A stretch of 64,000 nucleotides of DNA from Bryoerythrophyllum caledonicum (Eukaryota > Streptophyta > Bryopsida > Pottiales > Pottiaceae), in contig OZ020514.1 of assembly GCA_963971425.1 (NCBI GenBank), positions 10,297,218 through 10,361,217 on the forward strand, given 5' to 3'. This document shows positions 1-64,000 of the stretch, piece by piece (the first letter of the stretch is position 1; each line of letters opens with the position of its first letter). Under the pieces are notes generated by a model. It was not told the DNA's origin. It did no database searches and saw nothing but the letters and a program-made list of their open reading frames with translations. The position numbers were made by a program, and so were the translations under genes.

Positions 1-106
1 TCAATTGAGCTCTCATGGTGGCCTTGCCTTGAAAGTCAAACAAGGCCGATTGGCATTGGGTACCTCCATGAGTTGGTTATCCATGGCATGTCTTCTCTCT
101 TTTACT
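1..106. repeat. Inverted partner of a repeat at 36.8 kb
   Basis: This 106-bp stretch is, with few mismatches, the reverse complement of 36808-36909 (shared blocks include GGGTACCTCCATGAGTTGG and TATCCATGGCATG). It is one copy of a dispersed repeat whose other end lies outside the window. No coding content is visible. Confidence 0.7.
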
Positions 107-565
107 CACTATCACTTAGGGGCAGTTTATACTACAAACCAAGAGCCATGACCAAGGAAAATGGATTAATTCCATGGTCACACTTTAGAAAAATGTAATT
201 TTTAAAGCCCTTGGGCCTCTCACTAAGTGTAAACCAAACTTAGACAAGGAGGAATGACCATGTACTAAAAAGTAGGCATGTTGATTTTTTTAATGAATGC
301 CTAGAAAGGGCAGTTTTGGAAAATTTTGTCATGTTTTACCATCTCTCTTTTTTCTCCTCCTTCTCCATCTTCCCTTCTCTTCTCGTCTCTAGCCTTGAGT
401 TTCTTCTTCTCTTTTCTTCCCTTAAAATTGCAGCAACCATGGTTTCAATGGAGGAGATGAGAAGGAGTCTTGTCTTAGTTTTAGGGTTACATATGTGTTT
501 GTACATGCTTGCGAAGCATGTTGCAGATATGCAAGCCTTGACCTTGCAAGGAGAACGGAGGAAGT

Positions 566-880
566 TTGTTTTTTTTCAGCTTGCTTCGTGAAAGTTTGGG
601 TTGTAGAGAGAGGAGCATATGGAGTCAAGCCCGGATGTTTGGATTTGTGCACCGTTTGTTGTTGGGTTCATGGATGGAGAAGGATTTTAGGAGTCGGAAT
701 CGAGTCAATTTCAGTACTTTCAGATTTTTGTGTGAGAGATTGGAGCCATATTTGAATAAAGAAGATACTTATTTAAGGCCAACTGTGCCTCTACAAGATA
801 GGGTTGCAATGTCTTCGCATAGGTTGGGTACTGGTGATGGATTGCGGAGCATAGGAGATTTGTATGGAGTTCACTATTAA
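566..880 (+). pseudogene. PIF/Harbinger transposase N-terminal fragment
   Basis: The plus-strand reading gives a helical N-terminal domain typical of plant Harbinger (DDE_4) transposases: FSTFRFLCERLEPYL, then a charged T-x-R-P segment, then RVAMSSHRLGTGDG and SIGDLYGV. The fragment stops where the catalytic domain should begin and abuts the tail of an oppositely oriented copy. It is a relic with no complete DDE domain. The family call rests on the order of these blocks and their match to the minus-strand copy next to it. Confidence 0.65.
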
Positions 881-1655
881 TAGTTTCTTTCATGCCATCA
901 CTATTAATAATGCATATGTTGTGTAGAACTATACAACTTGCTACAATATCAGGCGTACTCCTCAAGGGCACTTCTAATCTTTTCATAATTATCCTCCATC
1001 ATCCCTTCAATATCCCAAATGTTCTTTCTACACACATGCGAGTAAATGATTGAATAAAATTCCAGTTTGCCTCCCTACTAGATAATATTGCCTTCCCGCC
1101 TTTGAATGGACAATACATGCAAGGTCTCACCGAATATGCCGCATCTCCAATCAATTTGTAGGGTTGAAACTTACCTTTAATGCAAGCTCATCCTATTCTT
1201 GTAACATGAAATACAACCCAATTATGAAGACTACTAGCCCTACCAAACTCATAATCCCAAAACACGCAATCTGGTCCAACAATCCCTCGTAAAATTGCTC
1301 TATGAAAGGACTTTCTACCATAGCAATCTTCCCCACCAACGACGGGAGCTAATATAGGAATGTGCGACTCGTCAATTGCTCTAATAATGTAAGGTATTCC
1401 ATGTAATTGTTCAAACCGCAAAGCTAATGCCCTAAACTGCAATTCATTTGGAGTTTAAACAAAAAGTGGCTGAAGATGCTTCCGAACACATTTACAAAAT
1501 TTTCGTACAACTATTGAAAGTGTACTCTTGCGAACTCCATACAAATCTCCTATGCTCCACAATCCATCACCAGTGCCCAACCTGTGCAAAGACACTGCAA
1601 CCCTATCATATACAGGCACAATTGGCCTAAAACAAGTATCTTCTTTCTTCAACAA
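881..1655 (-). pseudogene. PIF/Harbinger transposase, decayed, minus strand
   Basis: Read from 1655 down: N-terminal helical domain (RVAVSLHRLGTGDG, SIGDLYGVRKSTLS), then GIPYIIRAIDESHIPI (first catalytic Asp region), then GDAAYSVRPC, VERTFGILKG (catalytic Glu) and STPDIVASCIVLHNIC (typical C-terminus). The pieces are in three frames, so it is broken. The second Asp region reads SLHNWVVF where SxHD is usual, which suggests loss of a catalytic residue. Together with the plus-strand fragment at 566-880 it makes an inverted pair. Plain DNA transposon relic. Confidence 0.75.
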
Positions 1656-1789
1656 CCTTGCGTTTTTTAAATTTTAGATATAGGGGTTTAAAAATTCAAT
1701 ATTCAACGAGTGAAAGCACAACTTCAAACTTCTCCTTGGAATTGCATAAATTAGAGGTACCAAAAAAAATCACCGGATAGACTATGGCA

Positions 1790-2290
1790 ACAAAGGACGT
1801 CCACACCAAGGGTCGCAACTTGGGAGCCTCGCCTCATGGGGCGATCAGCTGATCACTGAGCGAGCCGTACACCAGTCCTCCATTTAAAAAGGTCGACTAA
1901 GGGTGATCCTTGATCGGTAGGCGATTGGGTCGGTCGCTCGCCGATGGCCTACTTTGAGGGATTGTCCAAGGGTAACTTTGGGAGGGCGACCCCTCCCAAG
2001 GCGCGATCCGCGGACGACTGGGCATGTCACCTGCCGGTCACCCACCTGCCGATGGCCTACTTTGAGGGATTGTCCAAGGGTAACTTTGAGAGGGCGACCC
2101 CTCCCAAGGCGAGATCCGCGGACGACTCGGCATGTCGCCTGCCAGTCGCCCACTTAAAGGGGTCGCCTAAGGGTGACATTAGAAGGGCAACTTCTCCTAA
2201 GGGGCGATCGGCGGGCGACCGGGCGACCTTGCCGAGCTGCTGGGAAGCAATTGGGCCAAGACCGCGGCGACCGATAGTAAAAGAGGTTTT
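1790..2290. repeat. GC-rich tandem repeat with a 108-bp period
   Basis: A unit beginning GATGGCCTACTTTGAGGG starts at 1943 and again at 2051, so the period is 108 bp. Related modules (GGGCGACC, CTCCCAAGG) continue to about 2290. Reading frames run through it on both strands because the repeat lacks stops, so these frames are not evidence of a gene. Confidence 0.75.
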
Positions 2291-2624
2291 AAAAGATAAA
2301 ACAACCAAAAGCTCTAAGTTACCGACGTCTCATTGAGTTCCCGGACTAATGTCCCGTCTCTTCTGTTTGCCTAAGAACCTAGGGCCCGGTCGCCTTGGCC
2401 ATCCCTCTGTGAGTGTTTATTGATTTTTCCTCCTCTCTACATGTGGCACTTGGCACTCAAGCTAGGTTTGGGATATCCCGTACGACATGTTCCTTGCGTC
2501 CGAGAGGGGGTAGTGCTACTTAATGGGCTCGTGGAGTCTTTTTGGACCATTCCCTTGGTTGCCTTTGGCTGTAAAAGGTTCAATCTGCCTCTTAGAAAGC
2601 TCTGTCTGAAGTTGCGTTGAGGGG

Positions 2625-3002
2625 GTGGGTGTGGTGGCGTCCTTCAATGGAGCTGCATTTTTCTTGCTGGAGTTGTGGGAGCGTCAAAAGTGTACTCTGA
2701 TTGAGCTGCGAGCTCATGTCCACCACCCTTGCACCGCGCTAGTGACTCCTAAGGCATTTGAAGAAATGAGGGCAAAGCGGAAGGCATGGTACAATGAGCT
2801 GGACCGATCGAGAGTTTGTTGCAAGCTCTATGACCATGTCTTTGCGGACAAGCCGGCGAGGATGTTTGATCACATCGGATATGTCTCCAACGGCACGGCA
2901 GCTGGTGTTGCCATCTGCAATATATTGATTGCCAACGTATTCATCCACTGTGTAATCATCAGCTGCCAGGGAAGGTGCCGCATCGACCTACCCTTTTTTT
3001 GA
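2625..3002 (+). other. Unrecognised open frame between GC-rich repeat blocks
   Basis: A 125-codon frame with non-repetitive composition sits between the two GC-rich repeat blocks. It contains a KRKAWYNELDRSRVC segment and a hydrophobic C-terminal part. I do not recognise the family and see no splice context. It may be part of the mobile element that carries the flanking repeats. Confidence 0.2.
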
Positions 3003-3139
3003 AGGTTTTGCAATTTGAAGCGCCGGAAAGCAACGCCCCTATATCAAATCCCATTTACCTTTGCAAAATGCGATGTTGCCGCTTCCACCAGCTTCTTGAG
3101 GACCTTAGCGCATCCAATGGGAGTATTATCGGACCTTGT

Positions 3140-3700
3140 CTAAGGGCGGTCGCGTGGGCTTAGGGCGACCGGGCTGGTCGCTCCGCCCGTCGCCCCTCTA
3201 GAGAGGTTGCCCTCCCAAGGTCGTCAGAAGGCATATCTTTCAAGGGGCAATCGGGTCGGTCGCCCTCCAGGAAGAGCTATCCTCTCAAAGTGGCCCGGAC
3301 CAACCCCTCATAGGTTGTGGGCGACCGGGTTGGTTGCTCTATCCGTCGCTATTTGAAAGGGGCTCTCTCCCAAAGGCAACTAGTCCCAGAGGGCGACTGC
3401 CTAGACGTTTGGATCAATCGTCTAGTCGGCTGCTCTTCCAAGGTCGCTTAGGGGCAACCCCTCTTAGAGGGCGACCGGCTCGGTTGCCCTTCGGGAGGGG
3501 TTGTCCTCCCGAGATTGCTCGACCATTCGCCCGTAGTCAATCTGGCCAGTTACTCAGTACATGGCCACTTGGAAGGGGCTCTCTTTCAAGGTCATTGGGG
3601 AGCGACCCCTCCCAAGAGGCAACGGCCCAAGCGACTGGACCGGTCGACTGCTGGTCGGCCCCCGGGAGGGATCGCCAATGATGCGTCCCCGGGTGTGCGA
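3140..3700. repeat. GC-rich degenerate repeat block
   Basis: Many diverged copies of short modules such as GGCGACCGG, GGTTGCCCT and CCCCTCCCAAG recur here, related to the block at 1790-2290. The two blocks bracket 2300-3130 and may be the ends or internal arrays of one decayed element. The open frames inside are repeat-driven. Confidence 0.6.
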
Positions 3701-5259
3701 CCTACTTCCTTGCCACATAGAACCGGCTCATTTTGTTTTTATGTACCTTTGACTTTTGGAACAAATATAGGTTATACATTGTTACTCGCATGAATGACTT
3801 TTTGGTGTTTTATTTAAATTCTTAAATTGCAAATCTATAATTTTATTCCGTATATACTTCAACCGACTTACAAGAAAAATGATGCCACGTATAGTGATGT
3901 AGGCCTAAAGGTGGTAACTCCAAAAATATTGATAAGCCATGTACTGTATGTGACAATTTTTATATCCCCGATTATTTTATTGCAAGAAAAATCTTAATGA
4001 ATATCATGATATTTAGTTGCAAATAAAATGTTGTATGGGGAAAAAATGAATTATTACAACCTTATCATAATATCTTGAACTCTATATTGGATATATGAAA
4101 CATAGGACAAGATAGTATTAATAAGAAAATATTATTCTTATAATGATCTATTATGCAAAATAGTATTGTAAATAAGTATCATGTAAGTTGATAATATATC
4201 ACATTATATCATCCAAATTTTATTCAACGTTTGTATATGCACTACTTTTTCATTTGTATAATATATAGAGAGTCTCAAAGTTTTTATTTTAAATCACTTA
4301 CATCACCTATGAGTCTATGACCTCCAAATTGTCCGGTGGGATGCCATTTTTGTTTCATTTAGTGTAATATTCCTTGAAACTAATTTGGTTATTATTTTTT
4401 ATTCCAAGAAACAAACATGTAAAGGTCAACATTTTATGCATAGTAAATTAGTAATTAATATTCCATGTACACCAAGATATTTTAAGAATAGCCTCTATTA
4501 ATTGTAACCTACTCTTTAACATACAAGAGATTTATTGTTTGAGGGATGTTATGTTCTTGAATCTTGTCACAAATATAGAGTTTTTATTAATAAAAGTAAA
4601 TGTTAATCTCTTTTACATAAAACAAAAATTTATTAATCAATTTTACAATACATAATGAAACTTTTGTTGTATTATAATTTACAGTAGTAGAAGAATATTA
4701 AAAAGGACATGACTAATGAAATTAATTTTTGTCTTTTGAATTTTGGATTACTTCAAATTGAATGTTGAATAATTATACGACGTACGTGTAACATTGTGTT
4801 CAATTATATTTCATAAATCTAAATATTCATGTGAATCATGAAAATAAATTCATGTGAATAGAAATGAATTAGTATATAGTCTATCAAAGTTAGCGTTAGT
4901 TATAATACATAACTCATACCTAGCATGTTATAAAAATTAGTGATTATGAAGGTTCATTATTTGACATGGAACTTAATCCAAAATAATTCCACCTTGAGGT
5001 TGGAAGGAAATGTTAATTTATAATACATGAAACTTAATATGGAATAATTAATCCGTATGTTTAGGTGAAATCAATCAAGATGTTGTTTTATGTTTTAATC
5101 GGTATGAGCCCACGACATTTTTCCACATGAAAGACTCCAAAATTGCCACTTTAAATAGATGGCAATTTTTTTTAATTTTTAGGTCTAATTTTGGAATTTA
5201 AAACGTAATATCTTTCAATATAATTTATTTAAACTCACCGTGGTTTATGGGCTGCAATT
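3701..5259. other. AT-rich intergenic DNA
   Basis: Strongly AT-rich, with no sustained coding frame, no recognisable repeat boundary and no RNA gene that I can see. Confidence 0.6.
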
Positions 5260-5835
5260 CATGGCACGGATTAAAAGATCATAGTGTTTGAAGTCAAAAA
5301 ATGGTTCATTTGATTCCTTGTGTTGAGTGGATTAGTTGACTTTAACTCCAATTGGTATCAACTTTTTGCACTAAAGAAATCTTTAACCTTTTACCTCTCT
5401 GGAGCATGGCTCCGGTTGCCTTTATACAATTTTTTAGCAATAGAGAAGGGATGTAGAATATTCAACACAATTGTGCAAAGTATGGATGTTCAAAATTTGC
5501 TATTTCACGTCTTCTTTTTCTATGAACTCAATGTGCTTCAGAATGATTATCCAAATGGTTGAAATTTGATAAGAAGGTATTAACCACATATTGTTGTCAA
5601 GTAAAATAATAACCTGAAGAATATGAAGATGGCTAGGTTTTATGTAGAAAAGATCTTTGTTTCTTTCCCCCCTTCCCAAAATGTGTGAAAATGTTTGACT
5701 TAAGTTAGAATGTGTTTTTACACTAAATACGAGAATTGTGTTTTGACTTAATATTCTCTATATGGATGAAAAATCTCAATGTCAATAGAAACTATTAGGA
5801 TAACTTTTGGAGTTGCCCAAAGTCCCCATTTTGAT
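5260..5835 (-). mobile_element. Partial copy of the ~943-bp TTAA element
   Basis: Blocks of this stretch match the complete TTAA elements at 16872-17813 and 22391-23334 in the same order: GGATTAAAAGATCATAGTG, the TTGTGTTGAGTGGATTAG region, GAGAAGGGATGTAGAATAT, and GGAGTTGCCCAAAGTCCCC at the other side. Orientation agrees with 16872-17813. Neither TTAA terminus is preserved, so this is a truncated, more diverged copy. Confidence 0.65.
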
Positions 5836-5837
5836 AT

Positions 5838-6415
5838 GGATGTGCATAGCAGAGTTGTGTTTGGCTATGTTTTGTGTTTTTATGATGTTCGTTGTGATTC
5901 TCAATCTATTGTATATAGCGATCTTTCTTTACATGACAGCTGTCACGAGATGTGGCGTCGAGGACCGCACCACATCGCGTAGTGTAAGCATAGATTAGAT
6001 AGTTCTAACATATGTTTGTTAGTGATGTACGTTTGTCAAACCACATCCGTCCAATGGATGTATTTCATCCGTTGAGATTTCGCATGTGTGCGTATAGCCG
6101 CGCGTACGCGCTTGACTTGACGTCTTTATCAACTCAAGCTTGATGAGTATATCAACTCAATCTTTAATGAGTTTCCTTTGCTTGTAAGTGATGGATTATC
6201 ATTAGTAAAAGCTCTGGATTCTCTAAATCCGCTCGCACTCGTTGATTCTTTCCTTGTGGAGTGCGAGACGCTTGACTACTCTTGTAATTCACAACATTCG
6301 CATTGAGGATGTGCTTAGCATAGTTGTGTTGGGCTATGTTTTTTGTTTATTTAATGTTAGTTGTGATTCTTAATCTATTGTGTTTAGCGATCTTCCTTTA
6401 CACGACACAAGTATT
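5838..6415. repeat. ~105-bp direct repeats flanking an LTR-like fossil
   Basis: The segment 5838-5943 (GGATGTGCATAGCAGAGTTG ... CTTTCTTTACATGACA) is repeated at about 6307-6415 (GGATGTGCTTAGCATAGTTG ... CTTCCTTTACACGACA). The LTR-like sequence at 5942-6303 lies exactly between the two copies, which are much longer than an ordinary target-site duplication. Confidence 0.7.
5942..6303 (+). mobile_element. Solo-LTR-like fossil
   Basis: About 360 bp starting TGTCACGAGATGTGGC and ending close to CACAACATTCGCA. A diverged relative lies in reverse orientation at about 32850-33200. The TGT...CA ends, size and absence of any internal region fit a solo LTR of an LTR retrotransposon, family undetermined (Copia-like size). 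It is old, and no coding part is present. Confidence 0.5.
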
Positions 6416-7130
6416 GGCACAAATACTGGAAAGATATTGGGGAAGTGGACAATGGACTTTTTTAATGATGGTCGATTAAGGGTCAGAGAAGAGGCCCCAA
6501 CTAGTTCTTAATTAATTGGTCGTAGATGAAATTTTGTGTACATAGCAGCACATGGTTGGTGGAGAGGAGGTTAACATGCGGTAACCAGCTCCCTATATCG
6601 CATAATTTCAAACGTTTTCCGCATTTCACGGGTCCATCTTTAGGTGTAGATTAGCAAAATCCGACGGCCCCCCAGGACCGGCCATGTAAGGTAATCAAGC
6701 TCTTTAAGCTGGTTACCTAACACATAATCAACCTTGTTGTGCATATCCTTTGCTAATCTTTGTCATGTGGACAATAGTACACTAAGAAGAACAAACAAAC
6801 ATTTTATTTTTGTCGACCTCCATTTAGGGGTCGGAGTTCTTACTGTTGTTGTACATATTCATCTCTAAAGTTACAATCTTTGCACGTTGATGTTATGAGC
6901 TCCGGCCACAACGATGAGGTAGTGTTCTTAGAACATCACTTTCTCTAAATGATGTGTACATTTTTTTTGGTCGTGAAGAGATGGCCCAATTTTGTGTATC
7001 AATAGTAACAAAGAAACTGCCTAATAATCACTAGGGAGTTGTATTGTGAATTTTAGTTTGGGCAGTTTTATCAAATACTCAACGAAGAAGTATAATCAAT
7101 GTAAGTATGGATTTCTTGCATTCATTATCA
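6416..7130. other. Unassigned AT-rich intergenic DNA
   Basis: No gene seen. A loose inverted pair (GGTAACCAGCTC near 6580 and AGCTGGTTACC near 6707) is the only structure I noticed. Confidence 0.4.
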
Positions 7131-7137
7131 TGTACAA

Positions 7138-7224
7138 CGAGCGGACATGAACTATGTGGTGGAACAATCAAACACTCTATTCACAATGGGTCCCTTTGGG
7201 AATCGGCGTTCTTCTTCTTCTTCT
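7138..7224 (+). mobile_element. Very short LINE-tail or SINE-like insertion with 7-bp TSD
   Basis: This 87-bp insert ends in CGGCG followed by (TTC)n and is flanked by TGTACAA at 7131-7137 and 7225-7231. Its sequence aligns with the last part of the 133-bp insert at 40251-40383 (shared GTGGTGGAA, CACTC, CGGCGTTCTTCTTC), whose front is the 3' end of the LINE described below. It is either an extremely 5'-truncated LINE copy or a SINE using the LINE tail. Confidence 0.7.
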
Positions 7225-7231
7225 TGTACAA

Positions 7232-8779
7232 AAAGTAAGAGTTTGTCAAAATATTATCATAAACAGGGAGTGTAGTCAAAGAAAAACCTATGACATTTTC
7301 ATGAAATTTACAAGAAAACTTCACTAATTTGATTGGGATTTTTCTCTAAAATAAATAACAATTTGAGTTTTTCTATTGGTTGAAATTGGATCAAAGTTGT
7401 ATAATTGGGAAAACTTAAGCACTAGTTTGTTTATAACTTCTGGAACCAAAGTTAATGTTGAAAGAGTTAAAATTGAGTAGACAATAATTCAATCATTTTT
7501 AGCTAATGCTTTTTATTTGTGTATTTATGAGTAGATTTAGTATTCTTGCATATTTGATAAAATTTAACTGACTTATGGTGAAGTTGAATTTTTAGTTGCA
7601 ATACACAAGCCCAACATATCATAACATCATTGTTTATCATGTGTGGAAGTGAATTTAAGATTGTTTACGGTATATATTAGTTTGAATTTTCTTTATTGAA
7701 ACATAAATTCAATTTGGTTCTTTATATAAATGCAATTGATGTGAAATGTATACAATAATTGTTGTTATGAAGAATTTCCATAAAAAGCATATTTGTAAGA
7801 AAATATTTTTTCATGAAGAACTCTAAAAATTCAAAATGATCTTACTTATTGTACTAGTATTGAATTTAGAACTTGAAAGTACAATATACTTTAGATGGAT
7901 GTAGCATGAATCATTTTAACTTAGAGATTACATAAATTTAAGATATATTCAATAAACAATAGTCCATCATTTGAACAAACATTCAAAAATCAATGTACTG
8001 CAAAAATTATGTTTAATATAATGTTAAAGGTAATGAAACTTTATAATATCATTTTATCCAATGTGGATGTTCAAGATGTGGATGTGGATGTGGATGTTCA
8101 AGATATGTTAAAAAAACATATATGTAAGCTTTAGTTTCTAATTGGAAAAAGTGACCTTTGTCATAGCTAAGCTCTTAAAGTTTACAACTATATTATAATA
8201 AATAAAATTGAATCATTATTAACAGATTTTTTTTCATTCTCTTTATTGTAAGAAAATGATTTTTGTATGTCATTTTTATGTTATTTAATGACACTCTTTA
8301 GCTATGAACCATAATAATCCTCTAATATCAATCATCACTTATTTCACCAGAACCTCTATAGAAAAAGTTCAATTTTAAAGCTATAACTTCACTTACTATA
8401 ATTTATGTATAAATTAAAATGAAATGTACAATTTAAAATATTTGAATTAAAATTTATATTTATTTTGAAATTCATTGAAACTTTATAAACTTTGTAGAGA
8501 TTTTTTTAAAAAAAAATTTGGCCAAATTCGTAATTTTAATCAATATTCTTTACTACCAAATATTTTATCATTCAGAAAATTTACATAAAGTTTTGGATTA
8601 TTATGCAATATCATCAATGATTTATAAATAGATAACAAAATTTAACTTGTTTCATTATAAATATGCAACATTCAAAGAGAAACAATTCAGTATGTGGTTT
8701 CAAAACCTAAGTCCTTAAACCTCTATATAAGCTTCAAAATATGGACTATCATAAAAAAATTACTTTTATATGAAGTAAA
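7232..8779. other. AT-rich intergenic DNA downstream of the GPAT gene
   Basis: No coding frame seen. A short GTGGATGT/TTCAAGAT tandem run lies at 8061-8105. The part next to 8780 should hold the GPAT 3' UTR and poly(A) site, but I cannot place either. Confidence 0.5.
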
Positions 8780-10698
8780 TTAAGAACCAAATGAATCTGG
8801 AGACCTTAGTGGAATGGAACCATCGCTTCCACAAAGAGTTGTATATTTGTCTTTTCGTGTATAATTAGTACATTCAAATCCTAAGGTTTGTGATAATAGT
8901 TGTTGAATGTAATTAGCAACTTCAAATGAAGATTTTCCACCAGCACATGTAAGCTCAAGTGGTAATTCATCAAGAAATGTCACCTGTAATACAAAAATAG
9001 AGCAAAAAAACACATTAATGATATATTAATTAGAGAATTTTGTGTTTATGATTATGATATGGATTATCTATCAAACAAAAGCACATTAAATATTGAAATT
9101 TTATCCTTCATAGTATTAGTTTATTAGTTTTAATAATCATTGTATCTATTGTTATGTTTTATACTTATAACAATACACTAGTATTTTAATACTTTTAAAT
9201 GAAAAATGAAATGTTTTTCACAAAATTACCTCATAAGTAGGCATTGGATTCATGAAGAAATAAAAAGGATCTAGGCTCTTCCAACCTCGTGCAGTAGTTC
9301 CATGAAACATACTCACTTTTGTGTTCATTGCGACGGGAACTAAATGATTTGAAAGTTCGGCAAAAAGTGCACTAAATCGTAATAAATATGGTTCACGACA
9401 AGTAGTACCTTCTGGACATATTGCCAAATCTCCTTCTTGTAAAAGGGTTTTTATATCTGCGGCATCTTTTTCTCTGTTTCGTTTAAGTGGTACAGTTTTA
9501 ATTGGTGATAATAATTCTGATAAACGACTTATACTATATGTAACCGCCGTTACACGTCTTCTTAGAGCTACACCTACCATAATAGGGTCTAATAATGTTC
9601 GATGAGTGCACACATATAGATAACCCTTTCCATCGCCATGTTCATGTTTTAAAGGAGGATTTCCACGAACAATAACACACACCCCCAAAAACTTGTAGAC
9701 AAATGTCAATACATTTATTGGTAATATAATACCTACAATAATACGAAGAATAGCTAAAATTGCACCTACTGGATACCAAAGTAATGTTTTGAGAGCAATG
9801 CTTGCTGTTGGTCTTTGTACCAAACGACCATCGTGAAAAACAATTGGATTCATTAAACTATCTTTTGAGGCTGCTGGAATTGTATCATTTGGATGAACAA
9901 TAAATGCTTCCTGCACACATATCTCGTTGTTAATATACTACTTAATAAAAAAAAAAATTAAAAAGTTTTATGTGATATTATCATTTTTAATACAAATAAA
10001 AAAGATACAACATGTAGAAATAATAAAGTTATCACTACCTTGCATAAAGACATGAAATGATAATCCGAAGGACGATCTCCTAGTCCAACATCCGGATATT
10101 CCAAAGCATCAAATTCTTGTTTTAATACCACCTCTTTAGCTCTTCCTACCAAAACACCTGGAGCTTCTAGTAAACCTGTAGCAATTCCATTAGATGTAAT
10201 GTGAAGTTCGGTGCCCAATACTTTGTCTACTCCGAGATAGGTTTTTCCAAAGGGCTCAACCATCACTCGTGGAGTTGCCGTTATTATATATCTCTTTCCA
10301 AAAGATGACAATACTTTCCATGTGCTTGAATGCACATCTTCACTATAAAACTTGGGTAAAGTTCCACGTGCAATAGCTTCAATGTCACCAATTTTAAGTC
10401 CCGCAAATGTAATGAAAATCAAAAGCCGAATGCCCATAGATTCTGAGATGCAATGGTAGAAAAACCAACAAAGAGGAGAAAATAATAGCAAAAGAAATGC
10501 CCGGATAACACCACCTCCTTCAAATGCAACCAACATAAAATACGGAAACGAACTTCTTCCACGAAGTAACGTTCCATCAAGATCAGAAACCGCAGTTTCT
10601 TTTAATCTACTTTCATAATTACAATTGTCAATAGAGTCATATTGTTCTACTTTCATCGAGTTTTCTGGTCTTTGAAGTTTTATGCCTACATTTGGCAT
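8780..10698 (-). CDS. GPAT6-like: Glycerol-3-phosphate 2-O-acyltransferase, GPAT4/6/8 type
   Basis: Three exons read 10698-10039, 9910-9230 and 8983-8780. All junctions are GT-AG and in frame, giving 514 residues, the usual length for land-plant sn-2 GPATs. These ER enzymes acylate glycerol-3-phosphate at sn-2 and, in the 4/6/8 clade, remove the phosphate to give 2-monoacylglycerol for cutin. Seen: HAD-like phosphatase motif [13 protein letters not shown] (about 38-50) and GLGDRPSD (205-212), both with intact aspartates, then acyltransferase HRTLLDP (323-329) and [10 protein letters not shown] (385-394). Two hydrophobic stretches lie near 63-82 and 265-285. The intact phosphatase motifs favour the 4/6/8 clade over GPAT1/5/7. 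The start ATG is the first in the exon and is followed by a short variable N-terminus, as in the family. The gene looks intact. Confidence 0.95.
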
Positions 10699-12684
10699 AT
10701 ATAATTGTTATTGATCTGTATCAATATAATTAATGGTTTTATAAATACTTAAGGTAATATGTGAAAATATTTGAAGCACTGAATGTAGCTCAATACCATT
10801 AAAATTATGATGTATTACCTAGTTGGTTGCCAATTTTTTCCATGTTGATAACTTTTGTAAATTCTTCTCATTCTTTTTTTAACCATATGAAATTTTGAGC
10901 CTCGAACAATGTGACATGTTTGTAAATGTTGTGGTAACTCCACATAAGTCTTAAGTTCAAATGTCTCAAACTCACTAACAATTACCTTCCACAACACCTT
11001 TTCCAAATTAGCTCAATTTTAATTATAATATCAGTAGTAAATTATTGATTCTTTAAATCATAAATCCTATTCAATATTATAATAGTTAATCTCTAATCTC
11101 ATAAACTCAAACCTTTAAACTCCAGTTAAAAGGTATAAATGGAGCACCTGCAAGGTGCAGATGTCATACAAAAGAGAAGCTTTATCATTTTGCTTCTCTT
11201 TTATCCACTTATGATATCAATACAAGGGTGTAACTAAAATAATTTCTTTAACACCATCAGTGTATGCAGGCAAGTAAATATGATACTTTACTAAAACACA
11301 CCAAATTTGCCTTTGAAACATGCAACATAATGAAAATTAGGTCAACATAAATTTCTGCATTTGAAGTTCTTTAATTTCTCTCTAAATTAATAATCAGTAA
11401 ATTAACCTGATATTTTATAATTTAGCTATAACATTTAATGGATTATTATCTTGGGAATTTCAATACCATGAAAAACCCTTATCAAGAATTTAGAAGTGTA
11501 ATACGCATATAATATTTAATATTACTTCTCATATTTTCTTTTCAAAATAATATTCATTATGTGCAAATGCATCAAAGTAAAAAAAAAACTACATTAAAGA
11601 ATAGAGAAATGAAAACCTTTGTCTTCAAGTGGAAATGTCTTCGAAAGAGCTCCTACAAAAATTTCTGAAGAAAAGAAAGAAAAGAATTAATTAGTTACAT
11701 TGTATCAAAATTGAAACCCTTTCACACTAATACCGCTTCAAAACTAACACAATACTATGCACCTCTTTATTCACGAAATGCACCTCTTCGCACAGATGGC
11801 AGATATTTCTTTTTATTAAATTTTAGATATATATATATATTTAAATATATACAAAATAAATTTGAACAAATATTATTCTTCAAAGAATGTGATTTTCTGA
11901 TCACTTAACATTAATAAATCAAAGTAATATCAAATCCATGTACTATACAAGAAGAGTATATCTGTTATATACAATGAATACAATGAGTCATAATAAGTCT
12001 ATTTTTTAATTTTAAATTCTAAGAATGTTGAAAAATACTTTCACGAAGTGATAAATTTTGACATCAACATATCAATTCACAAGAATTTTAAAAAGAAAAC
12101 TTGAAAACAAATAACAGATTTCTATAAAAATAAAAAAATTACCTAAGCTAGGTGTATTTTGTACAATACCCTCCCATAAGTTTACTTACTCTCACTCTTC
12201 CAACGTGAATTTAGAAGGCAAATCTTACCGTATTTAGAAGTCTAATTTTATCAAGATTAGAAGTGATTGAATTTAGAAGTCTAAATCCGATAGCTTATAA
12301 TTTTAATAAGATTCAACTTTTAAATACATTAAGATGCGATTTCTAAATTCACGCTAGAAGAATGAAAGTACTTAAATTTATGGGATGGTAGTGTACAACA
12401 TTATTATTTAAAAAAAATCTCTCTGTATAAAAGAAAACGATCTACTCGGTGATTCCAAAACCTAGGCCATCCAAAAGATACATGGATGGTGGCAAGGCAA
12501 CCTTTGTGGTTGATTCCAAGTTTTGATCACAGAAGGTGGATGGAGGAGCTTGGACTGATGAGACAAGCTCCAAACCTGAAGAAGCTGAAGGTTGTACATA
12601 AGAAGGCAAAAAAGCAAAAGATTGAGTTGCGTGAGGCGCGGCGACCGTCGTGCGTGGCGGCAAAGCCAATTGTGGTGTAAGGTA
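10699..12684. other. GPAT upstream region and AT-rich spacer
   Basis: The GPAT promoter should lie just right of 10698. A perfect 11-bp inverted repeat, AAAAGAGAAGC and GCTTCTCTTTT, sits at about 11171-11203, next to a GCACCTGCAAGGTGC palindrome. No coding frame beyond chance length is seen. The 12442-12669 minus frame is not recognised. Confidence 0.4.
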
Positions 12685-13033
12685 AGTTATACCCCCATGA
12701 CCGCCACCTTCCTATCACTGTCACTCTATATTTGGTCCCAATTCCACCCCATGTTTAGCCCATTTTCACCGATTCACTCTTTGACAACTTACTATTGGTC
12801 AAGACCCATAACTTTTGGTCGGGGCTAATGGGGGGTACCTAGGGGCAAAAATAGACTAAACATGGCTGAATACTTTGAAAATTCATAACTAATTCACACC
12901 TCATTGGAAAAATATGAAATCACTTGGATTGAGATTGTAATTCTATTGACTATCACTGGAAAAATAAATGTATCATTATTTTGGTTCTCTTTATATGCCA
13001 TTTCTTAAACTGTCGGTCATGGGGGGTATACTT
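12685..13033. mobile_element. 349-bp TA-flanked MITE
   Basis: The ends are imperfect inverted repeats: AGTTATACCCCCATGACCG on the left, and AAGTATACCCCCCATGACCG when the right end is read in reverse. TA lies on both sides (12683-12684 and 13034-13035). There is no coding capacity. The TA duplication suggests a non-autonomous Tc1/mariner-superfamily element. Confidence 0.7.
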
Positions 13034-13690
13034 TACTAGGAGCAATTGTAGTGGGTGAAGGGAACATGAGAGGGGAAAGAGAAGCGGAGATTGCCGCTCC
13101 GGTACCTTTCAAAGACTACACAGGAGCTTGCGATTGAGGCCGTAGAGGAGTTTGTTAAAGAATATTGAGAATCCGGTGTTTGTATGCCAATGTTGTATTT
13201 GTAAACTTCCAACATGTATTGGTTGGGAGTTCTAGAGTTCTAGAGGAGCATATGCCAATTGTGGACGAGAAGTTTATGTTGGTAGTGAGACATGGTACTA
13301 GGACATGGACCCAATTATTTTGGGGATCTCAAGACCTTGTTGTATAGGTACCCACAAGGCCCTTGGGGAGGATGACATGTTGGTTGTCCCTAAGGCACTT
13401 AGTGTGAAAAAGTGTTCACCTCAAAAAGAAGGAAGCGGTTCCAATACACTAACCTATGTTCCGTGGCCTTACGCTCAGCGAAGAGAATGCAAGTCTGGAA
13501 GTAGCTACAGTGTCCAAAGCCATGGAGACATTGGATGGTACACACTTGGGAGCATGATAAGATTAATGTGAATCAGTTTTGTATAGATGATATCGTTGGT
13601 GTCCATTTTGTAATAGACAACCTCGTAATGTAAGACATTTTCAAGAAATAGTGAAGATTAGTGGCGGTTGATACATGACATTCCAAGGTC
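13034..13690. other. Unassigned spacer
   Basis: Chance-length frames only (for example 13305-13571 plus). I recognise no domain or repeat boundary here. Confidence 0.4.
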
Positions 13691-14406
13691 TTAACCCCTA
13701 AAGGACTAAACGTCCCCCGGGGTCAAATTGGATTTTGGGCATGTACTTACAATTCGAAAAAAATCCTTTTTAATTGAAAATTTTATTCAAGATAGCCTCT
13801 GATAAGAGCTTCGTGGAGATATTTTTATTTTATTTTTTTGGATTTGTGGTTTGAAAGTTAGTACCACTTAAAGCCAAAAATGGGGACTCCGGGCACCTCC
13901 AAAATTTTTGACAAAAGTTTCTATTGACATTGAGATTTTTCACACATATAAAGAATATTTCCTTCTTTGGAAATTTTCAAAAAAATTCTTGTCTTTAGTG
14001 TAAAAAGGTATTTTATTCCAAGTCAAACAATTTCACACATTGTCTGGCAACGGGGGAAAAAAATTCATCTTTTCTACATAAAACCTAGAGATCTTCATAT
14101 TTTTCACTTTTTATTTTTTCAACAACAATATGTGGTGAAAACCTTCTTATTGACCGTTTGGATTATCATTCAAGTACATACGTAGTTCACAAAAAAATAA
14201 AACGTGAAATGGCAATTTTTGAACCTTCACTCCTTGCACACTTGTTTTGAATATGCTACACCCCTTTTTTACCTCTAAAAATTGGTGTGTTGGGAAATAA
14301 CATCGTGCTTAAGACAATGGTAAAAGGTTTAGACCTTGTACAATGCAAAAATTTGATACAAAGTGAAGTCAAAGTCTGTTGATCTACTCATCGCAGGGAA
14401 GAAAAT
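13691..14406 (+). mobile_element. TTAA element, truncated at its right end by the LINE
   Basis: It starts TTAA then CCCCTAAAGGAC at 13695 and follows the internal order of the complete element at 22391-23334 (GGGGACTCCGGGCACCTCC, AAGTCAAACAATTTCACACA, TCCTTGCACACTTGTTTTGA, GTTGATCTACTC). Similarity ends after GGGAAGAAAATGAA near 14406, where LINE 3'-end sequence begins. It is diverged from the two complete copies. Confidence 0.75.
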
Positions 14407-17400
14407 GAATTTTAGTAGGTTTAGTAGTATGGAACTACTCCCCCCTTTCGAAGGTAGACACTATGTAACCAAGAACAAGTAACCAGGGACCAAAGACCAA
14501 CTAGAGCCAAAGGGCTCAATTCCAAGAAGTGATCTGTAAAGATTTAATGTGTGTTTTTGAGAGGTTTTAAGGGGTATCATGTAATTCTGGTAGTGGTTGG
14601 TTATTTTCTAGTTTGCGTTTGTGTAGAAGTATGGACATTGCATGTTGGATAGCGATGGTGTTGATTTTTGTGAATGTCTTTTTAATTGGATCAATGAGGA
14701 TATTGAACGTTTTTTTGAGACTTTTCATAGAGGGGATAAAGATAGTAGCTCTAGCTCTAGCGGCAATGACAATAAGGGGGCCAACTTTCCATCCAAGAAT
14801 TGCAATGTCATTAATAAGTGGCTCGTATTTATTAATTTTATTTTCGATTTCTTAAGAAGAGAATCTGTCATTACAATATTTAAATTCAATAAATTAGATA
14901 GTAAGGTTTGTATTTATGTAGTCTAGTGGGGGGTCTTTGGGTTCCACATGTGCATGGAAGTAGCCATGGTGGGATGGTGTTTTCTTGTGGGTTGTTGTTA
15001 AAGGTTCCGGCGTTCATAAGTGTATAGCACCTTGATTTGTTTGAGGATACAATTTGTTTTCGGGTTTTCCATACCCGCTTTGTTGTGCCTTTTGACAATT
15101 TGGGAATGCATGTGGTGATTTTGACATTTGAGGAGTATGTGTAGCCATGTGTCCGAGTCCGAGGAGGTGCATATTAGACATGTTATGGATGGGAGTTGTT
15201 CTATTCCAAAGAAGAGTTGTTTGCGGACATTTTCCATATTTCCCATATTTCCCACAAAAGAAAATCCGTGAGTCTGCTTTTTAAGTATACTTTTGCTTCA
15301 TTTTCTAGTAGAAAAATGTTCGAGTGATTGGTGATCTAATGCAATTGGCTTTGTTAATTCTAGGAATGTTTTTAGCACCACCGTATTTGGCAAGGATAGA
15401 GTGGGTGAGTCCTTTGTATATCATAACAAGTCTACCTTTGTCTTTGAGTACATTTTGAAGTTGTTCTCCTATACGTCGGAGGTAAGCATTTTTAAAGGAA
15501 AAAGCTTCTAATCCAAATCAGTTTATGGGGAGTTGAGTTATGACATTTGACATACATTTAGGGAAACCACAAATGGAATTTTGTATGGCTATACTTTTGT
15601 ATGGCTATACTTTTGTATGGCTATACTTTTTTTGTCTAGTTTTTTGATAGTAGGCATAGAGTATGGGACTGCATAGAAATTGAATGCTACTCTGGATCTA
15701 AGTATTGTGTCTACCATTTTTATTTTTTGTTTCATAGTGGCCGGGCATGATACAAGTTCTTTGCATTGTTTAGTAAGTTTTGTGGTAGCGATGTGAATCT
15801 CTATCTTCCATTTTAGTGAGGAAGCAAGATTTGGGCCTAGATATATGTATGGTTCATTTTGATGTAGTATGGGGATGGATTGGTTACGGTATTTTATGTT
15901 GGCGGCTTGCATAAGTGCTTTGAATGTGGTGGGGTTCAGTATGAATTTTGATTGGACATCCCATGGCCGCACATTTTTGGGTGCCAACATCCATTCTAGG
16001 CCAATTGCAAAATTTGTCAACTTTATTGAGTTGAATTTGTAGTGATTTGAGTTTACCGGCTACAACAGGAAGGTCATTGACATGTGGAGCCAAGTTTATG
16101 GTGACTTGTGATGTTATAACCGTTATAATCAAAGGTATAACCGTTATTTCCCCTTTGCATCCATCTTAGTAGTAGCCAAAGGTATAACTGTTATATCCCC
16201 TTTGCATCCATCTTAGTAGTAGCTAAGAAAATAATAAATAGATATGGAGTCAAGGTATCACCCTGTATAGTTCCTCGTTATATGGAGATGGGATGGGTTG
16301 TTTTGAAATATCCTCCAACGTATGACGTGGACGAGTCAGAGTAGATGTTTCCAACTGGTGCAATTGCATCGGTGGGATGTCTGAGGTCCAACATAATTGC
16401 TAATAGTCTTGCATGGTCAATAGAACTAAATGCATTTTTGAAATCTGTATATAAAATATATTTGTCTTGATTTGTAAATCGTGCGTCTTTGAGTGCGGCT
16501 ATTATGGTCTGGAGTTGTCTAGCGGTACTTCTTTCCGCACAAAAGCCTTCTTGGCAACCGTGTAAGATTTGGTATTCTCTATATGATGATAATATGGATG
16601 TGAATGTGCTTGTGAAGAGTCTATAGATAGTATTGGCTAAGGCAATTGGTCTATGGTTGGGAAGCATTGAGGGATCATCTTTTATATATAGTGATATTGT
16701 AGAACTACTTTTTCATGAGGCGGGGGTATGTTTTTGTTTGTAGCAGTAAGAGAAGAATAGGGAGAGAAGTTCGTGGAATCTTGGAGGCATTAGTTTTCAT
16801 AGAGTTTGGAATCTCTGGGGCTTTGTTGTTTCCTAGATTTTTGAGGCATGTATTGTATGTGGCTCGCTTAACCTCTAAAGGTCCAAGGCATTTTCACACT
16901 AAAAACACTTCAAAACTGCTCATTTTAGTGCAATGAGTAATGAGGTAATTAGAACCATTTATTAATACATCTAACCATAGGATCTAAATTAAGACTTATT
17001 TGTTAACATCCTCACAAAATTTTATAAACTTTATCCGCACGGATTGAAAGATTATAGTGTTTGAAGTTGAGAAATCCGTTCTTTTTCTTCCCTGCGTTGA
17101 ATGGATCAACAGACTTTGACTACACTTGGTGTCAAAATTTTGCACTACACAAGGTCTGAAAGAATTACCATCATGTGAATCATGATGTTATTTCCTTGAA
17201 CACCAAGTTTTAGAGGTAGAGAAGGGGTGTAGCGCATTCAAAACAAATGTGCAAGGAGTAGAGGTTCAAAAATTGCCAATTCACGTTATATTTTTTTGTG
17301 AACTAAATATGTTTTAGAATGATAATCTAAATGGTTAGTGGAAGGTTTACACCACATCTTGTAGTGGAAAAAATAAAATGTAAGAAATATGAAGATCTCT

Positions 17401-18850
17401 AAGTTTTATAGGAAAAAAGAAGTTTTTTTGGTACCTTGTCGGACAAAGTGTGACAAAGTGCAAAAATGTTTGACTTAGATTATCATGTTGTTTTCCACTT
17501 AAGACAAGAGATTTTTTTGGACAATATGAAAGGAAATAGTATTATTTTCTAGTTTTGGAAATCTCACATGCAATAGATTGTCCTAGCAAAAGTCTATGGA
17601 GTTGCCCGACATGCCCGCTCTCCCCATTTGAAATTCAAAACCCTATAACTTTTTCATAAAATGTCGGATTTAGGAAAAAATTGGACTCACGCAAAGCTTT
17701 TAGCAATGTCCATCTACAGTAGAAATTTCAAAAAGGAATGTTATAAATTGACACCATAGGAACCTACCGAAACCTTCAAGAGTCCCCCGAAGGGTCTGTT
17801 GGGTCTTTAGGGGTTAAAGTAAGTGTGTAGCGGGATTTGCGGTCCACCACATTTCTCTATAGTGAAGCCGTTAAGGTTATGCCATGGGTATTGTCTTACT
17901 GCACATGTACATGTAGGTAGATGATCTGGTATATAGTTACATGTAGGTACCGTAGGTCTATTGTTTTTTGTTTGTTGGTTATATATCTCATTTGCAATGT
18001 CCTCTGGGCTAGTTAATATATTGTTATATTGGTTGGTGATACAATCTAGCGGTGGAGAATCACTGTTTTTGAAGACTCTTCTATTAATTTTCTTTGGGCT
18101 AGTTTCATATAATTGTCTGTATTTAGAGATGGCTTTTTTGACATTTTCTCTGGTATACTTGGTAGTTATTTTTTTGGCTTGTTTGTTAGCCTCTTTTGCG
18201 ATTAATGTAATATCATGTAACCATTCATTTGGTGATGTGTCGGGAGGTAATAGGGGTGGGATTTGGGTATGTTGGAGGGTTTGTACTTCTTGGCAATTGG
18301 AGTGAGTAAACCATTGTGGATTATTTTTAACAGTTCGGATTGTTTTTGAATGGTATGGTAGGTGGTTAAATGTTGTTTCCACTTTTTTGAGAGTTTTCGT
18401 GGTAAGTAGCCTCCTTGTTTGGATGCTCTAGTTGTTAGTTGGCATATGGGTGGGGCTTTACATGTTTTCCCTAGGGTGTTGGAGATATTTTTTATAAATG
18501 TGTCTAAGGTGTTACAAGCTTGAAGCCATTGATTTTAAGTGAGTTGGTCATTGTTTTGTAGACCATAAATAAGGGAGTCGATTTGTATAGAATTTTCTTC
18601 AAAAAATATTGTGTTGAAATCTTGTACATTTTTTTTGGAATGAGATTAAGTATTTAAACAATTTTTTTGTTTGGTTTTGTGGGTGTTATACTAATAAGTG
18701 TATTTTGTGGGATACTTAATTGAATTGGTGAGTGGTCTCAGTTTAGAATAATTATTGTTTTTGTGGAATACATGTATTGTGCGTGATTGGAACTTAGTAT
18801 GTAAAAACCTTCTATTAAACTTAATATCTTCATAGCAAGCAAACAAACAA
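14407..18850 (-). mobile_element. LINE copy 1 (minus), interrupted by a TTAA element
   Basis: Read from the right: a trace DHSPI (18737-18723) resembling the last motif of an APE endonuclease, then pre-RT sequence (17807-18382), then RT with DFKNAFSSIDH (motif A, within 16278-16667) and a VNDL motif where most RTs have xDDL. The RT C-terminus (15589-16020) contains QCKELVSCPATMKQKI. A zinc-knuckle/endonuclease segment follows, with CLICTSSDSDTWLHILLKCQ and VKRHNKA (within 14998-15255). Compared with copy 2 at 37-41 kb, the RNase H part is deleted at about 15265. Frameshifts and stops are present, so it is inactive. A 942-bp element with a TTAA duplication splits it at 16868-17817. The 3' tail ends near 14407. 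Confidence 0.85.
16872..17813 (-). mobile_element. Complete TTAA element (942 bp), piggyBac-like MITE
   Basis: It is flanked by TTAA at 16868-16871 and 17814-17817. Ends are CCTCTAAAGGTCC on the left and, read in reverse from the right, CCCCTAAAGACCC. There is no transposase frame. It sits inside LINE copy 1. LINE copy 2 at 38920-38935 has a single TTAA at the same point (ATAAGGTTAAAGTAGGTG), which is the unfilled site. TTAA targets and C-rich termini are hallmarks of piggyBac-type transposition, so the class assignment is by known mechanism, not by a transposase seen here. Confidence 0.88.
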
Positions 18851-18948
18851 GGCTGTTGTAGGAGGGAGCCGATTATATACTCTACTTAAACCAATCTTAC
18901 TTTATCTCTTACTTTCATACTATGCCATCATGAAATTGGTGATGTGTT

Positions 18949-19401
18949 TCAAGCATTGCCAGGCATCCATCCTTGGTAGAATGTCCACTCCACAGCATCG
19001 CCGGCGTCAGTGTCAATGGTAACAACATTGTAGATGCCATCGCTGTTGACCTTGAATGTGCAGGGGCCTTGGCGGCAACAAGTGGGCCGCTCACTGTACT
19101 TGCTGCCCTGCCACACCGGAAACTCCTGCCTATACTTCGTCCACAAGAACTCACAGTTGTACACCGTGCGCCCAAACACATTGGGGTTGAACTTCCAGTA
19201 GTAGTTGCTCTTGGGCGCCACCGCCACCTTGCCAAAGTCGTCGTCCTTGGACGAGCAGTGTAGGATGAACGTGTCATTCAAGCCACTGATGATGTTCACG
19301 GACGATCCTGAGGGGTTGCCATTGTTGTCCGTTGCTCCCGCCAAGGTCGCCAGGAGCAGTGCCATTAACAGGAGCAGCATCAGCCTTGAGTTTGGTGACA
19401 T
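18949..19401 (-). CDS. Secreted S1 self-incompatibility-family protein (SPH)
   Basis: Single-exon gene of 150 residues. A hydrophobic signal peptide (about 1-23, LMLLLLMALLLATLAGA) precedes the S1/SPH core: VNIISGLNDTFILHCSSKDD (the classic N-terminal block ending C-x-S-K-D-D-D), YYWKFNPNVFGRTVYNCEFLW, and a C-terminal beta-rich part with CCRQGPC. Length and the LHCSSKDDD and YNCEF cysteines match plant S-protein homologues, small extracellular proteins of mostly unknown role; one member is the poppy stigma determinant. The extra CC-x3-C cysteines are unusual for the family. The start is the first ATG and gives a clean signal peptide. The role here is unknown. Confidence 0.88.
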   Translation of the reverse strand: MSPNSRLMLLLLMALLLATLAGATDNNGNPSGSSVNIISGLNDTFILHCSSKDDDFGKVAVAPKSNYYWKFNPNVFGRTVYNCEFLWTKYRQEFPVWQGSKYSERPTCCRQGPCTFKVNSDGIYNVVTIDTDAGDAVEWTFYQGWMPGNA

Positions 19402-21015
19402 TCTGAAGACAAACCTGTGCCAAGTGTAAAAGCATTAGTACCCAATGCCATGCAGCAATTACAGCCCTTCACACAATGAGGCAGAGTCATTGATTTGAGA
19501 AGGCCTCCATCAGCTCATGTGATGGCACATCGTTGGAAAATGTCATGTGGTGGAAAGTCTTGCATGCATTAAGCCTACACTGACAATATTTTCCAGAAGA
19601 CAAACCTAGGTACATGGATAAAATAAAGAGAAGAAATAGCTGGACAGATTGGAAATAATACTTCAAGAGGAGCTTTATCTGGTCCAGCCTTCTCTAATTG
19701 ATGAAATGAATTAGCTAAGTTGTAACTACAATAGAAGAAAGAATGAGAATAGGAGAATTGGATGCAAGAGTAGTCTAGTTTGAATTGCGAAATACTCTGC
19801 AGTTTACGTTACGGTACAGCTAAAACTCCAAAGTAGTGAAAGCATAAAAGGAAGAATGAAATAAACAGCTGCTCACCAGATTTTCCTGAAAGAAATTTGT
19901 GATTGCACTCTGAATAAAGATGCTACAGAAGAGTATGGAGTAGCAAGAAATATGGGATGTTGTGGCACATGAGCAGAGTCATGAAATACTACAAGCAGTT
20001 ATAAGGTGGAGGCATGGACCCCAAGAAGGTGGGCAGGTGATGAACCCCTCAACGTGTCCCTTTTGAGCAGCCATGTCCTGGCAACTTCTAGCCAGGTGTC
20101 CCACAATCACAATCACATCCTTGTGATCACTCTTTGTTGGAGTCCAGCAGGTCTGAGTGCGAACAATCTGTTAAAACATTCTACATGTACTTAGGCAAAC
20201 ACATACTCAGCTACGTGAAAAAACTTATCTCTGCGTAAAAACAGTCAAAAAACAGTACCACATGATGCCTCTCATTCTCAGACAGAGCATGCATCTTGGG
20301 AATTGGATATCAGGTTGGCAGTTGATGCCATTTTATAGATTATTCGAAAATAAATCTGACCAGAATGCTAAATAGTGAGCAACTATGCTTCACTGGGAAA
20401 GTTACGCACTACACCCCTAAATCTATTTCCTCGGACAGGTATCTGAGCCTGTAAACACCCATGTCTTTCCACAAACATCTGGAACAAGGGTTCAAGACTT
20501 TGATGGCTATGATGACAAAGTGTAATAGATTCTAAAAAACATAAAGCATAGAGTATGTAACAATATCCAAGTCTGAATCATCACCTGAAGCATTGCGTCA
20601 GCAGCAGCAGCAGCTGAGCTCCATGTCATCTAATCTACATAGCTGTCACCTAATTATATCCATCTTGGAGCTTCTACATGATAGTGCCTATGGGGACACA
20701 AATATCAGTTGCCATAGCTCATTAAGCCTCAAATCATATCTGTAAACTCCTAGAAAGGGGCTAAAATTACTAACCACTAAATTTAAAACTTATCCTACAA
20801 CATGGAGTAGTTTGATCTACTTCTACCCAGCTCCATTTCAATTTTTTAGATCAGGCAGTTAGGTCTTCACAACCAAAATGACATAAGTCCATACGTAACA
20901 GTCAAAGTTCGCATTTCATGACAAAAATTTCAACGACCTTGGTAGCATCACCAAGTTGATGCTCCATGAGACATTAAAAAATAAATAATGAGAATGAGCT
21001 CTAACTCTCGGCTTT
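19402..21015. other. Intergenic DNA between the SPH and GDU-like genes
   Basis: Holds the SPH promoter on its left and the GDU-like 3' UTR on its right. I see no other coding frame, repeat pair or RNA gene. Confidence 0.5.
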
Positions 21016-21474
21016 TTAAACGGAATGAGCTGCGTCGTCGTTCGGAGGCGATGGCGATGACGGACTCAGGTCGCTGAGCGGGCGCGCCAGGAAGGTGGGC
21101 TGGTCCTCGCCCGCCATCACCACGTACGTGAGCTCCTGCTGATGATCGCATTTGCTCACCACAGCGAACTCTTTCACGTCGGGCGCTGATGGACTGGATT
21201 CCAGCTCGACGTCCGTCGTGGCTCGCCTTCCGCGTCGCTTGTAGTAGATGCACTGCACGCACACCCAGAGAACGAGCAGCGTGAACACCCCCGACCCCAG
21301 CATGATGAGGAACAGCGCGTAAATGGGCACGGTTCGTGAGGAAGAGGAGTGGTCGCGGTAATTGTAGGTTGCGGGGTAGCCGGGTCCGTTATGACCGACC
21401 GGCCTCCACGCATCGTCCGACATGGCGATACTCTCCTTCAAAATGCGCCTCTCCTGCATCTGCGTCATGATCAA
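21016..21474 (-). CDS. GDU-like: GLUTAMINE DUMPER-like single-pass membrane protein
   Basis: Up to 152 residues in one exon. One transmembrane helix (about 49-78, VPIYALFLIMLGSGVFTLLV) is followed by a basic stop-transfer YKRRGRR. The hallmark cytosolic motif is VVMAGEDQPTFLARP (118-132), a close form of the VIMAG box that defines GLUTAMINE DUMPER proteins. In Arabidopsis these small plasma-membrane proteins interact with the RING ligase LOG2 and alter amino-acid export. Two starts are possible: the first ATG used here, or the Met at residue 18 (MSDDAWRPV), which would give 135 residues, nearer the typical length. The C-terminus is Ser/Pro-rich. No paralogue lies nearby. The function here is inferred from the motif. 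Confidence 0.82.
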   Translation of the reverse strand: MIMTQMQERRILKESIAMSDDAWRPVGHNGPGYPATYNYRDHSSSSRTVPIYALFLIMLGSGVFTLLVLWVCVQCIYYKRRGRRATTDVELESSPSAPDVKEFAVVSKCDHQQELTYVVMAGEDQPTFLARPLSDLSPSSPSPPNDDAAHSV

Positions 21475-22386
21475 ACAATGTCACCATCTAGATTCCAAAC
21501 ACACACCAAACGAAAGAGAACGGAAACGGAAACAATACTCACCATCATCACCAGCTCCTTGCCACTTAGATACCGTCAAACCAACATCGATATCACCAGC
21601 TCAACCTTCAAAACGTCTCACACCTAAAATTTCACCAAAACAACAATTTTTATATGAAAATGGTAAGCGTCAAACCATCATCACCAGCTTCTCAACCGTC
21701 AAACCGTCTCGCGTAAATCTAGAATAACATGTCACCCAGAAGACGTCGATCAAAGTAAACGTCGTAAGCAACTATATTTCAAACCAAACCAAAAAAATGA
21801 ACGAAAATGGTACTCACCATTTCGATACCGGAATCACCAGCACCAAATTCCTCAACGCTGCAAACCTTCAAAAGTTTCACATCATCCAGCAGATGGTGAT
21901 TGAACCAGATGGCCACAGCGAGCTCTCTCGATCCCTAATTGAGCTCAACCGGGGGCAATTAGGGGTCAATCATCAGACGACAGGAGTATTCTACCTCAGA
22001 AGACGGCACGACTGCGTGAAGTGCCATCTTCTCCACGCTCGTGAAGACAAAATTCTTCAAGTGTGGGACGAGTCACCTCTGCATCAGCAGTTCAAGGTGC
22101 ACAGTAAGGAAGTGGGGACCATGGGGCTCCTGCTCCTCAGTCACACAAAGAGCGTGACAACTGTTCAACGTTTGTCAACTCCTTGTTCTGTCTCCCATGA
22201 CTCCATATGAAAAAGATCGTCAACTTCACAAGGACCTGCATGTTGGAGATCATAGTATAATGAGATGAGTCAGAGATTCACACTGTTGCTAGCGACCATG
22301 AAAACCGTGAATAAAAGTCGTAGGTAGAATCAGAGGGAGTCCAACATCACTACGTTACATCCGCTCAAGCGAAGTTCTACTTTTAC
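21475..22386. other. GDU-like upstream region and spacer
   Basis: Contains chance frames (for example 21797-22210 plus) without a recognised domain. The promoter of the GDU-like gene should lie at its left edge. Confidence 0.4.
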
Positions 22387-22390
22387 TTAA

Positions 22391-23334
22391 CCCCTAACGT
22401 ACCAAGTGTCAAAAATGGGCTTTTTGAAAGTTCGGTCAAGTTCCTATGGTGTCAATTTCCAACATTCTTCTTTGAAATTTTTACTATAGAAAGACATTAC
22501 CAAGACCTTAGTGGGAAAACAATTTTTTCCTGAATTGGACGTTTGATGAAAAAGTTATAGGGTTTTGAATTTTAAATGGGGAGGGCGGGCACCTCGGGCA
22601 GCTCTAAAAACTTTTGATAGGACGCTCTACTGAAAGTGAGATTTTCAGTACTCGCAAGTAATATTATTTCCCTTCATATTGTCAAAAAAAAGTTCCTGTC
22701 TTTAGTGAAAAATAGCATATCAAACCAAGTCAAACATTTTCACACATTGTCACTCATTGTCGGGCAAGGTACCAAAAAAACTTCTTCTTTTCCACATAAA
22801 ACCTAGGTATCTTTATATTTTTCACTTTTTATTTTTTCCACAACAATATGTAATGTAAACCTTCTTATTAACCATTCAGATTATTAATCGAAAACATATT
22901 AAGTTCAAAAAAATTAAAGTGTGAATTAACAAATTTCGAGCCTCCACTCCTTGCACACTTGTTTTGAATATGCTACACCCTGTCTCTACCTCTAAAATTT
23001 GGTGTGTAAGGAGCTAACATCATGCTTGACAAGATGGTAATAGATTTAGACCTTGTGTAGTGAAATTTTTTGACACCAACTGAAGTCAAAGTCTGTTGAT
23101 CCACTAAACTCAGGGAAGAAAATGAACCATTTGCTTGACTTCAAACACTATAATCTTTCAATCCGTGCGGTCAAAATTTATGAAATTTTGTACATGTATT
23201 ACTTAATAATCCTTTATTGAGATCCTACGGTCAGAACTAAAAATAAAAAAAATTGTTACCTTCTTTATTCATTGCACTAGAATCCATTAATTTTGAAGTG
23301 TTTTTGGTGTAAAACTGTCATGGTACCTTAGGGG
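22391..23334 (+). mobile_element. Complete TTAA element (944 bp), piggyBac-like MITE
   Basis: Flanked by TTAA at 22387-22390 and 23335-23338. The left end CCCCTAACGTACC is inverted at the right end as GGTACCTTAGGGG. Internal sequence is collinear in reverse orientation with 16872-17813, and the length differs by only 2 bp. No transposase frame is present. This copy defines the full-length non-autonomous family. Confidence 0.88.
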
Positions 23335-23338
23335 TTAA

Positions 23339-24268
23339 ACTACAGGATTCAGAATCCAATTGCCATGAAGGTTCTCACAGATTATGACGATGACATCTGC
23401 TGCTACACGTTCGTTCAATGACGTCGTGAGGCATCTTTGATAGGACTTTCTTGCTCCATAATCTGCAAAATTTCACCACCGACAACTGGGATCTTGCAGA
23501 ACGTAGGACATTAGAAACAGTAATAACAGTTTGTCCATCGTTAAGATAATTAATTGAATGGTAGCAAGACCTCTCAATCGTGACAGAACGAAACAGTAAC
23601 TTCGAATGCCAACACATCACAAAAAGTCTGCATAGCGGCATCAAGTTGTGCACACTGGTGCCAAATAAGCGTAAATTAACCTTTTCAGAGGTTACTGTTA
23701 ATTAACCGATATTACTAGGGCGTCAACAGATGCATGTCTGGAAATTCGCAGTTACCGCACATCATCAAGACTTTAAAATATAGTGACAACCTTACACTGA
23801 AGGCAGCCGGGAGAAAACATGACAGAAATTCTACCTCACATACAATCAATGATCAATCCCATCTCCATTGCAACTTCAATCAGATAAAACAAGCCCAATG
23901 TACCCCGGGGAAAGAGGAGAATGAACCACATCTCCTGAATTGCAATGGATCGTGAGAACCAAGCAAGGTTAAATTAAAGTAATAATGGACAGACATGACT
24001 GGTCCCCTACATTCGGGTCAGGTCAGAGATCAACTGGAACTTCAAAGAAGACAAAGTTTCCTTCTCAGCGTGGACAAAATTTGCAACCCTTAACAACTAC
24101 GCTACACATTCCATCAACATGGGCGGTCACACGTAGGCAGGCAGGCGGAAACAAAGGGACAAGCAGGGATCAGGCAATGAGTGAATTTGCGGAGGAAACA
24201 ATATTACCCCGAGGAGCAGGAGCACTGGGAGCAGCTCCTCAGCCCGGTTCAATAATGTTGTAGTACAT
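23339..24268. other. Spacer between the TTAA element and the GRAS gene
   Basis: Holds the GRAS 3' flank at its right edge. Only chance-length frames are seen, and no recognised feature. Confidence 0.4.
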
Positions 24269-26352
24269 TTAGCTGTGCAGCATGCTGCATTTACAGGCGG
24301 GTTTGGAGCAGGACGTGGCGGCCACCTTCCAGACGGAGGTGAAGGTGGTGGGCTCCTTGCGCCACTGCAAGCTGACCATGTTACCCGGCTCCGGGAAGGC
24401 CACGTCCCAGAGCTCGCTGAGGTTGTGCACCAGGTTCTTCGACGCCTTGCGCGTCTCCTCGCTGAGCTCGCGCGGCAAGAAACCCGCGCAGCGGATGCGG
24501 CGCTCCCACCGCACGTACGCCTCGTTGCGTTCGATGCGCGCCAGGCCCTCGCACGCCACCATGTTAAGCATCATCATGGAGCCCTCGTACTCAATGATCT
24601 GCCGCTCCTCCGGGTCGCGCCCGTTGTACCCAACGTCGATAGCCTCGAAGCAGCGCCACCAGAACCCCATCGCGCTCTGGAACCGCATCAGGAAATCATG
24701 CGAGCAGTGGTCAGAGTCATTGTCGCTCTGGATGAACACGTGCGGCTCCAGCTTGTACAAAAACGACAGGAACTCGTCCCGAGGAGACAACCGCCCGGGC
24801 GCCGACGCCTCCTCCGACAGCCGATGCAGCCGGAACTGGCACACCACCGCCAGAATCTGCGCATCCGCAACCAACTCCCTCAACTGCTGTTCCACCACCC
24901 CTTCTAACATGCAGCAAAAAACAGATTTCAAGCTCTACATACCTCGCCATCTCTTAGCTTGAGATCCTCGCGCGTGACGCATTCCAGGGGCTTCTGCACC
25001 ATGTTGACCTCGACATGAAGGCCAAGCAGGCTGGCGAACTTGACGAGGCGTGTCATGAAATCCGCGGCCTCGGAGTTGACCGACTTAGCGGTGTGCATGT
25101 TGAGCTCCTCGCGGCGCAGATCGCGGATCATGGTCATCCGCAGGAGGGATGGGGGGCCGCCGGAGCGGCTCACGAGTGCGTCGATGAAGATGGGCCACTC
25201 GATACCCTTCCCAGCGCCGATGTCGATGAGGTGCAGGCGGCTCCTGCCTGCGCACACCTCCAGCAGCGTCTGGCTGGCCACGGTGTAGCAGTTCTGGTGC
25301 CAGGGCACATACTCGTGAAACTTCACCAGCGCGCGGTGCACCGTCTTGGGCCCGAAGCTCACCTCCTGCTCCTTGTGGCGAGGCCGAATGAACGTCGCGG
25401 CCGCTTCCATGCGCCCCGTGATGCGGCAGAAGAGCGCGCGCAGCCCGTACGCCGCAAACCGCTGGTTGGCATCGCCCACCACGGACGCCAGGTCGTTCAG
25501 CACCCACATCAGGTGCTGCGTGCGGCTGATGTTCTTGCTCGCAATCGCCGCCGCGCATAGGTTCAGCAGCTGCTCCGCCCATTGCGTCTCGCCCAGGTGC
25601 TGGATACCCGTGGTACCCGGTGTCAGCAGCTGCGAGAATTCGCTCTGTATCGGCGCATTTCCCTGCATCAGCTGGTCCCTGAAGTTATTCTCCGGCTGTG
25701 CATATCGCTGCTGCTCTCGAAATCCCTGATTGCCATGAACCCTCTCGTTTCCATGTGTGCCATATCCGAACGGCGTCCCTGGGCTCGCAGTGCTGGAGAC
25801 TCCGTCAGAGACTTGATCCATCTCCATGAACTCCAATCTGGGATCCACAGCCGCATTCCCATGACCAGCGCTCGGGAGATGATGATACCCAAACTCGGAG
25901 TTGCGCGCAACGGTGTGCGATTGCGGAAGCCCCTGTGTAGATGATGTTGTCGTGTTGTAGCTCCCCCGGCTGCTCGTCGAGCTCTGCGCTTCCTCACGCA
26001 TCGTCCAGGGCGTTCCTGCATATCCAGGGTTTGAAGCAACGCCAGGTATCGGCACGCTCGCATTAAACCCCGGCGGTGCGAACCTCTCCACCATGCTGAT
26101 GTCCTCGGGCGTGACGTTGTACTCCACCGATGAGTGCGCCATGAGGTCCGCCTCCAATGTGGACCAGATTTCATCGAATCGCTGTTGAGTGTCCGATGCA
26201 TAACTCCCTTGTGGATATGACTCCACTCTATGGCTCGTCTGCTGCGCGACATATCTCTGCGCAGCAAGGTAGTTCTCGCCGGGCGCTTGCGCCGTCACCG
26301 CCGCGGCGAAGCTCTGCTGCTGATACACATTGGCCGGCGATGGCTGGACCAT
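24269..26352 (-). CDS. NSP1-like: GRAS-family transcription factor, NSP1-like
   Basis: Exon 26352-24943 joins exon 24856-24269 across a short intron (GTATGT donor at 24942). With acceptor GCGCAG the protein reads RDGE|ILAVVCQFRL and is 665 residues. A disordered, Gln/Ser-rich N-terminus (1-255) precedes a GRAS domain. It shows LHR1 with WAEQLLNLCAAAIASKN and GLRALFCRITGR, then the VHIID-type block LHLIDIGAGKGIEWP (373-387). The second exon has VVCQFRLHRL, SFLYKLEPHVFIQSDND (PFYRE-like) and a SAW end with WRKEPTTFTSVWK. These blocks match NSP1/SCL29, a nuclear regulator of strigolactone and symbiosis genes in angiosperms. Alternative acceptors at 24886-24884 and 24889-24887 would add 9-10 residues. 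A 5' UTR intron (donor CTGCAG|GTATCG near 26430) is likely. NSP1 versus another GRAS branch would need a tree. Confidence 0.85.
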
Positions 26353-29162
26353 AAAACATTGCTACAATCAGATACCGTACAGAATTTCTTTTCAGAAAAA
26401 GCAAATGTGAGATGACGATACCTGCAGATTGTTGTGATGATTGTTGTAGACGGACGAAGTGCCTTGGGATGTTTGTGGCGAGCCCTAAATCCAAAACCCC
26501 AGAGACAGAGATTAGCTTGCAAGACCGAGTTTTTTACATGGATTCGAGTGTGCCTCGCAGGAAGGCTTACAAGATACACGTATTCGAGGTCTGGATTGTT
26601 GTAAGGAGAGCGCCAAGTTGAACGCCGCCCGGGCATGTCCATGGCGTGGCCTCTCGCCCCAAACGTCACTGGATTTGCAGCTCCGAGTTCGAAGGCATTG
26701 GCACCGGCTCTGTGCCAAGGTAAGAGCAAAAACTTTAGTGAACATCGACCTAGATGCACTCAACGTGACCAGGAGAATGCATTCCCCTGTGAATCACAAC
26801 AATTTACTTTAGTCGAGGACTCTTACAGAGCAGCGAGAAGATGTGAACTGGCACCCGGAGAACCCTGTCATGGACAACTTCACACTTTGAGCATGAAATC
26901 TAGGTCAAAAAGGCGGCAGACAACGAATTTCGCATTCTCAGGTACCTGTGGTGCATAATATCGATTCCTCGGAGGTTCAGATTGCCCCGTCGCCTGCCAG
27001 TTATTGACGAGGTGTTAGACATATATATATATATTCATAACATATAGCTCCAAAAACCTAGACCCAAACGTAGAACAAAACCAGGTCCAACTCCTCACAT
27101 TCATGGTGAAATCCATTCCCGGATCGTTTCTGCGACTTCACTGGCCCACGCGTCACCACGGCGGAAGCAATAGATTCGATATCCAGAACTTTATCTTCTT
27201 CCATATCTTCTTCGTCATACTTTCAGTTTATCATACTACGAACTCAAACAACACAACCTGCAAAGAACAACACCACTTCCAGGTCAAGTGAGCTCCACAC
27301 CAAAATTTTATCCCTAAAAGACGAACATCAAGAGAAAAACTCCGTCGCTCTCAAGATTCGAATCCTCGTAACTCGGGAACCGATTCCCCTCGCCTCTAAC
27401 CAAATCCAATCCCTCCTAGCACCTGCATAACCTCATCTCATATATTGACGACAATGCACACCGTCCAAGAAACATCTTCCACCACCGCAAAGAACGCTCA
27501 ATCTAACTCCAATTCTCACCAAGCGTCTCCAAGTCCGAAACCCCTCTCCTAATTTCACATAACAAATCGAGAAACAGCAATCTCTCCGATCCTCACCGGA
27601 ATCTCGACCAAAACCAAGGCCATATCGAGAATCAAGAAAGACAAGAAAAAGGAACTGCTCTCTCCACAATCCAATCCCTGCCCGTTCCACCAAGAATCTC
27701 GAGACTCACACCAAAACCTATCCGTCACCTGAGGTCGTCCGCACCGAAACCTGTCTCCACCACCTCCTCCATCTCTCTCTCTCTCTCCCTCTTCCTGCTT
27801 CCCTAGATGACATGATCCGAGACGTAAGGTAGAGGGCTAGGGAGACTCCGTCATCACTCTGATGTCATCTTCAGACAGGCCAAGCGCGGGGAGGGGGGGG
27901 GCCCACTGCATTGGAAAATCACTTGAATACTTGACGAGTCCGCGTTATCGATATTTGATTGCGTGGGCTCCGAATGATGCCAAAGCTCGTCGATCGACGG
28001 CACCGCTGCATCCATCCACCATCGCCGCTCAAGTTGGCCACGCGCGTCCCGTCGCGAAAGCAGGCAACAATTATGTGGTGACTGCACACCGATGCCGCGC
28101 GATTCTTGCATTTGGAACCAAGGAATATCGGCCACTGAGGAATGTACCCGACGCGTACACTCGAGGACGACCATTTGTCGGTTCCGTAAGGTAGGACAAC
28201 CCAAAACCGACCATCGACCCAATAACCGCTCCCTTCTACATATTCTCTAGACTCCAGGAGAGAATGTAGCACCCAGCTAGATTCATTGATACTTCACCGG
28301 AATTGGGTCGCCGGTCGGTTTTGGGTGGTCCTACGCTCGTTAACATTCTGGTGAATTACGTAGATATCAAGGGTCTATCTTCTGTGTTCATTCCAGGACC
28401 GATACGAACGTCTTCACCGGCAGAAACTGGGACTCACCCCGAACGCTACAAACCACCTGCAGAATCTAAGCTATATAGATATCGAAATTTCTTCACAGGC
28501 GGGTAGATAATAAGATTCTAACCTCCTGGTACATATGTTAGACACGATTGGTAGATGATGATAAGTTTAGGGATCGAGTTAGATTTGCGAGAGGTCACTT
28601 GGTCTACTCGTGAACTAGAACTGATCTTGACGAAATCAACAGCTTTGGTAGATTGGGTGTGGTTCTTGGTTCTTGGTAACACTGATGATTCAATGATGAG
28701 ATTAGATTCGGGGTTTACTTCACCAAACAATAATAATAAGAACTCCGGTTCTGGGGGGCTGGAGTGAATAAAGTGTTTGTTCCTTCCATCACTAAACTTA
28801 TGTCCACTAGATGTAGAGTGAGTATTACATAACATCACCAAACACTAAATATAGTGTGAATTCATTGGTAATGTGGGTGAAAATTGGTGAGGACCACATC
28901 AATTTTGGTTTTGGAACACAATTGATGAGGATACGTGCCAACATGTGTCATGCCACTCTTTGCCGCCTGAGGCCACTCCCTACCAAATATCTTCCACTCT
29001 TCGCCACCTGATTGCGGCTTGCCGCCACCTCTCAATAATCCACATTAATCATCTCTGCCTAGTACACACTGATTGAGGTGATTGAGGTGGACCACTGTAA
29101 TATGTGTGTACACTTAGGGCCTAAAAGGCAAAGGCATTTTAGAGGTTTCTCAACTCCATCAG
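26353..29162. other. GRAS 5' region and unassigned DNA
   Basis: The first few hundred bases probably hold the GRAS 5' UTR and promoter. Short microsatellites are visible: (TA)n at about 27020-27032 and (CT)n at about 27772-27788. An inverted pair around the block CCAAAACCGACC (28202-28213) and GGTCGGTTTTGGG (28313-28325) is also visible. The minus frame 27919-28272 (118 codons) is not recognised. Confidence 0.35.
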
Positions 29163-29454
29163 TTAACTCTTTAACGTATGACCAATATAAAATCTATAAG
29201 TGTTATTGATGATATTTTGCGGAATTTATTACGATCATAGATTCCACCATCAACATAGCCAGTCTGGCACTAAAGGGATAAAAATTGCAAAGATGTACAT
29301 TTCAGGAATGTAATTGTAGGATCTTCTTCTGAACTAATACGAAATGATGTGGTAAAAAGTATTGTGAATTTTGGCTGTACGGATTGAAAGATAATTAAAG
29401 TCAAAGTAAAATCATTTTCCCTCCAAGGGCACACCTGGTCTTTTACGGGTTAAG
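29163..29454. mobile_element. Probable short TTAA element
   Basis: The left edge reads TTAACTCTTTAACGTATGACC. The right edge, read in reverse, is TTAACCCGTAAAAGACC. The interior shares the TACGGATTGAAAGAT block with the ~943-bp TTAA family. It is probably a diverged internal-deletion derivative. Boundaries are less certain than for the full copies. Confidence 0.45.
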
Positions 29455-31450
29455 AGACAAGGCCAATTGAACCCTTGAGGTGGCAAGATGATATTTCATT
29501 TTTTTATTTTTGTTTGTAATTTTTGGCATGACCTTATCTTATTTTGTTCGGGTAGAATGATGGTTTCCAAGGTGGAGGAATTTGGTGTGATTGGGATCCC
29601 ATTAACAACCCCCGTGGACCGTAGGCCGAGAGGTGAGGCTCGGAGCGTGGGGTGCCTCGGCGCCCATCCTGGCCCACCGCGCCAAACTCGTCCCCACGAT
29701 TGGCCCCTATCAGCCACTGTGGCGACCCCGCCACGTTTGTAACTGCCACGTTGCCTCATTGCTAGCTGGCCAAGGTCGCCACGTTCGCACCCGCTACGTT
29801 GGCAAGGCCTCGCCCGCCCACCCATGAGCTCACCTCGTCCCGTCGCCCGCCCTCATCCCATGATCTCATCTCATCCTTAGACAAATACATCCGCTTCAAA
29901 AGGAAATAGCCTTCTCTTTAATGTTTCAAGGACGTTCAGTCGCCTTCGGCATTGGATGTAGTCCCCAATGATCACAAAATCCTAGAGTTTTCGATCATCA
30001 ACCACGGCCAGACAAGATTATGCATGTCCGGACTGTGAGGATGTGACGTCGTGAGCGTTTAGGGTATTATGAGCGGCTTTAGGGTTTCAGAGTTTTGGGC
30101 GTGAGCGGTTTAGGTTGGGAGGTTGACGGTGGTGTGGATGAGGGCTGTAAGGAGGTAAGGGTGAGGGCGGTAAGGAAACTAGGGCGATGAAGGCCGTGAG
30201 GGCAGTGAAGGCGGTGAGGCTTGTGAGGGCGGTGAAGGCACGCGGCTTGGTTGCAACATGGTAGACAAGAGCAGGGCGTTCACGGCAATCGGTTTAGTGT
30301 TTAAGCGCGCGACGCGATCGCTACGCAAGGCAAGGACGTGCGGCGCGGAGGTCATTGGGCGGTTGAGGCGATTGCAAGCCCAATCAAGACACGGTTGGTA
30401 GGAGCAGGGCAATCTAGATTTAGAGTACTTTAATGTGCGCGACCCGATTGCCAAGCGGGAAGAGACGCTCTGCGCGCCACCTGATCTAGCCGTGAGAGCA
30501 AGGAAGGTGCGACGACAAGGAAGGAGCGAGGGCAGTGATGGCGGTAAGGACGGTGAAGGCGATCACGGTTAGTTACGATGCGGTGGACATGAGCAGTGGA
30601 CACAGTGGACGGGCGCGCGACTTGATTACGACGCAGTGGACATGAGCAGGGATTCACGGCGATCGAGCGGTTGAGGCAATTGTGAGTGCGATCAAAATGT
30701 GGTCGGCCATCGCAAGGCAATCTAGGTTTAGCGGTATCTCAGAAGCGCATCACGGCTGCCACAAGGAAGAGAGACACTCTTGGCGCCAGCTTATCAGGCG
30801 GTGAGGGCAAGGAAGGTGCGAGGGCGGTTTTAGGAAGGTGACTGGGAGGAACAGAGACGAGGATGACAGTGCGGTAGATGAGACAGACGATAGAGCGCGC
30901 ACCGCGGTCGTCACCGGCAAAGGTCATTTCTTGGCGCGGTAGGTGACAGTGCGGTGCCACCACAAACCAGGATCGCGAGCTAAATAGGTCACAGGAGCTA
31001 AATAGGTCACAGGAGCACGGAAGTCTGCACGCCCTCCACCGAGGTGACAATCGGAGGAGGTATGTTTGATATTGTTACAGTTTGGATTGTTTAGGGGATA
31101 CATTAAGGGATTTAGAATATGTTAGGAGATCTTTATTGTATTTGGTTTAGAGTTCCGGACAAGTGCTTGACTTCACTCCCCTCCAATTCAGGATTATTGC
31201 TTATTTTGCTATATGATTATTGTTTTTGGACAATTATTCTCGATTGTTATAGGGTTTAGTGACTTGACGAGGTTCAGAGCCACGTGCCTTACGTGCTAGA
31301 GCCAACATACTCGATGTTGGCAAACTCCTTCTAGAGTGACAACTTTGCATTGATACATGCGTTCCAGCGGTTGTTGTTGGAGTAAGTTTATACCGTGCAT
31401 TGTGTCCTAAGGTTTAGGGTTGTTTAGTCTTTTTTATTCTAATAAATCTC
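29455..31450. repeat. G-rich low-complexity repeats
   Basis: From about 30100 to 31060 the sequence is built of degenerate modules such as GAGGGCGGTGAAGGCG, GCGCGCGACTTGATT and GTGGACATGAGCAGGG. Long stop-free frames on the minus strand (30179-31050) follow from this composition and are not taken as genes. 29455-30100 holds no recognised feature. Confidence 0.5.
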
Positions 31451-32849
31451 CGTTGTCGTCGTTGCAATTGCACATGTCAGAAAAGTTTGGAATGGAAGAT
31501 GTCAAAGTCAACAAGACCTGGACTTCCATAAAGGGACAAGTATTGCGCGTTGCGTTGACGGTGAGTAAGTATGATAACTTACTCATCTAGGTAACCAGTC
31601 TTTACCAGCGTGAGGAGCGTAAGAAGGTGTCATTGGGAAAGAAGGCAACTTACCCGCACTTCTACCACTATGGTGATGTGGACTTTAGTGATAAGGCCGA
31701 GCTCAGATGTCATCGACACATGAAAAAATGCAAGGTATACAAACATGGTGATTTGAAGATCTTCTCCCACGTGGACGACATGGGAACCTCATGATCAAGG
31801 AGGTGTTTGCTAAATACTACATTGAAGTACTAGCCTCTAGTCGGACCATGCCGGGCTCACGACGAGCTAACCACGTCGGATGCTACACCAGTGATGACAC
31901 GCATAGGCACCCTCGTGGAGTGCGTAAGCAGCGGTAGTAACAACACTCTTCTACAGAAGGTGAGACCTGATGTGAACAATGTTAGTTTTGCTATGCCACC
32001 TTGGCTTGGAGTGATAGGTGATCAGTTCAAGGTGCAGCATTGGGCAAAGGCTGCGACTCAATCGAAGTCGCAAGGAGATCCAGCAGTTGGACATACTAGC
32101 AAGATTTGCAAGCGTGGCAAGGCACTAGTGCGTGACGATGTTGGGGGAACTTCAATCCGGCTTCTTAGCAACGGTTTACTCCAATATTGAATTTAGGCAA
32201 CGGCAAGCAGCCACCCTCTTGTCCGGATTGGCGTGTGCGTTTGCCTCCTCGCACGATGAGCAACCGGGCAGGTAAAGTATCGGCATCACCTATTGACAAT
32301 CCGCGTGCATCTCCTTGGGGCGTAACCGGATCTTCAGTTGATCATATGCAGCGGAGTTCTAGTGGCGGCAAGAGTCGCGCAGCCGCAAATTCTAGTGGGA
32401 CACGACAGGCTTCTAGTTCGGGCAAGAGTCATCTACTCGCAGCTTCGGGTGAGACATGGGTGGATTTTACATCAGGACACGGACTTACACCGCCACCACC
32501 GACAAACACGCAAAGCCCATAAAGGAGCCATTGTGACCATGCTCCTCCAAATACCTAATCTAGGTTGTCTCCTCGCAAGCTACCTCAGAAGCGTTCAACA
32601 CCTACAGCCAAGCCAGTCCAGCGCATGGCTGTTTTGGATCCGAGGGCAAGTGCGCTTGCGAAGGCGCACATGGAGGCCAAGGTTCTATTTTCCAAGGTGG
32701 ACACAGCCACGGCGTCCCCAATACCACCTCCGGCTACGGGATTTGTCGTGTAAAGAAAGATCAATAACCACAGCTGATTGAGAGTCCTAACCAACATCAA
32801 ATAAACTAAAAACATACACTAAAACAAGTATACGCACTACACCTTCAAG
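31451..32849 (+). other. Possible coding remnant with Cys/His-rich segment
   Basis: Around 31610-31800 a plus frame reads RKKVSLGKKATYPHFYHYG followed by a Cys/His segment ELRCHRHMKKCKVYKHG, which could be a zinc-finger remnant. Further frames to 32750 are Ser/Lys-rich and broken. I cannot name a family. It may belong with the coding remnant at 33.3-34.7 kb. Confidence 0.25.
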
Positions 32850-33205
32850 GAATAACTAGTGAATCACAAGAGCAGTCAAGCGTCTCGCACTCCACAAAGG
32901 GAGAATCAATGAGTGCAAGTAGTATAACAGAATGCGGAGCGTTTACTAATGCTAAACAATCACTTACAAGCACAAGTAATCACTAAACACTCTCAAACTC
33001 ATTCACAAAGTTTCACTTGACAAAGACGTCAAGTTAAGGATGTGTGTGGCGCTACACGCACATACTCACAACCCTAAGAGAATGGAAAACATCCACAGAT
33101 GAATGTGGTGCGCCGTTGTACGCCTCTAAATCCATAGATTAGTAACAAACTAATCTACGCCAAAATACTACGATGCGGGAATGCCCTCAATGCCACATCC
33201 CGTGA
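32850..33205 (-). mobile_element. LTR-like fossil, reverse orientation
   Basis: Read in reverse it starts TGTCACGGGATGTGGCATTG and contains the same late blocks (GAGTGCGAGACGCTTGACT, CTCTTGTGATTCAC) as the solo-LTR-like copy at 5942-6303. About 355 bp with no internal region alongside. It is old and strongly diverged from the other copy. Confidence 0.45.
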
Positions 33206-33319
33206 CAAATTGTACTTTGTGGTGAGACGGAGATTCATTATTTCCAGAGATAGCATACTCGAAAGTGAAATGGTGCTCCGTAAGGTACAAACTCTATGGT
33301 AGGCTAGGCATTTACCAGG

Positions 33320-34702
33320 ATGGTATACAGCGTGTGGAGGTCCATTTACAGTAAACCAGATGTCTTAAAACGTGCCACTATCTCATTTGTGTCTGCATTT
33401 GTGTCCATGTTCCATTCTATCAATGTCCATTTCTACCTCCACGAATTGATTATGATGCCTTCCACACCTTCATGTATTGTATACATGATGCCTTGGATGG
33501 ATCAGAGCTCCAGGCCATCAATGACATACCTGGTGTCTTCATGTCCAAAGATGAGGAAGAGGAACGAAGTAGAAATTTCAGAATTTGGAGCCTACCACGA
33601 CAAGGTCTTCTCCAACCCGGCAGAGCTACAAAAGTATGAGGATTGCCGCGTGAAGATGTCTCGTGGAAGGAACGAGTATGTGCAAAAGGCCATTATTGAG
33701 TATGATTGAGTGATTGGCGAGGTTGCGGAAGATGTCCAGTGGTCGTGGTCTTCGTTGTTCCTAGTGATGAAAACCCTCCCTACTCCCGTTTTCATGGAGC
33801 GACAATTCAAGCACACCGAGGAGGAGTTTAAAGTCCTCACCAAGTGGGTGTTGGGAGAGGACCGCACTGGTGCGTTGGACCGTACTCCTCCACTGATTGC
33901 TAGAGCATTGAAGCTCTTCTATCGTAGTGAGTACGGTTGCAACGTACCTATGCTATGTCCTGTGCACGGGCTAAATGTTGAAGCTTTCCATAGTTGTGGA
34001 TCCATGATTTCACATGCCATCGAGGAGCTTGTACGGATGGGTCGCATTTTCTTTCCTACCATGTAGACTAACGGAGATAAATTTGGCGAACTCCGGCAAG
34101 TACCTAACTCTGGGCTTTGCATGTCGAATTTAGTTGACATGTTTCATTCGTGTCGGAGGTCGGTATATGCCCGTGCCTGTTGTAACATGCTCCAAGCTAG
34201 CATGGACGGTGAATTGTGCGACATGTGGGTGGCGGGTTGTGGCGGGGAGACGCGTCCGGAGTCCGACAAGTTCCAATATGTTCTTCTCTTACGAGAGAAC
34301 ATGGCGCTGGAGTATGCACCTGCCGATTTGGAGGCCACGACGTTGTGGTCGCCACCCGGCGAGACGCTTTACTCCGCCTCGAGAGCATGGCAGCAAAGAG
34401 GATTTGCAACTTGTCAGGCAAAGTTGGGCGGAGTCATGGTTTCAAGCGTGTCCGATGATTTTAACACCCTTCGACATTCACGAATATCCATGAACTTCGT
34501 CCAAACGTATCATGTGGACGTTAGTTTGGCTCCTGTGGAAATCTCTTTGAATGAAGACATTGAGCAAGGCAGCGGGATGGTGGAGCACATCAACGAATAT
34601 CGCCGGGATGGTGCACCTATAGATGCAGTGGTGGTTGAGGGTTGTGAAAGCTTACAGGGTGTTGATGTAGTGGCGGAGGATACGGCACCGATGAGTTTTT
34701 AG
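33320..34702 (+). pseudogene. Unrecognised protein-coding remnant
   Basis: Consecutive plus frames 33320-33709, 33710-34066 and 34121-34702 have protein-like composition and together suggest one ancestral protein of about 450 residues. Segments include ISEFGAYHDKVFSNPAELQ, HTEEEFKVLTKWVLGEDRTG, MLCPVHGLNVEAFHSCGSM and GELCDMWVAGCGGETRPES. The frames are separated by stops, so it is broken. Clustered Cys/His (CPVHGLNVEAFHSC) could bind metal. No family is recognised, and it could be a host gene relic or part of a mobile element. Confidence 0.35.
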
Positions 34703-36339
34703 TGTTGTCGGGCATAATGAGCGATAAGGTCGTGGAGGTCCAAAGCATGGCTTCTGTGGCATGGATTACGTTGTGTTTTTTAGTGCTACCAATATGTACA
34801 CGAGGTAGGTTTTGATATGTTAAATATACTTTGAATAGAACGTGGTTCAATATGGAGAGGCTTTGATTTTGATAGGTTTGAGTATAAAGGTGTTTGAGCA
34901 TGGACAAGTTTCATGATGGTTAGATTTGAGAATGGAACGGTTTTAAGATGGACATGTTTGAATATACGCAGGTCTAATTATGGAAAGATTTGAGTACAAG
35001 CATGTTTGACAACCTTGCAAGACATCGAATTTTATGAAAATTTTAGTAGGTGAACCGTGGATGTTGGAATGCACATTTCAAGGCCATCATTTTGTATTCT
35101 TCCCTTTGTCTTTTTTCTCCTTGCTTCTGTATAAGCAAACACACTTTTAACGTTTGTAAGTAGGAGTTTAGTTCCCCTAAAAATTTTGAGCTTAATTTTA
35201 AGAAAAAATGGTCAGTAATGAGATTTATTGGATATGTAGATGGGTTTTTGAGGATGTATATTGGGGCAGGAGGGAGTGGGTGTGGTGGATTTGGGGGGTG
35301 GATTGTCGGGCGTTCTTTATAGGTTGGGTGGTGGTGTATGTGTCTTTGAGTATGTAAGGTAGAGGCACTCAATTCCGATCACTTAAGCCTGTCTGGGACT
35401 CTAATGACATTGTATGTCAATAACATTTATGTAGAAAGATGCGGAATTAGGATTGAAATTCAACAAATATTTTTTTCAAATTTAGCCACAGAGATTTGGA
35501 ATTGATATAGAATTTAGAAGCCCAAAAACCGCTGGAGCCTATAATCAAACTGTAGAGTAGGTCAGATTAAGTGCTCTCCTTTGCCCTGTGCAACAAGTGA
35601 GAGTGAAGGCCACTTCACACCAAACCGAGTCGAGAGTCGGTTTGTCAAAATTTATGCCTGCACTATGGCGAGTGTCTAAACTTTTGGATATGAAAACATT
35701 AAAATATACATATTGAAGCATTTGGGCGGTTGTAGTGTGAAGCCGCAAAGCCCAAGTCCAAAGTCCAAACCCCATATCATTGGCCAAGATTCCACTCACT
35801 TTTTACTACATGAATGGACTAATTTTTTGAATTTTTCCTCTCTCGTTCTTTTACCATGGATTCTAGAAGGAAACGTATTCTTGTTCTACTTTCGGTTTTC
35901 ATGGTAATGAAATATGTTTTAGTAGGCTTTCTGGCATTGCAAAGTTGCAATTTCCCTATGTGTCAATTCCTATGTAACCCATGTGTCAATTCCTTTGCAA
36001 AAAACATGAAAAAGAATAGTACAAATGCTCAGAAATGGCCTTAAAAATCAATTTCAACTCACCTTGGGAAGCTTAAGCAAATACTGTAATTGCATAAAAG
36101 AGGAGAATGAGACATCAAACATCAAGGAGAGAGGTAGGGCTTTGTAGAGAGTGTGTTGGTTGAATCCAGGAGACTAGGGCTCAAATCCCAACGCCGACGG
36201 CCTTCATGCCCTCACCATGGGGGTCATGGGGAATGCCTTTTGGCCTCAAATTGGGCCTCCAATTGACCTCGCACTTATCAAACCTATCTTTGGCAAAATT
36301 CAGGGTTTAGGGTTTGAAAAAATTTCATACGCCAAAAAA
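34703..36339. other. Unassigned AT-rich DNA
   Basis: No recognised gene, repeat boundary or RNA feature. Frames are at chance length. Confidence 0.4.
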
Positions 36340-36498
36340 ATTCAACCACTTTTCAGCCATTTTCACTTACGCCAAAAAAAATTGCCAAAAAAATTCAACT
36401 ACTTTTCAGCCATATTCACTTACGCCAAAAAAAATTGCCAAAAAAATTCAACCACATTTCAGCCATTTTCACTTACGCCAAAAAAAATTGCCAAAAAA
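36340..36498. repeat. 53-bp tandem repeat, three copies
   Basis: The unit (ATTCAACCACTTTTCAGCCA, then TTTTCACTTACGCC, an A-tract, ATTGCC and a second A-tract) repeats three times head to tail with one or two changes per copy. The A-tracts are phased with the unit. Confidence 0.9.
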
Positions 36499-36807
36499 TT
36501 TGGCCTCTTTTATCTAATGGTCTAGATCTTGTCAGATTTTGATTATTTTGTTGAAAAAATCGACGGACTCTTGAAGGAAGTTAAGGTTGACTAAAACCGG
36601 CGACCCAAGTTTTGCTCAAGAGTTTGTCGCCTTGGTGCCAAAACTCTCCAAAAGTACTACCATGAAATCACATTGGAAGACGACGACCTTTGGACTTTGG
36701 CCTTTGGTGTGAAGGCCAAGAGGTTGGACTTTGGCCATTCAAGTAATCTCATTGGTGGAAAGCGACGGGCTCTCGACCTTGGATTTGGTGTGAAGCGGCC
36801 TTGATTA

Positions 36808-36909
36808 AAAAGAGAGAAGGCATGCCATGGATAACCAACTCATGGAGGTACCCAATGGTGATCGGCCTTGTTCGGCTTTCGAGGCAAGGCGAGCAATGAG
36901 AGCTCAATT
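36808..36909. repeat. Inverted partner of the repeat at 1-106
   Basis: Nearly perfect reverse complement of 1-106. No coding content. Marks a second, oppositely oriented copy of a dispersed repeat. Confidence 0.7.
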
Positions 36910-37149
36910 AAGGTGGAGCAACCCAATATTGCACACTTCATGATCCAATGCCGATAATGACTGGTGTTTTGAGATTTGAGTTATCGATTTTGGGTCACTT
37001 CATGCACCATTTCATGCATTTGCCATTTTCATGCACCATGCCATGCATATTCTTCTGATCAGAATTCGGTGGCCAAACGGGATTGGGTGCATGTACCTTA
37101 GAGGTTTGGATGTGTGGAGTATGGTGAGGTGCATGTACTAGGGCATGGG

Positions 37150-39034
37150 GGATAGCAAAATAGTTGTTGGACAATATTAAGGGCGCTCTTTACTAATTTG
37201 GATGGTTTAGCTAGAAATGTTTTGAAGTTATTGTGGTTCATGATGTGTGTTTCGTTTGGTAGTGTTATTTGTTTTAAGTTGGTAATATTTACTGAAAAAA
37301 GTTTTTGTAGGAGTTTTTGGGAGAGGTTATGGTTAATTCTTGTGCTGTTTAGGGTTTCTCATAGCCACATTTGTTCCAATGGTGAGGGTTTTATGGAGAA
37401 GTCTTGAGTGTGCTTTTTAGGTAAAGTTTTGTTTCATTTTTTAGTAGAAAGAATGTTCGGGTGATTGGTGATCTAATGCAATCGGCTTTGTTTATTCTAG
37501 GAATATTTTTAGCACCAGTGTATTTGACAAGGATAAAAATGGATGAGTTCTCTATAAATCTTGCCAAGTCTATCTTTGTCATCGAGTGCAATTTGAAGTT
37601 GTTCCCCTACGCTTCAAAGGTAGGCATGTTTAAGGGAAAACGCTTCTAGTCCAAATAAGTTTTGTGGGAGTTGGGTTATGAAGTTTGATGTACATTTGAG
37701 GAGGCCACAAAATGGATTTTTGTATGGCTATCATTTTTTTGTCTAGTTTTTTGATAGCAGGCATGGAATATGGGATTGCGTAGAAGTTGTATGCTACTAC
37801 CGGTCTAAGTACGGTGTCTACCATTTATATTTTTTGTTTTATAGTGGCCGGGCATGTTAGTTGTTCATAGCATTGTTTAGTAAGTTTTGCGGTAGTTCTG
37901 TGAATTTCTATCTTTCACTTTAGGGATGGGACAAGGTTTGTGCCTAGGTATATGTATGGTTCTTTTTTATATAGTTCAAGGATGGATTGGTTACAATATT
38001 TGATGTTGGCGACTTGCATAACTACTTTAAATGCAATGGGATCCGTTTTGGATTTGTTTGGACATGCCGCGGGGGCACATTTTTGTGTGCCTGCATCCAT
38101 TCTAGACCAATGACAAAATCTGTCATTTTTTTAAAGTTGGATTTGTAGTGATTTAAGTTTACCGGCGACAGCGGCAAGGTCGTTGGCATGAGCGGTCGGG
38201 TTTATGGTAACTTGTGATGTTCCAAAGGTGTAGCCGTTATTCCTCGTTTGCATCCATCTTAGTAGTGGTTCTAAAAAAATAATGAATAGATATGGGCTTA
38301 AGGTATCGCCTTGATTGGTTCCGCATTGTATGGGGATTGGACGGATTGTTCCGAAGTATTGTCCAACGTATGAGGTGGATGAGTGAGAGATGATGTTTTT
38401 AACTAGTGCAACTGCGTTGGTGGGATATCCGAGGTTAGACGTTATTGCTTTTAATCGTGCGTGGTCAATAGATCTGAATGCATTTTTGAAATCGATGTAT
38501 GAAATGTGTATGTCTCGGTTTGTAAATCGTGTGTCTTCGAGTGTGGCTATTATGGTCTGGAGTTGTCAAGCAGTACTTCTTTCGGCGCAAAAATTTTCTT
38601 GGCTATTGGGTAGGATTTGATGTTTTTCTCCATATTAAGATAATATGAATGTGAATATGCTTGAAAATAGTTTATAGATAGTGTTGGCTAAGGCAATTGG
38701 TCGTGGTTTGGAAGCATTGAGGAATCTCCTTTTTATAGTAGTATTGTAGAACTAGTTTTTAAAGAAGCGGGGATTTGTTTTTGTTTGTAGCAGTGAGAGA
38801 AAAATAGGGATAGAATATTTGTGGAATCTTGGGGGCATATATTTTAGTATCGAATTTGGAATGCGGTCTGGCCCAGGGGCTTTGTTGTTTCCTAGACTTT
38901 TGTGGCATGCCTCATATGTATAAGGTTAAAGTAGGTGTGTAGTGAGATTTGTGGTTCACCACATTTATCTATAATGAAGCCGTCAAGGTCATGTCATGGA
39001 TATTGTCTTACCGCATATGTACATGAAGGTAGGT
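37150..39034 (-). mobile_element. LINE copy 2, inverted 5' segment (RT)
   Basis: Minus-strand sequence collinear with LINE copy 1 from the pre-RT region to just past the RT thumb. RT motif A reads DFKNAFRSIDHARLKAI (near 38465-38515). The catalytic turn reads HANDLAAVAGK (near 38170-38200), with Asn in place of the usual first Asp. The C-terminal RT part shows KEPYIYLGTNLVPSLK and VAYNFYAIPYSMPAIKKLDKK. Frames are broken. At 39034 the orientation flips to the plus-strand 3' segment of the same element. Confidence 0.85.
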
Positions 39035-41350
39035 GGTGAGGAGGAAACACAACAAGCACTACATTGGGCCTGTCTTGCTGCCAAAAATGACCCACAACAC
39101 ACGTCTACACTCATCATCACACCAGACAAAAATTGGTATCCAAACTTCAATCCACAATCAAGCCCATTTGCAGACTCCCATATCAATGTTTTATTTGAAG
39201 CAGACACAATTACTTACGAAGAACCTACTATCATACATGAGCTAAAAAAGCCAAGAATCGAACCATTTACACTGCAAATAATATGCATTCACCACCAAAA
39301 CCAAACCCTTGGCACCTGAGAGCAGCTTGCCGAACTCACCTCCATAGCAAAAACTCTTAACATAAACCGGCTACCCACAAATATGGCCCCACCAACACCT
39401 ATACCAACAACAGTAAACAAAAACAAAAAATTGTCAAAACTAAATTACAACAACAACACACTAGATTACATCTTATAACCCCCACCCCTCCCGGACTACC
39501 AAACTACCACCTCACCAAAATTTGACCCCGCATATAGCTACTATACCGATGGCTCCTTCAAACCACCAGAACATATTAGTCCGGGTACTTGGCGTAGGGA
39601 AAAGCTGGTTATGGAATATACAACCCTACGAAAGAAATCAAATTAGCCAAAAGACTGCATGGACTACAAAATATCCTTAGAGCGGAACTCATAGCCATCC
39701 ACAAAACACTGGAAATTATCACAACAAAATACAACAATGAGCCAGTGTACATTTTCACAAACTGCATTAATGCACTATATTTATTAAACACCTAAATAAC
39801 ACACTTTACCCTCCATAATAGCCACCCCAACCAAATCTTACTAAAATCTATGGTCCAAATGATACTAAAATGAAGACAAATCACAACCATCCACAAAGTT
39901 CGAGCCCACGCCGACAGTGATGGTAACGAACAAGCGGATAAACTAGCAAAAGAGGGCCGAGAAAAATCACACAAAAATGCCAAAGACCCACACGAACATG
40001 CCCATGCCACCCCTTATTACTTCCAAAAAGAAGACTGGCCCTGCAAAGAAGACACCCCCGATAAAGGCCCGGTTAAATTCTTGAGCAAATACCTCAAAAA
40101 ACAAGACCTATATAATAACCTAGACACAATCTCAGATAACTTCCCTAACATAGAAAAGTGGACTAACAACAACAACATAGACAATGAACTGTCTACAAAT
40201 TTCTGGAAAAACCCCATCATCACCAACTCACAAATAACATACCTTATCAATGTCTACCCTCGAAAGGGGGAAGTAGTTCCATACTACTAACCCATGCCCG
40301 GTGGGCATGGACTTAGTGGTGGAATGAACGGGCACTTCACTCACGCCGGCCCCCTACGGAGACCGGCGTTCTTCTTCTTCTTCTACCTTATCAAATTTCG
40401 TACCGGACAATACATGGGAAACGCCCGGAAATAACTCTTCTTTGGAATAGAAATATTCCCATCCATAACATGCCCTATATGCACGTCCACGGATCCAGAC
40501 ACATGGCTACATGTTTTACTTAAATGTCATAACCACCACATACGCTCCCTAATTGTCAAAAGATATAACAAAGCCGTATGGAAAATCCGTAAATTAATCA
40601 CCTCCCGTAACAAATCGAGATGTTTTATCCTCATGAATGTTGGCACCTTTAATAACAATCCACAAGAAAATACGGTCCCACCATGGCTACTCCCATGTAC
40701 ATGTGAAACTCAACGATGCCACTGCAATGCTCGACTCAAACCGGACATACTCTGGGTTAGAGGCCTACCATTCAATGACCCTCCACCCGACCACATAAAC
40801 CTAGACTACACGATTCAATTCATCGAATTCACATGCTGTAATGACAGATTTTCCGCTGAAACAATCGACAATAAAATAAATAAATACCAACCCCTTATTG
40901 ATGACATCACTGCCCTCGGATGGAAAGTGGACCCCTTTATTGTAATCACAGCCGGCGCTCGTGCCACCACCTTAATCCCGTCTATAGAAATCCTAGAAGA
41001 TACCTTCAAAATTCCTATTGATACGATTACAAACACTTTGAAAAATATTAACATCATTGCCATACAACATGCTATGTCCATCCTCCTACATAAACGTAAA
41101 ATTGAAAACAACCAAGCGCTCCCAGATGCACAAGAACCCTCATAAACATGTAACACACCCCCCTCTCCATCTTTCCCTCCCCTCCTTCTCCCCCCCCCGT
41201 TATTTCCCTCCCCCCCTACTCACTTCTTTGTCACTTTTATGATTGGTTGGTTTGGTGGTTCTGGCTACTTGTTACATAGTGTCTACCCTCGAGAGAGGAA
41301 AGTAGTTCCAGCTTACTAATTCCTTGTCCGGTGGGCATGGTCTTGTTGAA
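39035..41350 (+). mobile_element. LINE copy 2, 3' segment: RNase H and R2-type endonuclease
   Basis: Plus-strand order: an unrecognised segment (ALHWACLAAKNDPQHTSTLI), an RNase H domain (YYTDGSFKPP, LRAELIAIHKT, YIFTNCINALYLL, VRAHADSDGNEQADKLAKEG; third acidic residue replaced by Asn), then a zinc knuckle CPICTSTDPDTWLHVLLKCH followed by RSLIVKRYNKAV (from 40471). Next come LKPDILWVRG and IQFIEFTCCNDRF with KINKYQP (40735-40890). The knuckle plus K-P-D, acidic strand and K-x2-KY layout matches the restriction-like endonuclease of R2-type LINEs. The last frame, 40633-41145, is open for 170 codons. The tail near 41275 carries TGTCTACCCTCGAGAGAGG. A few stops break the RNase H part. Confidence 0.85.
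40251..40383 (+). mobile_element. 133-bp LINE-tail or SINE-like insertion with 11-bp TSD
   Basis: It interrupts LINE copy 2 between the RNase H and endonuclease parts. TACCTTATCAA flanks it at 40240-40250 and 40384-40394. The front matches the LINE 3' end (TGTCTACCCTCGAAAG, GTAGTTCC, GGTGGGCATGG) and the end is (TTC)n. Two perfect hairpins are visible: CCATGCCC/GGGCATGG around a 3-nt loop (40292-40310) and ACGCCGG/CCGGCGT (40343-40369) directly before the TTC run. Confidence 0.88.
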
Positions 41351-42837
41351 ACTGGCCTCATTGAGGTAATCATGTTTTATCTAAGAAAGAAAATGCTTGT
41401 GACACGGATCTCAATACAGTAAAATTGAGAAACTTCCAGCTATAGCTCTAGATCTGAATTCAAGCCATCAAAATGATATTTTTTAAATTTGAGTCTAACT
41501 AATGAAATGAAGCTAATGATGTCTTGTTTCCATACCATTTTGAAATTTTAAAAATAAGTAAAATTGAATAATTTATTGCAATTTAAACTTCGACCTATAA
41601 CCGTGGTTCTAATTATAGCTGAACACGGAACTTTCATTTACACCACAAGTTTTGGCACTATAATGTCCAACATTGGTGAAATTTTCAGAGTTTTTTTGTA
41701 TAATTTGTATTTATTATGAATTTTCCTCACTTTTTCTTTAGAAAATCACAATAAATTCGAAATTTCCACAAAAAAATCTGTGATTTTTGTAACACAATTG
41801 AGACATATGATCTCATCTCTGAATTTAAAAAAAATAAAATTCCACTTATATTTGATGAGAAACTAGAGCATAGAGTTGATTGAAATTTAGATTGATGCCA
41901 TGGTCATAGGCTCCGTCGATTAAGGGTTAACAAGGTAAAATACAATATTGGCAGATGGCGCAAGCAAGGCGCATCTCTAACTGTAAACTTACTAGGACTA
42001 AAATTGAATATTTACTTTAAAGCAGAAAATGAAACTTTAAAGTAATGCCAACTCGGCAGGAGATACCGTACGCTACGGTCAGTTTCGGCAGGCAAGTGCC
42101 GAAGCATTTATTTATTTTTGTCAGACATGGTTCGACACAATGGATATGACATAGGTATTACACAAGTATCACCTAGATCTTGCACGGGTGTCACCTTGGT
42201 ATTACATGGGTATCGCCTAGCTAAATCTCTTGAAATTTCCAAAATTTTGGACAAGTCCCCATTTTGAATTAATTATGTACGAAACTGACCATAGCGTAGG
42301 GTAGCGCAAGCAAGACGCATCATCTCTATCTATTCTGCAGCTGAGTTAGAGTTTCGCAGATAAGCTCGAGCTCCAAATCCTAACTGACCATCTCCCACAT
42401 CCCTAGCATCCCCGATCGACGCACGCACGCACTGAAGCTCTCCACTCACTGGTGGCGCCTTGCTTCGGCTTCATTCCATTGTAATTTCCGCTTTGGCTCT
42501 CCGTCTCCCGGGGTTTTGTGAGCGTCTGTGGCGATCATTTGATCTCCCTTCGCTTGAAATCGCGCACTCCGGAAGCCTCAGTGTCGTCGTTTCATGCCAT
42601 GGTCGGTCGATCCATGTGTATGTTTAGTTATTCCGTAAAATTTCTTAAACCCTGACATTATGACATCGGTGTAGGTGAATTCAGCAGGGGTTTAGTAGGG
42701 TTTAGTAAGCCTTGGTGTTTGTTTTGATGCTTTTGGTAATTCAAGCTTGAGAGCCTGATTTGCAGATTGGTGAAGCCGGGGGAATTTTGCGAGTTACGCC
42801 GCATGCACTGGTTGTTCTGTGAAGCCACCATCGTAAG
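41351..42837. other. Spacer and 5' UTR region of the MA3 gene
   Basis: 41940-42330 holds a repeat with direct outer blocks (GCGCAAGCAAGGCGCATC and GCGCAAGCAAGACGCATC). Its interior is related in inverse orientation to 49570-49690. From about 42360 the sequence becomes GC-richer and is probably the transcribed leader of the gene starting at 42838, with a likely acceptor TTTGCAG near 42765. Confidence 0.5.
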
Positions 42838-45800
42838 ATGTCGGCGGCATCTAGTTTTCTCACGAATGAGCAGCGGAAGTTGATGCGATCGTTGTCTCAT
42901 GGACGAGACGTAGTGGCTCCTCTAGAGGCAGAGAAGAAGTTCACGAGAACAGTGTCGCATGGGCAGCATACAATGCCGGACATCATCGTCGGGTCACCGG
43001 ACAAACACGCGAAGCTTGTCTCAGTTGGCAGTGGGGACATCAAGAAGGAGCGCCATTCTCATTCTGGAAGGAATGGGAGACCAAAGAAAGGTGATTGTTA
43101 TTGTTCTCCTGTGGATTATAGGTGTGGCATTTGAACAACATATCCTCTATGTCGATGACAGCAAAGTGTTTGTCTTCCGTTTAGTGCTTGATTTGTTCTG
43201 AGTTGGACTTTCCTTCCTTAGCAATGAATTCGCTGAACTTTTTAGGATTATTGTTCTCCTGTGGATAGGTGTGGCATTTGAACAACATATTCTCTATGTC
43301 GATGTTTGTCTTCTGTTCGTGCTTGATATGTTCTCAGTCGGTGGTTTTTGTTGGATTTTTCTTTCGTAGCAATGAATTGGCTGAATTTCTTATTGGATGC
43401 TGCAGGTGGTGGTGGAGGTAAAGGGACCTGGGGAAATCTTCTAGCTGCTGATGGTCAGCTCGAGGTGGATCGGAACGATCCCAATTATGATAGTGAAACG
43501 GTATGTAGTTGACTTCTTACTCATGCCACTCATCTTAGTATTCCTGATGTCTTATCTTGTCTATGAACGAATTTCATAGCACTCTTCATGGAAGCTACAC
43601 ATGACATGGATACTGATGGATTCTCCAATTTGTCCATCACTTAACCCTAGAACGTCAGAAGGTGCTACTAGTGGTCACAAAGTTCCACACGTATGGTGTC
43701 GTTTGTGAACATGATAAGGTTCTAATATCGAAATGACCTCCAAATGAAAGATGTTCATTGAACAATCTTCAATCCAAAGGTGTAAGGTGCTTGCTAAACT
43801 TTCAGACATTTTTTGTAGTCTACAGAGTAAAATAGGTGCATGTATATACGGTTCCCGATTGACGTTTAAGGGTTAAATCCACAAGTCTATTGAGAAAGAA
43901 CATATAGGCTATACTTTCGTCCTTGAAGAATATTTTGTTTCCAGAATCGATTATACAAGGTAACTTGGGGGCATGAGCTGCTTCGTTGAAGCGCGGGTGG
44001 CATCTTTCTCGTCTTACTAACACGATAAAGTAGATCTTGGACTCTAATTGAGTGATTTTGGTGGTCACTTCAGGAGCCTTACAAGCTGGTGGGAGCACCA
44101 GTGTTGCAGTCCTTGGAAGAGTACAAAGTGAAGGTGGTGAGCCTGATCGAAGAGTACTTTGCGTCAGGTGATGTTGCCAGTATGGCGACTGACTTGGGGA
44201 ATCTGGGGTCCCCCAACTACCACCATCATTTTGTGAAGAAACTGATATCGATGGCTATGGATCATCATGACAAGGAGAAGGAGATGGCATCGGTGCTGCT
44301 TTCCGCGCTGTACGCCGATGTCATAGAACCGGAGCAGCTGGGGAAAGGATTCGTGAACCTTTTGGAGTCCGTGGACGACCTGGTGTTGGATATCCCAGAG
44401 GCTGTTGATATTCTGGCGATATTTTTGGCCCGAGCTGTGGTGGACGACATCCTGCCTCCAGCGTTTCTGTCCAAGACGCAGAAGGTGCTGCCGGAGGGTT
44501 GTGAGGGACTTGCGGTGATTCAGAAGACAGAGAAGAGCTACCTTTCTGCACCTCACCACGCTGAAGTGATCGAGCGTAAGTGGGGCGGCAGCACACACAC
44601 CACTGTTGCTGAGGTGCAGGCTAAGATTGTTGCGCTTCTGAAGGAGTATGTCGAAAGCGGCGATAAGGGGGAGGCATGTCGATGCATCCGGGAGTTGAAT
44701 GTGCCCTTCTTCCATCATGAAGTGGTGAAGAAGGCGCTGGTGTTGGCTATGGAGGAAAGTTCAGCGGAGGGAAAGATATGGTCTCTCCTTGAAGAGAGTG
44801 CAGAGGAGGGCCTCATCACGTCCAGTCAGATGTCCAAAGGCTTCTCTAGACTCTCCGATTCTATTCACGACCTTGCACTCGACATTCCACAAGCCAAGGA
44901 AAAGATGGAAGCGTTTATTACAAAGTGAGCTTAAGTTTTCTTAATCGTTTGCAGTTTTGGTTGGGATTGTAAAGATTTAGTTTCGACTGATGGTGATGAT
45001 TGGCTGCAGGGCTGTTGAGGAGGGTTGGGTCAGCGCTCTATTTTCACGGGCAGTGGTCTCAGAACTCGCAGCCGGGTCTGTGGAGTCGCAGGAGGTTCGT
45101 GCTTTCAAGGCAAAGGCTTCAAATATCATTCAAGAGTACTTCCTCTCGGATGACATTGGTGAAGTGATTACAAGCTTGGAGGATCTTGCAGCTCCTGATT
45201 ACCATGCTGCGTTTGTGAAGAGACTGATTACGCTGGCAATGGACAGGTTCGTTCTTGGAGCATCTCATTATCCGGTGTCAATTTATGTTTCGATTTGATC
45301 TCATCACTAAACCCTATGCTGCTTGTCCATTGGCAGGAAGAATCGAGAGAAGGAAATGGCTTCTGTCTTGGTTTCTGAGCTGTACGCCGAGGTGATTCCT
45401 CTGGCCAGCATAGCAAGAGCATACACACTGCTTCTTCAGTCTGCAGCTGACACAGCCTTGGATATCCCAGACGCAGCCGACGAGCTGTCTCTCTTCCTGG
45501 CCCGTGCCGTGGTGGACGACATTCTTCCTCCTCTGTACCTGGAAGAGATCAGTGAGCAGCTTGCGGAAGGCTCTCTGGGAAGGGAGATCGTGCGTATGGC
45601 GCAGTCAGTCCTATCTGCACGACATGCAGGAGAGCGAATCCTGCGCTGCTGGGGTGGTGGCGGCACTGGACAACCCTTGGAAGATGCCAAGGAGAAGATA
45701 AAGTCCTTGTTGGAGGAGTACGCGGCAGGTGGTGAGCTCGGTGAGGCGTGCAGGTGTATCCGCGACCTGGACATGTCATTCTTCCATCACGAGGTTGTCA

Positions 45801-46063
45801 AGAAGGCTCTCGTGATGGCAATAGAGAAAGACAACGATCGTCTTCTTGCGCTGCTCCAGGAATGCTCCAGTGAGGGGCTCATCACCACCAGCCAGATGCT
45901 GAAAGGGTTCACCCGTGTGATGGACTCGGTTGACGATCTGGCTCTGGATAACCCTAACGCGAAGGACAAAGCTGCTCGGTACGTGGAGCAAGCCAAGAAC
46001 GAGGGCTGGTTGACCCCGACCTTCGGTGAACCTGAGCCACTCTCCAACGGTGCGAAGAAGTAA
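42838..46063 (+). CDS. MRF-like: MA3-domain translation regulatory factor (MRF/ECIP1 type)
   Basis: Five exons: 42838-43090, 43406-43500, 44074-44924, 45010-45246 and 45337-46063. All junctions are GT-AG and phases agree, giving 720 residues, the family norm. A basic, Ser-rich N-terminus (RKLMRSLSHGRD, HSHSGRNGRPKKG) and GGGGKGTWGNLL lead into four MA3 domains: about 127-240 (LEEYKVKVVSLIEEYFASGD), 290-400 (KIVALLKEYVESGDKGEACR), 425-540 (KASNIIQEYFLSDDIGEV) and 590-700 (KIKSLLEEYAAGGELGEACR). MA3 repeats are the PDCD4 fold that binds eIF4A. In Arabidopsis MRF proteins link TOR signalling to translation, and ECIP1 binds EIN2. The gene looks intact. Intron 2 carries a 228-bp TTAA element. The 5' UTR, exon 1 and intron 1 have been copied to 52.6 kb and part of exon 1 to 55.0 kb. 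Confidence 0.94.
43645..43872. mobile_element. 228-bp TTAA MITE inside intron 2 of the MA3 gene
   Basis: Flanked by TTAA at 43641-43644 and 43873-43876. Ends are CCCTAGAACGTC and, in reverse, CCCTTAAACGTC. It shares TTAA target and C-rich ends with the longer TTAA family, and its interior (TATGGTGTCGTTTGTGAACA) has a relative at about 56300. It lies wholly within the intron, so splicing signals are untouched. Confidence 0.78.
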
Positions 46064-46445
46064 AGCCTGTTCACCCGGATTACTTAACGTTGTGTGCCTG
46101 TTCACCCGGACTGTGACCATTTTATTTGGACCAAGTTCTGGCGGTGGCAAACTGACAAGCACAAAACTATCTGGAGTACAGTAACAATCCAGATAGCCCT
46201 CTCAGCTGTAGATGAAGGAACTGATTTTTAGCACTCCCCCTTGGATCCTCAGACATGCTTTTGCATTTGCTGGTTCGTTTTGTATTTTCTCAGCGTCTGC
46301 CTAGGTTCTGGTTGTGAGTGGTGCACTGAGGTGGTTCTCATGCTGACAGACAATTATCGAGTACAGTCTGTGTATCTTTGTTTTCTTCGTGTTTTATGAA
46401 TAGCTGTACTGTACATACGGTTCTGACGTTTAGCGGTTGATGCAG

Positions 46446-46604
46446 TCACGGTCTTAGAGGGGATACAGACGCAGAAGAGCGTTGCTGCTGATGACCGTAG
46501 ACTTGAAGAGTCACATGGGAAGCCAGCGCTGCTGCAATTGCGCCATTGCTTAAAGGCGTCTGCGGAATCTCCAACGGACATTGAAGAGTCTGGCGCTATT
46601 ACAG
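46446..46604 (+). other. Candidate upstream exon of the CPI1 gene
   Basis: Bounded by an acceptor (GATGCAG) and a donor (ACAG|GTGTGT) and open in the frame that joins CPI1 exon 47118 in phase: ...EESGAIT|EAERRSPWLATS. It encodes an acidic, poorly conserved-looking segment with no in-frame ATG, so a further upstream exon would be needed. The distance from the MA3 stop codon (46063) is under 400 bp, so it could instead be part of that gene's 3' UTR. Confidence 0.35.
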
Positions 46605-47117
46605 GTGTGTAGCCTGGTGAGGTTTTATATGTGTTGATGTTGTTGCTGAATCAATCGGAAGTAGTTTGGTTGTACGGTATACTATTCACGGGGCACTCGC
46701 TGCATTCAGTTGGGGCAATCGCTGCATTCAGTTGCGATCAGTTGGGGCTATGCTTCTCTTTTTACAGTAGTGTCAGCAGATTCCTGTTGGGTTCGCAATT
46801 TCGATTCGGGAACCATGGTTGATAGGTTTGTTGTTCGGTGGAAGACAATAAAAGCAAGTGAGTCTGGTTTCAACAAGTAATGTCATCAAAGTAATATTAT
46901 TGTGGTTTCAACAAGTAATGTCATCAAAGTATTATAATTGTGTTTGAAATGAATGTAATTGGTGCTGTGGTATGATGGATCGAGAATGGATTAATGATTT
47001 TGATGGGAATGGGATTTTACTCTAAAACCCTAAACACTACATAGCTGGTTGGTTGGTTGGCAAAATTGGTTGAACTACATTTATAGCATGGCTGTTGATG
47101 TGTTTGGGTGTTTGCAG

Positions 47118-49241
47118 AAGCCGAGCGCAGGAGCCCATGGCTGGCCACCTCCGCCAGCAAGAGGTGGGGGGAGGCTTTCTTCCTCCTCTACAGTCCTTTT
47201 TGGATCATCATATTGTTGGGTGTCGTTGTCCCTCTGCGTCTTTATGAGGTACTAGTCGTGCCTCATCTTGTTGGCACCTAATAAAGTTTTAATTTTAGCC
47301 ACCTAGAGATTTTTGAAGGACTTGGTTCAACTGTGGCATTAAGATGAATCCAATGAATTCTAGTTTACCCGCTCCTTGACAGCTTCTTTACAGTCCTTTT
47401 CAACACTTTCAAGTGGCAGCCCCTTAATATGTCTATATGTATTGATTGAGGTGATGTTTCTTTGGATTGCAGAGGTTTCAGGAACGGGAGTATTTGATTC
47501 TGGGTCTTCTGACTGTCGCTCCCTGCTTTCTAGTACCTCTTTTTGTAGTGTGCAAGGTAAGTATGCACCCCATTTCTCTTTTATGAATCCCATGTTCAGA
47601 TTGTAAGCAAGTCTGCAAAATGGCTTGAATTTGTGTTGATAAGGACTAGCGAGGATTCACCGCCCATCACTCATGTGTTCTTGCTGATATTTCTGACAGG
47701 AGGACGCCAAGAGGCCTTGGTATATGCGCTATTGGTTCAAGGTATGGTTCTCCCATTTAAACTGCAACATTACTCTTCGAGGGATCTGATTAGGGCTGAT
47801 GGCATTCGATTATCTCTTTCCATTTATGGCTCTGTAGAGGGATACGGCAAGAGCATGTGAAGGAAAATATATTTATCCAACGCAAAATCACGGGGGCCTA
47901 TTTTTTTTCATCAACATGAAGTTTTCTTGTCGTGTGACAGGCAAATGTGTGGATTGCAATTTTCGGCTTCGTGGGGAATTACTTTTGGACTCATTACTTC
48001 TACACAGTCCTAGGTGCTATCTACACTTTTCCTTCGTACAAAATCAATCATGTAAGCATCAAGCTTGTTCCTGGCACTGTCTCGTTGTTTCTTCTCCTGA
48101 GCTTTTGTTGCCTGAGTCATTGTCAACACTTGCCCAGTATTATATGTGCTTGCCTTCGTTGTCTGATGCATTAACTCAGGTAGTGGTATATTTGATCTTT
48201 CGCAGGTTCCAATCACGACATTCTTGCTAACTCAGCCTTACTTTCTTCTGTATCATACCGTATCGAATATGACCCTTCGAAGGCTAGAACATGCCATCAA
48301 AGTAATTGTTTCCTTTTAAAATCACCTCTTGTTTTAATCATTTGTTTTTTTTTCTTTTTCCAGTGGCTGTGCTTTGGAGGTCAATGCAGCTTGACAATTA
48401 CTACGTGACTTGTACGATGTTTTTCTCCCTTCTATATGTATGGGATCCAAAACTTAGATTGATAGTTCTCCCATTGTGCAGGACATACGAAGTAGACATA
48501 CCAGGTGGTTGATCCAGGCCGGCTGGGTCTTGGTGCTCTCTTACATCACTGCTTTGACGGAAGCTCTCACTATCTCTCACGTAAGTAGTTTCTTTCAGAT
48601 GTTTAAGTCCAAATTGTCGGTTACAGGGTTCAAGACGTTCCATTTATTTTTCGGCCAGATGTCCTCTCTCCTTGTGGCTCATATCTACAATATCATACAA
48701 ACTTGTTTGTGTTTTTAACTGAAACTGTTTGCAGTTCCCTTACTACGAAATGGTTGATCGGAGCACATTCTACAAAGTGGGATCCTTGTTCTATGCCATC
48801 TACTTCGTAGTCAGCTTCCCAATGTTCAAGAGGTAAACCATGGCATTAAACTTCGATAAATCATAGTGGACTAGAATTGATTGATTTGAATTTTTGTAAT
48901 TGTCTCTGTATCGTCTGATTCGTCTACTTTGCAGGATGGATGAAGATGTTGCAAATGCACCTTGGACGTTGAGTCAAGTAGCTGTTGATGCCTTGGGAGC
49001 TTCCATGCTCGTTACTATCATTTTGGACTTGTGGCGGATTATCGTTGGGCCGATTGTTGACATTCCTTGGTCTGCGTCACAATTAGAATGCGTTCAGTTT
49101 GGGCCGCCTTGGTTGCGGCCCTCATCCGACATCACAGGTGTGAAGGATTCCTACAACTGGACCTCATCTGGCATGACCCAGGAATCTTACGGTCTTTCCA
49201 GGCTGCGTGAAAGAGCCACTGCACCGCATGTTGAGCTTTAG
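47118..49241 (+). CDS. CPI1: Cycloeucalenol cycloisomerase (cyclopropylsterol isomerase)
   Basis: Eight confident exons: 47118-47248, 47473-47556, 47700-47741, 47941-48051, 48206-48301, 48482-48580, 48735-48832 and 48935-49241. All use GT-AG with matching phases. The ER membrane enzyme opens the 9,19-cyclopropane ring of cycloeucalenol to obtusifoliol in plant sterol synthesis. Diagnostic blocks: SASKRWGEAFFLLYSPFWII, EDAKRPWYMRYWFK, IFGFVGNYFWTHYFYTVLGA, VSNMTLRRLEHAIK, FPYYEMVDRSTFYKVGSLFY and AVDALGASMLVTIILDLWR. Several hydrophobic helices alternate with these loops. This part alone gives 321 residues, against about 280 in Arabidopsis, because the C-terminus is extended past the usual LPWF-like end. 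The initiator exon is unresolved. The gene is tandem to the MA3 gene on the same strand and appears intact. Confidence 0.93.
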
Positions 49242-50268
49242 TTTCCCTTCAAGTGTTGCCACAACGACGCATTCAGAAAACCCTAGACCTGAAACCCTAA
49301 ACCTAGGTCGTAGGTCTACAAAATGGTTTTTTTACTCATCATTCTTTTTACATGAAGTCAGGAGTACCAAGGGAGTAAGTGCTATCTATTTTCTGGGAGT
49401 TACAAGATGCTACAGATAGTTCGTAGTAAAATGCAATCTCGAGATGTTTGCAAGTCACATCAAGTTAATTTATTCACTATCCCAGATTGCATTCATTACT
49501 CTAAGCGTTGGTCGGTTTTCTTCATAATTAATTCACAATGTAGACTGTCCAAGAAAATGCAAGGGATTTATCTAAGGTCATACCCATGTAATATGTAGGT
49601 GATACTTGTGTAATGTGTAATACTCAGGTGACACCCATTGTGTCTGAACTATTGTGAATTGAAAAAATAAACACTTCGGTATGGAGTGTCAGAAATCAAC
49701 CAATGTGAACTCAAGATTATGGCATAAATTTCCACTATGCAGCATACACATTTTTAGGTCTATGTTTTACCTTGTGTTTTGTTATTGCATACCAGATATC
49801 ACAAGTAATGGAGGTATTCAGGAAAAGAGGTATTCAGGAAAAGAGGAATGGACTTGCAATGAACAAAGTAGTTCATTGAGAAACCTAAGAATCAGACTCA
49901 TATCCGACTTGGCGTTCACACAAGCAGATTTACAGAGAGGTGCCATCTTTGAGAAGGAAGGAGGGGTCATGCTCTACCACAAATCTTAGCCACCTATTTC
50001 CTCTCTAAACTGATTATTGAAATTCAGAGCTGATGTTTAGAGATCAATAAATGAGAAAATAGGGCAATGTTCAAATAACTCACTTATGTCAGAAACAAAA
50101 CGCTAACAAAAGATAGCCAAGTCACTTGCTTGTCATGTCACAATATTCATCGCCCAAAATGCAGGATACTACAAGTGCAGATATAGATGCAACCGGTTGA
50201 TGTCCTGAAAGTGAGAAAAGAAATGATTAAAAAATAATCCAACAATGGAATAACATCCTCGGTACCTA

Positions 50269-51890
50269 CAGTGTCAAGCAAAACTGAGTCAAGTTTTGGT
50301 AATTCGAAATTCAATTACCAATGTAGGAAAACTGGCAATAGATTTGCACAAATCATAAATTGTACAAGATAGCAATTTCAGTGGGCTACAATTTGATGCA
50401 AAAGAAAGTTCTTCTTACATTCATATGTACAAGAAAATTACATTCGAAGGAAACTGTGTCTCTTGACTGAGTTTTGCATCATCAACCAAAAAACAACTTA
50501 ATATTTTGTCCACTTGCCTTTGGCAGCTAAAACAACTTGGATTTGTCGTGGCATGCTTTTGTACAACCTCCTACACTCCTCTCGTTTTATAGAAGCCCAA
50601 CACTCCTCAATACGTTCTGACAACTCTAAAATTCCTTTTGGAGCACTTTCATACTGGTTAAGACGACGTTTCAGCCTTACCCAAAGATGTTCAATTGGAT
50701 TTAGGTCAAGAGATTGTGCAGGCCACTTAAGAGCATCAAAGTTTTGTGATTTTAGCCATTGGCGAGCACTTTTTGCTGTATGTTTGGGATCATTGTCATG
50801 CTGAAATATCAAATTCGAAGGATCAAGATCATATGCCATCACCGTGTACATTAAATCTCTTTGCAAAATTTCTTTGTACTGATGTTGATCCATTCTTCCT
50901 TCAATTCTACAAAACATGCCTGGGCCTTGAAATGTCATACAACCCCACAACATGACAGAACCACCACCAAACTTTACAGTTTGTTTCACTTCTTTTAAAT
51001 CAGAAGACCGTTCATTGCGAATCCAACACCAACTGCGACCATCGGAGCAAAATCGATTTACCTTTGTCTCATCAGAGAAGATGATGTGCTCCCAATCATG
51101 AATGGTCCAATGTTCATGGCGCCTAGCAAATTCAAGTCGATCTTTGATGTGTCTCTAGTTCAATTTCGGTTTCTTCTGCTTCACGTTTGATCTCAGTCCT
51201 CTTGCACGTAAGACCCTTCTCACCATATCAACCCTTACAGTAACTTGGCATTCCTCACGTACATGCTGGGTAGCATATGTCGCAGTTTCAAATCCTCCTG
51301 ATGTGACAGCTCTAATGCATGCTCTCTTTTGAGCATGTGTTAATACTTGTGTTCTACCACCACTACTAGTAGAAATATCAGACAATCTCTTCCTTCTAAG
51401 TCTTGCAACATGACTTTGAGACACCTGCAACTCACTTGCTACATCCCTTGTGGATCTACCAGCTTGCAACTTCACCAAAATAGAGTTATCAAGGTTTGTA
51501 TGAGCGCTTGTAGAAAGCTTCTTCAAGTACACCATGTTGAGTAATAAAAGTATACTAACAATGTCCATGGAGTATTGCAACATTGTAGTTTAACATGCCC
51601 AAGCCAATTTGAGCTCATACATCCTCAATGCATCTGTGGCATGCAAAACACATGTCTTGACTCATGAGTCCTCAATGGCATGCAAAACTGAGTCAAGAGA
51701 CACAGTTTCCTTGGAATGTAATTTTCTTGTACATATGAATGTAAGAAGAACTTTCTTTTGCATCAAATTGTAGCCCACTGAAATTGCTATCTTGTACAAT
51801 TTATGATTTGAGCAAATCTATTGCCAATTTTCCTACATTGGTAATTGAATTTCGAATTACCAAAACTTGACTGAGTTTTGCTTGACACTG
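50269..51890 (-). mobile_element. Tc1-type DNA transposon with ~210-bp terminal inverted repeats
   Basis: A 1622-bp element flanked by TA (50267-50268 and 51891-51892). Both ends begin CAGTGTCAAGCAAAACT and remain inverted copies for about 210 bp with only a handful of mismatches. The other palindrome arm (rc of about 56990-57015) shows the unfilled site CCTCGGTACCTATGTCCTAC. One transposase gene lies on the minus strand. The length, TA target, long terminal repeats and DD34E transposase identify a Tc1-type element. The high repeat identity suggests recent arrival. Confidence 0.92.
50498..51583 (-). pseudogene. Tc1-type (DD34E) transposase, one in-frame stop
   Basis: One frame of 361 codons runs from 51583 to 50498, interrupted only by a TAG at 51155-51157. 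Domains in order: HTH 1 (KLQAGRSTRDVASELQVSQS), HTH 2 (RVDMVRRVLRARGLRS), then the catalytic core with IIFSDETKVNRF (first Asp), IFQHDNDPKHTA (second Asp) and SLDLNPIEHLW (Glu). Exactly 34 residues separate the second Asp and the Glu, so it is DD34E. A true start may be the Met of MVYLKKLSTSAHTN. It cuts and pastes the element at TA sites. A single nonsense change in an otherwise open frame supports a young copy. DD34E elements are typical of animals and fungi, whereas plant mariners are usually DD39D. Confidence 0.88.
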
Positions 51891-52142
51891 TATGTCTTAC
51901 CACGAGAGGTTGAATCAGCCTTCACCTCCGCCTCTGATTCTGCCAAACAGAGTTATCGACATCATCGATGTGTAGACATATTTCACTTTTTTAACATTCA
52001 AAGTCATGAATGTGTAGACATAGTCTGCAGAATATATGTCATCACCATGAAAACGCTCAATTTCCAGAATGTTTCAGCAATACAAGAGTTTGAGCATTCT
52101 GAATTATCCCAACAACATGAGGTAGACTTACAGATGGATACG

Positions 52143-52390
52143 TAACACCCTGTCCGGTGTCTCTCCCATTCTAAACGAGGGAGCTCCCCGCGCGCAATCC
52201 CCTCTTGAGCAGGGCTCCCGCGTGTAAGCCCCTTTGGAACGGGGTGTTACATCGCAGGAGACCCGCCAGGGAGGGCATTCCGGCGGGGGAGATACCCTCC
52301 GCGTCCGGCCGGGCTAGCGCCCTTGCCCTCCGCGTTAGGTATCTCCCTGCCGGAATGCCCTCCCTGGCGGATCTCCTGTTATACAGAGCA
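52143..52390. repeat. GC-rich foldback sequence
   Basis: A ~42-bp arm at 52256-52298 (CAGGAGACCCGCCAGGGAGG, GCATTCCGGC) is inverted at 52337-52380 (GCCGGAATGCCCTCCCTGGC, GGATCTCCTG) around a ~38-bp loop. A smaller outer pair, TAACACCCTG at 52143 and CGGGGTGTTA near 52240, lies just to the left. It sits in a segment absent from the other palindrome arm. Confidence 0.75.
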
Positions 52391-52432
52391 TGATGTCAGT
52401 GGGGCCGGACTGGAAAAACGAATGAGATGCTC

Positions 52433-52600
52433 GTTCCTGGCTTGGTACCTTAACTCCACATGAAAGCAAATTCAAGTGAGACTGTAGCACACTTGATAGG
52501 AATTTGAATGTCGAAAAGGTCTCCTGTAAGAGGAAACGCCAGAGTGACAGGTTCTTACATTCGTTGAAGCACTGCAAGGAGCAATTTTCGGTGACTTGAA
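52433..52600 (+). repeat. Direct-repeat unit, unfilled copy
   Basis: CCTGGCTTGGTACCTTAACTCC through CTTACATTCGTTGAAGCACT recurs at 55205-56150, where two MITEs interrupt it. This copy is uninterrupted and therefore serves as the unfilled reference. Confidence 0.75.
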
Positions 52601-53434
52601 ATCGCGCGCTCAGGAAGCCTCAATGTCTTCGTTTCATGCCGTGGTCGGTCGATCCATGTGTATGTTTAGTTATTCCGTAAAATTTCTTAAACCCTGACAT
52701 TATGACATCGGTGTAGGTGAATTCAGCAGGGGTTTAGTAGGGTTTAGTAAGCCTTGGTGTTTGTTTTGATGCTTTTGGTAATTCAAGCTTGAGAGCCTGA
52801 TTTGCAGATTGGTGAAGCCGGGGGAATTTTGCGAGTTACGCCGCATGCACTGGTTGTTCTGTGAAGCCACCATCGTAAGATGTCGGCGGCATCTAGTTTT
52901 CTCACGAATGAGCAGCGGAAGTTGATGCGATCGTTGTCTCATGGACGAGACGTAGTGGCTCCTCTAGAGGCAGAGAAGAAGTTCACGAGAACAGTGTCGC
53001 ATGGGCAGCATACAATGCCGGACATCATCGTCGGGTCACCGGACAAACACGCGAAGCTTGTCTCAGTTGGCAGTGGGGACATCAAGAAGGAGCGCCATTC
53101 TCATTCTGGAAGGAATGGGAGACCAAAGAAAGGTGATTGTTATTGTTCTCCTGTGGATTATAGGTGTGGCATTTGAACAACATATCCTCTATGTCGATGA
53201 CAGCAAAGTGTTTGTCTTCCGTTTAGTGCTTGATTTGTTCTGAGTTGAATTTTTCTTCCTTAGCAATGAATTGGCTGAACTTTTTAGGATTATAGTTCTA
53301 CTGTGGATAGGTGTGGCATTTGAACAACATATTCTCTATGTCGATGTTTGTCTTCTGTTCGTGCTTGATATGTTCTCAGTTGGTGGTTTTTGTTGGATTT
53401 TTCTTTCGTAGCAATGAATTGGCTGAATTTCTTA
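52597..53434 (+). pseudogene. Partial duplicate of the MA3 gene: 5' leader, exon 1, intron 1
   Basis: Almost identical to 42555-43392 at a constant offset of 10042 bp. The exon 1 coding part is unchanged, and the few differences lie in the leader and late intron 1. It breaks off inside intron 1, so no MA3 domain follows. Since intron 1 is retained, the copy was made from DNA, not mRNA. The remaining frame (52880-53176) would read through into intron sequence and end at 98 residues. It is probably non-functional, although the promoter-proximal leader came with it. Confidence 0.9.
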
Positions 53435-53505
53435 TACATCACCTGACGCAAAGTACTCTTTGATCAGGCTCATCATCTTCACTTTGTTGTAGCCTTCCTT
53501 GTCCG
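53435..53505 (-). pseudogene. Inverted fragment of MA3 gene exon 3
   Basis: Directly after the duplicate's breakpoint the plus strand reads CATCACCTGACGCAAAGTAC and CACTTTG, the reverse complement of MA3 exon 3 near 44110-44175 (GAGTACTTTGCGTCAGGTGA) with several changes. The exon fragment is joined in inverse orientation to an intron 1 fragment. Confidence 0.7.
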
Positions 53506-54051
53506 ACTTTGTAACTGGACACCAGTACACTACAACATTTAATGAAGTTGCGAGACCTTGTCAACTTAAAATCCAAACGTACAAAAATATCCAACATATG
53601 GAACATAAGCCCTTGAGTCTCGCACACTTCTCATAACACTTCCCGCCGTAAGACCACTACAAAGAGTTGAAGTCATTCGAGTAGACAGGTTAGATGAAGA
53701 TACGATAAGCAAATAAAACTGAGATCAGGAGAAAATTTATTCAATGTGGTTGAAAAAACAATGAACAACTGATCTAACTTAGAAATACTGATAAACTAGC
53801 CGATATAAACTAGATTCATAAAGGACCTATTGGAAACAATTGGGAAGGTTGGTCTTGTAAGTCCTGTATCGTTCCAAAATCTTGCATTGCACAGGAAATT
53901 TTATCTGAGCTCTGGGTAATTGTTGATACCACGCACAGAAGACTTCACTCTGTCCTCCAAATCTTCAAGATCCTCACAGTGGGCGGAAGCATTTCGTTCC
54001 GCAACTACCATTTTGAGAAGGTCTCTCTATACATCAAGGTCTTGTTCGCTT

Positions 54052-54521
54052 GGATCTGAACCAAACTCTCCATATGCACGACATCCGGCCTGCAAAATCC
54101 AAAAAAAATAGTTAGTAAATGGAAAATAAAACAAGAAAAATGATATGAAAAAGCCAAACCATTATAAACATACCTTAAGCATATCCCGGATAGCTCTGGA
54201 TTTGAATTGAAAAGTATCTCCTCGTTCTCCTCTCTTCTTGACACTCCATTTGATCACCTCGCATGCAGTCACCTTCACCGCCAGCTTCAAAGATGGATAA
54301 AGGGTGTCTAGGATGTTGCATGTTTTCAATTTAGTGATCGAAAGTCTCAACGTCAAGAAATCCACTCTCAAATTTAGAGAATTATTCCTCGACGTCAAAG
54401 AATCCAATCTCGTGTTAAGAGAACTATCACCCTCCGGTTCCATGGAAGGTGGTCCACTAAGAAGAGGGAACTCCTCTGCAGAAAGGTCAAACTCCCTCAC
54501 TCTCACTCTACCTCTACACAA
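54052..54521 (-). CDS. Hypothetical small two-exon gene
   Basis: Exon 54521 to about 54175 (MCRGRVRVREFDLSAEEFPL ... KSRAIRDMLK) has a good donor AAG|GTATGTTTA. An acceptor TTTTGCAG near 54091 continues in frame as AGCRAYGEFGSDPSEQDLDV and then stops, giving about 139 residues. Heptad-like Leu/Ser/Thr repeats (SLNTRLDSLTSRNNSLNLRV) suggest a coiled coil around 35-70. Protein-like sequence continues past the stop in another frame, so this may be the 5' part of a broken longer gene. Family not recognised. Confidence 0.35.
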
Positions 54522-54609
54522 ATCAACAAAATTTCAATCAAGATTCAAGAACCAAATTTCAAACAAAAGAAAACAAGAATAAGAACTTAAAACCTCAAAC
54601 CTGCCAAAG

Positions 54610-54975
54610 ACGCCATAAAGACAACCGACGAAAGATATAGCCTACCTACCTACCAACATAAACACTTGTTTATAAAGAAAAAATAATATTAAAAAAACCA
54701 AACATGTAGAAGCCGGCCTAGCACCAAGAGCATGGACCCAAAAACACATACTCTTGGTGTTGCTCGCGCGTAAAGAGTACAAGTCTTTCTCACCCTCATG
54801 AGACATCCGCGTCACACCCAAGTCACAACAAAACATGCGAAAGGAAGAGACAAAGTCTGCCTTATAATACTTCTGCAATCAAATACAGACGGTAATTAGA
54901 AGTTAGTGACGTTACTCAGTGACTGGACTAGACGTTACCTAGGCGATGATTAGAAGTTACTGCACTGTGAATAAC
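54610..54975 (+). repeat. Inner left segment of the palindrome
   Basis: Reverse complement of 56630-56905. Shared blocks include CATGTAGAAGCCGGCC, CACCAAGAGCATGGACCC and TAGAAGTTA/GTAACTTCTA. In the right arm this segment is directly continuous with the partner of 49250-51990, so 51990-54610 is extra DNA in the left arm. Confidence 0.75.
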
Positions 54976-55203
54976 GGTGTATGGTCGCATAGGCAACATA
55001 CAATGCCGGACATCATCGTCAAGTCTCCAAACAAACACTCGAAGTTTGTCTCAGTTGGCAGTGGAGACATCAAGAAGGAACGCCATTCTCATTCTGGAAG
55101 GAATGGGAGACCAAAGAAACAAACACCAAGGCTTACTAAACCCTACTAAACCCCTGCTGAATTCACCTACATCGATGTCATAATATCAGGGTTTAAGAAA
55201 TTT
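54976..55203 (+). pseudogene. Scrambled MA3 gene fragment: exon 1 part plus inverted leader
   Basis: 54980-55118 matches the second half of MA3 exon 1 (ACAATGCCGGACATCATCGTC, then GTGGAGACATCAAGAAGGA) with several substitutions. At the exon end it is fused to 55119-55200, which is the reverse complement of the leader at about 42646-42722 (CAAACACCAAGGCTTACTAA). It is more diverged than the 52.6-kb copy, hence older or unconstrained. Confidence 0.85.
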
Positions 55204-55221
55204 TCCTGGCTTGGTACCTAA

Positions 55222-55661
55222 GAGCATCCGCACCGGCTCTCGCCAAGCCGGGTTTTGATCGGCAGAGTTGATAGCGCCCGCAGTTGAAGCGGAGTGGCTC
55301 CGACCCTTGGACCCGCAACGAGCCGCGGTAAAAATTCCACGCGCCATCCACTATCTGCGACGTTGTGGGAATAGTATCCTAAAAATATAGTGTCCAACTC
55401 TTCTGTCAACAATAGGTGTTTAGCAGCTCTGTCTACGGTAGTCTGCAGGACGTGGTCAAAAACGAATCTAAACCCTAAACGTGCCTCAAAATCCGGTCGA
55501 GGGACCGTTTCCAGACTCTCTGCGTTGAAGAGCGTTCTTTAGTTTTTAAGGAGCCCGGAACCCCCTAAACCCAGTCGCGCGCGCCAGCGTGGGACGGTGG
55601 AGGCTCCGGCCCCGTCAGATAGGCTCTGGTCCCGGCTTGGAGAGAGCCGGTGCGGATGCTC
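55222..55661. mobile_element. 440-bp Harbinger-type MITE with TAA duplication
   Basis: Terminal inverted repeats start GAGCATCCGCACCGGCTCTC and continue with AAGCCGGG. TAA flanks it at 55219-55221 and 55662-55664. The related unit at 52433-52600 is uninterrupted at this point (GGTACCTTAACTCC). The TAA/TTA target and GAGC start are typical of PIF/Harbinger MITEs. No coding capacity. Confidence 0.85.
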
Positions 55662-55719
55662 TAAACACCACATGAATGCAAAATCAAGTGAGACTATGGC
55701 ACACTTGATAGGATTTAGT

Positions 55720-56050
55720 AGAGTTTTCCTGAAAGTGCTTCCGGAAGGGGCAAGTCAGGAGGAATATGGTGCCAGAGAGTATGAGATGTATAAACTGAAA
55801 AAAAAAGCATGAGGAAATTTCATATTGCCTTTTTCTGCACCAATAAAATGCTTTGCAATCAATGTTCTTGGGCCCTACCCCATGCAAGCTAAAGCTCTCC
55901 CATAGTACCCTAAGTTCTCACAGGGTTGACCAATAGTTCCCCCAAACCTTTCCCAAGGCAAGACACCATGTGCATGTGGTCCCGGTTACTAACATAAACC
56001 TTAAGATTTGAGGTACCTATCCAATGTATTTTAGTGACTTTCAGGAAAAC
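55720..56050. mobile_element. MITE with AGAGTTTTCCTGAAAGT ends, copy A
   Basis: Starts AGAGTTTTCCTGAAAGTGCT and ends with GACTTTCAGGAAAAC. It shares its interior (GGGGCAAGTCAGGAGGAATA, GGGCCCTACCCCATGCAA) with copy C at 57698-58034. It lies in the direct-repeat copy at 55205-56150 and is absent at 52433-52600. The right edge is slightly eroded. Confidence 0.75.
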
Positions 56051-56629
56051 ATAAGTATGTTGAAAAGGTTTGCTGTAAGAGGAAATGCCGGGGTGACAGA
56101 TTCTTACATTCGTTGAAGCACTGCAAGGAGCAATTTTTGGCAATTTTTGCCAGTTCAATAAAAAATCTGAGAAACAATGCCTAGAATTGAGAACATGGTA
56201 CAATACCCAAACTCAAAATGTCCCCCGAGGGGACTCTTGGGCATTTAGGGGTTAAACAACATAAGGTCACAATATTCTACATATATGGTGTTGTATCTGA
56301 ACATGATAAGGTGTTTGATTTATAGCCTATGGAACTTTCTAATTATTTTTAACTTAGACATTTTACTTTTCTTCTACTTAAGAGTGTTGTTTACTTTATA
56401 TATTGGAGTCGAGGTCTAGATTGATTGAATAACCTTCAAATGCAAAATGTAAGTTGAAGAATCTATATTCCAATAATGATTTTCTAATGTTGAAAATTTT
56501 AAAATCTTCCAATAGAAAACACATAATCATTCTGGAAAAGTGTGAAAATTACAAAAGCTATAACTTTACATATTGAGGAATTGAAAGTGAAAAGGTTTTG
56601 GCACAAATTACCGTAATACTTCGTCCCGG
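56051..56629. other. Spacer with TTAA-element end
   Basis: 56051-56150 continues the direct-repeat unit. At about 56235-56255 CCCCCGAGGGGACTCTTGGG, CATTTAGGGG and TTAA look like the end of a TTAA element. A following block resembles the 228-bp intronic TTAA MITE. No gene seen. Confidence 0.45.
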
Positions 56630-57224
56630 TTATTCACAGTGTACAATGCAGTAACTTCTAATTATTGTCTGGGTAACGTCAGTAACTTCTAGTTACCATT
56701 CCTATTAGGGCTTGGGATTGCAGACATATTATAAGGAGACTTGTACTCTTTGCCCGTGAGCAGCACCATCAGCATGTGTCCTTGGGTCCATGCTCTTGGT
56801 GCCGGGCCGGCTTCTACATGGTTGGGTTTTTTATTTTATTTTTTCTTTATGAAGAAGTGTATGTAGGCCATACCTTTCGTCGTCTGTCAACATGGCGTCT
56901 TAAAAAAGTGAAATATGCCTGCACATCGATGATGCTGATAACTCTGCTTGGCAGAATCAGAGGCGGAGGTGAAGGCTGATTCAACCTCTCGTGGTAGGAC
57001 ATAGGTACCGAGGATGTTATTCCATTGTTGGATTATTTTTTAATCATTTCTTTTCTCACTTTCAGGACATCAACCTGTTGCATCTACATCTGCACTTGTA
57101 GTATCCTGCATTTTGGGCGATGAATATTGTGACATGACAAGCAAGTGACTTGGCTATCTTTTGTTAGCGTTTTGTTTCTGACATAAGTGAGTTATTTGAA
57201 CATTGCCCTATTTTCTCATTTATT

Positions 57225-57670
57225 AGAGTTTTCCTGAAAGTCTGAGTTTTAAAGGGTGGCTACCTTGTGTCAGACAAAAAGACCCGGTGCAACATTCTTT
57301 AAGGACCTTGTGTCTTTCTCTATTCACCAAAGGAGGGTGAGATTTAAATACGGCAATATTTGCAGGGTGAAAATTCTGACCCTCCATATTTTATGGGCCA
57401 CGCGCATGGAACAAGCTAATGTAACCAAATTAGTAATTTGGAGTCACCAATGCCACCTTGCATCTATGTTTGGGCGGTGACTGTGCCTAGATGATTAACC
57501 CTGTAGCATGTTGGTTGGTTGACAAAAGACCATAATTTATGGAATAACCCCCAAAGTTAACCAAACCACCATGTTTCTAAAAAACAAATGGACTTTCAGG
57601 TGTACAACCCCTATCAGCATTTTGGGGTGACAGACAGGGTTTAAACCCTGAGTACTTTCAGGAAAACTCT
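57225..57670. mobile_element. MITE with AGAGTTTTCCTGAAAGT ends, copy B (446 bp)
   Basis: Perfect inverted ends AGAGTTTTCCTGAAAGT and ACTTTCAGGAAAACTCT. ATT is duplicated at 57222-57224 and 57671-57673. The left palindrome arm keeps the unfilled site with a single ATT (TCATTTATTGATCTCTAAA when read in reverse). Its interior differs from copies A and C. Confidence 0.85.
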
Positions 57671-57697
57671 ATTGATCTCTAAAAATCAGCGCAAAAT

Positions 57698-58034
57698 AGA
57701 GTTTTCCTGAAAGTGCTTCCGAAAGGGGCAAGTCAGGAGGAATATGGTGCCAGAGAGTATGAGATGTATAAACTGAAAGAAAGAGAGCATGAGGAAATTT
57801 CATATCACCTTTTTCTGCACCAATGAAATGTTTTGCAATCAATGTTCTTGGGCCCTACCCCATGCAAACTAAAGCTCCCCCATAGTACCCTGAGTTCTCA
57901 AAGGGTTGATCAATAGTTCCCCCAAACCTTTCCCAAGGCAAGACACCATGTGCATGTGGTCCCGGTTACTAACATAAGACCCTAAGATTTGGAGTACTTA
58001 TTCAGTGTATTTTGGTGACTTTGAAGAAAACTCT
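57698..58034. mobile_element. MITE with AGAGTTTTCCTGAAAGT ends, copy C (337 bp)
   Basis: Starts AGAGTTTTCCTGAAAGTGCT and ends GACTTTGAAGAAAACTCT. AAT is duplicated at 57695-57697 and 58035-58037. The left arm shows the unfilled site with one AAT. It is interior-homologous to copy A. Only 27 bp of host DNA separate copies B and C. Confidence 0.85.
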
Positions 58035-58310
58035 AATTTCTATAATCAATTTAAAGAGGAAATAGGTGGCTAAGATTTGTGGTAGTGAATAAAATAACTT
58101 GATGTGACTTACAAACATCTTGAGATTGTATCTTACTACAAACTATCTGTAGCATCTTGTAACTCCCAGAAAATAGATAGCACTTACTCCCTTGGTACTC
58201 CTGACTTCATGTAGAAAGAGTGACGAGTGAACAACCATTTTGTAGACCTATGACCTCGGTTTAGGGTTTAAGGTCTAGGATTTTCTCTATGCAACGTTGT
58301 GGCAACACTA

Positions 58311-59312
58311 GAAACATGCAATTAAACAATTATGCACTTAGCCAAGTGCACTGGTTGCTGGTAGAAAGCCGCAAGTTATTTGCTCGTAGTTTTAAAAAAA
58401 AATCAAAATTTGGTAAGAGTTTAGTATGTTTTTTGTCACAAAATTTTGGTGCTTGTCGTGTCAAACATTGGCATCTCCATGTTCATATAAGTAATATGTC
58501 TTTTACATTTGCTACCTTTTTTTAGAAAATATATGATTTCTAATCTAGTTTGCAAATCCTGCTACAAAATTATAATCATGTACCCAAAGAGATTTTAAAT
58601 GTGTTTTGAGTTATTATAGGATTTTAGAGTACTGCACTACAAATACAATGTGAAAGAGATACAAAAATATATATGCAATTTTCTAAGATAGTATAAAGTA
58701 CCTCACTATATTTTATAATGCAAAAACATATATAATCAAGGAATTCCACACTACTGCTGAGGGATTCTAAAATCAAACATATCATATAGACCACCCAATA
58801 TATAAATATATACCACCCACCGAACGATAGACACATCTCAAACTGCACTATACTAACGTACTTGCCACCTAAACTGGGTGCATGCTCTACTATAGTATAT
58901 AGCTCCAGGGCTCAGAGCTCATCTTCTGGAGCAAAAACTCCCTCCACGTGTCCAATGGCGCTACCTACCATAGCGGACACTTCATGATCTTGCACTAGAC
59001 GATTTTCCACATCTTCGATGCCAATGGACGCACACTCAACATATCAGTAATTGCCAGGAACACCCTCCCGCGTATGCCTTACGCTATCATCATTGTAGAA
59101 AAAGCCATCCTCTGTATTGAAGGACATCTCTCGCTCTGATGAGAAGGCCCCTTGAAATGCAATGATGTCCTCGGATACGTTAGATCTTGGAACGGAAGGC
59201 AAACTTGGTCTAATATCACTCTGAGTACCTCCGAACGTCCATGTGTCTTCGATACTAGCTCTGATTGAGAAAGCATCGAAAGCTCTGGAATCCTCCTCTG
59301 CACTAAAAAAAA
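58311..59312. other. Unassigned DNA
   Basis: AT-rich to about 58860, with no gene seen. From 58900 composition becomes gene-like, and frame 59079-59303 (minus, 74 codons) may be the tail of the broken coding region to the right. Confidence 0.35.
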
Positions 59313-62176
59313 TTATAATGAGTCCAATTCTTCTTCCTCCATCTCCAACCTAGGACCATCAAATGTACGCCCCTCTCTTGCCCCTGCCGCCAAACCAACA
59401 TCCACTACACCGGTATCTTGCATCCTCTCTATAGGTGTTGCAGACGTCTCCCTTGAAGTATCCCCCACCACCCGCTGCGTTGATGGAATACTCTCTTTTA
59501 GAGGAGACAGGTTCACTTCATCTTCATCGGCGTATGAAGTCCTGTACCTCGGGCTACTGCGAGATAAAGAATCTTCAGTGGTATCTAAACGTGGCAATCT
59601 CTCATGTAAACCACCTCCATCCTCATTGTCGTCTTTATTCCTCACTCCACCAACCGCCTCTTCGGTCTCATGTACGATATTGCAACCAATACTTGTTCCA
59701 CCAGTCCTGGTCAATAGTTGTCCTTGGAAATTGTCGGACGACTCATTGTATAGGAATGAAACTCTGTCTGTACAATCGTCAATGATAAAAATCTCAGATC
59801 CCTGAAAATCTCCTTGAAGGATCGTGGAAATGGCTGTAGATATGTTACTCGCCACTAAACCCCAACCACGGGGCAAATAAGAGCCCACTAATCTTGCCAG
59901 CTCTGATGGAGATCTCTCAAGTGAATCAACTTCAGAGGGTTGGCATGCCTCACTCCAGTGATCCAAGAATACAAGTGGAAGTGGGAGGTCTCCAGAAACA
60001 TAGTTCGGGCCAACAGAAGTATCCACAGGGTGCTGCATACAAATCACAACATCGCCAATTGGTTGTACTACTTGCTCCAAACGCCCATTCTCTATAAAAT
60101 CGAGAGCATAGGGATTAACCGAGTTGGAATCAAATGCCCAACATCCACGTCGCATAGTACATCCCTCTGGAAGCTTCACCATTGTGAAAAACTCCTCGTT
60201 CGCATATACAGCCACTGGTAACAAGAAGATGACGTTCCATCGTTCAATATTTGCTATCCATAAAGTCAGCTGTGCAAAAGCTGTGGATAACTAGGCTTCT
60301 CCCAATAATCATCTCCATGCCTCCCACGCCACGTCGACAATCAATCACCCACAAACATGGTTTCCCCAGCTCTATGTAGTCGGTGCGAAATAACCCTCGT
60401 CTACACCGAACCGGAAGAAGATTCTCTGTGTCGTTCTGGCCTGGCCTCTTGACTTCCATCTGCCATTCCCAATTAGTAGTAGCTGGTCCTCCCACATCCA
60501 CGGATAGTCCAATGTATCCACGCCTTTGTGCTGCAATGTCACCATAATGAAACCTGATGGAAGGAGGGATGAGGTAGCCTATGTCTTCCAGTTTAGACAC
60601 CTTCCTCCGCACAGGAGCAGTCCAAGCTTTTTTCGTGGTAGCACTCAAAAGCTTTCCAAAGGTATCAAGTTGTGCGTTAATCCTCGGAAAATACTTTCCT
60701 ACACGGATTCGAAAGAACTCCTCCATGGAATTAGGTGTACTTTCCTTGTTGTCCACCATCAACCAACGGATGGAATTCATCACAACTTCTCGCCTCTAAT
60801 ATCAGTCAACCACACCGGCAATCGTACAAGGATGTGGATTCTGGTCTTTTACACCGTCGAAGTAAAATGCTTGACGAGGTCATACTCCATCCTCCTTCAC
60901 CGGCTTCTCTGCAGTAGACTTTGTCAACCGAAGATAATATGGATTCGGAACCCTATCTAACGGCCTCAACCAATTCTGGGTCATCTCCTTTCTTGTCGGT
61001 CATACGTCTATATTTGGATCCAGTTCTTTCTTCCTCGCCATGTCCTTCCACTTGTCCTCTTCTTCCTTGCTGTAAAAGAGAATGCCGTCTTCGTAGTACT
61101 TGCATACTTGAATGATAACTTCGAAGCAGTCATTGCTCGGATTCCATGCATGATTGGTCAGATCCTCCATGTTTTTGGCCAACCTCTTCACCGTGACAAC
61201 TCCATCCCCCTAGGGGCAATTTATGCACTGCACTTGCTGCTTTCACCAAAACAAGAGCCATGCGTGCATCGTCCGCATGTAGTGTACTATCAGGCCTTCT
61301 GTATGGATCTCAAATCTGACAAAGCTTCCTCAAATCCTCCTCCATGGTAGAATATGATTGTATCTGGAACTCCACTACGTTGATCTGCGTACATTTCTCA
61401 ATGTAAAAGCGGCGATCGTCATACACCATAAAAGAAGCCTTCCGCCGCTTGAACGTATCTAAGTACTCATTTAAAGGCATAATACCATCTTTCGACTGCT
61501 ACTTTGCAAACTTACAAGCTGCTACTATATGTTGTCCATCTACCTGTTCCCAAATGATATGATCTAGAAGCCAAGAATACTGGGATTCCATGGCACCATA
61601 TGTAGAAGTACTCCCGTGTGCAATGAACATGCGCTCAAACTTTCGTGTTGTTCCTATCAACGGAAATGACAACTTCTACTTCTCAACGACACCATCATCG
61701 GTGGTAGTATGCTCGATATATCTGATTGGTCGAAGTACCAATCTACTCACCCGAGTCGTGGATTCTGGATCTCCTAAGCGGTTAAATACTTCTGTGACCC
61801 TCTTCTGTGATAAAACCCGGTGGTTTGTTTCCGGATTCTCCACAGAGTCAATGTAGTCTATGTGTGCCTTACATACAAAATTCCCCCACATTGATCCTTT
61901 TGCAATCTCCTCTGTTGTAGGCACTGGTGCTTTTAAATACATTGAAGTTCGAACATCCTGTGATATCTCCGCATTGTCTTCAAAATCCTCTCGAACACTG
62001 TCAGATAGGTCGTGAAATGCTTCTTCCTCTAGCACCATGGCTGACAAATCAGGTAAATCTCTCGATGTAGATGCACGGGTCCTACGATGACCATCACACG
62101 TCCTGAGCCCTGACCTAGGAATCCTACCAAGTGATTCTATACTTCTCCCAATCAACCTCCTCCCGCTTGGATCCAA
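59313..62176 (-). pseudogene. Large broken coding region, family unknown
   Basis: Read leftwards from 62176: frame 62176-61676 (MDPSGRRLIGRSIESLGRIP; later VSRLVLRPIRYIEHTTTDDG), then frames to 61200 with TYGAMESQYSWLLDHIIWEQ, VDGQHIVAACKFAK and MPLNEYLDTFKRRKASFMVY followed by FYIEKCTQINVVEFQ. After these come 61191-61000 (HAWNPSNDCFEVIIQVCKYY), 60783-60244 and 60224-59313 (ALDFIENGRLEQVVQPIGDV, SELARLVGSYLPRGWGLVAS, acidic Ser-rich tail). At least four stops or frame changes separate them. The DGQH-x2-A-A-K string preceded by RLVLRPIRYIE recalls ParB-like nuclease folds, but that is a weak inference. Probably one relic protein of about 900 residues. Confidence 0.5.
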
Positions 62177-62600
62177 AGCTGAGGGGCATTCTCTGGAACC
62201 AAAAGCTATATCCTTCTCAACACGCTATAGCCTCTTCGTTGGACGTTCAGTCGTTAATGGGGGATTGGGTAATGTTTGTACCTGAGAAGTTGTCGTGGGA
62301 TGTTGGCCTTCACTTTTCCTCCCTCCCTCCATTCGTCGCCAATCCAATTGCAATGGCTCAACAAAAATTTAATAAACTTTTGTTTCTTCTGGTTCCGCTG
62401 ATAGGGCTTGAGTTGTTGCACGTGATGGGTCCCTCTCCCAAAATGTCTCATATCTAATACTAGTGGGATACCCGTGTCTTTTAGACACAGTGGATACTTT
62501 TTGATACAATAGAAATGGGTTAATATTTATTCATAGGATCCTTTTACATATGTTCGGCCTTAGCATTGTTCAGCGCAACGCCTCGGTGTATACCACGTTG

Positions 62601-63042
62601 TCATATAGAAGAGATGATAGATAGATAGATGGCAATGAACACTTTTGTTCTGGGTTTAATATCCTGTACAGAAACTAAAACACACCATAGTGCATACTGA
62701 AGATTATGCATCAATCATAAGATGGAACATTGAGATATGTTTTACCTTTTTGACAAATTCCATAAGAAGACCTATCAAACCATAAGCCATGGCGGAAGCA
62801 ACGCTCATGATATGCTGGGAGTACAATGACCTAATGTGCTTGGCATTTTCATGCAGTGGCGTGACGCCCTTCGCTTCCATGTCCAGAATCCTCTTCCTCT
62901 CACTTTTAGATTCTACAATCCAGAGGAAAGAAAACACTTGTTACTCTGACGCTTCACCGTGTATATACAACCTAAATTGGAAACTGATGCTTTAATACGG
63001 ACCTGTGAAAGAAGACTTGCGCAGGAGCATTGACGATTCCAT
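62601..63042 (-). CDS. Possible small three-exon gene
   Basis: Exons 63042-63003, 62912-62746 and 62663-62601 join in phase with GT-AG sites to give 89 residues: MESSMLLRKSSFTESKSERK, then GVTPLHENAKHIRSLYSQHI, then a hydrophobic stretch MSVASAMAYGLIGLLMEFVK. A single membrane helix is likely. Exon 2 is the best-supported part. The last exon overlaps a CTAT microsatellite and may be wrong. Family not recognised. Confidence 0.35.
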
Positions 63043-63507
63043 CTCCACTTGACCACCGGAATTCGGGATTTGAAAAGCAAGCTCATGGGATGGTTTCAGT
63101 CAAATCATCTAGATTCCCCATAAGAACCATCTGACATCGGAAACTCAATCTGATGCTAGAGCACCGGTGAAGAAGATTCTTGCCATGGTGCCCCCACATT
63201 CGCACTGGAATTCACAGCTCCTCACCCTAACATACTATACAACCATCCAATCCGCCAAGAAGCTCCACCACCATGCAGTAATTCCAGTAGTTCCAGTGAT
63301 GGCTGGTAAACCCAAATCTCCACTATTCCCAAAAATATGCAAATGTGATACGAAGTTGTACCCCACGAAGTTGCTGCCTCCGCGAGAGCAGCCAACAACA
63401 GGGCGGTGATGGTCCGCACCTTCTGATTGGGGTCTCCGGCGCAATATCCAAACGCGCCGGTGGCGATGTCCCGCGCTGCTCCGAGCTCTTCACCTGCGAC
63501 TCCGCCG

Positions 63508-64000
63508 ATGTTCATCTGCAATGGCTCCCTCGATCGCCACCTCTCCGCCAAGAGCCGCACTGATCCGCCCTGGAAGATCCGCCTCAAGATCGCGCTCGGC
63601 ACGGCGCGCGCGCTCCGCTGCCTGCACGAAGAGTGCCGCGTCGGTTGCATCATCCACCGCGACAAGCGCCCCAACAACATCCTCCTAACGCACGACTTTA
63701 CTCCCATGGTAAATAGCTGTTGTCAGAACACTACGCCTTTCGTTTTCTCAATTTCTTGCCCGGTGATGTGACTTCCATGTTTGCTCAGGTTGGGGACTTT
63801 GGCCTGGAGAGACGGCAAACCAGAGGAGACGAAGCCGAGGAGACGTGCGTGCTGGGCACCGACGGCTACCTCGCGCCCGAGCATGCTGAGACGGGGAAAA
63901 TCACGGACAAAGCCGATGTGTATGCTTTCGGCATCGTACTGTTGGAACTCATCACGGGCCGCAAAGTTTCAAACCCTAACTGCGACTTTTCATCGGCGCA
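63508..64000 (+). CDS. Receptor-like protein kinase, 3' half (runs off the edge)
   Basis: Exon to 63708, then GT-AG intron 63709-63788, then exon from 63789 to the window end. The encoded kinase C-lobe starts at [11 protein letters not shown] and shows [20 protein letters not shown] and NNILLTHDF (catalytic loop), GDFGL, then [20 protein letters not shown] and [17 protein letters not shown]. It is closest in feel to the PERK/CRK-like clade (Arabidopsis homologues read [20 protein letters not shown]). The HRD Asp, Asn, DFG and APE are all present, but the residue after HRD is Lys. The sequence left of 63508 does not encode the N-lobe, so this is a 5'-truncated gene or an exon whose partner is displaced. 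Confidence 0.75.

Follow-up and report, generated by a model that had tools for sequence, protein, structure and literature searches.

Two dead LINE copies in the moss Bryoerythrophyllum caledonicum and their intact relatives point to a dual-nuclease retrotransposon family of the Dualen/RandI plan

Whether a land plant hosts LINEs with two different nucleases is the question raised by a 64,000-nt stretch of the Bryoerythrophyllum caledonicum genome (GCA_963971425.1, contig OZ020514.1, 10,297,218-10,361,217, forward strand), here called the window, in which two damaged LINE copies lie. A preliminary description of this DNA had read in them a reverse transcriptase (RT), RNase H, an R2-type endonuclease (RLE) and a trace of an APE nuclease, and had likened this set to the Dualen/RandI plan. 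The likeness holds in intact relatives from the same genome, which carry all these parts in one frame and in the order that had been guessed. Both window copies are very probably dead copies from an autonomous moss family of non-LTR retrotransposons that was active recently and follows the Dualen/RandI plan. Judged from sequence, the domain order of this family is 2A, APE, RT, CAPAM/PCIF1-like domain, RNase H, CCHC knuckle and R2-type nuclease (Table 1). Three features go beyond the preliminary description, namely the PCIF1-like domain, the 2A peptides, which the window copies lack, and a structured 3' end.

When the intact element A was searched against the window by blastn and tblastn, copy 2 appeared as a single rearranged insertion with a truncated 5' end. 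Its 3' half corresponds to nt 11285-13432 of element A and lies on the plus strand at 39038-41344; at the junction about 1 kb (nt 10304-11284 of element A) has been lost, as has the 5' end. An RT-bearing LINE had been placed at 39035-41350. A copy is indeed present there, but its RT part lies outside, inverted at 37155-39024, with an RVT_1 match at 38134-38565 (Pfam, E 2.4e-11). The layout (target, inverted 10303..8431, then 11285 to the 3' end) leads us to infer twin priming, a process established for L1. A target duplication around copy 2 was looked for, and none was made out.

Within the plus-strand half, residues 3032-3221 of element A align with 39035-39604 at 69% identity (tblastn), and Pfam RNase_H matches fragments of the interrupted frame weakly (E 0.011 and 0.00062). 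The succession of RNase H, CCHC knuckle and KPD-type core reported earlier is borne out, and the peptides quoted for it fall within a 236-aa frame at 40435-41142. A later insertion of 133 bp, made of the element's own 3'-UTR tail, is flanked by a 10-bp duplication, ACCTTATCAA, at 40242-40251 and 40385-40394. Copy 2 reads as a dead, non-functional copy, because its RT has HAND in place of YADD, its RNase H has FTNC in place of FTDC (the third catalytic Asp changed to Asn) and its frame is broken. Also in the window, three 65-nt repeats with 53-bp spacing are located at 36331-36501.

Copy 1 lies on the minus strand at 18824-14430, and the PCIF1-like and RNase H part is missing between its RT and RLE segments. 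It also reads as dead, because of its frame changes and stops. Its DHSPI string, which had been taken for the last APE motif, lies within an 80-residue alignment to the APE end of the intact copies (42/80 identical, E 2e-19). Since this region aligns with intact APE domains, what had been called the weak link of the dual-nuclease reading is real. Besides, an unrelated repeat some 950 bp long splits copy 1 at 16866-17812 and recurs at 13979-14409 and 22417-23247, in both orientations. A self-incompatibility S1-family gene, consistent with a land-plant host, borders the broken 5' end of copy 1 on its upstream side, at 18952-19434 (minus strand).

Table 1. Features of intact copy A (protein residues) and of the two window copies (window nucleotides)
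Copy	Feature	Position	Strand	Basis or remark
A	2A core	residues 1339-1346		about 220 residues before APE
A	APE	residues 1563-1736; motif strings at 1564, 1594, 1721, 1777, 1805		Pfam (1563-1736)
A	RT	residues 2182-2443		RVT_1, E 2.6e-26
A	CAPAM/PCIF1-like domain, PCIF1_WW (PF12237)	residues 2929-3063		Pfam, E 8.4e-11, above cut-off
A	RNase H	residues 3198-3340		PF00075, E 5.2e-13
A	C-terminus	CCHC from about 3463, RHNK 3493, KPD 3552, IEFT 3580, KxxKY 3596, GAR 3624		
2	Inverted 5' part, RT and post-RT (element A nt 8431-10303)	37155..39024	-	blastn/tblastn
2	CAPAM/PCIF1-like domain, C-terminal part	39038..39319	+	tblastn
2	RNase H, frame broken	about 39533..39960	+	mapped from A aa 3198-3340; weak Pfam
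2	Later 133-bp insertion, own 3'-UTR tail (hairpin and (TTC)n)	40252..40384	+	
2	CCHC zinc knuckle, C-x2-C-x9-H-x4-C	40471..40527	+	alignment A2; same place in R2 proteins
2	Putative RLE core, KPD...E...KxxKY...GAR	about 40738..40962	+	alignment A2, R2 sequences, rank test
2	3' UTR, ends before terminal hairpin	41146..41344	+	
1	End of APE domain, DHSPI at 18737-18723	18603..18824	-	tblastn, A aa 1777-1851
1	APE-RT linker	17813..18636	-	tblastn, A aa 1840-2114
1	RT and post-RT region	15259..16872	-	tblastn, A aa 2113-2625; RVT_1 E 3.6e-8
1	CCHC knuckle and putative RLE	14570..15237	-	tblastn, A aa 3444-3686
1	3' UTR piece	14430..14501	-	blastn

The family is large. The 236-aa RLE frame of the window has 149 other places in the genome at 83-91% identity (150 scored places, the window's own included, among 8611 loose candidates), and PF12237 is above the cut-off in 150 scored places of 2614 candidates. 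An identical 3087-aa frame with the same score recurs in 33 of these 150 PF12237 places, which suggests a recent burst of this subfamily. For the domain analysis, ten copies (A-I and K) were selected for long open frames, element A being joined from L009 and L010. In all ten, 2371-2373 stop-free residues run from the 2A peptide to the C-terminus, and the second ORF reaches up to 3686 aa. Upstream of it, copies A, B, C and E have a first ORF about 635-767 aa long, open at the end of the analysed stretch in A, B and E. This ORF is interrupted in D and F, and in G, H, I and K the analysed stretch does not extend far enough to show it. No Pfam match above the cut-off was found in the first ORF of B and E, the two scanned, and a pattern search of four first ORFs found no zinc knuckle. 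Relatives in viral and bacterial collections were searched with poor patterns, and none was found.

Other sequences of the same assembly were noted as well. The psaB protein of plastid contig C894 scores 1666 bits with the Physcomitrium patens photosystem I chains 7ksq, 6l35 and 8htu and at most 1633 bits with all others among the 60 chains listed, so that the plastid, too, looks like that of a moss and not of a flowering plant. Another APE-bearing family, apparently recent, has a 1541-aa frame at C3:29000892, C6:30343402, C9:4095429 and C15:16244816. The psaA and psaB proteins of the plastid contigs C894 and C821 (L025-L028) differ by 2.4-2.6%. Contamination, a transferred copy or a mixture of two chloroplast types might explain this.

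As the window copies are both broken and rearranged, with other insertions among them, one might suspect that separate APE-type and R2-type LINEs lie side by side as a patchwork, or that the assembly is at fault. Against this, the ten selected copies sit on several chromosomes and each has one uninterrupted frame across all domains. Moreover, the domains are co-located with fixed order and spacing. Among the matches listed, at least 8 of the 72 PCIF1 places compared are preceded, 3.9-4.5 kb away, by an APE match on the same strand, and none of the 72 shows APE in the wrong order; an RLE match follows the PCIF1 match by 1.6-1.9 kb in 12/12 places picked for this. A patchwork or artefact is thus hardly credible, and a single element with all these domains is the reading retained below.

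Profile searches had been proposed for the four enzymatic domains, and matches were obtained for EEP/APE, RT and RNase H but no significant profile score for the RLE. The EEP domain (PF03372), on which the dual-nuclease part of the preliminary description hung, is found in the intact relatives: copy I scores 33.3 bits, above the Pfam cut-off, and copy A scores 24.2 bits (E 3.3e-5), just below the cut-off of 24.5. Five APE motif strings, YADD and two RNase H strings are present in 10/10 copies, QGDTLSP and YTDGS in nine, and the H..D string of RNase H in eight.

The best solved matches to the moss RT are R2 proteins (PDB 8gh6, 9dou, 9nl2, 9nl3; E 1.7e-30); in identity it is equally close (24-27%) to R2s and human L1. 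In a seven-sequence tree without an outgroup and without Dualen, the R2s are set apart from the moss RT and L1 with 96% support, and the moss RT groups inside neither R2 nor L1. With the RT profile, three R2 chains score 109, 106 and 106 bits, human L1 74 and R2Bm 53, which argues against a usual plant L1-type element that carries APE and RNase H and ends in a mere zinc-binding tail instead of a nuclease.

This L1-type reading has to be weighed mainly at the C-terminus. Plant L1s have a C-terminal Cys-rich knuckle and the moss RLE gives no significant profile match, and both points count in its favour. However, in the moss element RNase H precedes the knuckle, and RHNK, KPD, E, KxxKY and GAR follow in R2 order. 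The succession CCHC, RHN, KPD, D/E, KxxKY, GAR is common to the moss C-terminus and the R2 chains of the PDB, and RHNK, KPD, IEFT, KxxKY and GAR are found in 10/10 copies. In alignment A2, nine residues stand before the His of the knuckle in 7/8 rows (two rows being the same window sequence), and because of this real spacing a CCHC pattern with eight residues matched 0/10 copies; in L003 an Arg replaces the His.

Searched with an R2 profile, four moss RLE sequences rank 1, 3, 4 and 5 of 693 (controls included), at non-significant E-values of 0.042-3.5. An ordered signature true for three R2 sequences, composed after both the moss and the R2 sides were known, matches A and H and no other of the 693. 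Against the L1-type reading, this post hoc pattern appears in 0/5,000 shuffles of residues 1301-3686 of A and in 0/100,000 shuffles of the region; it is also absent from the window copies (copy 2 reads RYN where RHN is expected). The comparison of the moss RLE with R2 by hhalign gave probabilities of 1.9 (local) and 4.2 (global), with some shuffles higher; a PDB profile search with the moss RLE region returned no R2 match, and the AlphaFold model of the RLE is poor (pLDDT 35.5). By ordered signature and rank, we regard the C-terminus with high confidence as an R2-type restriction-like endonuclease.

Selection was estimated between copies A and H, which belong to divergent subfamilies and whose dS of 0.84-1.14 is near saturation. 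The dN/dS is 0.095 for APE, 0.065 for RT, 0.083 for the PCIF1-like domain, 0.061 for RNase H and 0.045 for knuckle plus RLE. These low values (0.05-0.10) indicate that selection maintains the two nucleases and the PCIF1-like domain. The value of knuckle plus RLE is the lowest of nine segments, which again speaks against a mere zinc-binding tail, and an L1-type LINE is on the whole quite improbable. In closer copy pairs dN/dS is higher and noisier, as expected for new copies. Separately, dS for copies A and F (L009/L010 and L019/L020) is about 0.4-1.1 upstream of and within the RT but drops to about 0-0.1 downstream; the subfamilies look mosaic, perhaps through template switching.

Between RT and RNase H, the intact copies contain a domain of the family PF12237, which according to an excerpt of a 2020 paper (PMC7641849) is a CAPAM-like methyltransferase and not a WW domain. 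Solved PCIF1 proteins have NPPF within FGSRG...GSFEANPPF. The moss domain shows FGSLG...G-x-A-H-P-H in 6/6 rows of alignment A1 and in three further pieces; AHPH occurs in 9/10 copies and (D/N/S)PP(Y/F/W) in 0/10. With HPH in place of NPPF, methylation by the usual mechanism is doubtful. The domain is kept in a relative (L062) with 56% identity over 1098 residues. Solved PCIF1 sequences have no significant match to the moss domain, and the broader Pfam family alone matches; the AlphaFold model is poor (pLDDT 38.9). We consider RNA binding, perhaps at the capped 5' end, a more likely function of this domain than methylation. In the literature searched, no LINE with a CAPAM-like domain was described, which does not prove absence: the two papers that use the Pfam name concern other subjects, and among the best 15 of 484 and best 12 of 1,208 papers of two wider searches none names PCIF1 or CAPAM.

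The second addition is the 2A (StopGo) peptide, the core of which is defined as (D/G/C/N)(V/I)ExNPGP (excerpt of PMC12846837). This strict motif is present in 10/10 copies and 0 times on their reverse strands, and four copies (A, E, F and K) have additional strict or degenerate 2A motifs upstream, that of F in another frame. A search of the 64-kb window itself found none. In copy A, a 123-bp tandem array stands in frame before the 2A (L009 4388-4828), and 2A modules are repeated there too. Constructs with 2A function in plant cells (excerpt of PMC4981915). According to a survey of 2026, there is no evidence that plant viruses use 2A naturally (excerpt of PMC12846837), and a natural 2A in a plant element would contrast with this. 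On the boldest reading, a land-plant lineage of dual-nuclease LINEs may have retained, under strong selection, a domain with a cap-methyltransferase fold between RT and RNase H that reads and does not write the capped 5' end of its RNA, linking 5'-end recognition to the two nucleases, and may also use natural StopGo; we hold this tentative proposal to be rather unlikely as a whole.

The third addition concerns the 3' end. TTCTTC follows the hairpin in 30/30 loci, which were taken as the best matches to the tail, and in copy G a T run replaces (TTC)n. For the terminal 125 nt of copy C, the folding energy is -57.4 kcal/mol versus -36.0 in shuffles (z -6.0, 0/200 shuffles). Nine copies have 41 predicted pairs in common, four of them with two-sided changes and some broken, and covariation contributes little (-0.88 of -45.46 kcal/mol). 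A folded 3' UTR with a repeat end fits stringent 3'-end recognition as in LINE/SINE pairs, among which algal RandI and its SINE partners are described (excerpt of PMC3747384). The 5' end is visible in 3/30 tail loci, with target duplications of 13 bp in L039 and 10-11 bp in L058 and no clear one in L057. These short duplications and the twin-priming-like inversion point to target-primed reverse transcription.

Two further ideas about the 3' end were tried and rejected, namely site-specific insertion, since the flanks differ between loci, and a SINE partner, since the 133-bp insert of copy 2 is tail only. The tail-only fragments begin at several different points, so extreme 5' truncation suffices for them. 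In the window, three LINE-tail fragments of different extents are located at 7090, 35143 and 49541.

A round of insertion could then run as follows. Ribosome skipping at the 2A would release the enzyme polyprotein, and its RT would recognise the folded 3' UTR. One nuclease would nick the first strand and prime cDNA synthesis at the (UUC)n end, cleavage of the second strand may fall to the other, and RNase H would take away the RNA template. In the case of copy 2, the product would have been inserted 5'-truncated and inverted, by twin priming.

Compared with known systems, the moss family is distinct from both R2 and L1. R2 has a single RLE and inserts site-specifically in 28S rDNA, and we know of no APE, RNase H or 2A in it; in the moss family an APE is present, copies lie on many contigs with different flanks, and the RLE differs from that of R2 by a long stretch inserted between RHNK and KPD. 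Plant L1 has APE before the RT, and to our knowledge L1 elements have APE only, without RLE, whereas RLE motifs are found in 10/10 moss copies. RNase H has been reported in plant L1 (excerpt of PMC4640811), and flowering-plant L1 families mostly have poly(A) ends (excerpt of PMC3747384).

The closest plan is that of Dualen/RandI from Chlamydomonas and relatives, with APE N-terminal to RT and an RLE in one element, RNase H, and a 3' tail of short repeats other than poly(A), all of which the moss family has as well. Dualen carries a protease domain, and Pfam found none in copy A. Excerpts of the literature describe two nucleases (PMC4640811, PMC3636483) and RNase H (PMC4640811) in Dualen/RandI, and tails of (ATT)n or (CTATTT)n in algal RandI (PMC3747384), compared with (TTC)n in moss. 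The 2A and the CAPAM-like domain of the moss family are unmentioned in these Dualen/RandI excerpts. The moss family may still be a known Dualen/RandI element, the algal members of which also have PCIF1-like domain and 2A, overlooked so far. In support of this, the algal elements share the two nucleases, RNase H, SINE partners and non-A tails according to the same excerpts, and we consider it a serious possibility, although not the favoured one. RandI is listed solely under green algae in a 2013 table (excerpt of PMC3747384), and a 2021 paper reports Dualen in Chlamydomonas relatives. We found no literature report of Dualen/RandI in bryophytes, most subscription journals and Repbase being outside the search, and the words RandI and Dualen are absent from two moss genome papers, and RandI from a third.

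The position of Dualen has been taken as showing that APE-type LINEs arose by replacing an R2-type nuclease (excerpt of PMC4640811). With many intact, recently copied dual-nuclease elements in a moss, and purifying selection on both nucleases, the role of each nuclease becomes testable in a plant. The remaining domains also have counterparts elsewhere. The moss element shares the exact StopGo core with non-LTR elements of trypanosomes and sea urchin, but here it stands in a dual-nuclease land-plant element, upstream of the nuclease-RT protein. Likewise, the Pfam match and the FGSLG core are alike in CAPAM/PCIF1, whereas the moss domain has HPH for NPPF and is fused within a LINE polyprotein.
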